Positions 1 to 64,000 of a stretch of 64,000 nucleotides of DNA are shown one piece after another. The stretch lies in contig NZ_PVSS01000001.1 of the NCBI RefSeq assembly GCF_003025005.1, positions 62,001 through 126,000 on the forward strand, in the 5' to 3' direction. Position numbers and translations under genes: made by a program. This stretch comes from Brumimicrobium mesophilum. GTDB lineage: Bacteria; Bacteroidota; Bacteroidia; Flavobacteriales_D; Crocinitomicaceae. Under the pieces are notes generated by a model. The model was not told where the DNA came from, searched no databases, and was given only the letters and a program-made list of their open reading frames with translations. How positions within the stretch are numbered: the first letter of the stretch is position 1; every line of letters starts with the position of its first letter.

Positions 1-15
1 AGAAAATTAGAATAA

Positions 16-1326
16 ATGAGTGAAACAAAAGAACAATTGAAATACAAGGTTAAAGATATCAGCCTTGCAGATTACGGAAGAAAAGAAATTAGACTTGCCG
101 AGGCAGATATGCCAGGATTAATGTCATTGCGTAAAGAATATGGTGCTGATAAACCATTAAAAGGTGCACGTATTGCAGGTTGTTTGCACATGACTATTCA
201 GACAGCTGTTCTAATTGAAACATTAGTTGAATTAGGTGCAGATGTAACTTGGTCTTCTTGTAACATTTTCTCTACACAAGATCACGCAGCTGCTGCCATT
301 GCTGCAGCAGGAATTCCAGTTTTCGCATGGAAAGGAATGAATGAAGAGGAATTTGACTGGTGTATTGAACAAACATTACACACTTTTAAAGATGGTCAAC
401 CTTTAAATATGATTCTTGATGATGGTGGAGATTTAACGAACATGGTATTTGATCGTTTCCCAGAATTAACAAAAGACATTAAAGGACTTTCTGAAGAAAC
501 GACTACAGGAGTTCACCGTTTATACGAAAGAAAGAAAAATGGTACTTTAGTAATGCCAGCAATCAACGTAAACGATTCAGTTACAAAATCTAAATTTGAC
601 AACAAATACGGATGTAAAGAATCATTAGTTGATGCAATTCGTCGTGCTACTGATACAATGATGGCTGGTAAAGTTGTTGTTGTTTGTGGATACGGAGATG
701 TTGGTAAAGGTTCTGCAGCTTCACTTAGAGGTGCTGGTGCACGTGTAATCGTTACTGAAATCGACCCAATTTGTGCGCTTCAAGCTGCAATGGATGGTTT
801 CGAAGTTAAAAAATTGGATAGTGTTGTTGACCGTGTTGATATCGTTGTTACAACGACTGGAAACAAAGACATCGTTGTTGGTCGTCACTTCAAAAAAATG
901 AAAGACAAAGTAATCGTTTGTAACATTGGCCACTTCGACAATGAAATCGACGTTGCTTGGTTAAACGAGAACGCTACAACAAAAGACGAAATTAAACCAC
1001 AAGTTGATTTATATGACTTAGATGGAAAAGATATCATTCTTTTAGCTGAAGGTCGTTTAGTAAACTTAGGTTGTGCTACAGGTCACCCATCATTCGTTAT
1101 GTCTAACTCTTTTGCTAACCAAACTTTGGCGCAAATGGAGCTTTGGAACAACACTGACAAATATGAAAACGATGTTTATATGTTGCCAAAACACCTTGAT
1201 GAGAAAGTTGCTGAATTGCACCTTGCGAAAATTGGTGTTGAGCTAGAAGAACTTTCTAAAGATCAAGCCGATTATATCGGAGTTGATGTTAAAGGGCCAT
1301 ATAAGCCAGAACATTACCGTTACTAG
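16..1326 (+). CDS. ahcY: Adenosylhomocysteinase (SAH hydrolase)
   Basis: This cytosolic NAD-dependent enzyme splits S-adenosylhomocysteine into adenosine and homocysteine, clearing the inhibitor left by methyl transfer. The 436-residue product is full length for the family. The Rossmann NAD loop GYGDVGKG lies near residues 225-232, and the substrate and catalytic region [13 protein letters not shown] near 184-196. A conserved [14 protein letters not shown] segment and the family's typical C-terminal KPEHYRY are also present. The ATG at 16 is the natural start; the window edge leaves too little upstream sequence to judge the promoter. The gene stands alone on this strand and is followed by a strong hairpin terminator at about 1494-1530, so it looks monocistronic at its 3' side. 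Identification is secure. Confidence 0.98.
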
Positions 1327-1349
1327 TCTTTTCTGTTTTTAAAGCTCAA

Positions 1350-1451
1350 TAGCGGCGTTGCAATTAGTTTTGAAAATTAAACCTTCGACTGAGCCCAGTG
1401 CATCGCATTGACAAAAGTCAACTTATAATTTGAAAAACATACGAGCCTTGC
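1350..1451. repeat. Interspersed palindromic repeat, copy A
   Basis: This non-coding stretch just after ahcY aligns by eye with 50514-50592. Shared blocks occur in the same order: TAGCnGCnTTGCA, GTTTTnnAAAT, CATTGACnnnnGTCAACT, a T-rich/A-rich arm, and CGnGCCTTG. The core is a small stem TTGAC/GTCAA at 1408-1412 and 1417-1421 enclosed by imperfect outer arms. Copy A carries about 20 extra bases before the core relative to copy B. It looks like a mobile or RNA-structured intergenic repeat rather than part of either flanking gene. Confidence 0.6.
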
Positions 1452-1493
1452 TCTAGAGCTTCAAAAATCAGAAAATAGCATTATAGCATATTG

Positions 1494-1530
1494 AAAGAGT
1501 CTAAACAATTAAGTTTAGACTCTTTTTTTT
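1494..1530 (+). terminator. Rho-independent terminator after ahcY
   Basis: A perfect stem AAAGAGTCTAAAC / GTTTAGACTCTTT with a six-base loop is followed by a run of T on the plus strand. It is placed to end ahcY transcription. Confidence 0.85.
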
Positions 1531-1655
1531 TTGGAAATTATTCTCCAGAAAAGATGATGTACCGTTTGCAAACCGTCCATATCTTTTCTATTCCAATCTT
1601 TTTGAAACGCCATGCATACCTAAATTGGGCAAGTATACCTCTTCAAAAAAAGGCC

Positions 1656-1687
1656 AAAAAAAAAGCCCCGACTAAAAGTCGAGGCCT
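1656..1687 (-). terminator. Rho-independent terminator after rplY
   Basis: Read on the minus strand, GCCTCGAC pairs with GTCGGGGC (one G-T wobble) around a five-base loop and is followed by nine T. It lies about 25 bp past the rplY stop codon. Confidence 0.85.
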
Positions 1688-1712
1688 TAAACATTTTAAA
1701 GTATATTGTTTG

Positions 1713-2324
1713 TTAATCTTCAGTCGATTCAGCAGCTTCTTCAGCTCCTTCTTCTTCTTCGTCATCATCTGTATCAACAGCACCACGAGACATTTTAACT
1801 GAAACTACAACAGCACTTTCATTTTCCAATGTTTTTACACCTGGCATATCGATATCTCTTACACGGATTGACTGACCAATACGAAGAGGTGTGATATCAA
1901 TTTCTACTTCATTTGGAAGATCTTTAGGAAGACCTTCTACTTTTAATGTACGGAAGATAGTCATTAAACGACCACCATTCAATACACCTTTAGAACGACC
2001 AGTAACACGGATTGGAATACCAATTTTTACTGGTTTATCATCAGCTAATTCAAGAAAATCAACATGCATTGGTTTATCCGTAATCGGGTGCATTTGTTTT
2101 GCTTGGATTATCGCCATTTTCTTTGTACCATCAAGATCCAATTCTATTTGGTAAACATTTGGTGAAAAGATTAATTTTTCTAAATCTACTGAACGAACTG
2201 AAAAGCAAAATTGCTCTCCTGATCCGTAAAGTACACAAGGAACATTACCGTTAGCTCTAACAGCTTTTGTTTCCTTTTTTCCTACGCTCGCTCTAAGCGA
2301 ACCGCTCAATTGTACTACTTTCAT
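1713..2324 (-). CDS. rplY: 50S ribosomal protein L25, long CTC-type (bL25)
   Basis: This protein binds 5S rRNA in the large ribosomal subunit. The 203-residue product begins with the L25 core (residues about 5-95, including a VPCVLYGSG segment), followed by the beta-rich C-terminal domain of the longer CTC form. It ends in a very acidic tail of D/E and A residues over the last 25 positions. That is longer than the 94-residue E. coli L25 but normal for Bacteroidota. The gene follows prs by 14 bp on the same strand, the common prs-rplY pairing. A terminator lies directly downstream, so pth, a frequent third member, is not present here. Confidence 0.95.
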   Translation of the reverse strand: MKVVQLSGSLRASVGKKETKAVRANGNVPCVLYGSGEQFCFSVRSVDLEKLIFSPNVYQIELDLDGTKKMAIIQAKQMHPITDKPMHVDFLELADDKPVKIGIPIRVTGRSKGVLNGGRLMTIFRTLKVEGLPKDLPNEVEIDITPLRIGQSIRVRDIDMPGVKTLENESAVVVSVKMSRGAVDTDDDEEEEGAEEAAESTED

Positions 2325-2338
2325 TGTTTTGTTTTAAT

Positions 2339-3280
2339 TTATGATATTATAAAATGTTTACTAATTGATTTGTCGTGAACCATTCTTTGGATTACATCTC
2401 CAAATAATGGAGCCACAGAAACTACACGAATCTTATTGCTTTGTCTCTTCAACGGAATTGTATCAGTTACGATCAATTCTGTAATTTTAGAAGCCTCTAT
2501 ACGTTCATAAGCTGGACCTGAAAGAACAGCATGTGAAATATATGCTCGAACACTATTCGCTCCTTGATCCATCATAAGGTCTGCCGCTTTTGTTAAAGTT
2601 CCAGCAGTATCTATCATGTCATCTACAAGCACTACGTCTTTTCCTTTTACATCACCAATCACGGTCATTTCAGAAATTACATTGGCTTTTGCTCTTTGCT
2701 TGTGACAAAGTGCCAAACCTAAGTCTAATTTTTTAGCATAAGAATTGGCGCGTTTTGCACCTCCTACATCTGGAGCTGCCATAACAACATTTCCACTTTC
2801 TGCCATTTTTTGAATTTCTGGAAAGAAAACAGTTGAAGCATACAAATGATCAACAGGAACTTCAAAGAAACCTTGAATTTGATCTGCATGTAAATCCGTT
2901 GTCATTACACGACTCACTCCTGCAGCCATTAACATATTTGCAACCAATTTTGCTCCAATGGCAACACGCGGTTTGTCTTTTCTATCCTGACGTGCAAAAC
3001 CGAAATAAGGCATAACGGCAATAATTTTACGCGCAGAAGCACGTTTTGCTGCATCAACCATCAACAACAACTCCATCAAGTTATCTGAAGGAGGTGGTGT
3101 AGATTGAATAATAAAAACATCTTTTCCACGAACCGTTTCCTCAAACGAAGGCTGAAACTCTCCATCGCTAAACTCAGCTACGGTAACCTCTCCTAAAGGA
3201 ATTCCAAATTCTTTAGCTATTTCTGCACCCAACTTTTGAGTGGCTCTACCTGCAAATATTTTTACTTCTTTTGACATCAC
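2339..3280 (-). CDS. prs: Ribose-phosphate pyrophosphokinase (PRPP synthase)
   Basis: This enzyme makes phosphoribosyl pyrophosphate from ribose 5-phosphate and ATP for purine, pyrimidine, histidine, tryptophan and NAD synthesis. The 313-residue length is normal. Family landmarks include the ATP-side segment FARQDRKDKPR near 95-105, DLHADQIQGFF near 129-139, and the PRPP loop VLVDDMIDTAGTL near 217-229. Two consecutive Met codons begin the frame, so the start could be either. A Bacteroidota promoter lies within 55 bp upstream, and rplY follows by 14 bp as the second gene of the operon. Confidence 0.97.
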   Translation of the reverse strand: MMSKEVKIFAGRATQKLGAEIAKEFGIPLGEVTVAEFSDGEFQPSFEETVRGKDVFIIQSTPPPSDNLMELLLMVDAAKRASARKIIAVMPYFGFARQDRKDKPRVAIGAKLVANMLMAAGVSRVMTTDLHADQIQGFFEVPVDHLYASTVFFPEIQKMAESGNVVMAAPDVGGAKRANSYAKKLDLGLALCHKQRAKANVISEMTVIGDVKGKDVVLVDDMIDTAGTLTKAADLMMDQGANSVRAYISHAVLSGPAYERIEASKITELIVTDTIPLKRQSNKIRVVSVAPLFGDVIQRMVHDKSISKHFIIS

Positions 3281-3299
3281 TTGATAGTTTTCAAGGGGA

Positions 3300-3333
3300 C
3301 AAAGTTACATAAATATATTGTCTAAGCACCAAT
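3300..3333 (-). promoter_or_regulatory. Putative primary-sigma promoter of prs-rplY
   Basis: On the minus strand TAACTTTG (3307-3300) matches the Bacteroidota -7 box TAnnTTTG. An ATTG lies about 22 bases further upstream, in place of the -33 TTTG. The distance to the prs start is about 20 bp. Confidence 0.55.
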
Positions 3334-3860
3334 ACTTAATAATAGAATTCTGCTTAATGCTTATCGGATACTTTACCCCGAACTACTTTTGAATAAAAAC
3401 ATCACTAATAACCGGTGTTTTTCTTTTTGGCATCGCCCCATAAAGAAACAAAAATGTCTAGCGCCTGATATTTTTTATTGTCTCCACTCCTAGAAGTCGA
3501 TAATGTCGGTGATCTCTTTCGCAAGCTCCAGAGCTTCCGCCATTATTAGCGACTTCTAGCACGCTCCATCTTCAAAAAAACATAAAGCGCGTCCAAAAAA
3601 CAACAGATTTCCTTAAATTTATTTGTTTTGGATTTCATATTGAGGCATTTAAATTTTAGCTCTCCTATAAAATTAAGCTTCCTATTTACAAAGCAAGCCT
3701 AATATCGCTGTATAAATAATTTGGGGGTAAAGAAGACGATAGGCACTTTCTGCTTTTATTCTAATCCTAAAATACCATTGGTATTCAGGAACTAAAATCA
3801 AGCGATTTGATATGTTTTCAATCTTTATTTTAATTAATCTAACGAATCAATCCTTAAAGA
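3334..3860. other. Intergenic region with a nested inverted repeat
   Basis: No coding frame of note lies between prs and the hutI promoter. The main structure is an inverted repeat: CTAGAAGTCG plus ATAATG at 3490-3505 pairs with CATTAT plus CGACTTCTAG at 3541-3559, with a three-base bulge. A second small palindrome, AAGCTC/GAGCTT, sits inside the loop. The patch is slightly GC-richer than its surroundings and resembles a small interspersed element. The rest is AT-rich sequence in which I see nothing. Confidence 0.5.
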
Positions 3861-3891
3861 TTTGGAATAAGTGCAGTTTCAATTAAATTTG
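3861..3891 (+). promoter_or_regulatory. Promoter of hutI
   Basis: TTTG at 3861-3864, a 19-base spacer, then TAAATTTG at 3884-3891 fit the Bacteroidota primary-sigma consensus (TTTG at -33, TAnnTTTG at -7) without mismatch. The hutI ATG follows 29 bp downstream. Confidence 0.75.
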
Positions 3892-3920
3892 AGCTATATT
3901 AAAAAATAGAACTTAGGGTT

Positions 3921-5186
3921 ATGGCGAAAATGTTAATCAAAAACATCAAAGGATTATTTCAAACTGGTGATAATTTACCAAAATATAAAAAGGGTGCACA
4001 AATGGATAATGGAGACATTATTGAAAATGCCTTCTTGGCAATTGAGGATGATGAAATTATTGCATTTGGAAAAATGGAAGATTGGGCTGGAATTACCGAT
4101 TGGAGAGATCTTGATGTAATTGATGCTGAAGGAAAATATGTTTTACCAACTTTTTGTGACTCCCATACCCACGCTGTTTTTGCGGCTACACGAGAAGAAG
4201 AATTTGAAGATAGAATTAAAGGTCTTTCTTACGAAGAAATTGCATTAAAAGGTGGTGGAATTTTAAATTCTGCAGCTAAATTGCAAGAAATGGATGAAGA
4301 TACACTATTCGAAGAAGCGCTAGATAGAATTCATGGATTAGTTGAATACGGAACAGGAGCAATTGAAATAAAATCAGGCTATGGCTTATCAGTTGAAGGA
4401 GAATTAAAAATGCTTCGTGTGATTAAAAGATTAAAAGCCGCTTCTCCAATGGAAATTAAGGCAACATTTTTAGGTGCTCATGCATTTCCAAAAGAATATA
4501 AAGAGAACCAACAAGCATATATAGATCTTATTGTTAATGAAATGCTACCTAAAATAGCTGAGGAGAAATTAGCTGATTACATCGATTGTTTTTGTGAAAG
4601 AAATTATTTCACGGTAGAGCAAATGACACATTTAATGAAAGAAGGAGCTAAATACAACTTGATTCCTAAAGTTCATGTCAATCAGTTCTCAATAATGGGA
4701 GGAATAAAAGCAGCTGTTGATCATGGGGCGCTCTCTGTTGACCACCTTGAAGAATTAGATAAAAATGATATTGAAGCTTTAAAAGGAAGTGAAACAATGC
4801 CAACTTTTTTGCCTGGTTGTTCTTTTTTCTTATCTATCCCTTTTGGTAAAGCAAGAGAAGTAATAGCTGAAGATTTACCGCTAGCCTTGGCTTCTGACTT
4901 CAACCCAGGTTCTTCTCCAAGTGGAAATATGCAACTTTTAACATCAATTGCATGCACAAAAATGAACATGACGCCAATTGAAACGTTAAATGCTACAACT
5001 TTAAATACAGCATATGCAATGGGGATTTCTGACACTCATGGCTCGATTACTGTTGGTAAGAAAGCAAATATTATGATAACGAAAGAAATTTCTTCACTTG
5101 CTAGAATTCCATACTCCTTTGGTGAAAACATCATTGAGACAGTTATTTTGAATGGGAAAACATTTGCTTTAAACAAAAAAGAATAA
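3921..5186 (+). CDS. hutI: Imidazolonepropionase
   Basis: This amidohydrolase carries out the third step of histidine breakdown, opening 4-imidazolone-5-propanoate to N-formimino-L-glutamate. The 421 residues match the family. The metal-binding HTH motif sits near residues 82-84 in a CDSHTHAVFAATREEEFE context, the KGGGI loop lies about 30 residues later, and LASDFNPGSSPSG near 323-335 supplies the conserved Asp. A consensus promoter lies just upstream. The other histidine-degradation genes (hutH, hutU, hutG) are not in the window, so the pathway must be completed elsewhere. The next gene starts 29 bp downstream on the same strand and may be co-transcribed, though no functional link is obvious. 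Confidence 0.95.
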   Translation: MAKMLIKNIKGLFQTGDNLPKYKKGAQMDNGDIIENAFLAIEDDEIIAFGKMEDWAGITDWRDLDVIDAEGKYVLPTFCDSHTHAVFAATREEEFEDRIKGLSYEEIALKGGGILNSAAKLQEMDEDTLFEEALDRIHGLVEYGTGAIEIKSGYGLSVEGELKMLRVIKRLKAASPMEIKATFLGAHAFPKEYKENQQAYIDLIVNEMLPKIAEEKLADYIDCFCERNYFTVEQMTHLMKEGAKYNLIPKVHVNQFSIMGGIKAAVDHGALSVDHLEELDKNDIEALKGSETMPTFLPGCSFFLSIPFGKAREVIAEDLPLALASDFNPGSSPSGNMQLLTSIACTKMNMTPIETLNATTLNTAYAMGISDTHGSITVGKKANIMITKEISSLARIPYSFGENIIETVILNGKTFALNKKE

Positions 5187-5215
5187 AGATTTAAAATAAA
5201 ATTCACTCACTATTT

Positions 5216-8200
5216 ATGCGTCATTGTTTACTTTTCTTTTCTTTAATACTCGCTTTCTTTTCTGCTGCACAGAAAGGTGGAATCGATAGGTCAAACTACC
5301 AATTGTTATGGGAAATTTCTCGAGCGGATATGCAAGGGAATGCCTATTTATTTGGGACGTATCACAGCAATGACAATGATGTTTTTGAATTTCCTGACTC
5401 CTTATATTCGGCTTTATTGATGGCTGACGCTGTAGTTTTGGAAACAGACATCACGGAATTTATGTTGGACGAATCCACTATAATTCCAAATTTAGGATAC
5501 AACAAATCTTATCTTCTAAAATGGGTTGTTCCGGCAAGAAGTACAGATAAGATTACCTATACGGCCTATGGTTCGGATGAAGGTAGACCGCAGTTTATCG
5601 ACATGTATTTTAAGCAAATCGCGGATAATTGCTCAAAATCATTTTACCCATTAGAAACAATTGAAGATCAATTACAAATTGGTTTAAATAATGAGCTTGA
5701 TCCTAACGCCCCTAGAAACATAAAAATGATTTCTAGGCAAGAACTGAAGCAGAAGTATTTAGAGGGAAACGCTCGTGATTTGCACAAATACACTAGAAAT
5801 TCGACACTTGAATACCTTGATTTGTATAAAGATTTAATTGTTGACCGAAATTTTAAAATGGCGGAAGGAATTGACACTTTGGTACATCAACACAATTCTA
5901 CCTTCATTGCTGTAGGAGCTTCCCATCTACTGGGTTCTAAAGGAATTGTGCCATTATTAAGAAAAAAAGGATATACTGTTAGGGCTGTGAATGCTGATTT
6001 TTCTAATGATGAAACCAAAGACGAATTTGCATTAAGAAAATGTGCCAATTATAATTATGTAGACCAAAGATTTGGAGCTAAATTACGTTTTGGTGGAAAA
6101 CCAGCAATCAAAGAGTTAGGAAATGCTGACCGTTTAATTCAATATCAAGAATTAGGTCAAGGAAACACCTACTCTCTTTCAATTTACAATTATGGTGTTG
6201 AGGTTAACCTAGAGAACCAAGTCAGAAATTATTTCAAAGATCCAAAGCTGTCAACAGTTCAATTTGATTCCTTAGCTATCAACAAGGATGTGAAAGCCTA
6301 TCAAGGTTTAATTACAAATTCAGATGGCAATAAAGAATGGATTAGAATTTTCAAGAAGGGAAATGTCCTTTATACACTTTCTGCTAAAGGAGGTTACAGG
6401 TTCATCAACTCCAATCGTTACCTGAAATTCTTTGATGGCTTTCAGTTTACCCAAGATGAGATTGACATTAGAATGAATCAAACCGTGATAAGTGAATCCA
6501 AGACAATGCTGCTCAAATTTCCTAAGAATTACTTTTCAGAAAACAGAGTGTTGGATTTTGATAAGGTTTGGGATGTCAAATGGATTAACCCTTTCAATGG
6601 TGAAATTCTTTATGCATATGAGAGCATAATGACCGATAACACCATAAGCTATGACAACAAAGAATTTGGAGATTACATCCTTGCACGCTATCATCCCGAC
6701 AGTGTTAAAATTGACAATAAAAGTCAAATTGAAGGTGAATCTATTTCAAAATCATACATCGCTCATTCGAATGGCTATTTAATTCATGGCAGAATTCGAC
6801 AAATTGGAAATGTCATTCAGTTTATCGAATACACCGGAAAAGATGAAGTTAGAAGAAAAGAATTTTTGCGTAACTTCGATGCTCTTCAGGCCTTTCCTAC
6901 AACAAAACAAAATAAAAAAATCACGAATTTAGACTTTGAAACATTCATCAATAAAGGTGATTTCAAATTAGAAATAATTGAAACTGAAAAATATGAATTT
7001 CAAGAAACTAAAAATTACAATTTAGTAGATTCTGAAACAAGTATTGCCTATAATGTAATGGTGAAAAAATTTCATCCTTGGTCATTTTCGCAAAAATCCA
7101 TAAAAGAATTATTGATCGACCAAATTCAGTGGAAAAATGATTTAACAGTCAAAAAAATAGATACAACTTTCGAACTAAATGGACCGATTCCTACAATGAA
7201 TTTCAGCATTTATTATCCTGGTTCAGAGAACAGGTTTAAAGGAAAGGTAACATTAATTGGTAAAACAATTTTTATTTCCAACATGACATATCCTGAAAAG
7301 GCAAACATGCAATACAAGAACATTCCCTTTTTAGACAGTCTAAAGCTCTTTGAAAAGGATTCGGTTTCAATTCAAAAATTGGATATTCCGCTTTTGAAAA
7401 ATGAAATCATGGTGAATGGCGGTTCTGCGGTGGAGGATTTAATAATTGAAGGACACGTAGGAGATAGTGTATTGCATTTAATGTTAGACTGGCCCGCTCA
7501 ATTTTGGGACAATTTTGATGAAGAAGGAATACTTTTATCTTCCGTTGTTTATGGTTTAGATTGGAAAACGACTGACCGAAATTTATATGATTATTGGAAA
7601 GAAAGAACAAATGCTAAAAATGTGTTCTTTACAATTTCTGTTTTATACAATTTACAGGAAAAGGGCAATTCTGCAGACTATATGAAAGTAGTGAATGAAA
7701 CTAAAGAAGATAAATCCAATGAAATTGATTTCTATAGGTTTTTAGCAATAAACGACCCTAAAAACGACTTTTTGATCGAAGTTTGGCCTGTATTCAGTAC
7801 AATGCTTGAAGATAGCTTATCGTGGAACATTAGTTTCATGCTACCCGAATTAATGAACAAGCAATTCTTTCAGGATTATTTCACAAGCGCAAAATTTGTG
7901 AAAGCTGTTACCAGTGACACTCAACCACCTTGGGCTGCATTCCGTTATTTTGAAATAATGTTTGAATATGGCCTTCCAAAAGATCAATTTTCAAAGATGT
8001 TAAAAGTGTGGAATAAAAACAAAAATGACCACAAAACAGGAAGTATCGCTGCTTGGAGAACTATTATTGGAGAAAAAATTTCAGGAAAGGAAAAACGATT
8101 AATTAAAAAAGATGCAGCTGTAGCTATTTCATATTCCAAGGTAATGGCTGTTTCAGAAAACCCTGTTTACGATTTATTGAGCTTCGAACAAATGATTGGT

Positions 8201-8485
8201 TATATCGCATTTGATCATTACAAGGATGCATATTTTGACAAAGACAAATCCTTAACTTACATCGAAAACAAAGTAATATCAGCAGCTGGGAATCAATTTA
8301 TATTTGCTTTTTATAAAATTGTAGAAAACGACAAAACATATTACATGGCCAGAGAAATTCCTAAAAACAAAATTTTACCTTCTTATGGAGGTTTTGGCGA
8401 AAACACCTTCTTCATTTATGGAAGTGAAGAATATCAACCTGAGAAGATTGAGGAAGAATTGGTGAAGAAGATTGAGAAGAAATAA
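5216..8485 (+). CDS. Large exported TraB/GumN-like protein
   Basis: The N-terminus has a signal peptide (hydrophobic to about residue 18, ending AAQK). The next 250 residues look like the TraB/GumN (PrgY-like) family: a first GxxH motif in YLFGTYHSND near residues 45-54, and a second in FIAVGASHLLGSKG near 230-243, followed by an acidic stretch. That family has a metalloprotease-like fold and unclear activity. The remaining 800 or so residues are unlike the usual 300-residue members; I recognise no domain in them, only mixed beta-rich and helical sequence without repeats. The product is 1089 residues, probably periplasmic or surface-exposed. It lies 29 bp after hutI. The N-terminal family call is fairly sure; the function is unknown. 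Confidence 0.8.
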   Translation: MRHCLLFFSLILAFFSAAQKGGIDRSNYQLLWEISRADMQGNAYLFGTYHSNDNDVFEFPDSLYSALLMADAVVLETDITEFMLDESTIIPNLGYNKSYLLKWVVPARSTDKITYTAYGSDEGRPQFIDMYFKQIADNCSKSFYPLETIEDQLQIGLNNELDPNAPRNIKMISRQELKQKYLEGNARDLHKYTRNSTLEYLDLYKDLIVDRNFKMAEGIDTLVHQHNSTFIAVGASHLLGSKGIVPLLRKKGYTVRAVNADFSNDETKDEFALRKCANYNYVDQRFGAKLRFGGKPAIKELGNADRLIQYQELGQGNTYSLSIYNYGVEVNLENQVRNYFKDPKLSTVQFDSLAINKDVKAYQGLITNSDGNKEWIRIFKKGNVLYTLSAKGGYRFINSNRYLKFFDGFQFTQDEIDIRMNQTVISESKTMLLKFPKNYFSENRVLDFDKVWDVKWINPFNGEILYAYESIMTDNTISYDNKEFGDYILARYHPDSVKIDNKSQIEGESISKSYIAHSNGYLIHGRIRQIGNVIQFIEYTGKDEVRRKEFLRNFDALQAFPTTKQNKKITNLDFETFINKGDFKLEIIETEKYEFQETKNYNLVDSETSIAYNVMVKKFHPWSFSQKSIKELLIDQIQWKNDLTVKKIDTTFELNGPIPTMNFSIYYPGSENRFKGKVTLIGKTIFISNMTYPEKANMQYKNIPFLDSLKLFEKDSVSIQKLDIPLLKNEIMVNGGSAVEDLIIEGHVGDSVLHLMLDWPAQFWDNFDEEGILLSSVVYGLDWKTTDRNLYDYWKERTNAKNVFFTISVLYNLQEKGNSADYMKVVNETKEDKSNEIDFYRFLAINDPKNDFLIEVWPVFSTMLEDSLSWNISFMLPELMNKQFFQDYFTSAKFVKAVTSDTQPPWAAFRYFEIMFEYGLPKDQFSKMLKVWNKNKNDHKTGSIAAWRTIIGEKISGKEKRLIKKDAAVAISYSKVMAVSENPVYDLLSFEQMIGYIAFDHYKDAYFDKDKSLTYIENKVISAAGNQFIFAFYKIVENDKTYYMAREIPKNKILPSYGGFGENTFFIYGSEEYQPEKIEEELVKKIEKK

Positions 8486-9058
8486 AAGTGATTAATCTAA
8501 TTTAAAATATGTTTTTTCGTTTACGTTATGGGGAAACGATTACGGATTAACGACATCCATTCCTGTTCGTAAAAAATGTTCAAAAAAAAATTTTACGTTA
8601 AAAAACGGCGATTTGATAAACACAACCGATGATAAAAAAACAAACCACTTTCACCTTTTGAAAGATCCCTCCATTGAGAAAATTAATAATTTTCTCAATG
8701 GAGGGATGACGAGGTTCAGAGAGAGAATAAGCAAAAAGAGTTCCCTCAGTCGTTGACACTTCATCGGAATGACGAGCGGTTGGTTTAGCACCATTTCTCC
8801 CGAAAACCAACACCATGCGGCGTCATTCCGACAAATTTTTAATTCTTAACTAAGAATTAAAATGCTGAAGATCGGATATGTTTCAGATCTTTTTTAAAGC
8901 TTTTGAGGATGTGTGTTCAAAAGAGGCAATCCCCATTTTTGAAATAAAAATGGCAAATACAAGGCTTGTGACAATCCTCTAACTCAGGAGGGTTTTCACA
9001 ACTCCTATTCACACGCCAGGAATTCCTAATTCGTAATTAAAAAAATAGCTGTGGCAAT
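8486..9058. repeat. Intergenic cluster of palindromes
   Basis: No gene is supported here, and a 72-codon minus-strand frame across 8598-8816 only reads through palindromes. There is a perfect palindrome of two 21-bp arms with a one-base centre at 8665-8707 (arms start ATCCCTCCATTGAG). A nested inverted repeat spans 8764-8831, with outer arms TCGGAATGACG/CGTCATTCCGA and inner arms GTTGGTTT/AAACCAAC. Three smaller hairpins follow: AATTCTTA/TAAGAATT near 8841, CCATTTTT/AAAAATGG near 8932, and TTGTGA/TCACAA at 8966-9001. The CGTCATTCCGA arms resemble a dispersed repeat type I recognise from flavobacterial genomes. Confidence 0.65.
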
Positions 9059-9673
9059 TTATTTATAAAAGTTCATTTCTTCGATATACTTGTGAACAGG
9101 ATCCGTCAATAAATAACGAACATCTTTCTTGTCTTTAATTGCCTGACGAATAAAACTAGAACTTACTTTCATTACTGGCGCATCATCACACATAATGATA
9201 TTCTTGTGTTTTTGTAATTCGTTTTCAGGTAGAGAACCAATTTGTTCCACTTCTTGTTCTTCTTGAATCGTTAAAACTCTTGGATAAACGTATAACTTAT
9301 GATTTTCTATGATATTTTCGAAGTTCTTCCATTTGTGGAGCGTTCTCAAATTATCTTCTCCCATAATTAAGTGAAACTCATTTTTCGGATGTTTATCCTT
9401 AAGATAAGCTAAGGTATCTGAGGTGTATGACGGACGTGGCATTTTAAATTCTATGTCACTTTCGCGTAGATTTTCATTGTCTTCTATTGCAACCCTAACT
9501 ATCGCTAATCGGTGATAATCTTCCAACAGAGACTTTTTCTTTTTAAGCGGGTTTTGTGGTGAAACCACCAACCAAACCTCATCCAAATCCGTGTAGTCCG
9601 CCATGTAATTGGAAATAATTAAATGTCCAATATGAATAGGGTTAAACGTTCCGAAGTACAGTCCTACTTTCAT
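9059..9673 (-). CDS. nadD: Nicotinate-nucleotide adenylyltransferase
   Basis: NadD joins nicotinate mononucleotide to AMP from ATP, giving deamido-NAD in NAD synthesis. The 204 residues are typical. The nucleotidyltransferase signature GTFNPIHIGH occupies residues 8-17, with the HxGH motif at its end, and a C-terminal VSSSFIR near residues 168-174 corresponds to the ISSTxIR phosphate-binding motif. It is the last gene of a yicC-gmk-nadD run on the minus strand. Its start overlaps the gmk stop by four bases (ATGA), implying coupled translation. A palindrome-rich region follows downstream. Confident call. Confidence 0.96.
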   Translation of the reverse strand: MKVGLYFGTFNPIHIGHLIISNYMADYTDLDEVWLVVSPQNPLKKKKSLLEDYHRLAIVRVAIEDNENLRESDIEFKMPRPSYTSDTLAYLKDKHPKNEFHLIMGEDNLRTLHKWKNFENIIENHKLYVYPRVLTIQEEQEVEQIGSLPENELQKHKNIIMCDDAPVMKVSSSFIRQAIKDKKDVRYLLTDPVHKYIEEMNFYK

Positions 9674-10254
9674 TCCTTAATATATTCTTTTATCAATTCT
9701 TCAACCTCATTGATGGTTAACTCTAAGTCGTTATTGATGACAACTTCATCAAAATGCACACTCTTAGACAGCTCTTCACCAGCTTTTTCCATTCGGGTTT
9801 TTATCTTATCTTCTGTTTCGGTTTGACGATTTCTAAGGCGTTCTTCCAAAACTTCAATTGAAGGAGGTTGAATAAAAAAACTTAAAGCAGAATCGCCAAA
9901 ATATTTCTTCAAATTAATTCCTCCATAAACATCAACATCAAAAACCACTACTTTGTTCTCAGCCCAAAGTCTGTCCACTTCATGTTTTAATGTACCATAG
10001 AAATGATCTTTGTATACTTCTTCCCATTCAATGAAAGCATCATCTTCAATTTCTTCTTTGAATCCTTCAATTCCTAAAAAGTAATAGTCTTTTTTGTGCA
10101 ATTCATTAACGCGTGGCTCCCTAGAACATGCCGAAATAGAAAAAGCCAGTTCGTCCATTCTTTCTAACAAAGCTCGAACTATTGTTGTTTTTCCCGCTCC
10201 AGAAGGTGCCGAAAAAATAATGCATTTCCCTGTTTGTTTTTGATCGTTTTTCAT
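9670..10254 (-). CDS. gmk: Guanylate kinase
   Basis: This enzyme phosphorylates GMP (and dGMP) to the diphosphate with ATP. The P-loop SAPSGAGKTT sits near residues 15-24 and the GMP-binding segment SACSREPRVNE near 41-51. The 194 residues fit the family. It lies between yicC (six bases upstream) and nadD (four-base overlap). The yicC-gmk order is conserved in many bacteria and supports the assignment. Start at the ATG at 10254. Confidence 0.97.
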   Translation of the reverse strand: MKNDQKQTGKCIIFSAPSGAGKTTIVRALLERMDELAFSISACSREPRVNELHKKDYYFLGIEGFKEEIEDDAFIEWEEVYKDHFYGTLKHEVDRLWAENKVVVFDVDVYGGINLKKYFGDSALSFFIQPPSIEVLEERLRNRQTETEDKIKTRMEKAGEELSKSVHFDEVVINNDLELTINEVEELIKEYIKE

Positions 10255-10260
10255 CCTAAT

Positions 10261-11127
10261 CTAAAGCGTATTGAGTACTTGTTCTTTTATTTTTTCTAGA
10301 TAGTCTTTCATATCTACCACAATTTTCTGCAAATCTGCGTGGTAAGCTTTACTACCCAATGTATTGATTTCTCTCCCGATTTCTTGAGAAATAAACCCTA
10401 GCTTTTTCCCCATCGCTCCAGATTCATTCATTGTAGTTCTGAAATAATCCAAATGATGTTGCAATCTCACTTTTTCTTCAGAAACATCTAATTTTTCGAT
10501 ATAATAAATCAATTCTTGTTCGAATCGGTTCTCATCAACACCTTCTTGTAATTTCTCAAGTCCTTTGCGCATACGTTCTCGAATTATTTCAATTCGGACC
10601 TCTTCAAACTTAGGAACTTCTTGCAACAACCTTTCGATTTCATTTATAGAAGATGAAAAATCAGCAATCAAAGATTCACCTTCTTCTTCTCTAAATTGAG
10701 TAATATTTTTTAATGCTTCTTTAATTAAAGCTTGAACTTCATTCCATTCTTCGTCAGAAACCTCAGATTCTTGAGCTTGTAAAACCTCTGGCATCCGCAT
10801 GATTGTAGTCAAGAAATCCTTTGGCTCTTCTCCTACTTCACCAGCCAAATCTTTCATTTCCTTATAGTAGGCAACAGCTAAATCTTTATTGATACTCACT
10901 TTCGCTTTTCCTTCGATGCTTTCTTCAGTAATTAAGCATTCGACTTTTCCGCGTTCAAGTGCGCTACCAATCATTTTGCGAATTGGCAATTCATAAGATT
11001 TATAATTTCCTGGAATTTTCAAGTGAACATCTGTCCCCTTACTATTGAGAGAGCGCATTTCAACGGTAACTTTCTTATTAAAAAAAGTTCCAAACGCTTT
11101 CCCATAACCTGTCATTGACTGCAACAT
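10261..11127 (-). CDS. YicC/YloC family endoribonuclease-like protein
   Basis: The 288-residue protein starts with the family hallmark MLQSMTGYGKA and ends with the DUF1732 region containing GAMGKKLGFISQEIGREINT near residues 238-257. Members are stress-related endoribonucleases in E. coli and B. subtilis. The middle is strongly helical and charged. It is the first gene of the minus-strand operon with gmk and nadD, and a TAnnTTTG box lies about 16 bp upstream of its start. The family assignment is certain; the RNA target in this organism is not known. Confidence 0.93.
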   Translation of the reverse strand: MLQSMTGYGKAFGTFFNKKVTVEMRSLNSKGTDVHLKIPGNYKSYELPIRKMIGSALERGKVECLITEESIEGKAKVSINKDLAVAYYKEMKDLAGEVGEEPKDFLTTIMRMPEVLQAQESEVSDEEWNEVQALIKEALKNITQFREEEGESLIADFSSSINEIERLLQEVPKFEEVRIEIIRERMRKGLEKLQEGVDENRFEQELIYYIEKLDVSEEKVRLQHHLDYFRTTMNESGAMGKKLGFISQEIGREINTLGSKAYHADLQKIVVDMKDYLEKIKEQVLNTL

Positions 11128-11142
11128 AGCTTAATCTTTTGG

Positions 11143-11150
11143 CAAAAGTA
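11143..11150 (-). promoter_or_regulatory. Putative -7 box of the yicC-gmk-nadD operon
   Basis: TACTTTTG on the minus strand matches TAnnTTTG, 16 bp before the yicC ATG. No clear TTTG lies at -33, so this is a half-supported promoter. Confidence 0.45.
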
Positions 11151-11609
11151 GAAATTTGAGAGGAATTAGTGGTGTTTTGAGGGGAAATAAAGTTTTTAGG
11201 AAGGTTTTAACACATTTACTAAAGGTTTATCAAAGTTGTTTTTGGGCTCACGTATAGCTGACGGTACCTCAGACATTTATCTTTGTAATCCACGACAACT
11301 AAGTCTTCCACGTGCCGATTACGCCCTTCAGTCATGAGATCCCTTCGCTAAGTTGGCCAATATTTCGACCAGCACAATGGAGCCCGCTGAACTACGAAGT
11401 ACTCATGAATACCTTTAAAAAACAATCAAGAAACGCTTAACACCACCTTGACAGCCTGTCCCGTATTTTAATCGAAAGATCCGGATTTCCTTTCAACTTA
11501 CTGTGCTGTGCCAATCGAAGTAAGCTTACCGAATGCATGGGAAAAACGATTAAACACCTTATTTTAGTAAGATACTTTGCAACATTAAAAAAGCACAAGA
11601 ATTATCTAA
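11151..11609. other. Non-coding region with a GC-richer patch of unknown origin
   Basis: From about 11246 to 11540 the base composition is visibly richer in G and C than in the neighbouring genes, and no sustained frame exists on either strand. Short minus-strand frames are interrupted by stops. It could be the remnant of an imported element or a dispersed non-coding repeat; I cannot identify it. There is no clear terminator or attachment site. Confidence 0.4.
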
Positions 11610-11876
11610 ATGAAAATCGTATTAACTATAATCATCATTTTGAATTCATTGGTTGGAGTTTCTCAGACAAATCCTGACTCTATTGTTGTACGTCAAATAA
11701 TTCCAAGTGACACAGATCCACTAATAAATTTATGGACAGTTGACAGCCATTATGTATTTATGAACCCAACCGCAATAAAAATAAACAAGCTTTTTGTTTT
11801 TTTACCTAGTTCATATGGCACTCTTCAACATAGGTTATTAATAGCTATAGCAACAAATAGCGGAGATTTATTTTAA
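11610..11876 (+). CDS. Short secreted protein, probable N-terminal fragment of a hydrolase-like gene
   Basis: The 88-residue frame starts with a signal peptide (hydrophobic to about residue 16, ending GVSQT). It then reads INKLFVFLPSSYG, which resembles the start of exported alpha/beta-hydrolase-like proteins where the first strand is followed by an LPG-type oxyanion turn. The frame stops 20 residues later, far too early for a complete hydrolase fold, and it adjoins other broken genes. I infer truncation; a genuine small secreted protein cannot be excluded. A perfect palindrome begins 14 bp after the stop. Confidence 0.45.
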   Translation: MKIVLTIIIILNSLVGVSQTNPDSIVVRQIIPSDTDPLINLWTVDSHYVFMNPTAIKINKLFVFLPSSYGTLQHRLLIAIATNSGDLF

Positions 11877-11890
11877 ATTTATTAACGGGA

Positions 11891-11924
11891 TACAAATTCT
11901 CGCACAGCTGTGCGAGAATTTGTA
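11891..11924. repeat. Perfect 34-bp palindrome
   Basis: Two 17-base arms meet with no spacer: TACAAATTCTCGCACAG and its exact complement. A related imperfect site (ATCACAAGCGTGCGAGAT) lies at about 11937-11954, just before the broken DUF1016 start. Sharing of the CTCGCAC half-site suggests an operator or recognition site; a T-rich run after the palindrome also makes terminator function possible. Confidence 0.8.
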
Positions 11925-11970
11925 TTTTTGATTTCTATCACAAGCGTGCGAGATATAAAAAAATTATAAA

Positions 11971-12100
11971 ATGAACGACTTACAGTCATACAACAGTTTT
12001 TTCAATGAGATAGTTCAGACTATTAACTCAGCAAGGTATGAAATATAAATCTTTAAACAAACACCATATCGGGCTTAACTTTGAAATCGGAAAAACTTAA
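11971..12100 (+). pseudogene. Broken N-terminus of a DUF1016 (YhcG-like, PDDEXK) nuclease
   Basis: The ATG at 11971 begins a peptide MNDLQSYNSFFNEIVQTINS followed by ARYE. That matches the typical N-terminus of the DUF1016/YhcG family, which continues with a KSxNKxxIGLxxxIG segment. Here a stop follows at once. The expected continuation, KSLNKHHIGLNFEIGK, is found in another frame at about 12049-12100, so a frameshift has occurred. Everything after this, including the PDDEXK domain, is missing. The family match is from memory of its sequence pattern; the broken reading is directly visible. Confidence 0.6.
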
Positions 12101-12123
12101 CGACTCCACCATGACCGAGGCGA

Positions 12124-12432
12124 ATGTTCCAAATTTTAGTTATAACTATTCCGTTTCAGACATCGCCTATGTCGCACTTTGAAGAAATAATACACGGTAT
12201 TCCAACATTTGAATTATTGGGAGTTGAATTTGATAAAGAAGGTTGTGGATATTGTTCGTATTGGCAACATTTAAACGAGAACTATCAAAACAGGAAGAAC
12301 TTTAAAATCGCTGTTCAAAATTGGTATAATTTCAACAAGGACAAATTAATTTGGATGGAAAACAATGAATTTTCCAGTTGCGACTGTAGTGGAACACATC
12401 CGAATAAAGGACACTTTGAATTGAAAAAATAA
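12124..12432 (+). CDS. Small Cys-rich hypothetical protein, possibly a fragment
   Basis: The frame encodes 102 residues; an internal ATG at 12169 (MSHFEEIIHG) is the more credible start and would give 87. The protein has CGYC and CDC clusters and several Trp and Tyr residues, and ends in a Lys pair. No signal peptide or known domain is recognised. It sits among broken genes, and its first 15 codons overlap another short frame, so it may be the C-terminal part of a larger lost gene. Function unknown. Confidence 0.4.
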   Translation: MFQILVITIPFQTSPMSHFEEIIHGIPTFELLGVEFDKEGCGYCSYWQHLNENYQNRKNFKIAVQNWYNFNKDKLIWMENNEFSSCDCSGTHPNKGHFELKK

Positions 12433-12618
12433 AAACAGACTGTCGTCCAAAATCATACTAATCACATTTTGGCTAATACATTTTTTTTTAATACTTTTAA
12501 TCAAATTGAAATTGCTTGATAAAGGAAATTATCTTCATCTAGCACACTGCTTTAACACAATTCCCATCAATTCCATTGGTATTGTTGAGATAAAAACACT
12601 TATGAAAAAACGAAAGAC

Positions 12619-14481
12619 ATGAATTCTACTCAATTTATTTTCAAAATCAAAACAGTTCTAACCATCGTTTTTATCTGTTTTAGCTTATCAACTCAAGCGA
12701 ATATTCACAATCAAGAAAATTCATATTTCGAACATCTTTCTGAAGTCAATAAAGAATGGTTGCATTTTAAAGAGGCTTGTCCAGAAGGAAATATCTCTTT
12801 CAATTCTGATGTCGACAGAATTCAATTGCATCTCAATTTAGTTATACAAGAATTAAAATCGAATATCCCAGTTCATTTTAACGAAGAACAAGTTTCCAAA
12901 AGATTAAATCTACTGGAAAAACTTCAAGATTATGCTGACAAAAAAGTTTTCCCTATCAATTTATATCATTCAGTAAGAACGCCCTACTTTGTAGATCATT
13001 TAGGAACGAATTGCGCAGTTGGTCAGATGATTTATGTTTCAGGTCATGAAGTTCTAGTATCAAAAATAAGTAAAAAACACAATTACGATTACATCAGAGA
13101 TATTCACACAAAAGGACTTGTGGAATGGGCAAATGAATTTGGATTTACCCTTGATGAATTGAAATGGATTCAACCGGGATATCCTCCAGCTCAAACCATC
13201 GATCAAATCGGAGAGGGAACGAATGGAACAGTGAAGAAAGTGATAAGGAATCCCCATGACCAAAGTGTATTATTTGCGGGAGACTTTTCAGAATTAGATA
13301 GTTTACCTTGCTTAGGAATTGGAAGCTACAAAAATGATCAACTTTCTTGTTTAGGAAATGGAATTGAAGGTACAATTAATGATGTAGTACCTTTTTATAC
13401 TGGAATCTTCGTGGTGGGAAAACTAATACACAATGGTCAAGTATATCCTTTGGCAAAATATGATGGAAGTTGGACTTTTATGGAGATTCCCAACAGAAGT
13501 GGAGCAATTGGTAAATTAATAAATTATGGAGGAATAGATTGTAATTATGAAATAGTTCTACGCAGTGACTCGCTTCCTAATCATGATGAAATATGGCATA
13601 ATTCAGGAAATGATGAATGGGTAAAAAAAGCAACCGTTAATGGTTTTATTTCTGATATGACCAAAAGTGGAGTTGGTAGAGTTTACGGAGGTCATTTTGA
13701 CACCACTTTTGTACATTATTCCTTTATGAATACGACAGTTGCTGTGCCTGTAAACAATGTGGTGATTCATTATTACAGTTATGGTGATTGGTTTGGAATT
13801 GGAGCAGATGTTAGCGACACTGTAAAAGTGGTAAAAGAAATAGGAGGTGCTTTATTTATTGGAGGAACCTGCAGTAGCGATTCTGCGGCAAACAATATTT
13901 GCATCAGCAGATATCTGAATTCAACATTACAACCTATAGTTCTTAATGAATATGGCCCTGGCGATTTTTCAATAAACGCAATAGCGAAAAGCCTTTTCAA
14001 CAGTGGTAATAAATTTATTTTTGGAGGAGAATTCCACTTTGATGTAGGATGGACATACGGTGATAATTTAGCGACATACGATTTGGTAAACAATTCCGTT
14101 CAAGCCTTAGCAATCTTGGATGGCCCGGTTTACAGTTTAGATTATAATTATAATGATGATTTATTTATTGCAGGTAATTTTCATTCTAATCAAGGTCAAA
14201 CTATAAATAACCTCGGAAGAATCACCTCAACCCTTGGAACAAATGAGTTTATCACAGAAGAAAATGTAAATGTCTATCCCAATCCGTTTACTTCAACATT
14301 AAATTTGGAAGGAATTAAAGGCGGTTTAAAATATTCAATTCTTCACATCGATGGTCGAATAGCGAAAATTGGAACCGTTCAGAATGAAAGAATTAATGAT
14401 CTTGATTTCTTACCAAAAGGGAGTTATTTGTTGAGAATTGAATCAGAAAATGGAGTAATCACAAAGAGGGTTTTAAAATAG
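12619..14481 (+). CDS. Exported protein with type IX secretion C-terminal sorting domain
   Basis: The 620-residue product has an N-terminal signal peptide (residues about 10-27). Its last 75 residues form a type A T9SS sorting domain, beginning at NVYPNPFTSTLNLEG and ending LLRIESENGVITKRVLK, which directs it through the outer membrane. The middle (about residues 190-530) has repeated short beta-type segments of the kind FAGDFSEL, YGGHF, IGGTCS, FGGEFH and IAGNFH, spaced about 40-70 residues apart, as in beta-propeller-like surface proteins. The first 170 residues contain a Cys and His region (LGTNCAVGQM) and no known domain. It stands alone on the plus strand. Ligand or substrate unknown. 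Confidence 0.88.
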   Translation: MNSTQFIFKIKTVLTIVFICFSLSTQANIHNQENSYFEHLSEVNKEWLHFKEACPEGNISFNSDVDRIQLHLNLVIQELKSNIPVHFNEEQVSKRLNLLEKLQDYADKKVFPINLYHSVRTPYFVDHLGTNCAVGQMIYVSGHEVLVSKISKKHNYDYIRDIHTKGLVEWANEFGFTLDELKWIQPGYPPAQTIDQIGEGTNGTVKKVIRNPHDQSVLFAGDFSELDSLPCLGIGSYKNDQLSCLGNGIEGTINDVVPFYTGIFVVGKLIHNGQVYPLAKYDGSWTFMEIPNRSGAIGKLINYGGIDCNYEIVLRSDSLPNHDEIWHNSGNDEWVKKATVNGFISDMTKSGVGRVYGGHFDTTFVHYSFMNTTVAVPVNNVVIHYYSYGDWFGIGADVSDTVKVVKEIGGALFIGGTCSSDSAANNICISRYLNSTLQPIVLNEYGPGDFSINAIAKSLFNSGNKFIFGGEFHFDVGWTYGDNLATYDLVNNSVQALAILDGPVYSLDYNYNDDLFIAGNFHSNQGQTINNLGRITSTLGTNEFITEENVNVYPNPFTSTLNLEGIKGGLKYSILHIDGRIAKIGTVQNERINDLDFLPKGSYLLRIESENGVITKRVLK

Positions 14482-14872
14482 AACTATTTCAGTGATAATT
14501 TAATCTGCTCACGTGAAGAAGATTTCGACAGTGTTCGAGAATACATTGTTGGGCAATTTCCTCAATAGCGTTTTCTAAGGACTAGAATATGTTTTTAGCA
14601 CCAAGTTCCCTTGTTTTATTTATTCTTAGAATGTTCAATTCTAATTAATGATAGAATAATTTCTTTCAGCATATTTTCTAGTCATTACGTAAGACTAAAA
14701 ACGCAAGAAATATATTTTTTATGGCAACAAATTTTTATTTTTGAAACTATAACTTAACTTCGACCTTGATTATATTTAATTCCAACTTTACAAGTAGTAC
14801 TTGAATGGTGATAAGAAGAATTATTTTCTTTTGAAGTAAATGTAATTTTAAGTTTGATTAATGATAAAATAA
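14482..14872. other. AT-rich intergenic region
   Basis: No gene is supported. The string TTAATGATAnAATAA occurs twice (near 14645 and 14858). TAAGTTTG at 14849-14856 matches a Bacteroidota -7 box, 17 bp before the next ATG, but no TTTG at the right distance was found. Otherwise I see nothing. Confidence 0.4.
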
Positions 14873-15775
14873 ATGCAATTGTTTAGAACAAAGTACAGAG
14901 GGTATTTCAACAAATACCATGAAAATATGCCTATTTTTGAAGTAATCACAAAGGACATAAGCTATTTCAACCTATTGATTAAAAATTATTTTCGCAACGG
15001 AAAAAAAAGCAAAACCATCCTTGTGTCTCCAGAATATCCAAGTCGAAGTTCTACCATTTATAAAATCGGTAAAGTACTAGGATACAATATCACAAATAAG
15101 CCAACAAAAAATATTGAACTAGGCGTTTATTGGGAAAACACAACATTTAGAAAGGATTTTCAATTTCTCGAAACTTTAGCTAAAACCAAAAAGATTATTA
15201 ACCTTCATAGCCGCGACATAAGCAAGCAGCATATTGATAAAATTCACAATGAAGTTTTTGGTTATTCATCTATCGTTGATCCACTTATTTATGAAGGTGA
15301 AATCGTTAAAAAAAATGACCTTAATGCCAAACATGATGGGGAAATTTTACTTGGACCAATTGATAAAATAGAAGATGGTTTCATCTATCAAATTCTCATT
15401 GACAACAAGCACTCAGAAAATTTGGTAATGGATATTCGCGTTCCTGTGGTAAATAAAGTTCTTGATTTTGCTTACATCAAATACCGCGACATTTCAGAAA
15501 GATTTAAAAACACAACAACGAATACTGTTTTAGAACCTATCGATAATGTATTAAGTGCAGATGAAATTAAATTACTGAATGAATATTGCGCAAAACTAAA
15601 TCTAGAATACGGAGAATTAGATGTGCTAAGAAATAAAAATGACAACAAGATTTATGTCGTTGATGTAAACAATACTCCAAATGGTCCACCTTCGAATATA
15701 AGTTCGAAAGATGGTAAAACAGCCTTGAATAAAATTGCAAATGCAGTATTAGCATATGCTAATGATGAACGTTGA
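14873..15775 (+). CDS. ATP-grasp-like protein of unknown substrate
   Basis: The 300 residues lack a signal peptide. Near the C-terminus (residues about 247-272) LEYGELDVLRN followed by YVVDVNNTPNGPP resembles the metal-binding end of ATP-grasp folds, where an acidic residue and an N-x-P segment hold Mg-ATP. The N-terminal part (SPEYPSRSSTIYKIGKVLGY near 51-70) resembles the pre-grasp region that holds a cofactor or acceptor, and FIYQILIDNKHSENLVMDIR fits the central strands. Such proteins ligate a carboxylate to an amine or thiol. The fold call is an inference from motif pattern only; neighbours give no clue to the substrate. Confidence 0.55.
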   Translation: MQLFRTKYRGYFNKYHENMPIFEVITKDISYFNLLIKNYFRNGKKSKTILVSPEYPSRSSTIYKIGKVLGYNITNKPTKNIELGVYWENTTFRKDFQFLETLAKTKKIINLHSRDISKQHIDKIHNEVFGYSSIVDPLIYEGEIVKKNDLNAKHDGEILLGPIDKIEDGFIYQILIDNKHSENLVMDIRVPVVNKVLDFAYIKYRDISERFKNTTTNTVLEPIDNVLSADEIKLLNEYCAKLNLEYGELDVLRNKNDNKIYVVDVNNTPNGPPSNISSKDGKTALNKIANAVLAYANDER

Positions 15776-16008
15776 TTTAGTGTTAAACACTTCTAAAACC
15801 TCTACGTTGATAGCTCAATAGTTATCCTTATCTAGATGCCGTTGAGGTTTGAAAATATTTCATTAAGACAATTATAAATTAGGTCTAAATATTGCTAACC
15901 CAAACACTGCAACACACTGCTTTTCACTTGAATACGCTCGAAATAATTTTAACGAATCTTTCAATTCCCCTTCAGTAATGCTATATTTATAGAAATAACT
16001 GACAAACC

Positions 16009-17502
16009 ATGGCAACAAAACTAGTCGTCTTATCAATTTATGTTGCAATTCTATTTTTAATTGGAATTCTTGCTTCCCGAAGAGTCAAAAGCATGAGCGA
16101 TTACTATTTGGGAGGAAAAAAAATGGGCTTTTGGGCTGTTGCTTTTTCTGCTAGAGCAACTGGAGAATCTGGATGGCTTTTGATTGGACTAACTGGAATG
16201 GGGGCTATTGCAGGATATTCTGGTTATTGGATTGTTGCAGGTGAATTACTTGGGGTTTTTCTTTCATGGCAATTCATGGCCAAACGATTCAAACGGCGAT
16301 CTGACAAATACAAGTCGATTACCATACCAGACTACTTGGAAAGTCATTTTAAATCAACAACATATACTTTACGAATTATATCTGCCTCAGCAATTGTGGT
16401 TTTCGTGGTTATTTATGTTGCTTCTCAAATGGATGTAACTGGAATTGCTTTTGAATCAATGTTGAATATTGACTATCGAATTGGAGTTTTAATTGGTTTC
16501 TGCATTGTTCTGGTCTATATTTTTATTGGTGGATTTGTAGCCGCAGTTTGGTCAGATATGTTCCAAGGAATTTTAATGTTTTTCGGATTGGTTCTGCTCC
16601 CAATTGTTGTTTGGTTCTCAATGGATCATGGTACTGGAATAACAGAAGGATTAAATGCAATTGATCCAACACTCACCCAAATTATGGGAAGAAGCGATGA
16701 TGGATGGATGAACTTATTCACTATTCTCGGTTTCTCTATGATTGGTTTAGGTTTCCTTGGAGCACCGCAAGTTTATGTGCGATTTATGTCCATAAAAAGG
16801 GAAAAAGAAATTGACAAAGGGAAATGGGTCGCGTTGTTATTTACACTGCTAACAGACGCTGCAGCAGTAACAATTGGAATTCTTGCAAGAATATATTTTA
16901 CTGATTCAAGCCAAGATCCGGTAGAAGTTTTAGGAACTGGAGGGGAGAATGTTTTGAGCATGATCACAAATGAATTCCTACCCACAATTCTAGTAGCCAT
17001 CTTTATTGCGATAGTCCTTTCGGCAATTATGTCAACGATAGATTCACTTCTAATTATTGCATCAAGTGCGATAACTAGAGACTTCTATCAGAAAATATTC
17101 AGACCAGATTTAAAAGATGAAGACTTAACTAAATTTTCTAGGTTAGTAACTATAGGAATGGCCCTAGTTGCACTTGGAATTGCTGTTTTACTCTACTTCC
17201 TCTATCCCGAAAGAGAAGTCTTTTGGATCATGATTTTTGGATGGTCTGGAATTGCCGCAACTTTTTGTCCTGTAATTATTCTATCACTTTTCTGGAAAGG
17301 CTATTCCGAAAAAGGAGCAATTGCTTCAATGATTACTGGATTTGTGTCTGTTATTTTATTCAAGTTTGTGTTCTCAAAAATGGAAGGAATAGGAGAATAT
17401 TTAATTGAATTGGATGTATTAGCGCCTTCTTTTGCATTAGCAATGATTGTTGGGTATATTGTTTCGAAGATTTTTCCTCGCAAAAGTGTTAGAGTAGAAT
17501 AA
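16009..17502 (+). CDS. Sodium/solute symporter (SSS family, PutP-like)
   Basis: This 497-residue inner-membrane protein has about 13 hydrophobic segments. The segment FSARATGESGWLL near residues 46-58 corresponds to the PutP-type sodium- and substrate-binding region of TM2. The SSS signature around SAIMSTIDSLLIIASSAI near 337-354 holds the second sodium site. It imports a small solute, plausibly proline or a related amino acid, with sodium. No dedicated catabolic gene lies beside it, so the substrate cannot be fixed. It is probably monocistronic; the gap to the next gene is 96 bp. Confidence 0.9.
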   Translation: MATKLVVLSIYVAILFLIGILASRRVKSMSDYYLGGKKMGFWAVAFSARATGESGWLLIGLTGMGAIAGYSGYWIVAGELLGVFLSWQFMAKRFKRRSDKYKSITIPDYLESHFKSTTYTLRIISASAIVVFVVIYVASQMDVTGIAFESMLNIDYRIGVLIGFCIVLVYIFIGGFVAAVWSDMFQGILMFFGLVLLPIVVWFSMDHGTGITEGLNAIDPTLTQIMGRSDDGWMNLFTILGFSMIGLGFLGAPQVYVRFMSIKREKEIDKGKWVALLFTLLTDAAAVTIGILARIYFTDSSQDPVEVLGTGGENVLSMITNEFLPTILVAIFIAIVLSAIMSTIDSLLIIASSAITRDFYQKIFRPDLKDEDLTKFSRLVTIGMALVALGIAVLLYFLYPEREVFWIMIFGWSGIAATFCPVIILSLFWKGYSEKGAIASMITGFVSVILFKFVFSKMEGIGEYLIELDVLAPSFALAMIVGYIVSKIFPRKSVRVE

Positions 17503-17598
17503 AATTCATTAAGTATTTATAGGCTCGAATTTTGATTAAGAATAAAAAAATCATTGATTTCTAATAAATAGATTTCATCAAATTGAAACAAAACTAAA

Positions 17599-18204
17599 AT
17601 GGACAGAAAAAAATTTATATTCACCTCAGCATTCACAGTTTTAGGCTTGTCAACATTTGGTTCAATCATCAAGCTACCCAATGGAAAATTCGGAGGAGAC
17701 TGTGAAACTACGAACGATATTCTGGGTCCATTTTATAGACCTGACGCCCCTCTCAGATCAAATTTAACGACCCCTGGACTAAAAGGAACTAGAATAAAGT
17801 TAAAAGGAAAAGTATATAGTTCAGATTGTACAACCACACTCAAAGGAGCTATGGTGGAAATCTGGCATTGTAATACTGAAGGTGAATACGACAACAATTC
17901 AAAAGATTTCAGGCAAAGGGGACGTTTAATTACAAATGCGAAGGGAGAATATTCATTTGACACAATTTTGCCCGGAAAGTATTTGAATGGCGTGCTTTAT
18001 AGACCTGCTCACATTCATTTCCGAGTTACGGAGGGAAACAGTAAAGAACTCATTTCTCAAATTTACTTTAAAGGAGATCCAAATATCGAAAAAGATCCTT
18101 GGGCATCAAAAGATAAAGCTGAATTGAGAATTCTACAAATTATACCAGAAGACACCAATGGAAGTTTGGTTGTTAATTTTGATGTTTATTTGGGGGAAGA
18201 TTAA
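17599..18204 (+). CDS. Exported intradiol ring-cleavage dioxygenase-like protein
   Basis: The fold is that of protocatechuate/catechol intradiol dioxygenases, which use non-haem Fe(III). All four expected ligands appear: Y97 (CNTEGEYDN), Y134, H138 and H140 (LYRPAHIHF). An N-terminal segment with basic residues then a hydrophobic run (DRKKFIFTSAFTVLGLSTFG) looks like an export signal, so it should act outside the cytosol, unlike classical aromatic-degradation enzymes. At 201 residues it is the short single-domain form common in Bacteroidota. There are no beta-ketoadipate genes nearby. The enzymatic fold is secure; the physiological substrate is unknown. Confidence 0.85.
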   Translation: MDRKKFIFTSAFTVLGLSTFGSIIKLPNGKFGGDCETTNDILGPFYRPDAPLRSNLTTPGLKGTRIKLKGKVYSSDCTTTLKGAMVEIWHCNTEGEYDNNSKDFRQRGRLITNAKGEYSFDTILPGKYLNGVLYRPAHIHFRVTEGNSKELISQIYFKGDPNIEKDPWASKDKAELRILQIIPEDTNGSLVVNFDVYLGED

Positions 18205-18298
18205 ATGAGCAATACCAGTCAAAAAGCAAAATTATAATATAAAGTGAAATATGATGAAAACTACTTATGGGATTGATGTCGATGGAGGTTTTATTATG

Positions 18299-18383
18299 TC
18301 GTTCTTTTAGGACTTTAGAACGAATTGTTACAATCCACCTAGGAGTTACCTCCTAGGATTATTCGTATCGTCCTTTTAGGACT
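18299..18383 (-). repeat. REP-like palindromic module 1 (minus orientation)
   Basis: Read on the minus strand the order is AGTCCTAAAAGGACGA (18383-18368), a hairpin CCTAGGAG-GTAA-CTCCTAGG (18357-18338), then AGTCCTAAAAGAACGA (18314-18299). The outer 16-mers are themselves small hairpins. The 69-bp spacing of the 16-mers and the order of parts match module 2 on the opposite strand. Both inner loops are GNRA tetraloops (GTAA here, GAAA in module 2). Confidence 0.85.
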
Positions 18384-18552
18384 AATTTGTAAAAAACACT
18401 CGAAAAATGACCTTAATTTCTTGTGAGATTGACATGGAATGGAATTTTAATATTTCATTCTTCAGCTGACCTACAATTTTATGGAAAAACATTCACTTTG
18501 ATTTAATATATGATAATTATTCCATAGATAATGACTCTTTAGTATAAACACA

Positions 18553-18636
18553 AGTGCCGAAGGTACGATATGCATTAGCCTAGGACGAAAGTCCTAGGCT
18601 AATAGAACAGATCCAAATCAAGTGCCGAAGGTACGA
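18553..18636 (+). repeat. REP-like palindromic module 2 (plus orientation)
   Basis: AGTGCCGAAGGTACGA occurs exactly twice, at 18553-18568 and 18621-18636. Between them is a perfect 12-bp stem TTAGCCTAGGAC / GTCCTAGGCTAA closed by a GAAA loop (18575-18602). With module 1 it forms an inverted pair about 170 bp apart, a BIME-like arrangement immediately upstream of the transposase gene. Confidence 0.9.
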
Positions 18637-18728
18637 CACCATAAGGATTTCATTCTTTTCAACACTTAATTCCCAATCATCACTCCATAAGTGGACGAAA
18701 AGTTGTAATTTAAAGATTAAAAAAAACC

Positions 18729-19103
18729 ATGGGACAATCATTACCAATTCATTTTATACACATTACATTTAGTACAAAAGCTAGAAAAGCAATGATTCAC
18801 CCTCCTTTTGAAAAAGGACTACATGCATATATAACTGGAATTTGTAACAATTTGGAATGCCGAGTTTTAAAGGTTGGTGGCTATACAGACCATATCCATA
18901 TTTTATGTATGCATTCTCCCAAAATAACTTTTATGGCTTTAATGCAGAAAATAAAAGCTAATTCTTCGAAATGGATGAAAACGAGAGATGAGAGTTTAAA
19001 AAACTTTTCTTGGCAGAGAGGATATGGTTCATTTTCAGGAAATCCAACAGAAACAGAAATAGTTATTAAATATATTGACAAAGTTGTTATAAAAACTCAC
19101 TAA
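18729..19103 (+). CDS. REP-associated (RAYT/IS200-like) Y1 transposase, C-terminus shortened
   Basis: This is a single-strand HUH transposase-like protein of the Y1 family. The metal-binding HUH motif is seen in GGYTDHIHILC near residues 56-66. The helix with the catalytic Tyr appears as IVIKYIDK near the end (Y at about 117), after a W-Q-R-G-Y-G-S-F-S segment typical of the family. Usual members continue with an NQ-x-HH segment and about 25 more residues. Here the frame stops eight residues after the Tyr, so the tail is lost or replaced. It is 124 residues against roughly 150 normally. Paired palindromes upstream mark it as the REP-processing type. Activity is doubtful. The polyketide operon starts 18 bp downstream. 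Confidence 0.85.
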   Translation: MGQSLPIHFIHITFSTKARKAMIHPPFEKGLHAYITGICNNLECRVLKVGGYTDHIHILCMHSPKITFMALMQKIKANSSKWMKTRDESLKNFSWQRGYGSFSGNPTETEIVIKYIDKVVIKTH

Positions 19104-19121
19104 CTCTACAAAAAACTATTC

Positions 19122-20249
19122 ATGACTTACGACACAATCATAGTTGGAGGAGGACTTGCCGGACTAACGAGTGCTGTGCACCTTTCTAAGCAAGGCTTAT
19201 CTGTACTATTGATTGAAAAAAATGAATATCCAAAACATAAAGTTTGTGGTGAATATATCTCCAATGAAGTCCTCCCCTATTTGAATGCTCTGGGTTTTAA
19301 CCCTTTCGATTTTGGTGCAAAAAACATTGTGAATTTTTCTTTAAGCACAAACAAAAGTAAATCAGTAAGCGCGAAATTACCGTTGGGAGGATTTGGAATT
19401 AGTCGTTACTGTATCGACTGGGAATTAGCGAAATTAGCACAACAAAATGGTGCTAAAATTTCACATGAAAAAGTGAACGATATTCAATTTGAGAATGACC
19501 TTTTCACCGTTCACACGAATTCGAATTTACAATTCACCTCAGAGCTTGTGATTGGATCTTTTGGGAAACGTTCGAATCTGGATATTAAAATGGAACGTCA
19601 ATTCATTCAGAAAAAAACACCATTCTTAGGAATCAAAGCACATTACAAAGGTGATTTTCCCGAAAATGCAGTTAGATTACATAACTTCAAAGGTGGTTAT
19701 TGTGGTATTTCGAAAGTAGAAACCGACCTGATCAATGTTTGTTACATCGCCGATTACAAGTCATTTAAAAAGCACAAAAACATTGATGATTTTCAGAAGA
19801 AAGTTCTCAGTAAAAACAAATATTTGAAAGAAGTTTTTAACAATTATGAAATGAATTTTGACAATCCCTTAACGATTAGTCAAGTTTCATTTTCTTCCAA
19901 ACAACCTGTAGAAAACCATATTATAATGTGTGGAGACAGTGCAGGAATGATTCATCCTTTGGCCGGAAATGGAATGAGTATGGCTATCCGAGCAGCTCAA
20001 ATGGCTTCTTTAAAAATATTGAAATTTAAATCGGGAGAAATAAAATCAAGAACAGAATTAGAAATGGAATTTACTGCCCTTTGGAATAAAGAATTTAGCA
20101 ATCGGTTAAAAAATGGACATATCATCGCAAGGTTATTCCGACTGGGTTTAATTTCTGAAATAATTATGGTATTTTTAAAAGCCTTTCCATCCATTTTGCC
20201 TTTAGTTATTAAAAGAACACACGGAAAACCAATGAAAGCTGAACTCTAA
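19122..20249 (+). CDS. FAD-dependent oxidoreductase of the geranylgeranyl-reductase type
   Basis: The N-terminal dinucleotide fold is clear (IIVGGGLAGLTSA, residues 6-18, then a glutamate-ended strand LLIEKN). A family motif KVCGEYIS follows at about residues 41-48. The second FAD site IMCGDSAGMIHPLAGNGM lies near 268-285. Relatives reduce isoprenoid double bonds or hydroxylate and halogenate aromatic rings, so the reaction cannot be read from sequence alone. It is the first gene of a run of seven whose other members make and tailor a polyketide; the next gene starts two bases after its stop. A role in oxidising or reducing the type III synthase product is the likeliest inference. Confidence 0.85.
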   Translation: MTYDTIIVGGGLAGLTSAVHLSKQGLSVLLIEKNEYPKHKVCGEYISNEVLPYLNALGFNPFDFGAKNIVNFSLSTNKSKSVSAKLPLGGFGISRYCIDWELAKLAQQNGAKISHEKVNDIQFENDLFTVHTNSNLQFTSELVIGSFGKRSNLDIKMERQFIQKKTPFLGIKAHYKGDFPENAVRLHNFKGGYCGISKVETDLINVCYIADYKSFKKHKNIDDFQKKVLSKNKYLKEVFNNYEMNFDNPLTISQVSFSSKQPVENHIIMCGDSAGMIHPLAGNGMSMAIRAAQMASLKILKFKSGEIKSRTELEMEFTALWNKEFSNRLKNGHIIARLFRLGLISEIIMVFLKAFPSILPLVIKRTHGKPMKAEL

Positions 20250-20250
20250 A

Positions 20251-20955
20251 ATGGTTAATACAAAACACAGAAGTAAAGAAGTTGAGATCATGGATGATCT
20301 TGATATGAGCGGCGATTTACTAATCAGTTCCCTCGATCAATTGGCCAAAGTCAACAAATGGCTAGGTGGAAATAAAATTACCATTGATGGCCTGAAGAAA
20401 ATTTTAGTTAATCATCCTAAGGAAAAAACAATTAGTATAGTCGACCTTGGTTGTGGAAATGGAGATATGTTGAGAAAAGTTGCCGAATTTGGTAGAAAAA
20501 ACGGCAACAAATTTCAGTTATTAGGAATTGATGCCAATCAAGCAACTATTGATTACGCCAATAAACTTTCAGCTGATTTTCCAGAATTAACTTTTAGCAA
20601 AGAAGATGTTTTAGGAGATCAATTTGAAGCACATAAATATGACATTGCAATGTGTACATTATTTCTTCATCATTTTGAAGATGAGGTAGCATTGAAACTC
20701 GTTCAAACTTTGGTGAAAAATTCCACAATTGGAGTATTGATTAATGATTTGCACCGACATAAAATGGCGTACATTCTTTTCAATATAATAACATCTGGAA
20801 TTAAAAATAAAATGACACAAGAAGATGGCTTAACTTCCATTTTAAAAGCATTTAAACGTGAAGATCTAGAAAGATTTTCGAAAGAAATAAATTATAAAAG
20901 CACTATAACCTGGCGTTGGGCATTTCGTTTCCAATGGATAATTAAGAAATCATGA
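20251..20955 (+). CDS. Class I SAM-dependent methyltransferase of the polyketide cluster
   Basis: The SAM-binding motif I IVDLGCGNGD lies at residues 63-72, followed by an acidic end of strand 2 in LLGIDANQ about 20 residues on. The 234-residue protein has no membrane segment at its start. Its ATG comes one base after the oxidoreductase stop, and its own stop overlaps the synthase start by four bases (ATGA), so translation is coupled. It probably methylates the polyketide product on carbon or oxygen. Which position cannot be told. Confidence 0.87.
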   Translation: MVNTKHRSKEVEIMDDLDMSGDLLISSLDQLAKVNKWLGGNKITIDGLKKILVNHPKEKTISIVDLGCGNGDMLRKVAEFGRKNGNKFQLLGIDANQATIDYANKLSADFPELTFSKEDVLGDQFEAHKYDIAMCTLFLHHFEDEVALKLVQTLVKNSTIGVLINDLHRHKMAYILFNIITSGIKNKMTQEDGLTSILKAFKREDLERFSKEINYKSTITWRWAFRFQWIIKKS

Positions 20956-22004
20956 GCGTAAAAATAACATCTGTAGCTACACAATTGCCTTCATATTCAA
21001 GGACAACTGAAGAAATTATCCCATTCCTCAAAATTTGGTTGGATGGTCATGAAGAACGATACCAGCGAAAAGTGATTAAACTTTTTGAAAATGCTGGCGT
21101 AGATAGAAGGTATTCAATTATGGAACCTGAGGAGGTTTTTTTGAAAACTTCATTCGAAGAAAAAAATGACATTTACAAGCGCGAAACTATAAAATTGGCA
21201 GAAGGTGCTTTGACAAAAGCACTAGATAAAGCCAACTTAAAACCTAGCGATATTGATTATATCATTACCGTGAGTTGTACTGGAATTATGATTCCGTCTG
21301 TTGATGCTTATTTGATTAATAAATTGAATATGAAGCAAGACATCGTCCGACTCCCTGTGACAGAAATGGGTTGTGTAGCTGGAGTTTCTGGAATGATTTA
21401 CGCCAATAATTTCTTGAAGGCAAATCCCAATAAACGCGCTGCCGTGATTGCCGTAGAATCTCCTACTTCAACTTTTCAAATTGACGATTATTCCATGGTT
21501 AATATTGTAAGTGCTGCAATTTTTGGAGATGGTTGTGCTTGTACCATTCTTTCTTCGTATGAAAACGAAGATGGACCACAAATAATTGATGATGCGATGT
21601 ATCACTTTTATAATGCAGAACACATGATGGGATTTGAATTGAAAAACACAGGACTTCAAATGGTTTTGGACAAAGAAGTTCCTGAGAAAATCGCTGCTCA
21701 TTTCCCTATGATTGTTCATCCATTTTTGGAAAGAAATGGTTTAAAAATCGACGATGTAAATCACTTAATTTTTCATCCGGGAGGAAAGAAAATTGTACAA
21801 ACGATTGAAGAATTATTTGGCGCTTTAGGAAAGAACATTGACAACACAAAAGGCGTTTTAAAAGACTATGGAAATATGTCCAGTGCCACAGTTTTGTATG
21901 TTTTAGAAAGATTCATGGAGCAAAATCCACAAAAAGGAGAGATTGGATTGATGTTGAGTTTCGGACCTGGGTTTACTGCACAAAGATTATTATTAAAATG
22001 GTAA
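20952..22004 (+). CDS. Type III polyketide synthase (chalcone/stilbene synthase-like)
   Basis: This homodimeric thiolase-fold enzyme extends an acyl starter with malonyl units and cyclises the chain without a carrier domain of its own. The catalytic triad is complete: C141 in TEMGCVAG, H275 in LIFHPGG and N308 in GNMSSAT. The C-terminal GPGFTAQ loop is also present, and the 350 residues fit bacterial members. It lies fourth-base-overlapped after the methyltransferase and 41 bp before the dehydratase. With a private ketosynthase, dehydratase and carrier protein beside it, the starter is probably a carrier-bound, partly reduced or unsaturated acyl chain. Likely products are resorcinols, pyrones or phloroglucinol-type compounds. 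Confidence 0.93.
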   Translation: MSVKITSVATQLPSYSRTTEEIIPFLKIWLDGHEERYQRKVIKLFENAGVDRRYSIMEPEEVFLKTSFEEKNDIYKRETIKLAEGALTKALDKANLKPSDIDYIITVSCTGIMIPSVDAYLINKLNMKQDIVRLPVTEMGCVAGVSGMIYANNFLKANPNKRAAVIAVESPTSTFQIDDYSMVNIVSAAIFGDGCACTILSSYENEDGPQIIDDAMYHFYNAEHMMGFELKNTGLQMVLDKEVPEKIAAHFPMIVHPFLERNGLKIDDVNHLIFHPGGKKIVQTIEELFGALGKNIDNTKGVLKDYGNMSSATVLYVLERFMEQNPQKGEIGLMLSFGPGFTAQRLLLKW

Positions 22005-22045
22005 TCACAATATTAATACGCTAGAAAATAATAAAGTTAATTCAA

Positions 22046-22498
22046 ATGATGAATTTCAAGGAGATCATAGCAAAACTACCTTACGAAAAGCCATTTCTTT
22101 TTGTAGATGAGATAATTGAAATTAATGAAAATGGAATTTCTGGAACTTTCACTTTTGATGCCTCAAGTGATTTTTATAAAGGACATTTTAAAAACAATCC
22201 GGTTACTCCAGGCGTAATTTTAATCGAAACGATGGCTCAAATCGGATTGGTGAGTTTTGGAATTTATTTGATGAATGAGTCAGGAGAAAAAATGGATGAA
22301 ATTCAAATTGCATTAAGCTCTTCTGAGATAGACTTCTTCAAACCCGTTTTTCCAAATGAAAAAGTAATCGTAAAAAGTCAAAAAGAATATTTCCGCTTTA
22401 ATAAATTGAAATGTAAAGTTGAAATGTTTAACTTAAAGGATGAATTGGTTTGTCGTGGTAAAATTGCTGGAATGATTGCAGTAAAAACATCAAGATAA
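22046..22498 (+). CDS. FabZ-like hotdog 3-hydroxyacyl-ACP dehydratase
   Basis: The single hotdog domain carries the FabZ active pair: H47 in KGHFKNNPVTPG and E61 in VILIETMAQ. The first lines (LPYEKPFLFVDEI) are also FabZ-like. At 150 residues it is complete. Two Met codons at the start leave three bases of doubt. It sits between the type III synthase (41 bp) and the ketosynthase (23 bp), which suggests it works on the cluster's own carrier-bound intermediates rather than in general fatty acid synthesis. Confidence 0.9.
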   Translation: MMNFKEIIAKLPYEKPFLFVDEIIEINENGISGTFTFDASSDFYKGHFKNNPVTPGVILIETMAQIGLVSFGIYLMNESGEKMDEIQIALSSSEIDFFKPVFPNEKVIVKSQKEYFRFNKLKCKVEMFNLKDELVCRGKIAGMIAVKTSR

Positions 22499-22521
22499 GG
22501 TAAACATTTCAAAAGAGAATT

Positions 22522-23790
22522 ATGGAAAATAGAGTCGTTATAACTGGTCTAGGTGTAGTTGCTCCAAATGGAATTGGATTAACAGAGTTTACGCACGCCA
22601 TAAAAAATGGAACTTCAGGAGTCAAATTTTTCCCACAATTAAAAGAATTAGAGTTCTCTTGTTGTATTGGTGGAAAACCAGAAGTTTCTGAAGACTTAAA
22701 ACGAGAATATTTAACGGAATTACAATTGCGTGGTTTCAATAGTTCAGGTATTCTGTATGGCTGTATGGCAGGAATGGATGCTTGGAAAGATGCTGGATTA
22801 TCAATTTCGGAATCCACAGATTATGACAGTGGAACAGTTTTCGGAGCAGGAACTTCTGGAATTGAACGTTTCAGAGAAGCCATTTACAAAGTGGACGAAA
22901 AACAAGTGAGGCGTTTAGGAAGTACTGTGGTTGCGCAAACCATGGCTAGTGGAGTAAGCGCTTATTTAGGCGGAATTTTAGGACTAGGAAATCAAGTCAC
23001 CACAAATTCTTCGGCTTGTACCACAGGAACTGAGGCTATTTTAATGGGATTTGAACGCATAAAAGCCGGGAGAGCAAAACGCATGATAGTCGGAGGAACA
23101 AGCGATGAAGGTCCTTATGTCTGGGGAGGTTTTGATGCCATGCGTGTCCTGACTTACAAACACAATGAATCCCCCAAAACAGGATCACGCCCAATGAGTG
23201 CAACAGCTTCAGGATTTGTTCCTGGAAGTGGTGCTGGAGCCTTAATTTTAGAATCTTTGGAAAGTGCACTGGAAAGAAATGCTACAATCTACGCGGAAGT
23301 TTTAGGTGGTGAAGTTAATTCTGGTGGACAGAGAGATGGAGGTTCAATGACTGCTCCCAACTCAGAATCAGTGCAGCGCTGTATCCAAAAAGCGGTTGAA
23401 AATTCTAACATAAAAGCCTCAGAAATAGATGCAATTAACGGACATTTAACGGCAACGATTAAAGACTTCACAGAAATAGAAAATTGGTCTCAAGCTTTAA
23501 AATTAGAAGGTGATGATTTTCCACATATCAATTCATTAAAATCTATGATTGGTCATTGTTTATCTGCCTCTGGCGCAATTGAGAGTGTGGCAAGTGTTTT
23601 ACAAATTCACAATAACTTTATCTTTCCAAATATCAACTGTGAAGATTTAAACGAAGAGATTACATCTCTAATTTCAGCAGAAAAAATACCTCAAAAATTA
23701 ATAGATAAAAAAGTTAACATCGTTGCGAAAGCGAGTTTTGGTTTTGGAGATGTAAACGGATGTATAATATTTAAAAAATTCAAACTATAA
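22522..23790 (+). CDS. Beta-ketoacyl-ACP synthase (FabF/KAS II-like) of the cluster
   Basis: This condensing enzyme has a complete Cys-His-His triad: C166 in NSSACTTG, H308 in INGHLTAT and H345 in KSMIGHCLSASG. The second motif is NGHLTAT rather than the usual NAHGTST, so the active-site loop is divergent from housekeeping FabF, in keeping with a specialised substrate. The product is 422 residues. Its stop codon shares a base with the carrier protein start (TAATG), so the two are translationally coupled and almost certainly partners in building the acyl chain. Confidence 0.92.
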   Translation: MENRVVITGLGVVAPNGIGLTEFTHAIKNGTSGVKFFPQLKELEFSCCIGGKPEVSEDLKREYLTELQLRGFNSSGILYGCMAGMDAWKDAGLSISESTDYDSGTVFGAGTSGIERFREAIYKVDEKQVRRLGSTVVAQTMASGVSAYLGGILGLGNQVTTNSSACTTGTEAILMGFERIKAGRAKRMIVGGTSDEGPYVWGGFDAMRVLTYKHNESPKTGSRPMSATASGFVPGSGAGALILESLESALERNATIYAEVLGGEVNSGGQRDGGSMTAPNSESVQRCIQKAVENSNIKASEIDAINGHLTATIKDFTEIENWSQALKLEGDDFPHINSLKSMIGHCLSASGAIESVASVLQIHNNFIFPNINCEDLNEEITSLISAEKIPQKLIDKKVNIVAKASFGFGDVNGCIIFKKFKL

Positions 23791-24047
23791 TGAGCGATAA
23801 AGACAAAATGATAGAAGAATTAAAAGCCTTAATAAAACCATATATACAAGATGAAGAAGCTTTTAAAAACTTACATGAAAATACAAATTTTATAGAAGAC
23901 TTAAAGATCAATTCAGCAAACCTTGTGGACATAGTTTTAGATATAGAAGACAAATACGACATTGAAATCGACAACGATTCGATGGATAAAATGTTGAGTG
24001 TAAAGGCTGCTTTAGAAATTATCGAACAAAAAGTTTCAAAAAAATAA
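23790..24047 (+). CDS. Dedicated acyl carrier protein
   Basis: The 85-residue acidic helical protein has the carrier fold. The phosphopantetheine Ser appears to be S42, in LKINSANLVDIV, where most carriers have DSL: Asn replaces Asp and Ala replaces Leu. The remaining pattern (NFIEDLKI before, DIEDKYDIEID after) is typical. Start and stop overlap the neighbouring genes by one base each, tying it to the upstream ketosynthase and the downstream phosphopantetheinyl transferase. It probably carries the growing starter chain for the type III synthase. Confidence 0.88.
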   Translation: MSDKDKMIEELKALIKPYIQDEEAFKNLHENTNFIEDLKINSANLVDIVLDIEDKYDIEIDNDSMDKMLSVKAALEIIEQKVSKK

Positions 24048-24637
24048 TGGTCGGTAACGATATCATCGATATTGAAGCAACGAAGCGCTCAAAGGATCCG
24101 AATGGCTTAGGTTGGAAAAGACCAGGTTTTATTGAGAAGATATTCACAGAATCCGAGCAAAAGCTTATTGCTACTTCGAAAGATCCTTTCATAACCGTTT
24201 GGCAATTGTGGAGCATGAAAGAAAGTGCATACAAAGTTTTTATCCAAGCAGGTGGAGAGCCATTTTACAATCCTAAAACAATTGAATGTCAATTCGAAAG
24301 TTTAAATGGCCACATAAAGATTAAAAAATTGAATTTAAAAAGCAAATCCATTGTTAATCAAGCATATATTTTTACCGTCGTTGGAAATGAAAATCTTAAT
24401 ATTAAGAGTAAAGTTATTAATATTGGAAATGACGTTAAATTACAAAGTAAAATTTTAAGAAAGCATCTTTTAAAGGATTTGAGTCAAACGTACAATTTAG
24501 AAATAGCCAAATTAAAAATTGAAAAGATCCTAAATGGAATTCCGCGGTTGTACTATGTAGAAAAAGAGCTAGAATTAGCAATTTCTCTGACACATTGTGG
24601 AAGTTTTGGGGGGTATTCGTTTGAGAGGTTAAGATAA
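24047..24637 (+). CDS. 4'-phosphopantetheinyl transferase
   Basis: This enzyme moves phosphopantetheine from CoA to a carrier protein Ser. The Mg-binding start VGNDIIDIE (residues 2-10) and the conserved WSMKESAYK near residues 60-68 are diagnostic. The 196 residues lie between the short AcpS and longer Sfp forms. It overlaps the carrier protein gene by one base and ends the cluster, so it most likely activates the atypical carrier encoded next to it. No terminator is evident after it. Confidence 0.9.
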   Translation: MVGNDIIDIEATKRSKDPNGLGWKRPGFIEKIFTESEQKLIATSKDPFITVWQLWSMKESAYKVFIQAGGEPFYNPKTIECQFESLNGHIKIKKLNLKSKSIVNQAYIFTVVGNENLNIKSKVINIGNDVKLQSKILRKHLLKDLSQTYNLEIAKLKIEKILNGIPRLYYVEKELELAISLTHCGSFGGYSFERLR

Positions 24638-24709
24638 ACGCCTGCTAATTTTATACAAGTTCAATAAAAAATAATGTAAATTCGATAGACAGTTGAAAAG
24701 TATATAGAA

Positions 24710-24943
24710 ATGGAAACAACGGCTCAAATCAAAAAAAATAATTTCCAGAATTAAAAACTCTAATGATTTAGAATTTCTAAAATCGATTCAATCATTATTT
24801 GAGTCTTCTGACCAAGATACTTTTGAATTATCACCTGAACAGGAAAATCCATTTCAATAGGAAGAAAACAAATAAAAAACGGTCAATATTCAGAAAATGC
24901 TAGTGTAATTTCAGAGATGAGAGAATGGTTATTAAAAAAGTAG
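24710..24943 (+). pseudogene. Broken antitoxin gene of a type II toxin-antitoxin pair
   Basis: From the ATG at 24710 the frame stops after 14 codons. Dropping one A from the run at 24731-24738 restores an open frame reading METTAQIKKIISRIKNSNDL and onward to about 24860. A second shift near 24855 joins SIGRKQIKNGQYSENASVIS and EMREWLLKK, ending at the TAG at 24943. The N-terminal and C-terminal parts look like small Bacteroidota antitoxins paired with ParE/RelE toxins. The end overlaps the toxin start by 19 bases, as usual for such pairs. Confidence 0.7.
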
Positions 24944-25221
24944 TTTGGTCAGATATTGATAAAGAAGAATTTCATCAAGTTCTTGAATACTATTTCCAAA
25001 GAAACGGTTAATCGAAATACAGTCTGAAAATAATTAAATAGACAGAAAATATTATTAATACAGTTTCTAAAAGTCATTTTATTGGACGAATTACTTCAAA
25101 TAAAATCACTCGAGTTATTCCTATGAAGGTTTATCTTATTTTCTATGAGGTTAAGGATGATTATATAAAAATTGTGTCATTTTGGGATAATAGACAAGAT
25201 GTTAGGAATATCAAAATATAA
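24925..25221 (+). pseudogene. RelE/ParE-family toxin gene with two in-frame stops
   Basis: One continuous frame of 98 codons plus stop, the normal length for this family, is interrupted only by TAA at 25009-25011 and TAG at 25039-25041. It begins MVIKKVVWSDIDKEEF, has EYYFQRNG just before the first stop, and ends YEVKDDYIKIVSFWDNRQDV and RNIKI. The pattern of N-terminal W, EYY, YS and C-terminal WDNRQ is that of ParE/RelE toxins. The rest of the frame is intact, so the loss looks recent. Confidence 0.75.
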
Positions 25222-25471
25222 TGAGAGACTATCCAAAAATGTATATAAAAAGTTCCTTTGTTTTGGTATATAAATAAAACTCTGAATATTTCATTTTTAA
25301 CACTCCCTATTGAGATTTTGGAGGTTTTAGTTTTAAGAAACACTGTTGGACTAATATTTGCCATTCGACATAACATTCTTTCACATCTCTTGATTAATTT
25401 TTAGAAAAATTTTCTTGTTAACAATGTAATTTAGTAAAAACAAAATTACAAACATTAAAAAGAAAAGTACA
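25222..25471. other. AT-rich intergenic region
   Basis: I see no gene, clear promoter or repeat between the toxin remnant and the DJ-1/PfpI gene. A minus-strand frame at 25161-25376 overlaps the toxin remnant and has no recognisable features. Confidence 0.4.
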
Positions 25472-26038
25472 ATGGAAAACTTAAAGAACAAAAAAGTCGC
25501 AATTTTAGTAACTGATGGATTTGAGCAATCGGAATTTACAGAACCTAAAAAAGCAATAGAGAACGCTGGGGCAACCGTTCACGTGGTGAGTTTAATAAGT
25601 GGGAAAATTAAGTCATGGAATGATGGAAATTGGGGAAATGAATATGATGTCGATAAAACAGTTGACGAAGTTTCTGTTTCCGATTATGACTCGCTGATTT
25701 TACCGGGAGGAGTGATTAATCCAGATTTATTAAGAAATAATAAAAAAGCAGTTGAATTTGTTAGAAGTTTTGCAGAAAACAAAAAACCAATTTCAGCAAT
25801 TTGCCATGGACCATGGTTACTTGCAGAAGCAGGAATTTTAGAAGGCCGAAAAATCACATCTTATTCCAGTATTAAAACCGACATGATTAACGCCGGAGCA
25901 AATTGGGTAGATGAAGAGGTGGTTGTAGATAGTGGACTAACCACTTCAAGAAACCCTGATGATTTACCAGCTTTCTGTAAAAAAATCGTAGAGGAAATTG
26001 CAGAAGGAAAGCATGAAGAGATGTCTGAATCGGTATAA
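25472..26038 (+). CDS. DJ-1/PfpI family protein (protease/deglycase-like)
   Basis: This 188-residue cytosolic protein is of the type 1 glutamine amidotransferase-like fold. The nucleophile elbow AICHGPWLL places Cys at 111 and His at 112, with a partner Glu near residue 21 (QSEFTEP). The Ile-Cys-His-Gly-Pro sequence is typical of the PfpI/YhbO/YraA group, linked to stress protection and deglycase or protease activity. It is alone on its strand and followed by a 17-bp-stem terminator. Confidence 0.92.
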   Translation: MENLKNKKVAILVTDGFEQSEFTEPKKAIENAGATVHVVSLISGKIKSWNDGNWGNEYDVDKTVDEVSVSDYDSLILPGGVINPDLLRNNKKAVEFVRSFAENKKPISAICHGPWLLAEAGILEGRKITSYSSIKTDMINAGANWVDEEVVVDSGLTTSRNPDDLPAFCKKIVEEIAEGKHEEMSESV

Positions 26039-26070
26039 TTTATAAACTTCTACAATCACATTTAATTAGT

Positions 26071-26118
26071 AAAATCCGTTTTTGCAACTCCAATTGCAAA
26101 AACGGATTTTTTGTTTTT
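26071..26118 (+). terminator. Rho-independent terminator
   Basis: A perfect 17-bp stem (AAAATCCGTTTTTGCAA and its complement, six-base loop) is followed by a T-rich run. It ends the DJ-1/PfpI transcription unit, 33 bp after the stop. Confidence 0.9.
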
Positions 26119-26143
26119 AGTTTAATTTTTTATTTTTAATACC

Positions 26144-26947
26144 ATGAGAAGAGATAAGATTTTAGCTGTTTTGCACATGATGGTTCTTTTGGCATTGATA
26201 TTTTGGAATTATGTTTCAAATTCTGGAATGATAAATAACAAAACTGTTGGATCAGTAAGCGAGAATCTACGTAATTTATTTACACCTGCGGGTTATGCAT
26301 TTTCCATTTGGGGAATTATTTATCTTGGATTAATTGCGCTTGGTATTTACATGTTGGTTCTCGCGTTTAAAAGTGAAGTAAAGGACAAAACTATTTCAAA
26401 AGCCCTGCCCACACTAATATTGGCCCACTTAGGAAATGCACTATGGCTCTGGTTTTGGCTAACTGAACAAACCGGAATTTCTGTAATAGTAATGGTTTTT
26501 ATTCTACTGATGTTAACCCTAACAGCACTTAAGTTAAATATGGAAAGATGGGATGCTTCAACTAAATATATTGCTCTCGTATGGTGGCCAATTGACCTCT
26601 ATTTTGGTTGGATTAGTGTTGCGACAGTAGCAAATATTTCAGCTTATCTTTCGAAGTTAAATTGGAATGGTGGCTTGTCAGAGGTTACTTGGACAATTAT
26701 CATGATTTCCATTACTTCGCTACTAGGACTTTTCATGATTTTCAATAGAAATATGCGAGAATATGCGGCAGTCTTTATTTGGGCATTTATAGCTATTGCC
26801 GTAAGACATTCAAGTGAAATCCCATCGATAACATGGACGGCAATCATTGGTGCAGCAGTTCTTTTAATTGCATCAGGAATTCACGCTCAAAAAAATCGAT
26901 CGACACTTCCATTTATTAGAAAAAGTAGTCCCCAAAATGAGATGTGA
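26144..26947 (+). CDS. TspO/MBR-like tryptophan-rich membrane protein
   Basis: The 267-residue protein has about seven to eight hydrophobic segments and many Trp. The segment FTPAGYAFSIWGIIYLGL near residues 46-63 is the signature of tryptophan-rich sensory (TspO-like) proteins of the longer bacterial type. WWPIDLYFGWISVA near 149-162 is also conserved in this group. TspO proteins bind porphyrins and other small hydrophobic ligands. No tetrapyrrole genes are nearby. The family assignment is fair; function is open. Confidence 0.8.
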   Translation: MRRDKILAVLHMMVLLALIFWNYVSNSGMINNKTVGSVSENLRNLFTPAGYAFSIWGIIYLGLIALGIYMLVLAFKSEVKDKTISKALPTLILAHLGNALWLWFWLTEQTGISVIVMVFILLMLTLTALKLNMERWDASTKYIALVWWPIDLYFGWISVATVANISAYLSKLNWNGGLSEVTWTIIMISITSLLGLFMIFNRNMREYAAVFIWAFIAIAVRHSSEIPSITWTAIIGAAVLLIASGIHAQKNRSTLPFIRKSSPQNEM

Positions 26948-27196
26948 TTTTTTAGCTACTAAGCAGAAATAAAAAGCATCAATTAAAAATAAGTATATAC
27001 GAAGTTAAAATGTTTGCCTAACATTGACATTAAAAATTACATAACTAGTTTATTACTTTTTAGTAACCGTTAAAAACCATTAAATCAAGGTATATTCTAT
27101 CCAAAATTTCATAATCACCTTTGTTAGTTTTTCATAATTCCTTAAATTGTAACTATCATAAATAGTTCATTCAAATTAATAAAAAAACAACAAACA

Positions 27197-27832
27197 ATGG
27201 AAAATAAAAAACAAAGTGTACTCGTCGCTGGAGCATATGGAACCACAGGAAGAATTGTCATCGAATTATTAAAAAATTCTAATAAATATACGCCTGTTGC
27301 TTTAGTTAGAAGACAAGATCAGCAAACTGAATTTGAAAAATATAATGTTTCAACTATTCTAGGAGATTTAGAAAGCGACTTGTCCAACACTATAAAAAAC
27401 GTAGATAAAGCAATTTTCGCAGCAGGTTCAGGAGGAAAAAAAGTAAAGGAAGTTGACCAAGAAGGGGCTAAGCACTTTGCAGATGTTGTAAAGAATGCAG
27501 GCGCCAAGAAATTTGTGATGCTGAGTTCAATGGGAGCTGATAATCCTTCACAAGCGCCAGAACTTCAAGATTATCTAAAAGCAAAACACAATGCTGATGA
27601 ATATTTGAAATCAAGTGGAATTAACTACAGCATTGTTAGACCTGGAGCCTTAAATGATGAAAATGGAACGGGTAAGGTTGAGCTTCAAGAAAGACTTGGA
27701 AAACAAGGTGAAATTTCAAGGTCAGATGTTGCTCAAACTTTGGTTGACTCATTGGAAGATGATGTAAGACACAATCAAACTTTTGAGATTATATCAGGTG
27801 AGACACCCATTTTGGAGACACTGAGAAAGTAA
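27197..27832 (+). CDS. NAD(P)H-binding atypical SDR protein
   Basis: An N-terminal Rossmann loop VLVAGAYGTTGRIV (residues 8-21) is followed by a single-domain fold of 211 residues, like YwnB/YtfG or flavin-reductase-related atypical SDRs. SSMGADNP near 111-118 replaces the usual SDR active-site Ser region. The YxxxK pair of classical SDRs is not in its usual place, which fits the atypical class. It may act as a redox sensor or reductase. A terminator follows about 20 bp after the stop. Confidence 0.87.
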   Translation: MENKKQSVLVAGAYGTTGRIVIELLKNSNKYTPVALVRRQDQQTEFEKYNVSTILGDLESDLSNTIKNVDKAIFAAGSGGKKVKEVDQEGAKHFADVVKNAGAKKFVMLSSMGADNPSQAPELQDYLKAKHNADEYLKSSGINYSIVRPGALNDENGTGKVELQERLGKQGEISRSDVAQTLVDSLEDDVRHNQTFEIISGETPILETLRK

Positions 27833-27853
27833 AATTGAGATAAAATTACGAGG

Positions 27854-27890
27854 AATGTCAACAATTAGTTTTGTTGACATTTTCTTTTTG
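27854..27890 (+). terminator. Rho-independent terminator
   Basis: An 11-bp stem AATGTCAACAA / TTGTTGACATT with a short loop is followed by TTTCTTTTT, just downstream of the atypical SDR gene. Confidence 0.85.
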
Positions 27891-28016
27891 AGAACCGATG
27901 TATAACAAACAAAAAGAACCTATAATTTTAAATTATGAAATAATGTGTTACATTTAATCAATATTGTATTACAATATCAAGAGAAATAAACAGCACTATT
28001 AATTAAATTCAAATCA

Positions 28017-28607
28017 ATGAAAACCCTTTTAAAATTTATCGGAATAGCATTATTGACATTCACCTTCGCTTTTACTGGCGCCAACACCAAAATCATAGTT
28101 ATTGATATTGGTCACGGTGAAAAAGATTCAGGAGCTCAATTCGAAAACATTAGCGAAAAAGATGTGGTTTTGAGTATTGCTAAAAAGATTCAAGAAAACC
28201 ACAGAAACAATTACACTAAGGTATTATTAACTAGAAGTTCTGATGCTTTTCTATCTCTGGAAGATAGGGCTAAAATGATCAATAAATTAAATCCTGAGTT
28301 TGTGATTTCACTACATGCAAATTTACATGAAGATGAAAGTAAAAGTGGAACTGAAATATACATTAGTGAAAACAATAAAGAGATTGAAAAATCTAAGCAA
28401 TTAGCGCAAAATATTGCACAAAGTTTTGACATCGCGAACAGCCAAATTAAGACTGCAAACTTCAAAATCCTTAAAGATGTAAATTGTCCAAGTGCTTTGG
28501 TGGAATTAGGTTTCCTTTCCAATGCAGAAGATAGAAAAATGTTAACTAGCGAAGATGGTCAACTTGATTTTGCAAAAAAAATTCTTAAGGTTATTAATAA
28601 GGATTAG
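28017..28607 (+). CDS. N-acetylmuramoyl-L-alanine amidase (Amidase_3)
   Basis: This exported Zn amidase cleaves peptide stems from peptidoglycan. The signal peptide covers about residues 1-20. The zinc ligands are visible: H33 (DIGHGEKDSGA), E47 (ISEKDVV) and H100 (ISLHAN), with the catalytic E163 in LVELGFLSN. The protein is 196 residues, essentially a bare catalytic domain without binding repeats. The SdpI-like gene follows 32 bp downstream. A cell-envelope role is secure; whether it acts in division or recycling is not known. Confidence 0.93.
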   Translation: MKTLLKFIGIALLTFTFAFTGANTKIIVIDIGHGEKDSGAQFENISEKDVVLSIAKKIQENHRNNYTKVLLTRSSDAFLSLEDRAKMINKLNPEFVISLHANLHEDESKSGTEIYISENNKEIEKSKQLAQNIAQSFDIANSQIKTANFKILKDVNCPSALVELGFLSNAEDRKMLTSEDGQLDFAKKILKVINKD

Positions 28608-28639
28608 AACTACTTGACATCTTTAGAATAACATAAAAC

Positions 28640-29005
28640 ATGTATTTTGAAAACCCACTATTTGTTATTCCAACTTTAACTGGAACGATATTCGTTTTGG
28701 TTGGGATAATAATATTGAAATTCCCTCCAAAAAAGATAAATAGTCTATATGGATATCGAACTTTAAGTGCAATGGAAAATAAAGAAAGATGGGCATTTGC
28801 ACAGGATTATTCTGCTAAAAAAACCGTGAAATTTGGAGCATTATTGACGCTAACCGGATTGATAGGATTAGTTTATTATCCGAATGAAATTATTTCAATG
28901 ATGCTTGGATTAGGTTTAATGACTTTAGCCATAATTATGATAATATTCAGGACCGAGAAAGCAATCAAAATCAAATTTGGAAAAGATAAAACATCTTTAA
29001 AATAA
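28640..29005 (+). CDS. SdpI family membrane protein
   Basis: The 121-residue protein has three hydrophobic segments. A cytoplasmic loop reads NSLYGYRTLSAMENKERWAFA near residues 34-54, the typical SdpI/YhfL-type motif with YGYRT followed by a Trp. The best studied member, B. subtilis SdpI, gives immunity to the SDP toxin and signals to its repressor; most relatives have no known toxin partner, and none is visible here. It is placed 32 bp after the amidase and may share its transcript. Confidence 0.85.
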   Translation: MYFENPLFVIPTLTGTIFVLVGIIILKFPPKKINSLYGYRTLSAMENKERWAFAQDYSAKKTVKFGALLTLTGLIGLVYYPNEIISMMLGLGLMTLAIIMIIFRTEKAIKIKFGKDKTSLK

Positions 29006-29234
29006 GCTATCATTGACTTGTAACCAGCATAAGAAAGATAGTGAATGTAATATCAATGATTTAACTCAAAGGTAAAAGTTGCCATTCAATTAAAACAAAG
29101 TAATGTCTTTAATTCTCACGTATAATATGATTCTTTATCAAACTAGAACAGCTTAAATTCCCTAAATTTGCCTTTTACAACCATCATAGCTTCGATAACT
29201 AATGGTCATTAAATAACATATTCTAAAAATCAAT

Positions 29235-29954
29235 ATGACAACTTTAAATAACAAAAAAGCAATAATCACGGGAGGTGGTAGAGGACTTGGAAAAGCAACT
29301 GCAATTGCATTCGCTAAAGAAGGAATCGATGTTGCAATCACAGGTAGAAATGAAACCGTTTTACAGGAAACTGTTGCTGAAATAAAAGCAATGGGAGTAA
29401 ACGCAATTTATTCTGTTTTTGATGTAAGCAACTATGAAGAAGTTCAAAAAGGAATCAAAGAGATTATTGAGCAACTAGGAGGTGTTGATATTTTGGTAAA
29501 TAACGCTGGAATTGCAGCTTTTGGAACGTTCAACGAAATGGAAGTAAGTCAATGGAGTCAAATAATTCAAACCAATCTTATGGGAATGTATTATGTGACA
29601 AAAGAAGTTCTTCCACATTTAATCGATCAAAATGAAGGTGAAATCATTAATGTTTCATCTACTGCCGGATTAAGTGGAAACGCAAGTACTTCAGCTTATT
29701 CAGCTTCTAAATTTGCAGTAATAGGAATGTCAGAATCTCTAATGAAAGAAGTGCGTAAAAACAACATTAGAGTTTGCACATTAACTCCAAGTACTATTGC
29801 AACTGATATGTCGGTTGAATTAGGAATCGCAATTAAAGAATCTCAAGACAGCGTTTTACAACCTGAAGATTTCGCAGAATTAATTATAGCCGGAATAAAA
29901 TTACCAAAAAGAGCAATGCTGAAAAGCGCTTCTTTATGGTCAACAAATCCATAA
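29235..29954 (+). CDS. Short-chain dehydrogenase, 3-ketoacyl-ACP reductase-like (FabG paralogue)
   Basis: A classical SDR of 239 residues: the cofactor loop TGGGRGLGK at 12-20, the NNAG motif at 89-92, catalytic S141/S142, and Y155 with K159 (YSASK). FabG-like enzymes reduce 3-oxoacyl chains with NADPH, though many act on other ketones. The neighbours give no pathway. It lies 4.6 kb from a carrier-protein cluster that lacks a ketoreductase, so a role there is possible but unproven. A large inverted repeat follows its stop. Confidence 0.9.
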   Translation: MTTLNNKKAIITGGGRGLGKATAIAFAKEGIDVAITGRNETVLQETVAEIKAMGVNAIYSVFDVSNYEEVQKGIKEIIEQLGGVDILVNNAGIAAFGTFNEMEVSQWSQIIQTNLMGMYYVTKEVLPHLIDQNEGEIINVSSTAGLSGNASTSAYSASKFAVIGMSESLMKEVRKNNIRVCTLTPSTIATDMSVELGIAIKESQDSVLQPEDFAELIIAGIKLPKRAMLKSASLWSTNP

Positions 29955-29962
29955 CGGAAGCA

Positions 29963-30076
29963 TAAAATTAGACTCCTTTTAAATAGACATTAGAGGATAG
30001 ATGCACTAATCTCGATGGCTTATCAGGAGCATAGTTTTAACTATTCCTGAGACCAGTAAAAGAAAGTCTAATTTTA
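29963..30076. repeat. Long inverted repeat folding as a three-way junction
   Basis: Outer arms TAAAATTAGACT (29963-29974) and AGTCTAATTTTA (30065-30076) pair perfectly and continue, past a bulge, as CTTTTA/TAAAAG. Inside are two hairpins: ATTAG/CTAAT (29989-30010) and TCAGGA-ATAG / CTAT-TCCTGA (30023-30050). It lies between the SDR stop and the cytosine deaminase start. Possible roles are a terminator, a structured RNA or a small mobile repeat. Confidence 0.65.
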
Positions 30077-30116
30077 TTTCTAACTTGTCACTATACTTTT
30101 ATAAATAATCAAAACT

Positions 30117-30554
30117 ATGGATGAATTTTTCTTAGAAGCAGTAAAAGAGGCAGAAATTGGTATAGCGGAAGGAGGAATTCCTATTGGTTCAGTTTTGGTT
30201 CACAATGGGAAAGTGCTTGGACGTGGACACAATAAAAGGGTTCAAAAAGGAAGCGTGATTTTACATGGTGAAATGGACGCGTTAGAAAACGCAGGAAGAT
30301 TACCCGCTTCAGTTTACAAGGAGTGTGTTTTATACACAACTTTATCACCTTGTCCTATGTGTTCAGGTACAATATTGCTTTATGGAATTCCAAAAGTTGT
30401 GATTGGAGAAAACAAAACTTTTTTAGGTGCCGAAAAACACCTTAAAGAAAATGGTGTTGAAGTAATTGTTCTGGATGACAAAAGATGCAAGGAATTAATG
30501 GATGAATTTATCGCGGAAAACCCAGAATTGTGGAATGAAGACATTGGGGTATAA
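30117..30554 (+). CDS. Cytosine/nucleoside deaminase, fungal Fcy1-like
   Basis: This zinc-dependent deaminase of the CDA fold has the active-site H50-G-E52 (ILHGEMDAL) and C79/C82 (SPCPMCSG). At 145 residues it has the size of yeast cytosine deaminase, and the C-terminus (FIAENPELW followed by NEDIGV) is very like the end of yeast Fcy1, as is the VVIGENKTF segment. Cytosine to uracil salvage is therefore the best guess over guanine or tRNA adenosine deamination. It is monocistronic, with a weak -7 box (TACTTTTA at 30094) just upstream and a long inverted repeat before that. Confidence 0.85.
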   Translation: MDEFFLEAVKEAEIGIAEGGIPIGSVLVHNGKVLGRGHNKRVQKGSVILHGEMDALENAGRLPASVYKECVLYTTLSPCPMCSGTILLYGIPKVVIGENKTFLGAEKHLKENGVEVIVLDDKRCKELMDEFIAENPELWNEDIGV

Positions 30555-30607
30555 TTCTGTTGAAACGCTATAGCAACAATTCTAAATAAACTGATTTCAT
30601 CAGGCAC

Positions 30608-31156
30608 TTAATCGGCTTTCAAAAATTCAATTCCGTAAACAACTGCCAAAGAATCTATTTGCGGTTTACCCAATAATTTTCGCTTTGAAAGAGATGATAT
30701 TTCCGCAAAGAAATTCTCAAAACCCCCAGGAGTTATTGTGTTCATCGTGGTTCCTGTTATTGTATCAATATTCTTAAATGAGTGAGGTTTCCCTTTGGGT
30801 AAATGAACCATATCTCCTTGTTCAGCAATAATAACTTCATCTCCACATGTGAATTCATACCGCCCTTTTACCACATAAAACAATTCATCTTCTCGCGTGT
30901 GAATGTGTTTTGGTGGACCTCCATTTGGTGGTGTTTCCGTTATAATAACAGCGTATTTTCCATTGGAATGATCACTTAAAACTTTCCCTGTAATTCTAGA
31001 ACCTAAAACATGCCATTCGATTCCTTCCTCTGAAGATAAATGCAATGCTTTGTCCTTAGAAATTTCAGAATTATCATTTTGTTGCAGTCCTTCTTTACAA
31101 CTGGAAATCATAACACTGAGTGAGAAAAAGAACATTATTGTAAAACGATATTTCAT
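30608..31156 (-). CDS. Cupin-domain lipoprotein
   Basis: The signal peptide ends with a lipobox at SSC near residue 20. The rest is one conserved cupin barrel: PKHIHTREDELFYVVKG near residues 81-97 holds two His and a Glu metal ligand set, and MVHLPKGKPHSF near 112-123 the third His. It is anchored in a membrane facing the periplasm. Cupins of this type bind a metal and a small ligand; the substrate is unknown. It is convergent with the cytosine deaminase and separate from the following genes. 182 residues. Confidence 0.85.
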   Translation of the reverse strand: MKYRFTIMFFFSLSVMISSCKEGLQQNDNSEISKDKALHLSSEEGIEWHVLGSRITGKVLSDHSNGKYAVIITETPPNGGPPKHIHTREDELFYVVKGRYEFTCGDEVIIAEQGDMVHLPKGKPHSFKNIDTITGTTMNTITPGGFENFFAEISSLSKRKLLGKPQIDSLAVVYGIEFLKAD

Positions 31157-31355
31157 AGTTTCATGTTTTAAGTAAACGGTATATGCAAAAAGTTGGTTGA
31201 TCTATGATCTTAAACCATCTCAAAATTAAGGAAAATATAGTCCCATTTCAAACTAAATATCATCATCTTCCACAAATAAACGCATGAATAATTACGTTTA
31301 TATTAGATGGGGATACTCATTATGATATAAAAAACTGTATAATTGTTTGATTACA

Positions 31356-32285
31356 ATGAAAGAATACTTAAATCTTCAATTCATTCTGCTTAACAGAAAA
31401 ATCGATGAAATTGGTTTACAACCAGTCATGGGATATATTTTAGCTGCTGCTCTATTTTTTGGTTCATCCCTTTATTTATTTTCTAAAACTCCTTACGCAG
31501 ATTATATTTATGCTTTTGTAGTCTTTGGATTAATTTCAAAGTTGAATAATACACAACGAATTGATTTTTTAAAAACTGTTTTTGCAGTGAACAATTACAG
31601 AAAAATCAGAATCACTGAAAATTTAATAATCGCCTTTCCTTTTTTGTTGTATCTCATCTATGAGCAATCATTTATTGTTTCATTTGTTCTTATTTTCGCT
31701 TGTTTTTTTCAATCCATTTTCGATGTCAAAAGCAATTTAAATTTCACTCTTCCTACTCCATTTGGAAAAGTCCCTTTTGAATTTCCTGTAGGTTTTAGAA
31801 AGACTTTTTTAGTTTTTCCAATTGCCTATTTCATCACTTATCAATCCATACAAGTAGAGAATTTTAATCTTGGCATTTTCTCAATATTTTTAATCACAAT
31901 TGTAGTTTTTTCATTTTACGCTAAACCGGAAAATGAAATCTATGTTTGGAATTTTAGCTGCTCTCCCAAACAATTTATATTTAGAAAAATAGGAACAGGA
32001 ATTATGTTTTTATCTTTACTCATCTTTCCAACAACTGCTTCTTTGCTGTTGTTTTTCCAAGAAGAATACACCACAACATTATTTTTTAGTCTTTTGAGTC
32101 TACTGTATATTATTGCTATGATTTTAGCTAAATATTCTGTTTTCCCAAATGCAATGAATTTACCTGAAAGTATTCTTTTGTTGGCCTGTGTGTTTTTCCC
32201 TCCACTACTATTGGCAGTTATTCCACTTTTTTATTTTAAATCTATCACGCAATTAAATCATATTTTAAAAAATGATTCAAATTAA
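31356..32285 (+). CDS. ABC transporter permease-like membrane protein
   Basis: The 309-residue protein has about eight hydrophobic segments and no recognisable soluble domain. I prefer the ATG at 31356 (MKEYLNLQF) over a TTG three codons earlier. Its last 14 bases overlap the ATPase gene, so the two are translationally coupled and probably form one ABC transporter, most likely an exporter. The membrane part is divergent, and I recognise it mainly from context. Substrate unknown. Confidence 0.75.
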   Translation: MKEYLNLQFILLNRKIDEIGLQPVMGYILAAALFFGSSLYLFSKTPYADYIYAFVVFGLISKLNNTQRIDFLKTVFAVNNYRKIRITENLIIAFPFLLYLIYEQSFIVSFVLIFACFFQSIFDVKSNLNFTLPTPFGKVPFEFPVGFRKTFLVFPIAYFITYQSIQVENFNLGIFSIFLITIVVFSFYAKPENEIYVWNFSCSPKQFIFRKIGTGIMFLSLLIFPTTASLLLFFQEEYTTTLFFSLLSLLYIIAMILAKYSVFPNAMNLPESILLLACVFFPPLLLAVIPLFYFKSITQLNHILKNDSN

Positions 32286-32952
32286 AAATTTATCAAAGTC
32301 CTTTGGAAAAAAACATGTTTTAAAAGAAATCAATATCACTTTTGAAAAAGGAAAGGTTTATGGTATTGTTGGTGAAAATGGTTCAGGAAAAACTACGCTA
32401 TTTAGATGTATTGCTGAATTAGAAAAATATAAGGGAAAAATAATTTCAGATTATGATGAACTTAAAAATCATTTAGGACTGCTTTTTACAGACCCATTTT
32501 TCTTTAATAGAATCACTGGAAAAGAATATATTCAACTTCTTTTGAATGCTCGAAAAATAAAAAATACCGATATAAATTCTAAAAATATTTTTGATTTACC
32601 TTTGAATCAATATGCTTCAACTTATTCAACGGGTATGAAGAAGAAATTAGCATTAACAGCTATTTTACTTCAAGAAAATGATGTTTTTATTCTTGATGAA
32701 CCTTTCAATGGTGTAGATATTCATGGCAATATTTTAATCACAGAAATAATCAAAAAACTTAAAGAATTAGGTAAAACGATAATCATATCATCCCATATTT
32801 TCTCAACACTTTCTGAAACTTGTGACGAAATTCATCTATTAAAAAATGGCGAATTTATTAAGCGTGCAACCCCACAAAATTTCGCTGATTTTGAAAATGA
32901 ATTCACTGGAAATAAAGCTGGAGAATTGATCAATAATATGGATCTGAAATAG
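32272..32952 (+). CDS. ABC transporter ATP-binding protein
   Basis: A 226-residue nucleotide-binding domain with Walker A GENGSGKTT near residues 34-42, a signature region STGMKKKLAL near 121-130, and Walker B VFILDEPFNGVD near 142-153. The ABC signature is STGMK rather than LSGGQ, common in CcmA/NatA-type exporters. It overlaps the permease gene by 14 bases. It lacks an extra C-terminal domain and partners with the upstream membrane protein. The downstream gene is convergent, 15 bp away. Confidence 0.93.
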   Translation: MIQIKNLSKSFGKKHVLKEINITFEKGKVYGIVGENGSGKTTLFRCIAELEKYKGKIISDYDELKNHLGLLFTDPFFFNRITGKEYIQLLLNARKIKNTDINSKNIFDLPLNQYASTYSTGMKKKLALTAILLQENDVFILDEPFNGVDIHGNILITEIIKKLKELGKTIIISSHIFSTLSETCDEIHLLKNGEFIKRATPQNFADFENEFTGNKAGELINNMDLK

Positions 32953-32967
32953 AAATTATTATTCATT

Positions 32968-34752
32968 CTACAAATACAGCATCGGTAATAAAATAGAAGC
33001 CAGAATCAATAAAACGATTGACAAAACACCACCAATTATCAAGAAATGTTTGAATTTGTATATTCCTAAACCATAAATAATAGCATTTGTTTGGTAACCC
33101 ATGGGAGTATAAAAACTAAAATTCGCACCAAACATCACAGCATATAATAAAGGTTTTGGATTTAGTCCCATTTTGGCAGAAACCGCAATTACTATTGGCG
33201 CAATAATAATAGCTGTAGCATTATTAGAAACGAAACCACTCATTAACACAGTAAATGCAAATATTATGGAGACCGTGACGGAAGTCGGAACAGACCTTAA
33301 TACAGTATATAAATGTTCAGCTATATAAACATCTGTTCCTGTATTTTTCATTGCAACTCCCAATGGAATCATTCCTGCTAACAAGAAAATCACTTGCCAA
33401 TTGATGCCCGCATAAGCATCTTTCAACTGAACACAGCCCGTAAATAAGCACAAACCAACTCCCAAAAGGCAGCTTTTAAGAATAGAAAAAGTATTCGTTG
33501 CAGCTAGAATGACTACCATCACAATGGCAAGCAAACTAATCAACTTTTTATAAGTTGGTATATAAGGATCTGTGATTACAGTATTAGCAAAAAGAAGATT
33601 ATTGTCTCTGGCGATTTTCTGAATTTCATTTAAATCTCCAGATAGCAACACTCGATTCCCTGGTATTAAATACTTCTTGGAAACGAATTTGTTAAAGTAA
33701 CTACCATGATTTTTAAGCTTTTTATCTCGACTTACTCCTTTAACTTTTACATTATCGGGCAAGCTCGTGTTAAACTCCTCAATTGTCATATTTATGTAAC
33801 GGGAACCTGGTAAAACTATAACTTCATGGTATTCATTTGTTAAATGTTCTTCTATTAAATCTTGATCAACACCCAAGAGACTTACTCCTAAACTTTCGGT
33901 ATGTGTTGTTAGGTCTTCAAGCGTCATATCCAACCATAGAATATCATTTTCCTGTAAAATTTGAGATTGCAAATCAATTTTAAGATGGCGCCTTCCTCTT
34001 TGAATTTTAACTAAACGAATGTTATTTTCACTCCATAAATCAGTTTCATTGGCTTTCTTACCAATTAATTTAGAATCTGATTTAATTTTTACCGCTGTAA
34101 CATATTCGTATTTATTATTACCTGAATCTTCTACAGGTGGTGTTCTAGGCAAAAACTTCTTCGATAAAAGATAAATTATTGGAATTGAAACCAAAAGAAA
34201 GATTGCTCCTGCTGCAGAAAATTCGAAGAAATCAAACCGACCTATTCCTGATTTCCTAGAAATATCCGAAACGATTAAGTTGGTACTGGTTCCCATCAAG
34301 GTACAACTTCCACCTAAAATACCTGCGAAAGAAATGGGAAGTAAAACGCGTGAGCGATCAACCTTTCCTTGTTTATCTAATTCATTTATAAGTTTGATAA
34401 AGATGATTACAACTGCTGTAGTTGCTACAAAGGAAGAAAGAAACCCAACAGTTATCATTAAAAGAGGCAAGAAAAACCAAAGCGGATATTTAGTGATTGG
34501 AATGATTTTCTTAGCCATTAATGCAACAACCCCATTCTTTTCTAAACTAATTGCGATAATCATCAAACACAAAATTGTTAGAACGGCATTGTCTGAAAAT
34601 CCAGAAACCGCTTCTTCAGGAGTTACAATTCCAAAGATTAGTAAACTCACTAAAATAAAGAAAGCGGTTTTATCCACTGTGAACTTCTCACTTGCAAATA
34701 AAGCAAATGCAACAAGTAAAATTCCAATTACGATACCAATTGCTAATGTCAA
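32968..34752 (-). CDS. SLC13/DASS-like permease with two RCK-C (TrkA-C) domains
   Basis: The 594-residue inner-membrane carrier has hydrophobic bundles at both ends (about residues 1-200 and 400-594). Between them are two soluble TrkA-C modules, with recognisable segments around KLIGKKANETDLW and GSRYINMTIEEF. The helical hairpin segment GSCTLMGTSTNLIVSD near residues 148-163 and a second GFVSNNATAIIIAP near 507-520 match the substrate and sodium loops of the SLC13 family. Transport of sulfate, dicarboxylates or similar anions is likely. It is a single gene on the minus strand. Confidence 0.88.
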   Translation of the reverse strand: MTLAIGIVIGILLVAFALFASEKFTVDKTAFFILVSLLIFGIVTPEEAVSGFSDNAVLTILCLMIIAISLEKNGVVALMAKKIIPITKYPLWFFLPLLMITVGFLSSFVATTAVVIIFIKLINELDKQGKVDRSRVLLPISFAGILGGSCTLMGTSTNLIVSDISRKSGIGRFDFFEFSAAGAIFLLVSIPIIYLLSKKFLPRTPPVEDSGNNKYEYVTAVKIKSDSKLIGKKANETDLWSENNIRLVKIQRGRRHLKIDLQSQILQENDILWLDMTLEDLTTHTESLGVSLLGVDQDLIEEHLTNEYHEVIVLPGSRYINMTIEEFNTSLPDNVKVKGVSRDKKLKNHGSYFNKFVSKKYLIPGNRVLLSGDLNEIQKIARDNNLLFANTVITDPYIPTYKKLISLLAIVMVVILAATNTFSILKSCLLGVGLCLFTGCVQLKDAYAGINWQVIFLLAGMIPLGVAMKNTGTDVYIAEHLYTVLRSVPTSVTVSIIFAFTVLMSGFVSNNATAIIIAPIVIAVSAKMGLNPKPLLYAVMFGANFSFYTPMGYQTNAIIYGLGIYKFKHFLIIGGVLSIVLLILASILLPMLYL

Positions 34753-34851
34753 TGTTTTTATTTTTACTTAAATCACCTTATGAATGTAAGATTTATTATG
34801 AAATAAAAAATTAATTCAACAAATAATTGTGAGACGTTGTGACCAAAGAAG

Positions 34852-36654
34852 TCAAGCATCTTCAGTTAACTTCAGTAAGTGGTTTCTTTCAATGTAAAGT
34901 AATTCAGCTGATTCAATCATTTTTAACACAATTTCATTCACGTTAGAGCTGTCATTTGCCAACGATGAAGCCATCACACTTGAAATTTTATGTTCACGAA
35001 TTAAATATTCAAATCTACCGCTCAACAACAAATCGCGCGTTGAAGCAGTTTCTTTAATCTCATCAAGCTTCACCATTGTACTCACTGATTCCGGATTCTT
35101 TTGTAGAATATGAATTTGCCTTAAAGTATGTGCTACAAATTTTCTCATTTTCTCATATTCTTCTTCTATATATTTATTGTCAGAATTAAGATATAATTTC
35201 ACATTCTTATGTAAACCCCGAATATTTTTAATGATTAAAACTTGGTTACGACTTGCATCTTTAACTCTTGCGAATGCGGATAAAATTTTAGGAGTTAATG
35301 CAAATTCACTTTCCGAAAGCGTGGCATATTTAATGATTTTACCGTAAATAATTTTGACTTTAGAATAATACATTTCTTCTACATCAATGTCGTATTCTGA
35401 ATCTTCGTCATCAATAATCTCTTCTATATCAACATCACTCTTTATTGCCTTGGGATCAATAAAAAGCCCTTTGGCTACAATGGTTAACGTCGTTTTTTCA
35501 AATAAATATTTACTTTCATCTAATAAAGCACGAATTGTAGATTGAGGATATTTTAAGATACTTTTATTCAAATACTTGGCTCTGGCAATTTCCATTTTGC
35601 TTTCGCTTTGATCTGGAATCAAACGTTTTAAAAATTTGATAATGTAATGCAGTACAGGCATCATTAGTAGAACACCAATGAGGTTAAATAAGGTATGGAA
35701 AATTGATAATTTTATGGCAAAATTATTTTCATCTACACCTACATTTTCTGCGACAAAGTCTACAAAATCTGCCAATTGAAAAATCAATAGCAAACTCACA
35801 ATTCCAGCAGACAATTTGAATATTACTTGTGCTCCTGCCAGTCTTTTTCCATTGGAATTTGCATTTAATGCACCAAGAATCATTGTGGCCACGTTTCCAA
35901 TATTTGCTCCAACAACTAAAGCTAAAGCATTGAAGTATTCCAACTGAGACGTCTGTAACATAGTCAACACAAGGACAATTACAGCACTCCCGGATTGCAA
36001 AACAATGGTGAGTAAAACACCAATAAAGGCAAACACAAACACCCCCAATAAACCGTCATAAGTAACGCTCGACAAGTCAAATTTATCCTGATAAGTCTCA
36101 AAACCTGTTTGCATAAATTCTATTCCTAGAAAGAAAAAACCTAAACCTGCCATAGCAAAACCAACACCTTTAACAGCCGCATTCTTTTGCAAAACAAACA
36201 GAATTCCAAATGCCAAAATGGGAAAAGCAAAGGAGGCAATGTCGAGCTTAAATCCCAGAGTTGAAACGAGCCATGCGGTTGAAGTTGTTCCTAAATTGGC
36301 ACCAAAAGCGACTGCAATTCCTGATTTAAGTGAAATAAGTCCAGCACTTAAAAAAGAAATTGCAACCACACTAATCAAAGCACTCGATTGCAAAATTGCT
36401 GTTGTGATAAATCCAAAGGTGAATGATCTACTCACACTTTCTGACATTTTTTTAAGCATTCTTTCCATTGGTCCTTGCACAAAAGCATTAAACCCGTCTT
36501 CCAACATGATAATTCCAAACAATAGAATTGCTATTCCAGCAGCGATTTCACTTACATGTGGATGCTTGTAAAAAATCCAAGCCAAAGCAAGAAGCATCAT
36601 TGGAAAAATGAACTTTTTAAGTTTTAAATTAGAAAGTGACGACAGCATACTCAT
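34852..36654 (-). CDS. Na/Pi cotransporter family protein with PhoU-like tail
   Basis: The 600-residue protein resembles NptA/YjbB. Two inverted membrane repeats carry QSS motifs (TTAILQSSALISVV near residues 84-97 and VLQSGSAVIVLVLT near 218-231), and a helical PhoU-like domain of about 220 residues sits at the C-terminus. These transporters move phosphate with sodium. Acidic residues (about 405-425) link the membrane part and the tail. There is a 99-bp gap to the SLC13 gene on the same strand; no pho box could be recognised. Confidence 0.9.
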   Translation of the reverse strand: MSMLSSLSNLKLKKFIFPMMLLALAWIFYKHPHVSEIAAGIAILLFGIIMLEDGFNAFVQGPMERMLKKMSESVSRSFTFGFITTAILQSSALISVVAISFLSAGLISLKSGIAVAFGANLGTTSTAWLVSTLGFKLDIASFAFPILAFGILFVLQKNAAVKGVGFAMAGLGFFFLGIEFMQTGFETYQDKFDLSSVTYDGLLGVFVFAFIGVLLTIVLQSGSAVIVLVLTMLQTSQLEYFNALALVVGANIGNVATMILGALNANSNGKRLAGAQVIFKLSAGIVSLLLIFQLADFVDFVAENVGVDENNFAIKLSIFHTLFNLIGVLLMMPVLHYIIKFLKRLIPDQSESKMEIARAKYLNKSILKYPQSTIRALLDESKYLFEKTTLTIVAKGLFIDPKAIKSDVDIEEIIDDEDSEYDIDVEEMYYSKVKIIYGKIIKYATLSESEFALTPKILSAFARVKDASRNQVLIIKNIRGLHKNVKLYLNSDNKYIEEEYEKMRKFVAHTLRQIHILQKNPESVSTMVKLDEIKETASTRDLLLSGRFEYLIREHKISSVMASSLANDSSNVNEIVLKMIESAELLYIERNHLLKLTEDA

Positions 36655-36872
36655 GCAAATTGATTGAAAATATTAGAAGTTGAAATTATTAGTGTCTTTT
36701 AAAATAACATTTTAATGTTTAGTTCTACCACAAATTTCATGGATGAACGTAATTTAACCATCCTTAATCAGAATACTAAAGAATTAATTGTATTGGTAAT
36801 AACAAGCAATAATATGGAATATTATTCCAAAATCAACAATTTTAAAGCCAATGAATAAAAGTTTAACTAATA

Positions 36873-37883
36873 TTATTTTATTCGACCTTGCACAGCATTT
36901 TCTACAGTATCTTCAAGTGAATGAAATTCAAAATTTATGGCATTCTTAACCTTTTGATTGCTGTATTTAATTGTATTGAAAGCATTTTTAGCTGCCGACT
37001 TTGTAATGAGTGGTTTTGAGAAAGTTAATACAGCCCAAAACACAGAAAGCCTCCAAGTTATTCCCATTAACATAGGATTTACTTTTTTGGAAGGTGGCTT
37101 TTGATTCAATTCTTTAGAAATTAATTCGAAAAGATGTTTAAACGATGAGTTTTCTCCAATACATAAAAAGCGCTCATTAAAAATATCACGGTTCATTAAT
37201 TCAACCATAATTGTTGCAACATCTCGAGCGTCAACAAAGGAGTTGGCACCGGGAGAATAAAATTTCAAACCCTTGTCAATTGTTTTGAAAATTTTCATTG
37301 AACTTTCGTTCCAATCTCCTGCGCCAAAAATAACTGATGGATTCACCATTACAGCATTTAGCCCTTCCTCAATTCCTCTCCAAACTTCCTTTTCAGCACT
37401 GTATTTTGTTACTGAATATCCACTTGTTTCATCTGTTAAAACCCACTTTCCATTTTCATCCACTTCTAATTGTTCAGGGATATCCTTATTCCCAACAGCG
37501 GCCGTGGAACTCACATAACAGAACTTCTCGACACCTAGGTCCAGTGATAAATCCACCATATTTGCTGTTCCATACCGATTGATTTCCATCATTTGAATAA
37601 AATCTCTTTTAGAAAATGAAACAATAGCAGCACAATGGTAAACAATTTTATGGCCTTCAAGTTCCTCTTCCAACGATGGGATATCTAAAATATCACACTT
37701 CCTCCAAACGATTTTTTTGAAATGAAAATAAGCGTTTTCTCCTAAATAGAAAGCAAAGCATTTTTCAACAGTTGAAATTTTGGATTCATCGCGATATATC
37801 GCCGTGATTTGATCATGTTGTTGAGTTAATTCAACCAACAAATGACTGCCCAGTAATCCCGTTCCACCTGTTACAAATACCAT
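36873..37883 (-). CDS. NAD-dependent epimerase/dehydratase (extended SDR)
   Basis: The extended SDR start VFVTGGTGLLGSHLL (residues 2-16) binds NAD(P), and the active Tyr-Lys pair lies in SGYSVTKYSAE (near residues 155-165). At 336 residues it is the size of nucleotide-sugar or dihydroflavonol-reductase-like enzymes. Its neighbours do not point to a sugar pathway. TATTTTTG on the minus strand at 37895-37888 fits a -7 box only about 5 bp before the ATG, so the message may be nearly leaderless. Substrate unknown. Confidence 0.87.
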   Translation of the reverse strand: MVFVTGGTGLLGSHLLVELTQQHDQITAIYRDESKISTVEKCFAFYLGENAYFHFKKIVWRKCDILDIPSLEEELEGHKIVYHCAAIVSFSKRDFIQMMEINRYGTANMVDLSLDLGVEKFCYVSSTAAVGNKDIPEQLEVDENGKWVLTDETSGYSVTKYSAEKEVWRGIEEGLNAVMVNPSVIFGAGDWNESSMKIFKTIDKGLKFYSPGANSFVDARDVATIMVELMNRDIFNERFLCIGENSSFKHLFELISKELNQKPPSKKVNPMLMGITWRLSVFWAVLTFSKPLITKSAAKNAFNTIKYSNQKVKNAINFEFHSLEDTVENAVQGRIK

Positions 37884-37887
37884 AGCT

Positions 37888-37895
37888 CAAAAATA
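37888..37895 (-). promoter_or_regulatory. Putative -7 box of the epimerase gene
   Basis: TATTTTTG on the minus strand matches TAnnTTTG and lies just before the ATG, implying a very short or absent leader. No convincing -33 box was seen. Confidence 0.35.
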
Positions 37896-38271
37896 AGGAT
37901 GTTTTTTATTTAAAATGGGTTTGAAGGGGAAAAGAGAAGAAGAATTACGCAAAGATTCGATGAGAAGCAGAGATTGGATGAGGGTAGAAAAAGATAGAAG
38001 AGTTTAGGTGAGTTGAAAAGTTTGTCAGAATTTTCAGGAGGGAAAAAGACTTAAAAAAGGTAGAAGCTCGTTAGGAGATGCCACCTGCCTCCCTCTTTGG
38101 AGAGGGATTCATTCTGAATCAACGCCTTACACAGAAATAAGGAGTAAAGATTCCAAATTTCTGAATTTAAGATTCATTAGCAAGACGCTTTAAAATTTGA
38201 AATCCATGGAGTTAACTCTTATCAATGACTACTTTCAAATTTTAGTGTAACTCAGAAAATGGATTTCATAT
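37896..38271. other. Intergenic region with a CCCTC-TTTGGA-GAGGG hairpin
   Basis: A hairpin at 38091-38106 (CCCTC, loop TTTGGA, GAGGG) has the same loop and a similar stem as one at 50669-50684. The pair ATTTCTGAAT (about 38158) and ATTCAGAAAT (about 38270) forms a long-range inverted repeat reaching the end of the next gene. The purine-rich first 150 bp has no frame. Confidence 0.45.
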
Positions 38272-38631
38272 TCAGAAATCTCCCAATTCAATCTGTGGAT
38301 CCCAATAATGCTTTTTAAAATCTACAATTTTGTCATCCACCACAACAATTCCCTCTTTTTCCAATTGATCTTGCATTGATTCCGGTGGAGAAAAATGCAT
38401 TTTACCGGTTAACATCCCATTTCTATTCACCACTCTATGTGCTGGAATACCTTTTTCTTTGTGTGAAGCATTCATTGCCCAGCCAACCATTCTACTCGAT
38501 TTCGCTGTTCCTAAAGCTTTAGCAATACTGCCATAAGAAGTTACTCTACCTTCAGGAATTAGACGTGTAATTTCAAACACCCGCTGAAAAAAATCCTTGG
38601 TTTGTTCACTTACTGTGTCAAAATTCTTCAT
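38272..38631 (-). CDS. MGMT-family alkyltransferase-like (ATL) protein
   Basis: The 119-residue protein has the DNA-binding half of O6-alkylguanine transferases, but the active-site PCHRV is PAHRVVNRNG here (near residues 62-71), so the acceptor Cys is absent. ATL proteins bind O6-alkylguanine and flip it out, then channel the lesion to nucleotide excision repair. The region RVTSYGSIAKALG (near 29-41) is the conserved helix-turn-helix start. It lies nine bases after trmB on the same strand. Direct repair activity is not expected. Confidence 0.88.
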   Translation of the reverse strand: MKNFDTVSEQTKDFFQRVFEITRLIPEGRVTSYGSIAKALGTAKSSRMVGWAMNASHKEKGIPAHRVVNRNGMLTGKMHFSPPESMQDQLEKEGIVVVDDKIVDFKKHYWDPQIELGDF

Positions 38632-38640
38632 CGCTGAAAT

Positions 38641-39318
38641 TTAGTTCACAGTAAACGTACAATATTTTATCTGAGAACCTCTTTTTGTAAAAAGCTCCTC
38701 ATAATGTGTTTTGATTTTTAGAATATCCTGACTGTCCTTCGGCAATTTCTCCATATCACCATACAAATCCCAACTTGAGAACAAACAATTATAGCCATGT
38801 TCAGCAATTTGTTCTTCCGTTGATTCAAAAAGTAGATCACTATCCGTTTTCAAGTGAATAATTCCACCTGGTTTTAAGATTTTTCGGTAACGATCGATAA
38901 ATGTTTTTGATGTCAACCTTTTATTTGGTTTATTCGGTTGCGGATCTGAAAAGGTCAACCAAATCTCATCCACCTCATTTTCTTCAAAATAGTAATCGAT
39001 AAAATCAATTTTAGTCCTTAAAAAGAAAATATTTTCCAAACCTTCATCTTGTGCTTCTTTGGCTCCGATATAAATTCGGTTTCCTTTTATATCCACTGCA
39101 ATAAAATTTTGTTGTGGATATTTTCGAGCCAAACCTACAGCATACTCTCCTTTTCCACAACCTAATTCCAAAATTATAGGATTGTCATTTTTAAAGAAAC
39201 GTGAATTCCAGTCTCCTTTATAATCAATTTCATTGTTGAGGGTCATTTCAACAGAAGGTTCTAAAACGTGATCCATCTTGGTGATCTCGTTGAATTTAAA
39301 AAGCTTGTTTTTAGCCAT
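38641..39318 (-). CDS. trmB: tRNA (guanine-N7-)-methyltransferase
   Basis: This enzyme methylates G46 of tRNA variable loops. The SAM-binding motif LELGCGKGEYAVGLA lies near residues 50-64. The family-specific segment WLTFSDPQPNKPNKR lies near 119-133, as does a KTD segment further on. At 225 residues it matches bacterial TrmB. It appears to lead a two-gene unit with the ATL gene. A promoter-like TAnnTTTG sits upstream; the divergent glycosyltransferase gene begins about 45 bp away. Confidence 0.95.
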   Translation of the reverse strand: MAKNKLFKFNEITKMDHVLEPSVEMTLNNEIDYKGDWNSRFFKNDNPIILELGCGKGEYAVGLARKYPQQNFIAVDIKGNRIYIGAKEAQDEGLENIFFLRTKIDFIDYYFEENEVDEIWLTFSDPQPNKPNKRLTSKTFIDRYRKILKPGGIIHLKTDSDLLFESTEEQIAEHGYNCLFSSWDLYGDMEKLPKDSQDILKIKTHYEELFTKRGSQIKYCTFTVN

Positions 39319-39338
39319 TATTTATTAACTTGGTCGTA

Positions 39339-39373
39339 CAAAAATAGAAATCTTCTTAGTGACGTGCATCAAA
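39339..39373 (-). promoter_or_regulatory. Putative promoter of trmB
   Basis: On the minus strand TTTG (39373-39370) and TATTTTTG (39346-39339) are separated by 23 bases, slightly longer than the usual 19-22. The trmB start is about 20 bp downstream. Confidence 0.5.
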
Positions 39374-40365
39374 CGCCCATAAAATCTATCAAACATTCTC
39401 GAATTTTATTGAGTCCTTTGAATTGGGGCTTGGGTCATGTGTGTAGAACAATCCCTATAATCAAATGGTTACTAGACAATAAGAATGAAATTATTATTTG
39501 CTGCGACGCAAATCAAGAGCAATTCTACAGAAATTATTTTCCTGAAATTTGGTATGTTCCACATGAAGGATATCCTTTCAAGTTTAATGGAAATGGCAAT
39601 TGGACATTAGATATTTTAAAAAATATCGGATCCTTACACTCATTTTTAAAAGATGAAAAAAGAAGAGTCGCAGAACTAGTAGAAAAATTCAATCCTGATT
39701 TAATTCTTTCAGATCAGCGCTTCGGATTTATTTCAAAATCAGTAAAAAGCATAATTATTTCTCATCAACTTAATCTTCCAGTTCAGAAGTGGAATATTTT
39801 AGCAAAAATATGGAATAGAATCCTACTTTCTGCATTTGATGAAATTTGGGTTCCTGATACAGCATCTCAAAAATACAGTGGCAAATTGAGTAATGGAAAA
39901 TATAAGAATAAATATTTCATAGGAACTTGTACTCGTTTTTGCGAATCTAAAAAGGAATATCAACCTAATAAAAAAGCACAATTTAGATATTTAGGAATTG
40001 TGAGTGGTCCAACTCCGTACAATCAACAATTATTAGAATTATTAATTGAAAAATTAAAACAATCTTCAGAAAAATCAACAATTATTGTGCCCACTGAATT
40101 GTATCATGACCAACTGAAAGAATCAAACATCAATATTATTTCTGCTCCAAACCATGTAATATTCGCTCAATTATTGAAGAATAGCAAAACGGTGATTAGT
40201 CGAGCTGGTTATACAACCATTATGGATTTAGTGGAAACGCAAAATGAAGCGATTTTAATTCCTACTCCCGGTCAAGTGGAGCAAGAATATCTTTATGAAT
40301 TACATAAAAACCATTCTAAATGGAAATTCATAATTGAAGAGCATTTTAAAAATATCGAACTTTAA
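39364..40365 (+). CDS. MurG-like GT-B glycosyltransferase
   Basis: The protein has a GT-B fold: an N-terminal glycine loop LSPLNWGLGHVCRTIP for the acceptor, and a C-terminal nucleotide-sugar site SRAGYTTIMDL followed by ILIPTPGQVEQEYL. I place the start at the GTG at 39364; a longer frame from 39268 would run through the opposite trmB gene and has no RBS support. From the GTG it is 333 residues. It probably transfers a sugar to a lipid or cell-envelope acceptor. Its 3' end overlaps the opposite lipoprotein gene by four bases. Confidence 0.8.
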   Translation: MHQTPIKSIKHSRILLSPLNWGLGHVCRTIPIIKWLLDNKNEIIICCDANQEQFYRNYFPEIWYVPHEGYPFKFNGNGNWTLDILKNIGSLHSFLKDEKRRVAELVEKFNPDLILSDQRFGFISKSVKSIIISHQLNLPVQKWNILAKIWNRILLSAFDEIWVPDTASQKYSGKLSNGKYKNKYFIGTCTRFCESKKEYQPNKKAQFRYLGIVSGPTPYNQQLLELLIEKLKQSSEKSTIIVPTELYHDQLKESNINIISAPNHVIFAQLLKNSKTVISRAGYTTIMDLVETQNEAILIPTPGQVEQEYLYELHKNHSKWKFIIEEHFKNIEL

Positions 40366-40643
40366 CGTCGCTTTCTTTGTTTAGTTTCCCAACTGCGTTT
40401 TTTATTATTTTTTTTAATCCTTTTTTTTACTTCTTTCGATTGCATGGACCAAAATTCTTTAGCAGCCTCCTTTCTTGCCTTTTCGTAGGCTTTGGCGGCG
40501 GCTTCCTTATCTTTTTCTAATTCTTTTTGATCCTGAAATTGTTCTTTCGACATCCCATAAGGTCTCGAAACTGAACAAGAAGTGGTTAAAAGTGATAGGC
40601 AAGATAACAATATTGTTATTATGTAAATCGTTCTATTTATCAT
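40362..40643 (-). CDS. Small basic lipoprotein of unknown function
   Basis: From the preferred ATG at 40643 the protein is 93 residues (an ATG four codons earlier would give 97). A signal peptide ends with a lipobox at LTTSC. Past it lies a highly charged stretch (QDQKELEKDKEAAAKAYEK and on), probably one long helix, finishing in an Arg/Lys-rich tail. It overlaps the end of the convergent glycosyltransferase gene by four bases. I do not recognise the family. Confidence 0.7.
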   Translation of the reverse strand: MINRTIYIITILLSCLSLLTTSCSVSRPYGMSKEQFQDQKELEKDKEAAAKAYEKARKEAAKEFWSMQSKEVKKRIKKNNKKRSWETKQRKRR

Positions 40644-40670
40644 AAATTCGCACATAGATAATATAGCACC

Positions 40671-41105
40671 ATGAACATCCGTAATATACTATTTTTTTTC
40701 ATAACAGCAACATTATTAAGCTGTTCTAAGAATAAGCAACACCCAATTCCTTATTATTCTTTTGATGCTAATGTTAATCTCACACTCCCTTCTTATGCCG
40801 ATTTACAAGGTATTGGAGGTTGGGCTTATGTTTCTGGAATTGGATCAAAAGGTGTAATTGTTTATCGACAAAGTTTAAATGTTTTTGTGGCTTTTGATAG
40901 ACACTCACCAGCAGAAGGAAGTTTTGATTGTGAAACAGGATTAACTCCAGACCCTAATAACTTCCTTATTTTAAACGATCCATGTTCAAATGCTCAATTT
41001 TCTTTATATGATGGCTCTATTATTGGAGGGGATACAAAGTGGGGGTTGCGCTCATACTTAGTTGAGTATTATGGCGGACAATTCATTAGAATTTATAATC
41101 CATAA
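40671..41105 (+). CDS. Lipoprotein with a Rieske-like fold lacking Fe-S ligands
   Basis: The 144-residue protein has a lipobox (LLSCSKN, Cys at about 18). Its remainder matches the pattern of small Bacteroidota Rieske-type lipoproteins: VFVAFDRHSP where the first cluster motif CxH would be, and CSNAQFSLYDGSIIGG where the second motif CxxH would be. Here the first Cys is Asp and the second His is Ala, so a 2Fe-2S cluster is not expected. It probably keeps the fold as a structural or binding module. The gene is divergent from the basic lipoprotein, 27 bp away. Confidence 0.65.
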   Translation: MNIRNILFFFITATLLSCSKNKQHPIPYYSFDANVNLTLPSYADLQGIGGWAYVSGIGSKGVIVYRQSLNVFVAFDRHSPAEGSFDCETGLTPDPNNFLILNDPCSNAQFSLYDGSIIGGDTKWGLRSYLVEYYGGQFIRIYNP

Positions 41106-41165
41106 ATAATTGGATGCTGTAATTCACTTTTAGTTAATTTCACCCTCAAAATAATATCATTTTTA

Positions 41166-41999
41166 ATGAAGCTATTGTTAATTCTATCGTTTTTACTTTT
41201 CTCCCTTCATGGAATTGGGCAAACAAAGAACGTCCTATTTATTGGAAATAGTTTCACGATGAATTATCAGATGCCTAAAAAATTAGAGCGAATTGCAAAA
41301 AGAGAAGGAGAATCTCTATTTACTGCCCAGATTACGAAAGGCGGAAAAGACTGGAGTTATCATGCTAAAAACCCTCAAACTTATGAGATGATTAAAGCTG
41401 AACCATGGGATTATGTGGTTTTGCAAGCCTTAAGTTATGAACCATTGTATGCCGAGCACATTTTTACTGAAACAACAATAAAATATGGAAAAATGATGAT
41501 CGACAGTGTGCGCCATCATCATCCAAAAGCAAAAATCATGTTGTTTATGACATGGGGATATAAAGATGGAATTTATGTTGATTATGAGCGTAAATCAATT
41601 GAATATGAGGAAATGCAAGAGCGACTTCAGAAACAATACTATCGTTTAGGTGAACTCTACAAAGTAGCTATTTCACCAGTTGGGAAAGTTTGGGCTAACA
41701 CCAGAAATCAACATCCTAACTTCGAACTTTATGCAGATGATGACTACCATCAAAATGAATTGGGATCATTTTTAGTTGCTTCAACATTTTACAGCATGAT
41801 CTTTAACAAAACCATTCAAGATTATTCGAGATTGCCTTACAGAGACCTGGATGAAATTCAAGCAAGATACATCACCACAATAGTAAATGATATAATTTTA
41901 CACCCTAAAATGGACTGGGGAAGAAAGTATTGGCAACAGAATGAAACTACAACTCTGAGAGCCGTTAGTAGAGTAAATAGTTTCTTCTATAATTTATAG
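41166..41999 (+). CDS. Exported SGNH-hydrolase-like protein (DUF4886 type)
   Basis: The 277-residue protein starts with a signal peptide (ending GIGQT) and then has the block I serine motif LFIGNSFTMNY (Ser near residue 30). A glycine block II reads QITKGGKDWSYH. Near residue 195 DDYHQNELGSFL supplies the Asp and His of the triad. SGNH enzymes are esterases or acetylhydrolases of sugars or lipids. It probably acts in the periplasm. The gene lies 60 bp after the Rieske-like lipoprotein and may share its transcript. Substrate unknown. Confidence 0.83.
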   Translation: MKLLLILSFLLFSLHGIGQTKNVLFIGNSFTMNYQMPKKLERIAKREGESLFTAQITKGGKDWSYHAKNPQTYEMIKAEPWDYVVLQALSYEPLYAEHIFTETTIKYGKMMIDSVRHHHPKAKIMLFMTWGYKDGIYVDYERKSIEYEEMQERLQKQYYRLGELYKVAISPVGKVWANTRNQHPNFELYADDDYHQNELGSFLVASTFYSMIFNKTIQDYSRLPYRDLDEIQARYITTIVNDIILHPKMDWGRKYWQQNETTTLRAVSRVNSFFYNL

Positions 42000-42005
42000 A
42001 ATTTC

Positions 42006-42042
42006 TTCCACGCTACCTCAAGCTCGAAGTAGCGCAGAAATA
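42006..42042. terminator. Hairpin between convergent genes
   Basis: CGCTACCTC / GAAGTAGCG (one mismatch) extends outward as TTCT / AGAA around the six-base loop AAGCTC. It lies between the SGNH gene and terC, which converge, and may serve both as a terminator. A T-run is weak on either side. Confidence 0.45.
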
Positions 42043-42050
42043 ATAATCTG

Positions 42051-42857
42051 CTATTTTTTAGGTAACTCAGACTGCTTCGTTTTTGATTTCTTCATTCGAA
42101 TATTTATAATTTCAACTCCTAACGAGAATGCAATTGCGAAATACAAATATCCTTTTGGAATTACGCCCACCTCATTATTGAATACAACTGCATGAGAAAC
42201 ATGTGCTGCTTCCGTAATTAAAAGGAAAGCAATCAGGATCAAGAATGCCAAACCGAGAATCTGCATACTTGGATGCCTTTCAATAACCTCTCTAATTTTA
42301 TTCGCAAAAGCAATCATGACGATAATTGAAATAATGACCGCTATAATCATCAAAACCAAAGTGTAGTTGTTGTTTGGATGTAATCCGCTGGTCATTCCTA
42401 CAGCCGTCAAAATTGAATCAATTGAGAAAACCAAGTCAATAATCAAGATTTGCAAAATGACATCCTTCAAGGATTTAGGCTTTTCCTTTTTGAGGTCTTC
42501 AGCCTTATTCGATTCTAACTTTTCCATAATTTCAGTAGTACTTTTATAGAGCAAGAACAAACCCCCAAGCAATAAAATCAAACTTTGAACATTTAATTCA
42601 AAGGAAAGCCAAGAAGTTTCAACGGTCCAAAAAGGAGTTTGAAGTTTCGTTAAATACGAAACAAAGAACAAAAGAACTACACGCTGAACCAAGGCAAGCA
42701 AAAGCCCAAGATTTGTGGCTTTTTTTCGTTGATTATCAGGTAATTTCCCAGCACTAATAGAAATAAATAGGATGTTGTCGATTCCTAAAATTATCTCTAA
42801 AAAAGTAAGTGTTAACAATGCCATCAAGGCGTCTCCACTGAGCAAAAAATCTAACAT
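42051..42857 (-). CDS. TerC family integral membrane protein
   Basis: The 268-residue protein has seven or more hydrophobic segments. Family marks include the first-helix segment FLEIILGIDNILFISI near residues 19-34, with the conserved acidic and Asn pair, and the second one IIDLVFSIDSILTAVGM near 147-163. TerC/Alx proteins export metal ions such as manganese or calcium and were first linked to tellurite resistance; the E. coli Alx relative is Mn-related. No ter genes occur nearby and no metal riboswitch was recognised. Confidence 0.9.
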   Translation of the reverse strand: MLDFLLSGDALMALLTLTFLEIILGIDNILFISISAGKLPDNQRKKATNLGLLLALVQRVVLLFFVSYLTKLQTPFWTVETSWLSFELNVQSLILLLGGLFLLYKSTTEIMEKLESNKAEDLKKEKPKSLKDVILQILIIDLVFSIDSILTAVGMTSGLHPNNNYTLVLMIIAVIISIIVMIAFANKIREVIERHPSMQILGLAFLILIAFLLITEAAHVSHAVVFNNEVGVIPKGYLYFAIAFSLGVEIINIRMKKSKTKQSELPKK

Positions 42858-43169
42858 GTTGTATGTTTTTTAGTTTTTGTCTATTGTCTTACAATATTAA
42901 ATAAAATTTAGTACTCTAATCTAAAAATTAATATGCTTACTAAAAATAAGTGTTAAGATTAACCGCAATTATGAGTTCGAATTTCACCAATGCTATAAAT
43001 ACATAAACCTCAGATCTTTAAAATCAATTGAAGGTTAAGAAACAAAAGTGTTGATAGTCTGTTGAAGTTAAGTATGATTGTTCAACTCTAACTGTAAAAT
43101 GAATCGAAAGTTGTAAAAAAACCTTACCATTTTTAATAGTACTTTCGTTAGACTACTTAAATCCGGAAA

Positions 43170-43346
43170 ATGAAAATTAGCAAAGTAGTTTCCTTATCAA
43201 TTATAACCGGATTCGTTTTATCTGTTTTGATCATAATTGCAAGGGTCGTTACTTTATTAATTAGTGATTATTCTTTTTCAGAATCTATACGAACTTCTGC
43301 ACCACCGATTTGTTCACCCATTTTTTGGAAAATTTTAATTGAGTAA
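43170..43346 (+). CDS. Small single-span membrane protein, uncertain
   Basis: A 58-codon frame with an ATG start encodes MKISKVVSLSIITGFVLSVL followed by a further hydrophobic run to about residue 33. A polar segment with two Pro and one Cys comes next, ending FWKILIE. The basic start followed by a long hydrophobic helix suits a small inner-membrane protein. It stands alone; the 310 bp upstream of it holds nothing else I can see, and the AddA-like gene converges 18 bp downstream. No family recognised. Confidence 0.4.
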   Translation: MKISKVVSLSIITGFVLSVLIIIARVVTLLISDYSFSESIRTSAPPICSPIFWKILIE

Positions 43347-43364
43347 AGGGAGAAATTAGAAAAA

Positions 43365-46300
43365 TCACTTCACCTTCTTCAACTCTAAATTCTGCGTATA
43401 CAGCAAATATCCTTCAATCTCCTCAAATCCCATATCGCTTAATTGCTTGCAATAATTAAAAACCTGAGAATTGTGTTTTTGTAATGGTTCTCCAGTTTTG
43501 AAATCAACAACCACAGCTTTTTTTCCTGTAACAAAGATTTTATCCGGACGTTTGACTTCAATTTCGCTAATTAAAATATCTTGTTCGTCTAACACTTGAT
43601 CAGCATTCTTGGCGAAGTCTTGTTCTTCCAAAAGTTTGTAAGTTGAAATCGCGGTTTTCTTAATTTCTTCTTCGAATTTCGGTTCAATTAAACCATCCAT
43701 TTTTAGTTTTGAAATTACCTCATCAATCGTATTGTCTTTTCTAATTTCTGATAAAACTAAGTGCAATTCATTTCCAAATTGCTGTTCTTCATTGAAAACC
43801 TCAGTTTCTAAAGCTTCTTCATCTTGTAAGGTCAATTCTGGGAACCATAGAAAATCACTTAAATCTTTCGGAAGAAAATTCGTTTCCTCATCATCATTTG
43901 AAGTTTCTTTAACTTGCTTTTCTTCTTCACCAAATTTAATTACCTCGTCCGTCTTTTCTGTCACTTGTTCATCATTCCATGTTTCTGTAGACAAAGCTAC
44001 TGGCTGATTAATTTGCGTGAAAAATCCATCTTTTGTAGAAGGTTGCTTGGTTTCTGCCATGACATATAATCGTTCACTTGGTCGGGTAAATGCCACATAT
44101 AAAATATTCAATTCATCCAACAATAGTTGGTTGTATTCCAATTTAAAAGCGCTCATCATATAATCTGGGACGTTGGTTTTACTCAATTTGGAATATAAAA
44201 CCACATCTTCTTCCGCTTCCACAAAATGACTTCCCCAACTTGTTTTAAGTCCCCAACTTAAGTTTGGAATAATCACGACAGGAAATTCTAATCCTTTAGA
44301 TTTGTGAATTGTCATGATTTTAATGGCATCCTTATTTTCAGGCATTTGAATCGTACTGTCCTTTAATTTCGCATTCCAATCATCCAAAAAACCGCGAATG
44401 TCTGGTCCAAATTTCAAATCATAATTTTGATACAATTCCAATAAATGATGTAAATAAGGATTTCTTAATTCACTAAGTTCTGCCAAAGCGATAAAACTCT
44501 CTCCCAATCCGTATAAATTTTCATAAGGAAAAAAAAGATTTTCCATAGAATCAAATTCTTGAATTACAAATACTTCAAAATCAAAACTACCTACTTTATC
44601 ATTTTTCCAAAACTTGTTTAATTCCACAATTGGATCCTTCTTTTGCTGACGATAAAAAGTTGTTGCAAATTTTATTTGAGTGGTTTTATTTCCACTATTT
44701 CTTCTCAAATTCAAATAATCGATACATAATCCTACCGATGCATCAGAAGAAACCAACAAACTGTCAGAACTAACAATTTTATAGCCTTTTTCGGCTTCAA
44801 TTAGATATTTCGCATAACGCCTTCCCTCCTTTTTTCCTCTTGTGAGAATACAAATATCTCCAGGATCAAAACCATCTTCAATGCATTTACCCACTTTCTC
44901 AAGAAGGAAAGTTTCTTCCATTTCTAGTAGCATGTCCTTATCTACTTTAGGAACTAAATTAATCGAAACAAATCCACCATCTGCGCCTTTCGGATTTTGG
45001 TGAATATCTTTATAAAACTCTTCAAAATGTGCTGGCATTTGTTCCAACATTCGCTTGAAGAAAGTATTGTTAAACTCCACAATATTCTTTCGAGAACGGT
45101 AATTTTCTTCCAAAGGAACTTTCTTCCCCATTTGAAGGAAATAATTTGAAAGTTGAGCGAAATTAGCATCGTTATCTGGATTATAAATGGCTGGAAGTGT
45201 TACAAACTGTTCAACCAATCCATTTCTGAATCTATAAATTGCTTGTTTTGGATCTCCAACAATCAAGTTTTCATAATTGTTAGACATCGATTCATGAACC
45301 AAAGGAATCAAATTCACCCATTGTAATCTGCTTGTATCCTGAAATTCGTCCAACAAATAATGATTGTAACGATTTCCTAATCTTTCATATATATAAGGAG
45401 CATTTTCTTTTTTTAGTAACTCTGCAATGCGTTGTCCAAATTCAAAGATTCCGATGATATTTTTCTTCTCTTTGAAAATCGTTAATTCCTTTGAAATATA
45501 TTTCAACAAAGCCAAATTATAGAAATTCGATTTGATTTTAAGCAAAGTGTAAACACGTTCCGAAAGTTTTGCTTCCATGGCGAAAAGCTCTTCCATCATG
45601 CGCATTAATTTTTCGTCAACGTTATGCGCTGGCTTGATACTTTCTCCGCTCAGCGTTTTAATTATTGCAGCGGTTGGTGGTTTAACGTCTGTCAAAGTAC
45701 GAGAAGGCAAACTTTCTAATACTGGATGAATGCCTCTTGACTTCCCCGGATAATCGATTTCTGAAGTTCCTAATGTTTGAAAATATTGATAAATCTCCAA
45801 GCATTTTTTCAAATGCTGATCTCCCAAGTCTTTTAATTCATCTTTGATTTCTTGATATGTTTCTTCATTAAAGTCTTTCTTCAACAATTCTTGAATATAA
45901 TCCTGATCTTTTTCATTGGTCAAGACTTTACTAAACTCGATTAAACTCCCTCTAAAATTCCACTTATCTCCTTCATCTGCATTACTTTTTGCATAATTAA
46001 TTGCCAAATTGGTCACCGTTTCTTCACCGGTCTTCCCTAATTTTGACATCAATTCATCGATGACTTGTTCCAACAAAATATTTTGATCTAATGTCACTTC
46101 AAAATCCTCTTGCAAATCTAAATCACGGCTAAAAGTTCGAATTAAGCGGAGACTGAATTTGTCTATCGTAAGAATATTAAAATCTTCATAATTGTGCAGA
46201 ATTTCAGATAAAACCCTTTTAGAACGCTCTTGAATCACTTTTGCCTGCAATCCCGTGGTGTTTTCCGTTGCTGACAACAACATTTTTGCTTTCTTGTTTT

Positions 46301-46535
46301 CCTTTTCAGTTTTTCTTTCGGGGAATGCCAGCCAATCTAGTGCTTGAATGACACGCTCTTTCATTTCCCAAGCGGCTTTATTGGTAAAAGTCATTGCCAA
46401 AATTTTACCAAAATTCTTCTGTGAAACATTATCGCCTAATGTCAATTTGAGATAATTCTGAACTAAGGAAAAGGTTTTTCCACTTCCGGCAGAAGCGCTA
46501 TAAATGGTTAAAGGTTTTAATGTTTCGTTTAGCAT
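43365..46535 (-). CDS. AddA-like UvrD/Rep helicase with C-terminal nuclease domain
   Basis: The 1056-residue protein has all superfamily 1A motifs: Walker A ASAGSGKTFSL near residues 15-25, motif Ia MTFTNKAAWEMKERV, Walker B LLDEFQDTSRLQW, motif III GDPKQAIYRFR, motif V TIHKSKGLEFPVVII and motif VI ILYVAFTRPSERLY. The last 100 residues end in a PD-(D/E)XK nuclease with VVVDFKTGEP. It resembles AddA, the helicase-nuclease that processes double-strand breaks for RecA loading. The AddB partner, usually adjacent, is not in the window: the upstream gene is divergent and the downstream one unrelated. Confidence 0.93.
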   Translation of the reverse strand: MLNETLKPLTIYSASAGSGKTFSLVQNYLKLTLGDNVSQKNFGKILAMTFTNKAAWEMKERVIQALDWLAFPERKTEKENKKAKMLLSATENTTGLQAKVIQERSKRVLSEILHNYEDFNILTIDKFSLRLIRTFSRDLDLQEDFEVTLDQNILLEQVIDELMSKLGKTGEETVTNLAINYAKSNADEGDKWNFRGSLIEFSKVLTNEKDQDYIQELLKKDFNEETYQEIKDELKDLGDQHLKKCLEIYQYFQTLGTSEIDYPGKSRGIHPVLESLPSRTLTDVKPPTAAIIKTLSGESIKPAHNVDEKLMRMMEELFAMEAKLSERVYTLLKIKSNFYNLALLKYISKELTIFKEKKNIIGIFEFGQRIAELLKKENAPYIYERLGNRYNHYLLDEFQDTSRLQWVNLIPLVHESMSNNYENLIVGDPKQAIYRFRNGLVEQFVTLPAIYNPDNDANFAQLSNYFLQMGKKVPLEENYRSRKNIVEFNNTFFKRMLEQMPAHFEEFYKDIHQNPKGADGGFVSINLVPKVDKDMLLEMEETFLLEKVGKCIEDGFDPGDICILTRGKKEGRRYAKYLIEAEKGYKIVSSDSLLVSSDASVGLCIDYLNLRRNSGNKTTQIKFATTFYRQQKKDPIVELNKFWKNDKVGSFDFEVFVIQEFDSMENLFFPYENLYGLGESFIALAELSELRNPYLHHLLELYQNYDLKFGPDIRGFLDDWNAKLKDSTIQMPENKDAIKIMTIHKSKGLEFPVVIIPNLSWGLKTSWGSHFVEAEEDVVLYSKLSKTNVPDYMMSAFKLEYNQLLLDELNILYVAFTRPSERLYVMAETKQPSTKDGFFTQINQPVALSTETWNDEQVTEKTDEVIKFGEEEKQVKETSNDDEETNFLPKDLSDFLWFPELTLQDEEALETEVFNEEQQFGNELHLVLSEIRKDNTIDEVISKLKMDGLIEPKFEEEIKKTAISTYKLLEEQDFAKNADQVLDEQDILISEIEVKRPDKIFVTGKKAVVVDFKTGEPLQKHNSQVFNYCKQLSDMGFEEIEGYLLYTQNLELKKVK

Positions 46536-46762
46536 GACTCTAATTATGAAGAACCAACTAATTTAAGATTTTATCGTCTATTAAATAGGGAATATTGAAT
46601 TAATTCAGAAATAAAATTCGTGAATTTTGTCCGATTCATTTGAAAATCATTGAATCTTTTAAATTCTATTGATTCTCATTTATAAAATCATTATATTGAT
46701 TCATAAACTATTCCCTTTGTTTTAACGTTAATACATTAGCGAATAGATATTAAATTTACACC

Positions 46763-47518
46763 ATGAAAAAGCTCTCCTTATTTATATTTCTGATCTCTTT
46801 TGGATTACTTTACTCCTGTAATAACAAGCAACCACTTGAGGTTGACCCTGAAGATTATGAACTAAAAGCACGTGTAAATATTATTCCGAATTATAACGGA
46901 GTTCCAATGGAATTTAATCAAAACTACACTACCCAAGAAGGTTATACAATTGAATTTACGAAGCTGAATTTCATCATGACCAATTTCGAAAATAATGGAA
47001 AACGACTTTTTGAATCGGCGGTGTATAAATTCGAAGAAAATGAGCGACTATTATGGGAAGGGGCCGGAAATTATCTTGACTTTTCGAATTTTTCTGCAAA
47101 TATTGGAGTCGATGCTACTCAAAACCATGAAGATCCTTCGGCGAGAGAAGCTGATGACCCTTTGTTTATTTTGAATACTGGAGATATGCATTGGGGATGG
47201 AACACAGGTTATATTTTCATTATATTAGAAGGTAAAGCAGACACTTCTGCAACCCAAGATGGTACTGGAATTGCTAATTTCGCTTATCATATAGGAAGAG
47301 ATCAAATGTTACGTAGTTTTAATCTTCAAAACTTAGATTGGGAAAAGGTAACTGACAATATATTTGAAACGAATATAACTATAGATTTATACAATTTTTT
47401 TGATGGGTCAACACAAGATATTGATATTAAAAATGAACGAACTTCGCATACCACACCAAGTCAAATATCACTGAGTGAGAAAATTATTGATAATTTTGTG
47501 GAAGCGTTAAGTTTGTAA
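46763..47518 (+). CDS. MbnP family copper-binding lipoprotein
   Basis: The lipobox is SC near residue 19 of 251. The MbnP family is recognised by the MHWGWNTGY segment near residues 142-150, in which a W-x-W pair (W144, W146) is the place where MbnH converts Trp to kynurenine to build a copper site in the known pair. EFTKLNFIMTNF near 64-75 and WEGAGNYLDF near 98-107 are also typical. The di-haem peroxidase-like gene follows 125 bp downstream. It probably sits on a membrane facing the periplasm. No methanobactin precursor is visible. Confidence 0.88.
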   Translation: MKKLSLFIFLISFGLLYSCNNKQPLEVDPEDYELKARVNIIPNYNGVPMEFNQNYTTQEGYTIEFTKLNFIMTNFENNGKRLFESAVYKFEENERLLWEGAGNYLDFSNFSANIGVDATQNHEDPSAREADDPLFILNTGDMHWGWNTGYIFIILEGKADTSATQDGTGIANFAYHIGRDQMLRSFNLQNLDWEKVTDNIFETNITIDLYNFFDGSTQDIDIKNERTSHTTPSQISLSEKIIDNFVEALSL

Positions 47519-47543
47519 GTTAGGATTTTCAATCAGTATCTGT

Positions 47544-47602
47544 TGCCTTCGACAGGCTCAGTCACCAGAGTATATTCCCGCTGACTTAGCTTGTCGAAGG
47601 CA
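47544..47602. repeat. Inverted repeat of the CCTTCGACAGGCTCAG type
   Basis: The left arm (47544-47566, starting TGCCTTCGACAGGCTCAGTC) and right arm (47580-47602) are inverse copies of 23 bases with about three mismatches and a 13-base loop. It lies between mbnP and mbnH. The sequence resembles a widespread intergenic repeat in Bacteroidota genomes and could also act as an attenuator. Confidence 0.7.
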
Positions 47603-47643
47603 GAGAAAGAGTAAATGCTTATTTGAATTAATTGAAACGAAAA

Positions 47644-48726
47644 ATGAAACAGTTTGTATTTATCGTATTGTTAGCTCTCCTCACTTTTTCGTGTAAAAAG
47701 AATGAGGTAGATATGGCTATTACACCATACGAACTAAAAATTCCGAGTCATTTTCCGGCAATGCCAATACCAGAAGACAACCCAATGTCAGTGGAAGGTG
47801 TTGAATTGGGAAGAAGACTATTCTACGACACCCGACTAAGTTTAGACAATTCTATTTCATGTGCTTCATGCCACAATCAAGCTAACGGTTTTTCTGATCC
47901 TCAAACATTTTCAACTGGCGTAAATGGGGAAATTGGAAAACGTCAATCAATGGCTTTAGTCAATCTGGGTTGGCAAAGTGCTTATTTTTGGGATGGTCGA
48001 GTAGAAACATTAGAAGAACAAGTTTTACATCCTGTCAGTGATCCACTTGAAATGAATCAAAGTTGGGACGCCACTGCACAAAAATTAAATTCCGTTGAAG
48101 AATATCAAAATGAATTCTACCGTGTTTTTGAAGTCGTAGATTTCGATTCAACACATATTGCTAAAGCAATTTCTCAATTTTTGAGGACTTTGATTTCTAG
48201 TCAATCGAAATATGATGTGATGTACAAATACCAAAATGGTTTATCATTGAATGCTTTTGAACAAAATTTATATTCCCAAATCACCAATGAAGAATGGGCC
48301 GGAATGGATTTATTTTTTAGTTTAACGAATGGAGACTGTTTACATTGTCACAATGGTCCTTTGATGGAAATTCAAGGCTTGTTCTCGAATAACGGCTTGG
48401 ACAATACCTTTCCAGACATCGGTAGAATGGCCGTCACAGGAAATAGCAGTGATTTAGGAAAATTCAAAGTTCCAAGTTTAAGGAATATTGAATTTACAGC
48501 ACCATATATGCACGACGGAAGATTCTCAAATTTAGATGAAGTAATAAATCATTATTCATTTGGTATTGTTGAAAGCCCCACCATTGACCCGTTGATAGAA
48601 TTCGCTCATCAAGGTGGTGTACAGTTAGATGCACAAGAACATGGTTTGATAAAATCTTTTTTAAAAACCTTTACAGATGAAAACTTTTTGAACAATCCTG
48701 ATTTTAAAGACCCAGGAGCTTATTAA
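47644..48726 (+). CDS. MbnH/MauG-type di-haem cytochrome c peroxidase-like lipoprotein
   Basis: Two haem c sites are seen, CASCH near residues 73-77 and CLHCH near 232-236, in the standard layout of bacterial cytochrome c peroxidases and MauG/MbnH. The C-terminal KFKVPSLRN and APYMHDGRFSNLDEV segments are also typical. From the ATG at 47644 the signal sequence ends at TFSCKK, giving a lipoprotein of 360 residues; a TTG start four codons earlier is less likely. Placed after mbnP, it probably oxidises the MbnP tryptophan. Peroxide detoxification is the alternative. Confidence 0.9.
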   Translation: MKQFVFIVLLALLTFSCKKNEVDMAITPYELKIPSHFPAMPIPEDNPMSVEGVELGRRLFYDTRLSLDNSISCASCHNQANGFSDPQTFSTGVNGEIGKRQSMALVNLGWQSAYFWDGRVETLEEQVLHPVSDPLEMNQSWDATAQKLNSVEEYQNEFYRVFEVVDFDSTHIAKAISQFLRTLISSQSKYDVMYKYQNGLSLNAFEQNLYSQITNEEWAGMDLFFSLTNGDCLHCHNGPLMEIQGLFSNNGLDNTFPDIGRMAVTGNSSDLGKFKVPSLRNIEFTAPYMHDGRFSNLDEVINHYSFGIVESPTIDPLIEFAHQGGVQLDAQEHGLIKSFLKTFTDENFLNNPDFKDPGAY

Positions 48727-49034
48727 AAAACATGATTCTACCACCTTTCCGCAAGAAAATTAATGGAAGTAATAGTGAACTAATACTTCAGCAACACTAA
48801 CCAAAATTGAAAACAGGGATTCCTCGACATGTTAGTTCATTTGGTAGAATTAAAAATTTTATCGGAATGAAGACTTATCTTGTTGGTTGTCGTTAAAAAT
48901 GGTCTGATAGAAAATTGCTTAACTGATTAACAATCTACTGGTAAGGTATCCAACAAGCATTTATAACTTTTTACATTCGTCGGCTATGATTAATCCTTCA
49001 ATTTTTGTTTCTTTGTTTCTAATTAAATTCACTC
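48727..49034. other. Intergenic region
   Basis: I see no gene or strong hairpin here. TACATTCG near 48972 is one base off the TAnnTTTG -7 box and could serve the next gene. Confidence 0.35.
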
Positions 49035-50504
49035 ATGCAAGATCGCAGAAGACTCACAACAGAAGAAAAAGCTTTAAAAATAAATTTAAATTCAGATATC
49101 TACGGATCATTCTCTGAAATTGGTGCCGGACAAGAGGTTGCTGCTAACTTTTTTAGAGCTGGAGGTAGTTCAGGTACAATTGCTTTTGCAAGTTCTGCTT
49201 ATGACATGAAAGTTTCTGATAGCATTTATGGAAAAGCAAAACGTTATGTTTGTGAAGAACGATTGTTAACCATGCTCAACAAAGAGTTTGAAATGTTGAC
49301 AACCAGTTTAGAATCGAGAAAAGAACACACACGATTTTTTACTTTTTGTAATACTGTTGAATCTTTAAATTACCATAAAACAAACCAAGGTCAAGGATGG
49401 GTTGGATTGCGTTTTCAGGTAAATCCAGACACCAAACCAAACAATATTATTTTGCACGTAAAGATGCATGACCAAAGCAATACTGCCCAGCAAGAAGCTT
49501 TAGGGATTTTAGGTGTGAATTTGGTCTACGCAGCTTATTTTCATGCAACTGGAGAGCTAGACTACTTTATCAATAGTTTAGTTCACCATTTACCAAAAGA
49601 CAGAATGGAAATTGACATGTTGCATGTTGAAGGTCCAGATTTTGAACACATTGACAATAGAATTATCGCTTTAAACCTTGTAAAAAGAGGAATTACTGAA
49701 GCTACCATGTTTGACCAAACAGGAAAAGTACTTCAACCGGCAAGTAAATTATACAAGAAGAATATTCTTTTAATGCGTGGTAGATTTAGACCAGTTACAA
49801 AGGTAAATATCGACATGTTAAACAGCGCGAGAGGAAAATTCTATGAAGAAGAAGGTGTTGAGAAGAAAGATGTAAGAGAAATTTTCGAGTTAACTTTAAG
49901 AGACTTAACCTCTGGAGGTCAAATTTCAGATAAAGATTTCGTTGACCGTGCAGAGCTTCTCGGGGCTTTGGGTTATACAGTTATGATTTCAAACTATCTT
50001 CGTTATTATGAAATGGTTGACTATTTAAGTGAAATCACCAAAGGCTACAAAATGGCCATCATTCTAGGAATTTACAATATTCATAATATTTTCGATGAGA
50101 AATATTATACACATCTAAGTGGTGGTTTGTTAGAAGCATTTGGAAAAGGATTTGGACGAAATGCTAAACTCTACATCTATCCTGCAATTGATTATAACAA
50201 TGGTGAATTGTATGAATTTAAGAATGTTGTAGTTCCTGAACATTTAAAAGGACTATTAACTTACATGAAAGACAACAATAAAATTGAAGCGTTAACTGAG
50301 TTTGACTACAATTTACTTCAAATTAGTGCAGATGAAGTTTTAGCAAAAATCACACGTCATGAAGAGGATGATACTTGGGATAATGATGTGCCATATCGTG
50401 TAGCTAAAGCGATTAAGTTTATGAGATTGTTTGGGTATACTCCGAAGGTGGAGCCTGAGGAGCTGAAGTTATCCAAAGAAATAAATTATAAAATTTCTGG
50501 TTAG
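49035..50504 (+). CDS. Conserved cytosolic protein of unknown function
   Basis: This 489-residue protein lacks a signal peptide and membrane segments and looks globular and well conserved, with even codon use. Residues 1-60 contain a Gly/Ala/Ser-rich stretch EIGAGQEVAANFFRAGGSSG. The sequence DIYGSFSEIGAGQEV and the later MFDQTGKVLQP and YKKNILLMRGRFRPVTKVN are distinctive. I recall similar full-length proteins across Flavobacteriia but cannot assign a fold or reaction. It stands alone, followed by palindromic repeats rather than a terminator. Treated as a real housekeeping-like gene of unknown role. Confidence 0.85.
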   Translation: MQDRRRLTTEEKALKINLNSDIYGSFSEIGAGQEVAANFFRAGGSSGTIAFASSAYDMKVSDSIYGKAKRYVCEERLLTMLNKEFEMLTTSLESRKEHTRFFTFCNTVESLNYHKTNQGQGWVGLRFQVNPDTKPNNIILHVKMHDQSNTAQQEALGILGVNLVYAAYFHATGELDYFINSLVHHLPKDRMEIDMLHVEGPDFEHIDNRIIALNLVKRGITEATMFDQTGKVLQPASKLYKKNILLMRGRFRPVTKVNIDMLNSARGKFYEEEGVEKKDVREIFELTLRDLTSGGQISDKDFVDRAELLGALGYTVMISNYLRYYEMVDYLSEITKGYKMAIILGIYNIHNIFDEKYYTHLSGGLLEAFGKGFGRNAKLYIYPAIDYNNGELYEFKNVVVPEHLKGLLTYMKDNNKIEALTEFDYNLLQISADEVLAKITRHEEDDTWDNDVPYRVAKAIKFMRLFGYTPKVEPEELKLSKEINYKISG

Positions 50505-51141
50505 AAATTCCGTTAGCTGCTTTGCACTCGTTTTTTAAAATCAATCATTGACCTATGTCAACTCATGATTTTAAAAAACCAGCGCGCCTTGATAACAAAA
50601 ATTCTACCTAAGAAATTATTGATTTTGGATTTTAATTTAATTAATGTGAATGTTAGTTCGAAGCAACTCTCCCTTTGGAGGGAGATACAGAGGGAGGATA
50701 TTAATTCAACTCATGCTTAAAAACAAGCTCACCACATCAACAAGCTCAATGTAACGCTTGCTAACAAAAATTCTAATCTTAAAATTACAGATTTTGCATT
50801 CTATCCGAGAATGAAACCATAACTAAAAAATTAAGTACCTCATATTTTTCATTCATCATTTTTCATCCAATACCTATCGGATTACCACTTTTCATTTCAA
50901 AATTATTATTTACTTTCGCAGTCTGTTATTCTACATTTAAAATATTATCCATGTCTTAAATCTAAAAAGACTTCCTCGATTTATCGAGTGAATAGCGTAT
51001 TGGAACCAATCATGTTTCAAACGTGGATAATCCATCAATTAAAAACAATAATTTATTAATAACTCAATTGGCAAAAAGTCAATTGTTTGAATATTTTGAG
51101 CTATAATTAGCATTTCAAAATGTGATGAAAATCGACAAAGA
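50505..51141. other. Long intergenic region rich in repeats
   Basis: Besides palindromic copy B, the region has a diverged third copy of the same element at about 50706-50800. The shared pieces are TCAACTCATG followed by an A-rich arm, then CTTGnTAACAAAAATTCTA and GATTTTG. A hairpin CTCCC-TTTGGA-GGGAG sits at 50669-50684. Further right are small hairpins CTCGAT-TTA-TCGAG near 50975 and CAATTG/CAATTG near 51064-51084. No gene is supported. Confidence 0.55.
50514..50592. repeat. Interspersed palindromic repeat, copy B
   Basis: Arms GTTTTTTAAAATCA (50530-50543) and TGATTTTAAAAAAC (50566-50579) are exact inverse copies. An inner TTGAC/GTCAA stem (50548-50552, 50557-50561) has a CTAT loop. The order of blocks matches copy A at 1350-1451. 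It begins nine bases past the stop of the 489-residue gene. Confidence 0.75.
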
Positions 51142-51972
51142 ATGAGCAACAAACAGTTAATCAGTAGAGATTTAGAGATATTTTATAATAAAGCTTCGGA
51201 AGAAACCCGTTTAGAAAAAGGGATGGGGATTTATGAATTTGAGCGCATAAAATCATTGATAGAAAAATATATTCCCTTCGAAAAATCCAAAATCATTGAT
51301 GTTGGTGGCGGAACTGGTAAGTATTCTGAATGGTTAGCCAAAAAGGGACATCAAGTTCATTTAGTTGAACCTGTGATGAAACATCTCATTACCGCACAAA
51401 ACCGAGCCAATAATTTAAAGAATAAATTCACTGTTCATGAAGGTGAATCTAGAAATCTGAATTTCCAAGATAATTCTGCTGACTTAGTAATTCTGCATGG
51501 CCCACTCTATCACCTTCAGAAAAAGGAAGACAGAGATTTAACTATTAAAGAAGCCAAAAGAGTATTGAAAAAGGACGGAATTATTTTAGGATTCGCAATC
51601 AATTCTACTGCTTCAACAGTTGTTGGACTAATGAATGGGCTAATTCACAAAAAGCCTTTTTTAGATATGTGTAAGGAAGAATTAACAACCGGTGTTCATA
51701 ATCCACCTGATGATTTTCCCTGGCTCTTGGCTGAAGGTTATTATCATAAACCTGAACAATTAAAAGCTGAGTTTACCGATCAAGATTTGATTTATCTTAA
51801 CACGTATGCTGTGGAAGGAATGATTTGGCTCGATAAGAATTATTTCAAAAGTATGCAAGATGAAGAAAAAAGAGAAACCTTGTTAGAACTGCTTAAGTTA
51901 ACCGAGAACGATAAAAACGTATTGCAGTTTAGTCCACACATGATGATAGCGGTTCAGAAGAGTGTAAGGTGA
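51142..51972 (+). CDS. Class I SAM-dependent methyltransferase
   Basis: A 276-residue cytosolic enzyme. SAM motif I reads IIDVGGGTGKYSEWLA near residues 50-65, the acidic end of strand 2 is HLVEPV, and a later DLVILHGPLYHL sits at motif IV. The layout is of the Methyltransf_25/UbiE-like small-molecule type, so the target may be a metabolite rather than RNA or protein. Neighbours give no hint. It is followed by a weak hairpin and then the terminator shared with the converging RNA methyltransferase gene. Confidence 0.85.
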   Translation: MSNKQLISRDLEIFYNKASEETRLEKGMGIYEFERIKSLIEKYIPFEKSKIIDVGGGTGKYSEWLAKKGHQVHLVEPVMKHLITAQNRANNLKNKFTVHEGESRNLNFQDNSADLVILHGPLYHLQKKEDRDLTIKEAKRVLKKDGIILGFAINSTASTVVGLMNGLIHKKPFLDMCKEELTTGVHNPPDDFPWLLAEGYYHKPEQLKAEFTDQDLIYLNTYAVEGMIWLDKNYFKSMQDEEKRETLLELLKLTENDKNVLQFSPHMMIAVQKSVR

Positions 51973-52025
51973 CAAAGAATTAAGCTGCCCCTTCAGGTTC
52001 GACCTAAAGGTTCAACTGAACTAAA

Positions 52026-52070
52026 CAAAAAATCCCGAGTCAACATAAATTGCTGATTCGGGATTTCTAA
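52026..52070 (-). terminator. Terminator between convergent genes
   Basis: AAATCCCGA and TCGGGATTT form a stem extended by TCA/TGA past a G-T pair. The T run on the minus strand (TTTTTTGTTT) is the better one, so it mainly ends the RNA methyltransferase message, and perhaps also the plus-strand one. Confidence 0.75.
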
Positions 52071-52090
52071 TATCCTATAAAGATTGCGTT

Positions 52091-53977
52091 TTATTCTTCT
52101 CCTTTTCGAGATTTTTTCATTTCTGCAATTTTATCTTTTAAAGTCATTTCATCTTCTTTATTTTCTTCAAAATCATCCTCGAAATCTGAATGGTCTTCAG
52201 TTACTTTGTCTTCCGTTGTTTCCTCTTCTTTTTTATCTCCTTCTGCTGCAGCCATAAATTTTGGAGTACTTCCATATTTGGCTGCTCCTAAACGTGGTTC
52301 TTTTTCTGTTTTTTCCGATTTTACCGGAGTTTCATCATCCTTCGAATCAGCTGGAGTTACTTCTTTTTCAACTTTTTCTTTCGTTGAATCCTCTACTGGA
52401 AGATAAGCAGATTTTGCTTGTCCATATTTTGAAGCGGCACTCTTACGTGGCTCTACTTCTGGAGTTTCAATTACTACTCGTGTTGGATTGTATTCTTTCT
52501 TTTCCACTCCACTCTCTTTATCTTTCTCCTTCTCACTCTGAGCAACGCTCTCCTCATCCTCAACTGGTAAATAAGAAGATTTAGCTTGACCATATCTTGA
52601 AGCGGCACTTTTACGTGGATTATCAGATGAAGGAGTTTCAATTACTCTTCTTGTTGGCTTGTATTCTTTCTTATCTTCTCCGCTTTCTTTCTCACTCTCA
52701 CTCTCAACAGCAGTATCCATTGAAGTTGTTTCTTCATTCTCATGCTCTTCAACAACTCTTTCTACTTTTTTGCGCTTTTCTCTACGAACACCTCTTGGTT
52801 TAGGGACAACTCCATCCGCTTCATCTTCACTATTGTCGTACTTCTTTGAACCAGCAAAAACTTGGAACTGACGTAAACTACATTCAAGATTACCATTGAA
52901 AACTTTAATTTTCCTACTTGGTCTTAATCCAATGTTTTTTAAAGCATCAATATTCGACGACACAACCCAGCAATCGTATCCTAAGAATTTTTGTTTGAAT
53001 AAATCACCCATTTCTGTGTATAATTCTTCAACTTCTTCTCCTATACGCTCTCCGTAAGGTGGGTTTACAATCAAAATACCTTTATCGTCTGGAGCCTCTA
53101 ATTCCAAAGCATCTTTAATGTCCCAAGTCACCATGTTTCCAATTGGAGCCATTCGACTATTTCTTCTGGCTTTTTTAATCATTTCTCCATCGCTGTCCGA
53201 AGCCAAGATGTCAAATCCTAATTTAATTGGACGATTATTCCCTTCGTTTTTCACCCTTTTCCATGCCTCAGCATCAAAAGATTTGAAATTTTTAAATGCA
53301 AAATGACCTCTTTCAATCATTGCAGGAATATCTGCTGCCCAAAGCGCTGCTTCTATAGCAATCGTTCCAGCACCACACATTGGATCAATTAAAGTTGACT
53401 TTCTGTCCCAACCCGACAAGCGTAAAATACCTGCGGCAAGTACTTCATTCATTGGTGCTTCACCAACCTCTTGTCTGTAACCTCTTTGAAATAAAGGAAC
53501 TCCACTTGTATTTAATGAAACCACTACATTTTTCTCTTTAATATAAACATCAAACATCACTTGCGGTGATTTTAAGTTTACATCAGGTCTTTTATCATCA
53601 CATTGTTCTCTAAAAACATCCGCAATTGCATCCTTAACAACTAAGAAAGGATATTGTGTATGTGTAAATAAAGAAGAGAAAACTGCACCTTTCACTGCAA
53701 ATGTTTTGTCTACATCAAAATAAGCAGGCCAATCAATTTTCTTAGCTTCTTTATATAAATCATCTTCTTTGTGAACATTGAAAGATTTGATTTGAACAAG
53801 AACAGAAATTGCCAATCTACATCTATAATTTAAGCGATAAACATCTTCCCAATTCCCATTCAATTGAACAGCTCGATTCAGAATTTCAACTTTATCATAA
53901 CCTAACTCTTTCAATTCGTCCTTAAGAATATCTTCAAATCCGAAAAGCGTTTTTACTGTAATTATTAAATCTTTCAT
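52091..53977 (-). CDS. THUMP-domain RNA methyltransferase (RlmL-like) with repetitive charged tail
   Basis: Residues 1-180 hold the ferredoxin-like/THUMP RNA-binding region and 180-385 a class I methyltransferase with DPMCGAGTIAIEAALWAADI near 198-217 and the IVNPPYGERIGEE motif near 303-315. This makes an N2-guanine rRNA methyltransferase of the RlmL/TrmN type the best call. The last 240 residues are unusual: acidic and basic low-complexity sequence with two copies of a unit that includes PTRxVIETP and PRKSAASxYGQAKSxYLPVE, plus a decayed third (RLGAAKYGST). The tail is not part of the known enzyme and is probably disordered. The TRIC gene lies five bases upstream. Confidence 0.88.
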   Translation of the reverse strand: MKDLIITVKTLFGFEDILKDELKELGYDKVEILNRAVQLNGNWEDVYRLNYRCRLAISVLVQIKSFNVHKEDDLYKEAKKIDWPAYFDVDKTFAVKGAVFSSLFTHTQYPFLVVKDAIADVFREQCDDKRPDVNLKSPQVMFDVYIKEKNVVVSLNTSGVPLFQRGYRQEVGEAPMNEVLAAGILRLSGWDRKSTLIDPMCGAGTIAIEAALWAADIPAMIERGHFAFKNFKSFDAEAWKRVKNEGNNRPIKLGFDILASDSDGEMIKKARRNSRMAPIGNMVTWDIKDALELEAPDDKGILIVNPPYGERIGEEVEELYTEMGDLFKQKFLGYDCWVVSSNIDALKNIGLRPSRKIKVFNGNLECSLRQFQVFAGSKKYDNSEDEADGVVPKPRGVRREKRKKVERVVEEHENEETTSMDTAVESESEKESGEDKKEYKPTRRVIETPSSDNPRKSAASRYGQAKSSYLPVEDEESVAQSEKEKDKESGVEKKEYNPTRVVIETPEVEPRKSAASKYGQAKSAYLPVEDSTKEKVEKEVTPADSKDDETPVKSEKTEKEPRLGAAKYGSTPKFMAAAEGDKKEEETTEDKVTEDHSDFEDDFEENKEDEMTLKDKIAEMKKSRKGEE

Positions 53978-53982
53978 TTGTA

Positions 53983-54588
53983 TTATTTAAATTCTCTTAT
54001 TAAAGGAAGTTTCCATGAAAATAAAACCGCCATGGTTCTAAATACAATTATGAAAACTATGCTTGACCAAAAAAGCCACACGGTATCACCTTGACCGAAA
54101 TAATCTCCCAGCAAATAAAATGTTCCTCCCAATAGGCAAGGTATGGCATAAATTTCTTTTTTAAAAATCAATGGAATCTCATTACACAAAACATCACGAA
54201 TCAATCCTCCGAAAGTTGCCGATATCATGCCTAAAAAGACTGCCGTAATTGCCACAACATCTTGAGATAAACCCTTTTGGACTCCAACAATTGTGAACAC
54301 CGCTATTCCTACGGTGTCAAATATAGACAATGTTCTTCTCCAAGTCCTCAATTTTTTTCGAAAAACCATTCCAACTGTCGCTCCAGCAATTACAATTATC
54401 AGCTGAGAAAGTGATGTCATCCAAGCAATATCAACGTTTAAGAGCAAATCTCGAATCGTTCCTCCTCCTAATGCAGTAATGAAAGCAATTATATATCCTC
54501 CAAGAATATCAAGATTTCGGTTGGCAGCAGTTAACATCCCACTTATTGCGAATGCAAACAATCCGATATGGTCTAAAACTTCAAGCAT
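53983..54588 (-). CDS. TRIC-like cation channel family protein (UPF0126)
   Basis: The 201-residue protein has about six or seven transmembrane segments arranged as two related halves. Each half carries the family's glycine hinge, ALGGGTIRDLL near residues 39-49 and FGGLIRDVLCNE near 125-136. Prokaryotic TRIC proteins are trimeric monovalent cation channels. It is transcribed ahead of the RNA methyltransferase gene, five bases apart, and lies divergently from the patatin gene. Confidence 0.92.
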   Translation of the reverse strand: MLEVLDHIGLFAFAISGMLTAANRNLDILGGYIIAFITALGGGTIRDLLLNVDIAWMTSLSQLIIVIAGATVGMVFRKKLRTWRRTLSIFDTVGIAVFTIVGVQKGLSQDVVAITAVFLGMISATFGGLIRDVLCNEIPLIFKKEIYAIPCLLGGTFYLLGDYFGQGDTVWLFWSSIVFIIVFRTMAVLFSWKLPLIREFK

Positions 54589-54621
54589 CTAATATTTTTT
54601 CAATTTTAACGTTTAAACTTT

Positions 54622-54629
54622 TACATTTG
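54622..54629 (+). promoter_or_regulatory. Putative -7 box of the patatin gene
   Basis: TACATTTG fits TAnnTTTG and lies 25 bp before the TTG start of the patatin gene. A matching -33 is not clear. Confidence 0.45.
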
Positions 54630-54654
54630 TGCAAATTAACTCATTTAATACAGC

Positions 54655-56946
54655 TTGAAACGTAAGATTTTACTTTTTTTATTAGTTTTTAGTCTATTCT
54701 GCTCTAAAAATATCTCTGCACAACGTGTTGGTGTGGTATTAAGCGGCGGTGGTGCAACTGGTTTGGCACATATCGGAGTATTGAAAGCACTTGAAGAAGC
54801 TGAAATCCCAATCGACTATATTTCTGGAACAAGTGCCGGAGCATTAATTGGATCATTATACGCTTCAGGATATTCACCTGATGAAATTAAAGCTTACATT
54901 TTATCAGATGATTTCAAAAACATGGCTTCAGGAACGTTGGCTAAAGACGAAAGGTTTTTATTAAGGGCAAGAACCGAAGATCCGTCGATGTTGAACATCA
55001 ATTTTGCGAAAGACAGTATTTTCGTTAAATCTCTTCCAACAAATTTCTTAACTCCTTCGTATTTAGATTTCGAAACCATGCGTATTATTGGACACACAGG
55101 TGCAGCGGTTGGCAATGATTTCGATTCACTCTTTGTTCCATTCCGATGTGTCGCTTCTGATATTTATAAGAAAGAAAGTGTGATCTTCAAAAATGGAGAC
55201 TTGAATGCTGCTGTGAGGGCATCAATGACTTATCCATTTTATATGAATCCAATTCGAATTGATGGAAAATTATTTTTCGATGGTGGTTTATACAACAACT
55301 TTCCAGCGGATGTCCTTTACCATGAATTTCCAGTCGACTATATTGTTGGAAGTAACGTTTCCTTAAATGCTGCTCCACCAATGGAAGACGACATTATTAG
55401 TCAAATCACAACTATGTTTGTGCAAAAAACAAATTTTGATCTTCCCTGCAGTTATGGTGTAATTATAGAACCTAAAAGTGACATTGGAACCTTCGATTTT
55501 GAAAGAGCAGATGAAGCCATCGAAAGTGGATATGATGCCGCTCAAGTATATATTGACAGCGTTTTAATGAACACCTCCAGAAGAGTTAAACTTAGCGATT
55601 TGGAAGAAAAAAGAAAAGAATTCAGATCAAAAATAAACCCAATTAAAATAAGTTCGATAAGGGTTTCTTCATTTAGCTCATCAGATGTTTCTTTCGTTGA
55701 AAATAACTTTATGAAAGATACTTTAAGCGAACCGCTGACCCTTGACGAGTTTAAAAAGCATTATTTCAGAACTTATGCTACACATCAAATTAAATACCTT
55801 TATCCCACCTTAAAAAAACAGAGTGATTCCACTTATGAATTGGCAATGGAAGTAACGAAACAAAAACCTTTTTCATTAAGTGTTGGAGGACATTTCTCTT
55901 CCAGACCAGTAAATACGGCATACGTTGGATTTTCATACTGGGATTTAGGAAAAGGTGCTGTAGGACTTCATGGCGAAGCTCATTTTGGAAAATTTTATGG
56001 TTCTTCCAAATTAAAAGTTGATTACGATTTACCCACTTTATTCCCTGTTAGAATAAGTCCTTATTTCGTATTAAACAGGTGGGATTATTACAGAAGTTCT
56101 TCCACATTTTTCGAAGATGTGAATCCATCGTTTTTGATTCAAAATGAAATGTATTATGGTTTAACAATCGGAATTCCTGCTACGAGCAATGCCAAAACAA
56201 CCTTAGATTTAAGGAAATTTGAAAATAAAGACGATTATTATCAGACCTTAAATTATGCACCTGGCGACACGGCAGACATTACCTCATTCACAGGAGAAAC
56301 CGTCTCATTAAATTACGAATACAACACCTTGAATAGAAAACAGTGGGCATCAAACGGGAGTTTAATCAAAGGAAGCATTCGTTATGTTCAAGGTAAAGAA
56401 AACAGTGTTTCAGGAACAACACCAGGACAGGATTACGATGTTAGAAAAGGACACAGATGGATAAACTTATCGCTTGAGGGTCGTAAATATTTTGAATTCA
56501 GTCCCTTCTTTAAAGTAGGAGTATATGGAAAAGCTGTTCTAAATTCTCAATCATTATTTTCTAATTACACTGCTTCAATTTTGAATATGACCGAGTTTTC
56601 ACCTTTACCTGACAGCAGACCATTATTTATGAGTGAATATCGTGCGCCTCAATATGTTGGTGGTGGGTTAAATTTGATTTTCGATTATAATGACTACCTA
56701 GAATTAAGAATTGAACCTTACTTTTTTCAACCGTTTAGACAAATTATCCGATTAAATGAAACAGGGGATTTCGGATATTCAAATTTATTCGAAGAAGGTG
56801 TGTCTATGGTTGGTGCTTCGATGATTTTCCATTCTCCAATTGGCCCATTGCGACTTTCAACCAATTATTTCCCTAAACAAGATCAGAAATTCGTAACACA
56901 ATTAAGTGTTGGATACATCATTTTTAACGACCGTTCAATTCGTTAA
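54655..56946 (+). CDS. Patatin-like phospholipase fused to an outer-membrane barrel
   Basis: The protein begins at a TTG at 54655, the only start that keeps the signal peptide (residues about 1-22, ending ISAQ). The patatin domain follows: the oxyanion loop LSGGGATGLAHIGV near 29-42, the nucleophile GTSAG near 60-64, and the Asp in DGGLYNN near 205-211. A POTRA-like linker (about 310-390) then leads to a BamA/Omp85-type barrel of about 370 residues ending in VSYIIF-like strands. The layout is that of PlpD-type type Vd autotransporters. It is a 763-residue surface lipase or phospholipase, probably monocistronic. Confidence 0.9.
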   Translation: MKRKILLFLLVFSLFCSKNISAQRVGVVLSGGGATGLAHIGVLKALEEAEIPIDYISGTSAGALIGSLYASGYSPDEIKAYILSDDFKNMASGTLAKDERFLLRARTEDPSMLNINFAKDSIFVKSLPTNFLTPSYLDFETMRIIGHTGAAVGNDFDSLFVPFRCVASDIYKKESVIFKNGDLNAAVRASMTYPFYMNPIRIDGKLFFDGGLYNNFPADVLYHEFPVDYIVGSNVSLNAAPPMEDDIISQITTMFVQKTNFDLPCSYGVIIEPKSDIGTFDFERADEAIESGYDAAQVYIDSVLMNTSRRVKLSDLEEKRKEFRSKINPIKISSIRVSSFSSSDVSFVENNFMKDTLSEPLTLDEFKKHYFRTYATHQIKYLYPTLKKQSDSTYELAMEVTKQKPFSLSVGGHFSSRPVNTAYVGFSYWDLGKGAVGLHGEAHFGKFYGSSKLKVDYDLPTLFPVRISPYFVLNRWDYYRSSSTFFEDVNPSFLIQNEMYYGLTIGIPATSNAKTTLDLRKFENKDDYYQTLNYAPGDTADITSFTGETVSLNYEYNTLNRKQWASNGSLIKGSIRYVQGKENSVSGTTPGQDYDVRKGHRWINLSLEGRKYFEFSPFFKVGVYGKAVLNSQSLFSNYTASILNMTEFSPLPDSRPLFMSEYRAPQYVGGGLNLIFDYNDYLELRIEPYFFQPFRQIIRLNETGDFGYSNLFEEGVSMVGASMIFHSPIGPLRLSTNYFPKQDQKFVTQLSVGYIIFNDRSIR

Positions 56947-56976
56947 TCAATTTAAGGTTTTGTCCTTTTGAATTAT

Positions 56977-56984
56977 TACTTTTG
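56977..56984 (+). promoter_or_regulatory. Putative -7 box of def
   Basis: TACTTTTG matches TAnnTTTG, 16 bp before the def ATG. No -33 TTTG at the expected spacing. Confidence 0.4.
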
Positions 56985-56999
56985 TAGAAATTTAGAAGT

Positions 57000-57596
57000 A
57001 TGATATTACCTATTGTCGCCTATGGGGACCCAGTTTTAAAAGTTGAAGGAGTAGAAATAGACAAAGATTATGAAGGTCTAAAAGAACTCCTTGACAACAT
57101 GTGGGAAACAATGTACAATGCCCATGGAGTTGGATTAGCAGCACCTCAAATCGGGAAATCTATCCGTTTATTTATTGTTGACGCCTCTCCATTTGCAGAA
57201 GACGATGAGGACGGGAAACCAGATCCAAAAGCTGAAGGTTTAGATGGATTCAAAAAAGTATTCATAAACCCTATTATCGAAGAAGAAGAAGGTGAAGAAT
57301 GGGCTTTTAGAGAAGGTTGTTTAAGCATTCCTAACATTCGAGAAGATGTTTTCAGAAAAGAAAAAATTACCATTACTTATTTCGATGAGAATTTCGAATT
57401 TCATGAAGAAACGTATGATGGTTACGCAGCACGAATTATTCAACACGAATATGACCATGTAGACGGAGTTTTGTTTACTGACCATCTTTCAGTTCTGAAG
57501 AAAAAATTATTGACAAAGAAATTAACTAATATTTCAAAAGGAATAGTTGACATAGACTATCGTATGAAATTTCCCGTTATTAAAAGAAAAAGATAA
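57000..57596 (+). CDS. def: Peptide deformylase
   Basis: This Fe/Zn hydrolase removes the formyl group from new proteins. All three motifs are there: GVGLAAPQIG near residues 42-51, EGCLSIPN near 107-114 with the metal Cys, and QHEYDHVDGVLF near 147-158 with both His. It has 198 residues, with an acidic insertion (EDDEDGKPDPKAEG) in the middle, common in Bacteroidota enzymes. The lipoprotein gene overlaps its stop by one base (TAATG). Confidence 0.97.
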   Translation: MILPIVAYGDPVLKVEGVEIDKDYEGLKELLDNMWETMYNAHGVGLAAPQIGKSIRLFIVDASPFAEDDEDGKPDPKAEGLDGFKKVFINPIIEEEEGEEWAFREGCLSIPNIREDVFRKEKITITYFDENFEFHEETYDGYAARIIQHEYDHVDGVLFTDHLSVLKKKLLTKKLTNISKGIVDIDYRMKFPVIKRKR

Positions 57597-58189
57597 TGAA
57601 AAAGATTGTTTACATTTTAAGTTTGTTGACCATTTTCACTGCATGTAATTCTAACGAAGAAGTTAAAACTGAAACTGAAGAAATCACAGTTGATTGGATG
57701 AAAGCTTCTATCAAAGAAATGGATGATTCCTTACAGTTTATGATGAAAGAAGCAATGAATTCACCAAGTTTCAAGATGAATAAAGTTGCTTATCATGAAG
57801 CAATTAATAGAAATAAGGAATTCTATTCACTTTTCCCTGAGAATGATTATTCTGAAACAGCAATTGGAAAAGTAGCAGGATTATATCTTCAATTGAATGT
57901 TGAAAAAGAAGCTGTAAAGTGGAGAGATACGCTATTGATGAAATATCCCAATACCAAGGATAAAGTTGGTTTATTGGAACTGCAAATGAATTACTACGAC
58001 CATAATGATTACAATCCGGAAAAAATAAAACATTATGCAGATCGATTATTGGCAATAGAAAATTTGCCAGAAGAAAAGCGCGAACAATATGAATTTAGGC
58101 TTCAACATATTGATAAAACATTTGAAGAACTTATCGATTTTCAGATCAAAGAGAATTTTGAAAACATCGATATTGAGAAGGCTCAGTAG
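57596..58189 (+). CDS. Lipoprotein of unknown function, co-translated with def
   Basis: The signal peptide ends in a lipobox (FTACNSNEE, Cys at about 17). The 197-residue mature part is helical and looks like tetratricopeptide-type repeats (ETAIGKVAGLYLQLNVEKEA and further helices), but no motif is firm. Start and def stop overlap by one base, a strong sign of co-expression. Bacteroidota often have a small lipoprotein here, with no role known to me. Confidence 0.75.
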   Translation: MKKIVYILSLLTIFTACNSNEEVKTETEEITVDWMKASIKEMDDSLQFMMKEAMNSPSFKMNKVAYHEAINRNKEFYSLFPENDYSETAIGKVAGLYLQLNVEKEAVKWRDTLLMKYPNTKDKVGLLELQMNYYDHNDYNPEKIKHYADRLLAIENLPEEKREQYEFRLQHIDKTFEELIDFQIKENFENIDIEKAQ

Positions 58190-58235
58190 TTTGTTAAGGC
58201 TATGTTAAAAAACTGAATACTAGATTAAATCGTCA

Positions 58236-58243
58236 TACATTTG
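58236..58243 (+). promoter_or_regulatory. Putative -7 box of the DUF1573 pair
   Basis: TACATTTG fits TAnnTTTG, 22 bp before the first DUF1573 ATG. The -33 region (ACTG) is a weak match. Confidence 0.4.
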
Positions 58244-58265
58244 AATAAATCTAAAATTAAAAAAC

Positions 58266-58718
58266 ATGAAAAAAGTACTATTTACACTAACATTAATGTT
58301 TACTGCGCTATTCGGAATGAACACAGTAATGGCTCAAACTGCTGCAGTAGAAACAGGAGCAAAAATTGAATTTGAAAAAGAAACACACGATTACGGAACA
58401 ATCAACCAATATGCTGACGGAACTTGCGAATTCGTATTTAAAAATACTGGAAACGCGCCATTAGTTATTTCTAATGCAAAAGGTTCTTGCGGTTGTACAG
58501 TTCCATCTTGGCCACGTGAGCCAATTGCACCTGGACAAACAGGTTCAATCAAAGTGAAGTATGACACTAAGCGTGTAGGAATCATTGGTAAAAGCGTTAC
58601 TTTACAATCTAATGCTATCAATGAGCCAACAAAAACTATCCGTATTAAAGGTAACGTGAAAGCGGCACCAGCAGGAGGAGCTCCAGTTAACAAAAGTGGT
58701 GCACCAACTGAAAACTAA
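58266..58718 (+). CDS. DUF1573 exported protein 1
   Basis: The 150-residue protein has a signal peptide (to about residue 23, ending VMAQT). Its one domain holds the DUF1573 pattern: YGTINQYADGTCEFVFKNTG, then SCGCTVPSWPREPIAPGQTG near residues 77-96, with the Cys pair C78/C80. DUF1573 is an Ig-like fold found in many secreted Bacteroidota proteins, often in tandem or with T9SS components. It ends in Gly/Pro-rich sequence. The second copy starts 10 bp downstream. Confidence 0.88.
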   Translation: MKKVLFTLTLMFTALFGMNTVMAQTAAVETGAKIEFEKETHDYGTINQYADGTCEFVFKNTGNAPLVISNAKGSCGCTVPSWPREPIAPGQTGSIKVKYDTKRVGIIGKSVTLQSNAINEPTKTIRIKGNVKAAPAGGAPVNKSGAPTEN

Positions 58719-58728
58719 AAAAACAATT

Positions 58729-59109
58729 ATGAAGAACGTTTTCGTACTTCTAATGATGATAATAAATTCCGCTATTGGGTTCGCCCAGTATGCGGAATTT
58801 TCATTTTTGGAAAAAACCACTCACAAGTGGGATAAAGCAAATGAAGGTGATCAATTGCAGCATTATTTCGTTTTTAAAAATACCGGAAAAGTACCGCTGA
58901 TTATCAATGAAGCACTTGTGACTTGTAGCTGTACAAAAATTAAATTCCCTAATCATCCAGTCGCTCCAAATCAAAAAGATTCGATACTTGTGACCTTTGA
59001 CACCAATCAAAAATATTATATGCAAGATAGAATTATCAAATTAAAAGCAAATACAAAAAAAGAAGAAGAGTTGAGGATTAAGGTATATGTTGTTCCTAAA
59101 GAAAATTAA
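58729..59109 (+). CDS. DUF1573 exported protein 2
   Basis: I start at the ATG at 58729 (MKNVFVLLMM), 10 bp after the previous stop; a GTG at 58696 would overlap the earlier gene. It has a signal peptide and 126 residues. The DUF1573 features are HYFVFKNTGKVPLII and CSCTKIKFPNHPVAPNQKD. It resembles the first DUF1573 protein, with which it is clearly a duplicated pair, but has lost some Gly. Role unknown; an envelope location is inferred. Confidence 0.85.
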   Translation: MKNVFVLLMMIINSAIGFAQYAEFSFLEKTTHKWDKANEGDQLQHYFVFKNTGKVPLIINEALVTCSCTKIKFPNHPVAPNQKDSILVTFDTNQKYYMQDRIIKLKANTKKEEELRIKVYVVPKEN

Positions 59110-59199
59110 TTATTAAGGTTTAATGGTTAACGGGTTGGGTATTGAATCCCTTCTGCGTAGTGATTGGTGTTTACGTTTTCCTTTTGAATCCATAATTTT

Positions 59200-59252
59200 T
59201 CAATCCTTGAATCCTTGAATCTTTAAATTCTTGAATCCCTCAATCTTTGAAT
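59200..59252. repeat. Short imperfect tandem repeat
   Basis: Units of seven to nine bases on a (T)TGAATC(C) or CAATC theme repeat seven or eight times, giving CAATCCTTGAATCCTTGAAT and related strings. It lies between the DUF1573 pair and gldA. Similar stretches are often seen in Bacteroidota intergenic DNA; no function is known to me. Confidence 0.6.
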
Positions 59253-59324
59253 TACATAATCTTTTAACAGAATAACATTCTTAAAATCCTGCAATATCCT
59301 ATCTTCGTACTATAAAATTATACC

Positions 59325-60227
59325 ATGTCAATTTCTGTAAAACATCTTACTAAATTCTACGGGGAACAAGCCGCAGTAGACAACATTTCTTTTGAAGCAA
59401 AAAACGGTGAAATACTCGGTTTTCTGGGTCCAAATGGAGCTGGTAAATCGACTACGATGAAAATCATTACTAGTTTTATTCCTGAAACAGAAGGAAGTGT
59501 AGAAGTTTGTGGAATGGACATCAAGAAACATTCCCTAGAAGTAAGAAAAAAAATAGGTTATCTTCCAGAACACAACCCTATTTACCTTGACATGTACGTA
59601 AAAGAATATTTGAATTTTGTAGGGAAAATCTATAAAGTAAAAAACCTTAAAGCGCGTGTTACAGAGGTAATTGAATTGGTTGGTCTTCAAAAAGAACAAC
59701 ATAAAGTTATTGGTCAGCTTTCGAAAGGATATAGACAAAGAGTTGGCCTAGCACAGGCAATTATTCATGATCCTGAGGTGTTGATTTTAGATGAACCCAC
59801 TTCAGGATTGGATCCTAATCAATTGGCTGAAATTCGTGAATTAATTAAGAAAATAGGTAAAGAAAAAACGGTAATGCTTTCAACGCACATTATGCAGGAA
59901 GTTGAAGCCATTTGTGATAGAGTAATCATCATAAAGAATGGAAAGCTAGTTGCTAACGCTAAAGCGAGCGAATTGCAATCTAATGAGAGCAGCCAAGTTG
60001 TGTTTGTTGAATTTGACGCAGAAATTTCTCGAAATCGCTTAGCGAAAGTTCCAAATATTTCAAGAGTAGAAGAAATTACCAAAACAACTTTCTTAGTGAA
60101 ATCTGATTCTTCAATTGATTTAAGAAAAACAATTGCGGCCTACGCTCAAGATGAAAATTTATTGATTTTAACTATTCGTAAGGAAGAGAAGACTTTGGAA
60201 GAAGTTTTTAAAGACTACACTAGATAA
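59325..60227 (+). CDS. gldA: Gliding-motility ABC transporter ATP-binding subunit GldA
   Basis: The ATPase of the GldA-GldF-GldG transporter required for gliding in flavobacteria. The 300 residues have Walker A GPNGAGKSTTM near 37-47, a signature LSKGYRQRVGLA near 137-148, Walker B VLILDEPTSGLDP near 159-171, and a 90-residue C-terminal extension typical of the GldA/NatA-type. gldF and gldG are not next to it, as also occurs in Flavobacterium johnsoniae. I assign gldA on overall match to that protein; another efflux ABC ATPase is the alternative. Confidence 0.85.
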   Translation: MSISVKHLTKFYGEQAAVDNISFEAKNGEILGFLGPNGAGKSTTMKIITSFIPETEGSVEVCGMDIKKHSLEVRKKIGYLPEHNPIYLDMYVKEYLNFVGKIYKVKNLKARVTEVIELVGLQKEQHKVIGQLSKGYRQRVGLAQAIIHDPEVLILDEPTSGLDPNQLAEIRELIKKIGKEKTVMLSTHIMQEVEAICDRVIIIKNGKLVANAKASELQSNESSQVVFVEFDAEISRNRLAKVPNISRVEEITKTTFLVKSDSSIDLRKTIAAYAQDENLLILTIRKEEKTLEEVFKDYTR

Positions 60228-60282
60228 TTACGAATTAGTGTGTTTTTAGAGTTCAACCAAGTCATGAATTACAATAAATAGA

Positions 60283-60864
60283 ATGAAAAATTTATCAGCT
60301 ATTATTTTATCGTTGTATATCTCTTTGTTCGTTATTGGTCAGCCAGACACACTTTATTTGACAATTAATCAAAAGAAAACACTTGAATCGATGATTGATC
60401 GCTTTGAGGAGAAAAAGATGGATCTTGATGAAATCTATTTAGAAAACAAACGCTTTGATTCGTTGATTAGAATAATAGATAAAATGAATGATTCCAAACA
60501 TTCTAGTGTTGATGATAAAAACTCTGTTTATCGTATTGCAAAGACAATTTATCCGTATAGCTGGGAAGTTTCTTTTTGGGAAAATCCTACTGGGTGTTTT
60601 TTAGGAAACGATATAATTGAGCGTACTCAAGAACGACTTAGAGACTTTTGCAATTTATGCGAAGAATTGAGAGCTACTAATGAATTTGGGTTAACTCAAA
60701 AACAACTTTATCAAGTGCACGTGAAACAGATGGATGGTTATTTGATGAGACTAAAACATGCATTTCACTTCATAGATAAAAACCTTGAGGGAAGGTTATG
60801 GGCTCATTTGTATTTTGGAGTACTTGAAAAAACTCATTTAATAATATTAGCCGAACAAAAATAG
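60283..60864 (+). CDS. Exported protein of unknown function
   Basis: The 193-residue protein has a signal peptide (cleavage near residue 19, VIGQPD). The mature part is helical, with heptad-like Leu/Ile patterns at about 30-75 and no metal or catalytic motif I can see. It follows gldA by 55 bp on the same strand and could be co-transcribed. I do not recognise a family. Confidence 0.65.
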   Translation: MKNLSAIILSLYISLFVIGQPDTLYLTINQKKTLESMIDRFEEKKMDLDEIYLENKRFDSLIRIIDKMNDSKHSSVDDKNSVYRIAKTIYPYSWEVSFWENPTGCFLGNDIIERTQERLRDFCNLCEELRATNEFGLTQKQLYQVHVKQMDGYLMRLKHAFHFIDKNLEGRLWAHLYFGVLEKTHLIILAEQK

Positions 60865-60973
60865 ATTACCGGATATCAAAGTTCCCTCACCATGCTCTGT
60901 GAGTCTCTGTGAAAACAAACTGAACGAAGCGAACACCAACCACGAATTCGTAATTTAAAAATTAGTAATTGAT

Positions 60974-62596
60974 TTATTGAACTACCTTAACGCTTTTTTC
61001 CATTGCGTGTTGTGCGAAATCTTCTCCAACTGAGGTTTTATAATCGTAGATATAATCCACGTTTAGTTTTTCGAAAATCTCTTTTTCATCATCATAATGA
61101 CAGATTGCAGCAATTTTAAATTGTCTTTCTTTCATTTTGTTGATTTGCTTCATGGTATTGAAATTCGAAGCATAATCACTCATGGCCAAAACCACAACAT
61201 CAACTTTTTCCCAATTTGATTCATCCCAGAAATCTCTATCTGTCGTATCTCCCCAAACTACATTGTCTCCTTCATCCTTCAGTTGTTTTACTTTGTCAGC
61301 GTTATAATCTACTCCAACAACATAATCCGGAAAGGATTCTTTCAAATGATTATAAGCTGGCATCCCTATACTTCCCAATCCTACAATTACGTATTTTACT
61401 TCGCCGCTTATTGAAGCCTGTCTGTCAAGTTCTTTTGATGTCCTATTCCATCGGGCCAATTTATCATGGTATTTTTCATACAGTTCATACGATCTTGAGA
61501 TAAATGGTGATGACAGTAGGAAAGACAAACTCATGAAAATAGCCAATGTTGTTAGCCAATCATCTGTAATCATTCCATTTGATACAGCCACAGCACCTAC
61601 AATTAGTCCAAATTCTGAATAATTGGAAAGGTGTAAAGAAGTAAGAAAGTTTGTTCTTGCACGAAGGTTGAAAAAGGAGAATAATTTGATAAATAATAAT
61701 CCTTTAAACACCACAAAACCAAGCATGGCTAATGCAACTAAAACATTCAATAAGGTAGGAATTCCAGACAGTCCAATATTAATAAAGAAACCAATCAAGA
61801 AGAAATCCTTATAGCTCAACATTCTGTCATACAATTCCTCTTTTCGAGAGTGGTTCACAAGGAGCATTCCGATAATTAGTGCTCCCAAATCATATTTTAA
61901 ATCGACCAAATCGAAAGCTAATGCTCCAGCAATTAATGGCGCAAAGAATCCAAAAACGGTAAGCAATTCTCCGTGTCCAGATTTATCTAATAAACGACCT
62001 AAAATGATTTTTATTAGGTATAAATAAAGTGGTAAAGCTAAAACCCAAATTGAAGGCATCACACTCTTGGAAAGCGTTAAAAATACAACGGCAAAAATAT
62101 CTTGAATTACCAGGACTCCTATAGCAAACCTTCCATGACGGGAGGTAATTTCACCCCTATCTTCCAGCGATTTTATAATAAAAACGGTACTAGAGAAACT
62201 CAAAGCAAACCCAATGGTTAGTGAAGCTTCAAGAGTCATATCTGCAAAATATTGGAGTCCAGAAAATGTTAGTCCGAAGATAACTCCACCAATTGTGAGG
62301 GTTGTAAGAATTATATGAGAGGATGCCGTAATTAGAATCTCTGGCTTAATCAACTGCTTAATTTTGATTTTTAGACCAATAGTGAATAATAGGAGAATTA
62401 TACCCATATCAGAAAGCGGCACTAAAATTTCTTTTAAGTTTCCATCCGTAAATCCCGAAAAACTCAGGAAAAATCCAGTTCCTAGAAATCCTAAAAGTGC
62501 TGGAAGTCCAAGGCGCTTCATGAGCAAACCACTTAAAAATGCAAGGCTCAACCAAATTGCGTCTATATATCCTGCACTTAAATCTACATTATCCAT
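60974..62596 (-). CDS. Kef-type monovalent cation:proton antiporter (CPA2) with TrkA-N domain
   Basis: The first 370 residues form the CPA2 membrane domain (about 12 helices). The helical segment IGFALSFSSTVFIIKSL near residues 128-144 and VLVIQDIFAVVFLTLS near 161-176, with the ion-site Asp, are conserved. From residue 395 there is a Rossmann TrkA-N (RCK) domain, KYVIVGLGSIGMPAYN, that senses nucleotides. The 540-residue protein resembles KefB/KefC or K-efflux antiporters. It is alone on the minus strand. Potassium is the likely ion; sodium cannot be excluded. Confidence 0.9.
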   Translation of the reverse strand: MDNVDLSAGYIDAIWLSLAFLSGLLMKRLGLPALLGFLGTGFFLSFSGFTDGNLKEILVPLSDMGIILLLFTIGLKIKIKQLIKPEILITASSHIILTTLTIGGVIFGLTFSGLQYFADMTLEASLTIGFALSFSSTVFIIKSLEDRGEITSRHGRFAIGVLVIQDIFAVVFLTLSKSVMPSIWVLALPLYLYLIKIILGRLLDKSGHGELLTVFGFFAPLIAGALAFDLVDLKYDLGALIIGMLLVNHSRKEELYDRMLSYKDFFLIGFFINIGLSGIPTLLNVLVALAMLGFVVFKGLLFIKLFSFFNLRARTNFLTSLHLSNYSEFGLIVGAVAVSNGMITDDWLTTLAIFMSLSFLLSSPFISRSYELYEKYHDKLARWNRTSKELDRQASISGEVKYVIVGLGSIGMPAYNHLKESFPDYVVGVDYNADKVKQLKDEGDNVVWGDTTDRDFWDESNWEKVDVVVLAMSDYASNFNTMKQINKMKERQFKIAAICHYDDEKEIFEKLNVDYIYDYKTSVGEDFAQHAMEKSVKVVQ

Positions 62597-62684
62597 GTAC
62601 TTATTTTATTAAAAGTTTATCGAGGCCTCAAAAAATAATATTCTATTCACATAAACAAGGATTCAATGGTCCAAGTTTAGGTTC

Positions 62685-64000
62685 TTAGAATCGTTTTATC
62701 CAAAATTTAAAATAAAAATATGGAATGATTCCTCTTAGCAACATCCACATAATAATTGCATACCAAATGATTTGTAGACTTGGCATATACTGATGCCCGA
62801 TTAATAATACAGGTAAAAATCCAAATAAAGTGGAAATAAATAAAATATTTCTCAGAAATTTTGCTTTACCCATTCCTTTAAAAACTCCATCTAAAGTAAA
62901 CGCAAGCGCATTTATTGGCAAACACAGTGCGAATAAAGGCAACACTAATGGATACATTGCCCAAACTTTTTCGTTATCGACTAATAACTCCATAATCTGT
63001 GCATCGAAAATCATCAATAATCCAGAGAGTGCAAAAGAAACGATCAAGCTTAACATTAAATTTCTATTCAAATTTCTTTGCATCGCTTCCTTGTTTCGCG
63101 CACCTAAGAATTTTCCTGCCATGGCATTTGCAGAAGTTGCAAAAGCATCTAAAAAGAAAGCCGAAAACAACCATAAATTGAGCATCACAGCATGAGTTGC
63201 CGCTTGCACCGTTCCATAAATATTAGCGAATTTATGGGTTAACATTAAAGCGACATTCAAAACAATGGTTCTCAAAACAAGATTTCCAGCAATTAATAAT
63301 AGTCCAACAAATTCTGGACTTATTCTCAAAGTGTGAATTAATCTAATTTTTGATTTGAAAAGAAGAAAGTAAATCGTTAGGGTAAACATTACAATTTGCG
63401 CAATGAAACTTGCCCAAGCCGCACCTTCCACTCCCATTGGATCAACTAAATTCCACCAACCCAAGACAAATATGAAATCTAAAATGATATTTACGCTTCC
63501 TCCAATTATGGAAATCACCATAGCCCACCATGTGTTTTGGACTCCTCTGAAAACACCAAAAATGGAGAATGTGATTAATGTCAATGGAAATCCTAAAACC
63601 CGAATATTGAAATAATCTGTGGCATCTTTTAGAATAGTTCCGCTGGCAGAAAGTAAATTTTCAAAAATCCAAGCAGATGTAAAATACGTTCCTAACAGCG
63701 CCAAAACTCCCACAATTGCATTGAAATAAATCATTTGTGGAATGAGACTAGCCATTATTCGCATGCGCAAAGAACCATAAGCCTGAGAAACAACTGCAGA
63801 GATTGCACTTTTCATTTGTGCGAAAATCCAAACCAAAGCAGAAATCAAACTTCCTGCAATACCAACTGCTGCTACTGCCGACAGATTCTCATTAGAATCT
63901 GCAAAGCTATCATAACCGATATTCCCTACCACGGCAAGGTCAGTTAAAGAAAGAACAGGTTCCACTATTCCACCAAGCATTGCAGGCAATGCTAATTTCC
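62685..64000 (-). CDS. MATE family efflux transporter (5' end outside the window)
   Basis: At least 438 residues of a multidrug/oligosaccharidyl-lipid-type exporter with 12 or more helices. The segment LPAMLGGIVEPVLSLTDLAV is the conserved first helix of MATE proteins; its usual Met start lies a few codons beyond the window, since the frame stays open to base 64000. The C-terminus ends at 62685 in KFWIKRF. MATE carriers expel cationic drugs using sodium or proton gradients. No regulator is visible in this window. Confidence 0.92.
   Translation of the reverse strand, partial: KLALPAMLGGIVEPVLSLTDLAVVGNIGYDSFADSNENLSAVAAVGIAGSLISALVWIFAQMKSAISAVVSQAYGSLRMRIMASLIPQMIYFNAIVGVLALLGTYFTSAWIFENLLSASGTILKDATDYFNIRVLGFPLTLITFSIFGVFRGVQNTWWAMVISIIGGSVNIILDFIFVLGWWNLVDPMGVEGAAWASFIAQIVMFTLTIYFLLFKSKIRLIHTLRISPEFVGLLLIAGNLVLRTIVLNVALMLTHKFANIYGTVQAATHAVMLNLWLFSAFFLDAFATSANAMAGKFLGARNKEAMQRNLNRNLMLSLIVSFALSGLLMIFDAQIMELLVDNEKVWAMYPLVLPLFALCLPINALAFTLDGVFKGMGKAKFLRNILFISTLFGFLPVLLIGHQYMPSLQIIWYAIIMWMLLRGIIPYFYFKFWIKRF

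Follow-up and report, generated by a model that had tools for sequence, protein, structure and literature searches.

The analysed window, a 64,000-nucleotide stretch of Brumimicrobium mesophilum DNA, contains an inverted pair of modules of about 86 bp each, located at 18299-18383 and 18553-18636, 5' of a Y1 transposase open reading frame (18729-19103). The modules face each other, and the flanking genes encode an intradiol dioxygenase (17599-18204) and an FAD oxidoreductase (19122-20249). The features of the locus are given below with the analyses on which they are based; R1 is a covariance model described further on.

18238-18276, + strand: residual 3'-terminal fragment of a Y1 transposase gene (ending in KYDENYLWD and a stop codon), directly 5' of module A; BLASTN.
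18299-18383, - strand: module A, composed of outer hairpin, 12-nt spacer, central hairpin and outer hairpin; RF01687, R1 and repeat search.
18338-18357, - strand: central hairpin of module A, with an 8-bp stem and the GNRA loop GTAA on the - strand; sequence, Rfam alignment and DNA fold.
18553-18636, + strand: module B, composed of outer hairpin AGTGCCGAAGGTACGA, 12-nt spacer, central hairpin and an identical outer hairpin; RF01687, R1 and DNA fold.
18574-18603, + strand: central hairpin of module B, with a 13-bp perfect stem and the loop GAAA; inverted repeat search.
18729-19103, + strand: Y1 (HuH) transposase open reading frame of 124 aa, assigned to IS200-type subclass 1.2; PF01797 (81 bits), NF033573, NF047646, alignment and BLASTN.
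19076-19083, no strand: junction between the truncated Y1 gene and sequence that also lies 5' of the FAD-oxidoreductase gene of a sister species; alignment to G004.

The outer 16-mers of module A are TCGTTCTTTTAGGACT (18299-18314) and TCGTCCTTTTAGGACT (18368-18383), spaced 69 bp apart, and its centre reads CCTAGGAG-TTAC-CTCCTAGG (18338-18357), the loop being GTAA on the - strand. In module B the 16-mer AGTGCCGAAGGTACGA occurs twice, at 18553-18568 and 18621-18636, with a spacing of 68 bp. Within each module the outer 16-mers are in direct orientation around the perfect central stem. A preliminary description of this DNA had reported two modules of opposite orientation with outer 16-mers 68-69 bp apart, which direct reading and a repeat search confirmed, as well as perfect central stems with GNRA loops (GAAA, GTAA), which are present in both modules. 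It had also counted five differing positions between the 16-mers of A and B, with at least one compensatory change. The count is correct, but the covariation was understated, because four of the five positions form two compensatory pair changes (G.T to C-G and C-G to T-A); two of the five base pairs of the outer stem are thus changed on both sides. The outer copy at 18299-18314 of module A pairs fully, including a T.G pair, on the + strand only, with an A.C mismatch on the other strand.

Both modules match the Rfam family RF01687, "Acido-Lenti-1 sRNA" (gathering score 37): module B with 55.8 bits on the - strand and module A with 41.6 bits on the + strand (E values 2.5e-11 and 1.8e-7). R1, trained on other organisms only, detects module B with 33.8 bits on the + strand (18551-18600) and module A with 24.0 bits on the - strand (18336-18385), at E values of 2.7e-6 and 7.6e-4 in 300 kb. 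The DNA folding z-scores of the modules are about -5, and their architecture is far beyond chance. A reading of the hairpins as terminators was rejected, as no T-run lies 3' of the central hairpins in the window.

The Y1 protein of the window reaches 67.1 bits against the IS200/IS605 model NF033573, above the cut-off of 55, and 22.8 bits against the RAYT model NF047646, below the cut-off of 80; a profile search against solved structures returned IS200-type TnpA only, including ISDra2 and ISHp608 (E about 2e-13). The open reading frame retains HIH and the tyrosine but is truncated just after the latter and lacks the C-terminal Q--HH region. BLASTN homology to an intact paralogue stops at 19081, and the final codons, past about 19081, are no part of a transposase. 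The paralogue, on contig C45, is 150 aa long, shows 78% identity over the aligned part and has modules alongside. It carries the motif Y---Q--HH, by which Quentin et al. 2018 (PMC6006769) defined subclass 1.2, as do 77 of 80 related loci. Judged from its sequence, the window transposase belongs to subclass 1.2; it is not of the RAYT type, as the preliminary description had it, and the modules possess two kinds of hairpin and no GT[AG]G foot. In the same study subclass 1.2 is listed without REPs and described as "generally without typical terminal IS200 secondary structure features", of low copy number and lacking IS properties. Since the window gene is truncated, any activity would have to come from elsewhere in the genome, and the C45 paralogue is its likely source.

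The segment 18238-18383 matches the 3' end of the C45 paralogue together with the module that lies downstream of it (73% over 147 nt, E 2e-18). By BLASTN, two C45 blocks recur here with their order swapped: the tail of the gene comes first, then modules A and B, then its head, and the locus has the appearance of a single unit taken out of a tandem array. A similar capture of the 3' ends of rayt genes in BIMEs was described by Nunvar et al. 2010 (PMC2817692). From about 19078 the window aligns with the region upstream of the FAD gene in the sister species (G004), where neither a Y1 gene nor a module is present. Judged from their sequences, the genes at 19122-24047 encode FAD reductase-like, methyltransferase, type III PKS-like, FabZ-like, ketosynthase and acyl carrier proteins; they look like a polyketide or aryl-polyene-type cluster with the broken transposase at its upstream edge.

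A scan of genome contigs with the Y1 alignment yielded 80 loci, from Bacteroidota, Verrucomicrobiota, Planctomycetota, Acidobacteriota, Ignavibacteriota, Sumerlaeota, Myxococcota and one pseudomonadote MAG. They were chosen by similarity to the relatives of the window gene, so the sample is weighted toward its clade, and the near/far contrast within loci is independent of that choice. A regular expression built from the window's own 16-mer matched at only 10 of the 80 loci, because other organisms have other stem bases: their flanks show the same plan with sequences such as AAGCCCTGAAAGGGC, GNNATANNNTAG and CGATGGGCAACGCCCATCG. It was replaced by a structure-based scan and by R1, which was built from 25 units of the even-numbered loci and tested on the 40 odd-numbered ones, the window modules lying outside the training set.

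R1 modules were found within 700 bp of the gene in 38 of the 40 held-out loci, at a density of 2.76/kb near the gene versus 0.085/kb further out. Upstream, the nearest module shares the strand of the gene at 30 of 36 loci; downstream, the nearest one has the opposite strand at 29 of 34; the gene is therefore flanked by inward-facing modules. Twenty Y1 loci taken as class 2/RAYT served as controls, and the 80.6 kb surrounding them contained no R1 match; these loci had been picked by weak Pfam scores and longer open reading frames (mostly about 185-230 aa), four being confirmed as class 2 by motif. R1 was likewise without a match at L300-L304, which have the top Pfam Y1_Tnp scores among loci of non-Y---Q--HH type. 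In a quick maximum-likelihood tree, 77 genes including that of the window form a clade (SH-aLRT 97) with modules at 75 of them, and the module label changes 9 times on the tree versus 45.5 times in shuffles. By these sequence comparisons, the modules sit beside this transposase clade in at least seven phyla. For that clade, they contradict the published REP-less description of subclass 1.2; no earlier tie between the subclass and such repeats was found in Quentin 2018 (PMC6006769) or in the open-access literature searched. Many subclass-1.2 genes outside the clade are without R1 modules, and therefore the link belongs to one clade and not to the whole subclass. Another subclass-1.2 gene outside the clade (L071, genome G028) is preceded by four repeats of about 85 bp with the hairpins TCGTCCC-TAAC-GGGACGA and GGATTTC-TTGC-GAAATCC. 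Other clades may thus be accompanied by modules of a related but different kind.

The functional strand was examined in 58 modules selected by Watson-Crick pairs in the first outer and central stems only, the second outer hairpin being located by its likeness to the first, without a pairing rule. On the strand with GAA-type loops, the non-Watson-Crick pairs of the second outer hairpins comprise 23 G.T and one A.C (p 3e-6, to be taken as a guide only, as related copies are not independent). This ratio places the hairpin on the strand opposite to that of Rfam. The DNA fold of module B agrees: all three hairpins form on the + strand and not on the - strand, the two outer ones on the + strand only. 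In 20 Y1 loci, 10 of 10 Rfam matches coincide with R1 modules on the opposite strand. The wobble evidence fixes the strand and not the choice between DNA and RNA; the link to a transposase of single-stranded DNA favours DNA. The hairpins also covary in alignment A3, where the count was not used as proof because the set was chosen for pairing.

On the functional strand the module consists of: (i) an outer hairpin with a 5-bp stem and a GNA-type triloop; (ii) a conserved 3' flank, GNNAYA, within the 12-nt spacer; (iii) a central hairpin of about 8 bp with a 3-4-nt loop; (iv) about 21-26 nt; and (v) a second outer hairpin of the same orientation. In the 58-module set the GNRA loop is one variant only, the outer hairpins mostly having GNA triloops and the central hairpin mostly AAC. 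Weinberg 2010 gives Acido-Lenti-1 as "probably RNA", and a 2026 paper reads the Tannerella copies as possible regulators, in connection with protease genes. The passages on RF01687/Acido-Lenti-1 found in open-access papers contain no link to transposases, and gccctgaaagggc was not found in the open-access literature searched.

The preliminary description had proposed a copy count in this genome and its relatives, and further copies were indeed revealed. In the window genome nine RF01687 matches exceed the gathering score: six lie either in the window or next to the C45 Y1 gene, and the others are isolated. Weaker matches surround the Y1 gene of contig C34. Among 79 related genomes, RF01687 occurs in 17 and the wider model R1 in 20. 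A strong Y1 gene is present in 17 of these 20 genomes versus 17 of the 59 others (Fisher p 1.5e-5; outside the genus p 1.9e-4); the three with modules and no strong Y1 gene (G002, G032, G043) call for gene loss or a diverged gene. The copy number of TnpA is low. Genome searches revealed 64 modules in Flavipsychrobacter stenotrophus; a planctomycete MAG has 126. Modules occur singly or as inverted pairs, and the planctomycete copies are mostly BIME/REPIN-like inverted pairs.

Alignment of 11-20 copies from each of these two genomes showed sharp module ends and flanks that vary between copies. In Flavipsychrobacter similarity is absent 5' of the first outer hairpin and conservation ends about 9 nt past the last one; in the planctomycete it ends beyond a short GGTTTTC, at the same point on both arms of the inverted pair. 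For one genome to contain dozens of sharply bounded modules, up to 126, scattered among unrelated flanks, a copying process must have operated at some time. Comparison with relatives gave no clean empty site at C5:30139, C4:93670, C1:324313 or the window locus, because the intergenic regions vary too much. At C5:30139 relatives have other modules or another palindrome; the C5 and C4 sites differ between species, though not by clean insertion, and the local number of modules varies by species. Some module sites seem common to species of the genus (G000 C4, G002, G004), and part of the copies is therefore old.

Taken together, the modules are probably non-autonomous, single-strand-specific REP/BIME-like elements whose cognate enzyme would be the IS200-type subclass-1.2 Y1 TnpA. 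The preliminary description had proposed a BIME mobilised by the adjacent Y1 transposase. Its architecture stands, with many copies, inverted pairs, sharp ends and a clade-wide association, its RAYT type does not, and mobilisation itself is suggested by analogy. From the biochemistry of IS200/IS605 and RAYT enzymes, the following sequence may be proposed: the functional strand becomes exposed, for example on the lagging-strand template; TnpA would bind the outer hairpins as single-stranded DNA, and its tyrosine would cut next to the conserved GNNAYA flank; the module or inverted pair might then, after excision or copying, insert at another site or be amplified where it lies.

The closest known system is that of REP/BIME/REPIN elements and RAYTs (TnpA_REP, Quentin class 2), in which a Y1 HuH gene is likewise flanked by inverted palindromic elements, with dispersed copies, inverted pairs or arrays, strand-specific hairpins and capture of gene tails between elements (PMC2817692). 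The class 2 layout of inverted palindromes with copies elsewhere is found here as a likeness, whereas two RAYT-defining features fail: the TnpA is of IS200-type subclass 1.2 and the GT[AG]G foot is absent. Moreover, the module combines direct outer repeats with two different kinds of hairpin set a constant 12 nt apart, and a single consensus extends across at least seven phyla. IS200/IS605 elements (TnpA subclass 1.1, e.g. ISHp608 and ISDra2) and their miniature derivatives share a related TnpA and two same-orientation hairpins at the unit ends, as at LE and RE. In contrast to them, the unit here is about 86-95 bp with a conserved central hairpin and the gene lies between inverted, not direct, modules; subclass 1.2 is also described as lacking IS ends (PMC6006769). 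RF01687 has the identical plan of 8-bp stem, 12-nt spacer and 5-bp stem with 3-nt loop, but models the complementary strand with one outer hairpin only and is named an sRNA. The "atypical secondary structures" of TnpA class 3 and subclass 2.6 (Quentin 2018, PMC6006769) are similarly non-GTAG hairpins by Y1 genes, with many copies in some genomes; their descriptions set them apart by the motifs Y----Q or YIH[QN]NP and, for class 3, the foot CnGA.

A small RNA gene to which the transposase neighbourhood is incidental, or which hitch-hikes, seems an improbable reading of RF01687. Both window modules do exceed the Rfam gathering score, the hairpins covary (in a set chosen for pairing) and the 2026 paper takes the Tannerella copies for possible regulators; yet the wobbles and the ten coinciding Rfam matches point to the other strand. 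Also against this reading are the close and oriented link to a single TnpA clade across at least seven phyla and the sharp-ended inverted pairs and tandem arrays. We consider it equally doubtful that TnpA and module form a domesticated pair, with the modules serving mainly as binding sites (in regulation, on mRNA or in chromosome organisation) and little or no present movement. The dispersed, sharp-ended copies with unrelated flanks need past copying, and local module number differs between species, although low TnpA copy number, sites apparently common to species of the genus and the published account of subclass 1.2 as low-copy and without IS properties (PMC6006769) would suit it.

An ordinary class 2 RAYT/REP BIME, as first described, is very unlikely and, as to family, refuted by the protein models, the foot motif and the control loci. 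The inverted palindromes around a Y1 gene and the BIME-like pairs agree with it, but the protein fails the RAYT model and passes that of IS200, its placement is in subclass 1.2, the 5' flank of the outer hairpin is NNA in the window and in R1 instead of GT[AG]G, and the control loci taken as class 2 are free of modules.

It is rather likely that the modules represent a further kind of REP system, distinct from the RAYT/GTAG REPs: a two-hairpin single-stranded DNA module whose plan is conserved in at least seven phyla, moved by an IS200-type subclass-1.2 TnpA and long filed in Rfam as a wrong-strand sRNA. If so, the "REP-less" subclass-1.2 transposases gain a likely substrate, and REP-type repeats reach beyond RAYTs in Bacteroidota, Verrucomicrobiota, Planctomycetota, Acidobacteriota and others. 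An Rfam sRNA family would be re-read as mobile DNA hairpins of the other strand, and Acido-Lenti-1 "ncRNA" annotations, including the regulation of protease genes suggested for Tannerella in the 2026 paper, would need another look. One system would then combine hairpins in direct arrangement, as at the ends of IS200/IS605 elements, with the inverted arrangement of REPs that is seen around the gene in RAYT REPtrons.

Modules or parts of them were also found within other repeats. In Flavipsychrobacter (G080; L260, L261, L262, L263, L270), five modules are contained in near-identical copies of a larger element, which is bounded by the terminal inverted repeats AAGTGTTCGAAAC...GTTTCGAACACTT and flanked by repeats of about 10 bp, e.g. 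GGTCTCTGACC in L262. It is inserted into hairpins, including the central stem of another module (L263), and resembles a conventional MITE with a captured module. The same-genus genome G004 (L098-L127) has about 27 copies of a palindromic element of about 530 bp, about 90% identical, in which two inverted half modules (one outer and one central hairpin each) stand 148 bp apart around CGACCTAATTGCATGCAATTAGGTCG; these were rejected as plain modules and are counted as a palindromic element with half modules. Finally, 3' of another subclass-1.2 Y1 gene (L135, G000 C34:104.6-105.4 kb), weak module matches recur with a 329-bp period and, from their sequence, probably represent a tandem array of diverged modules.
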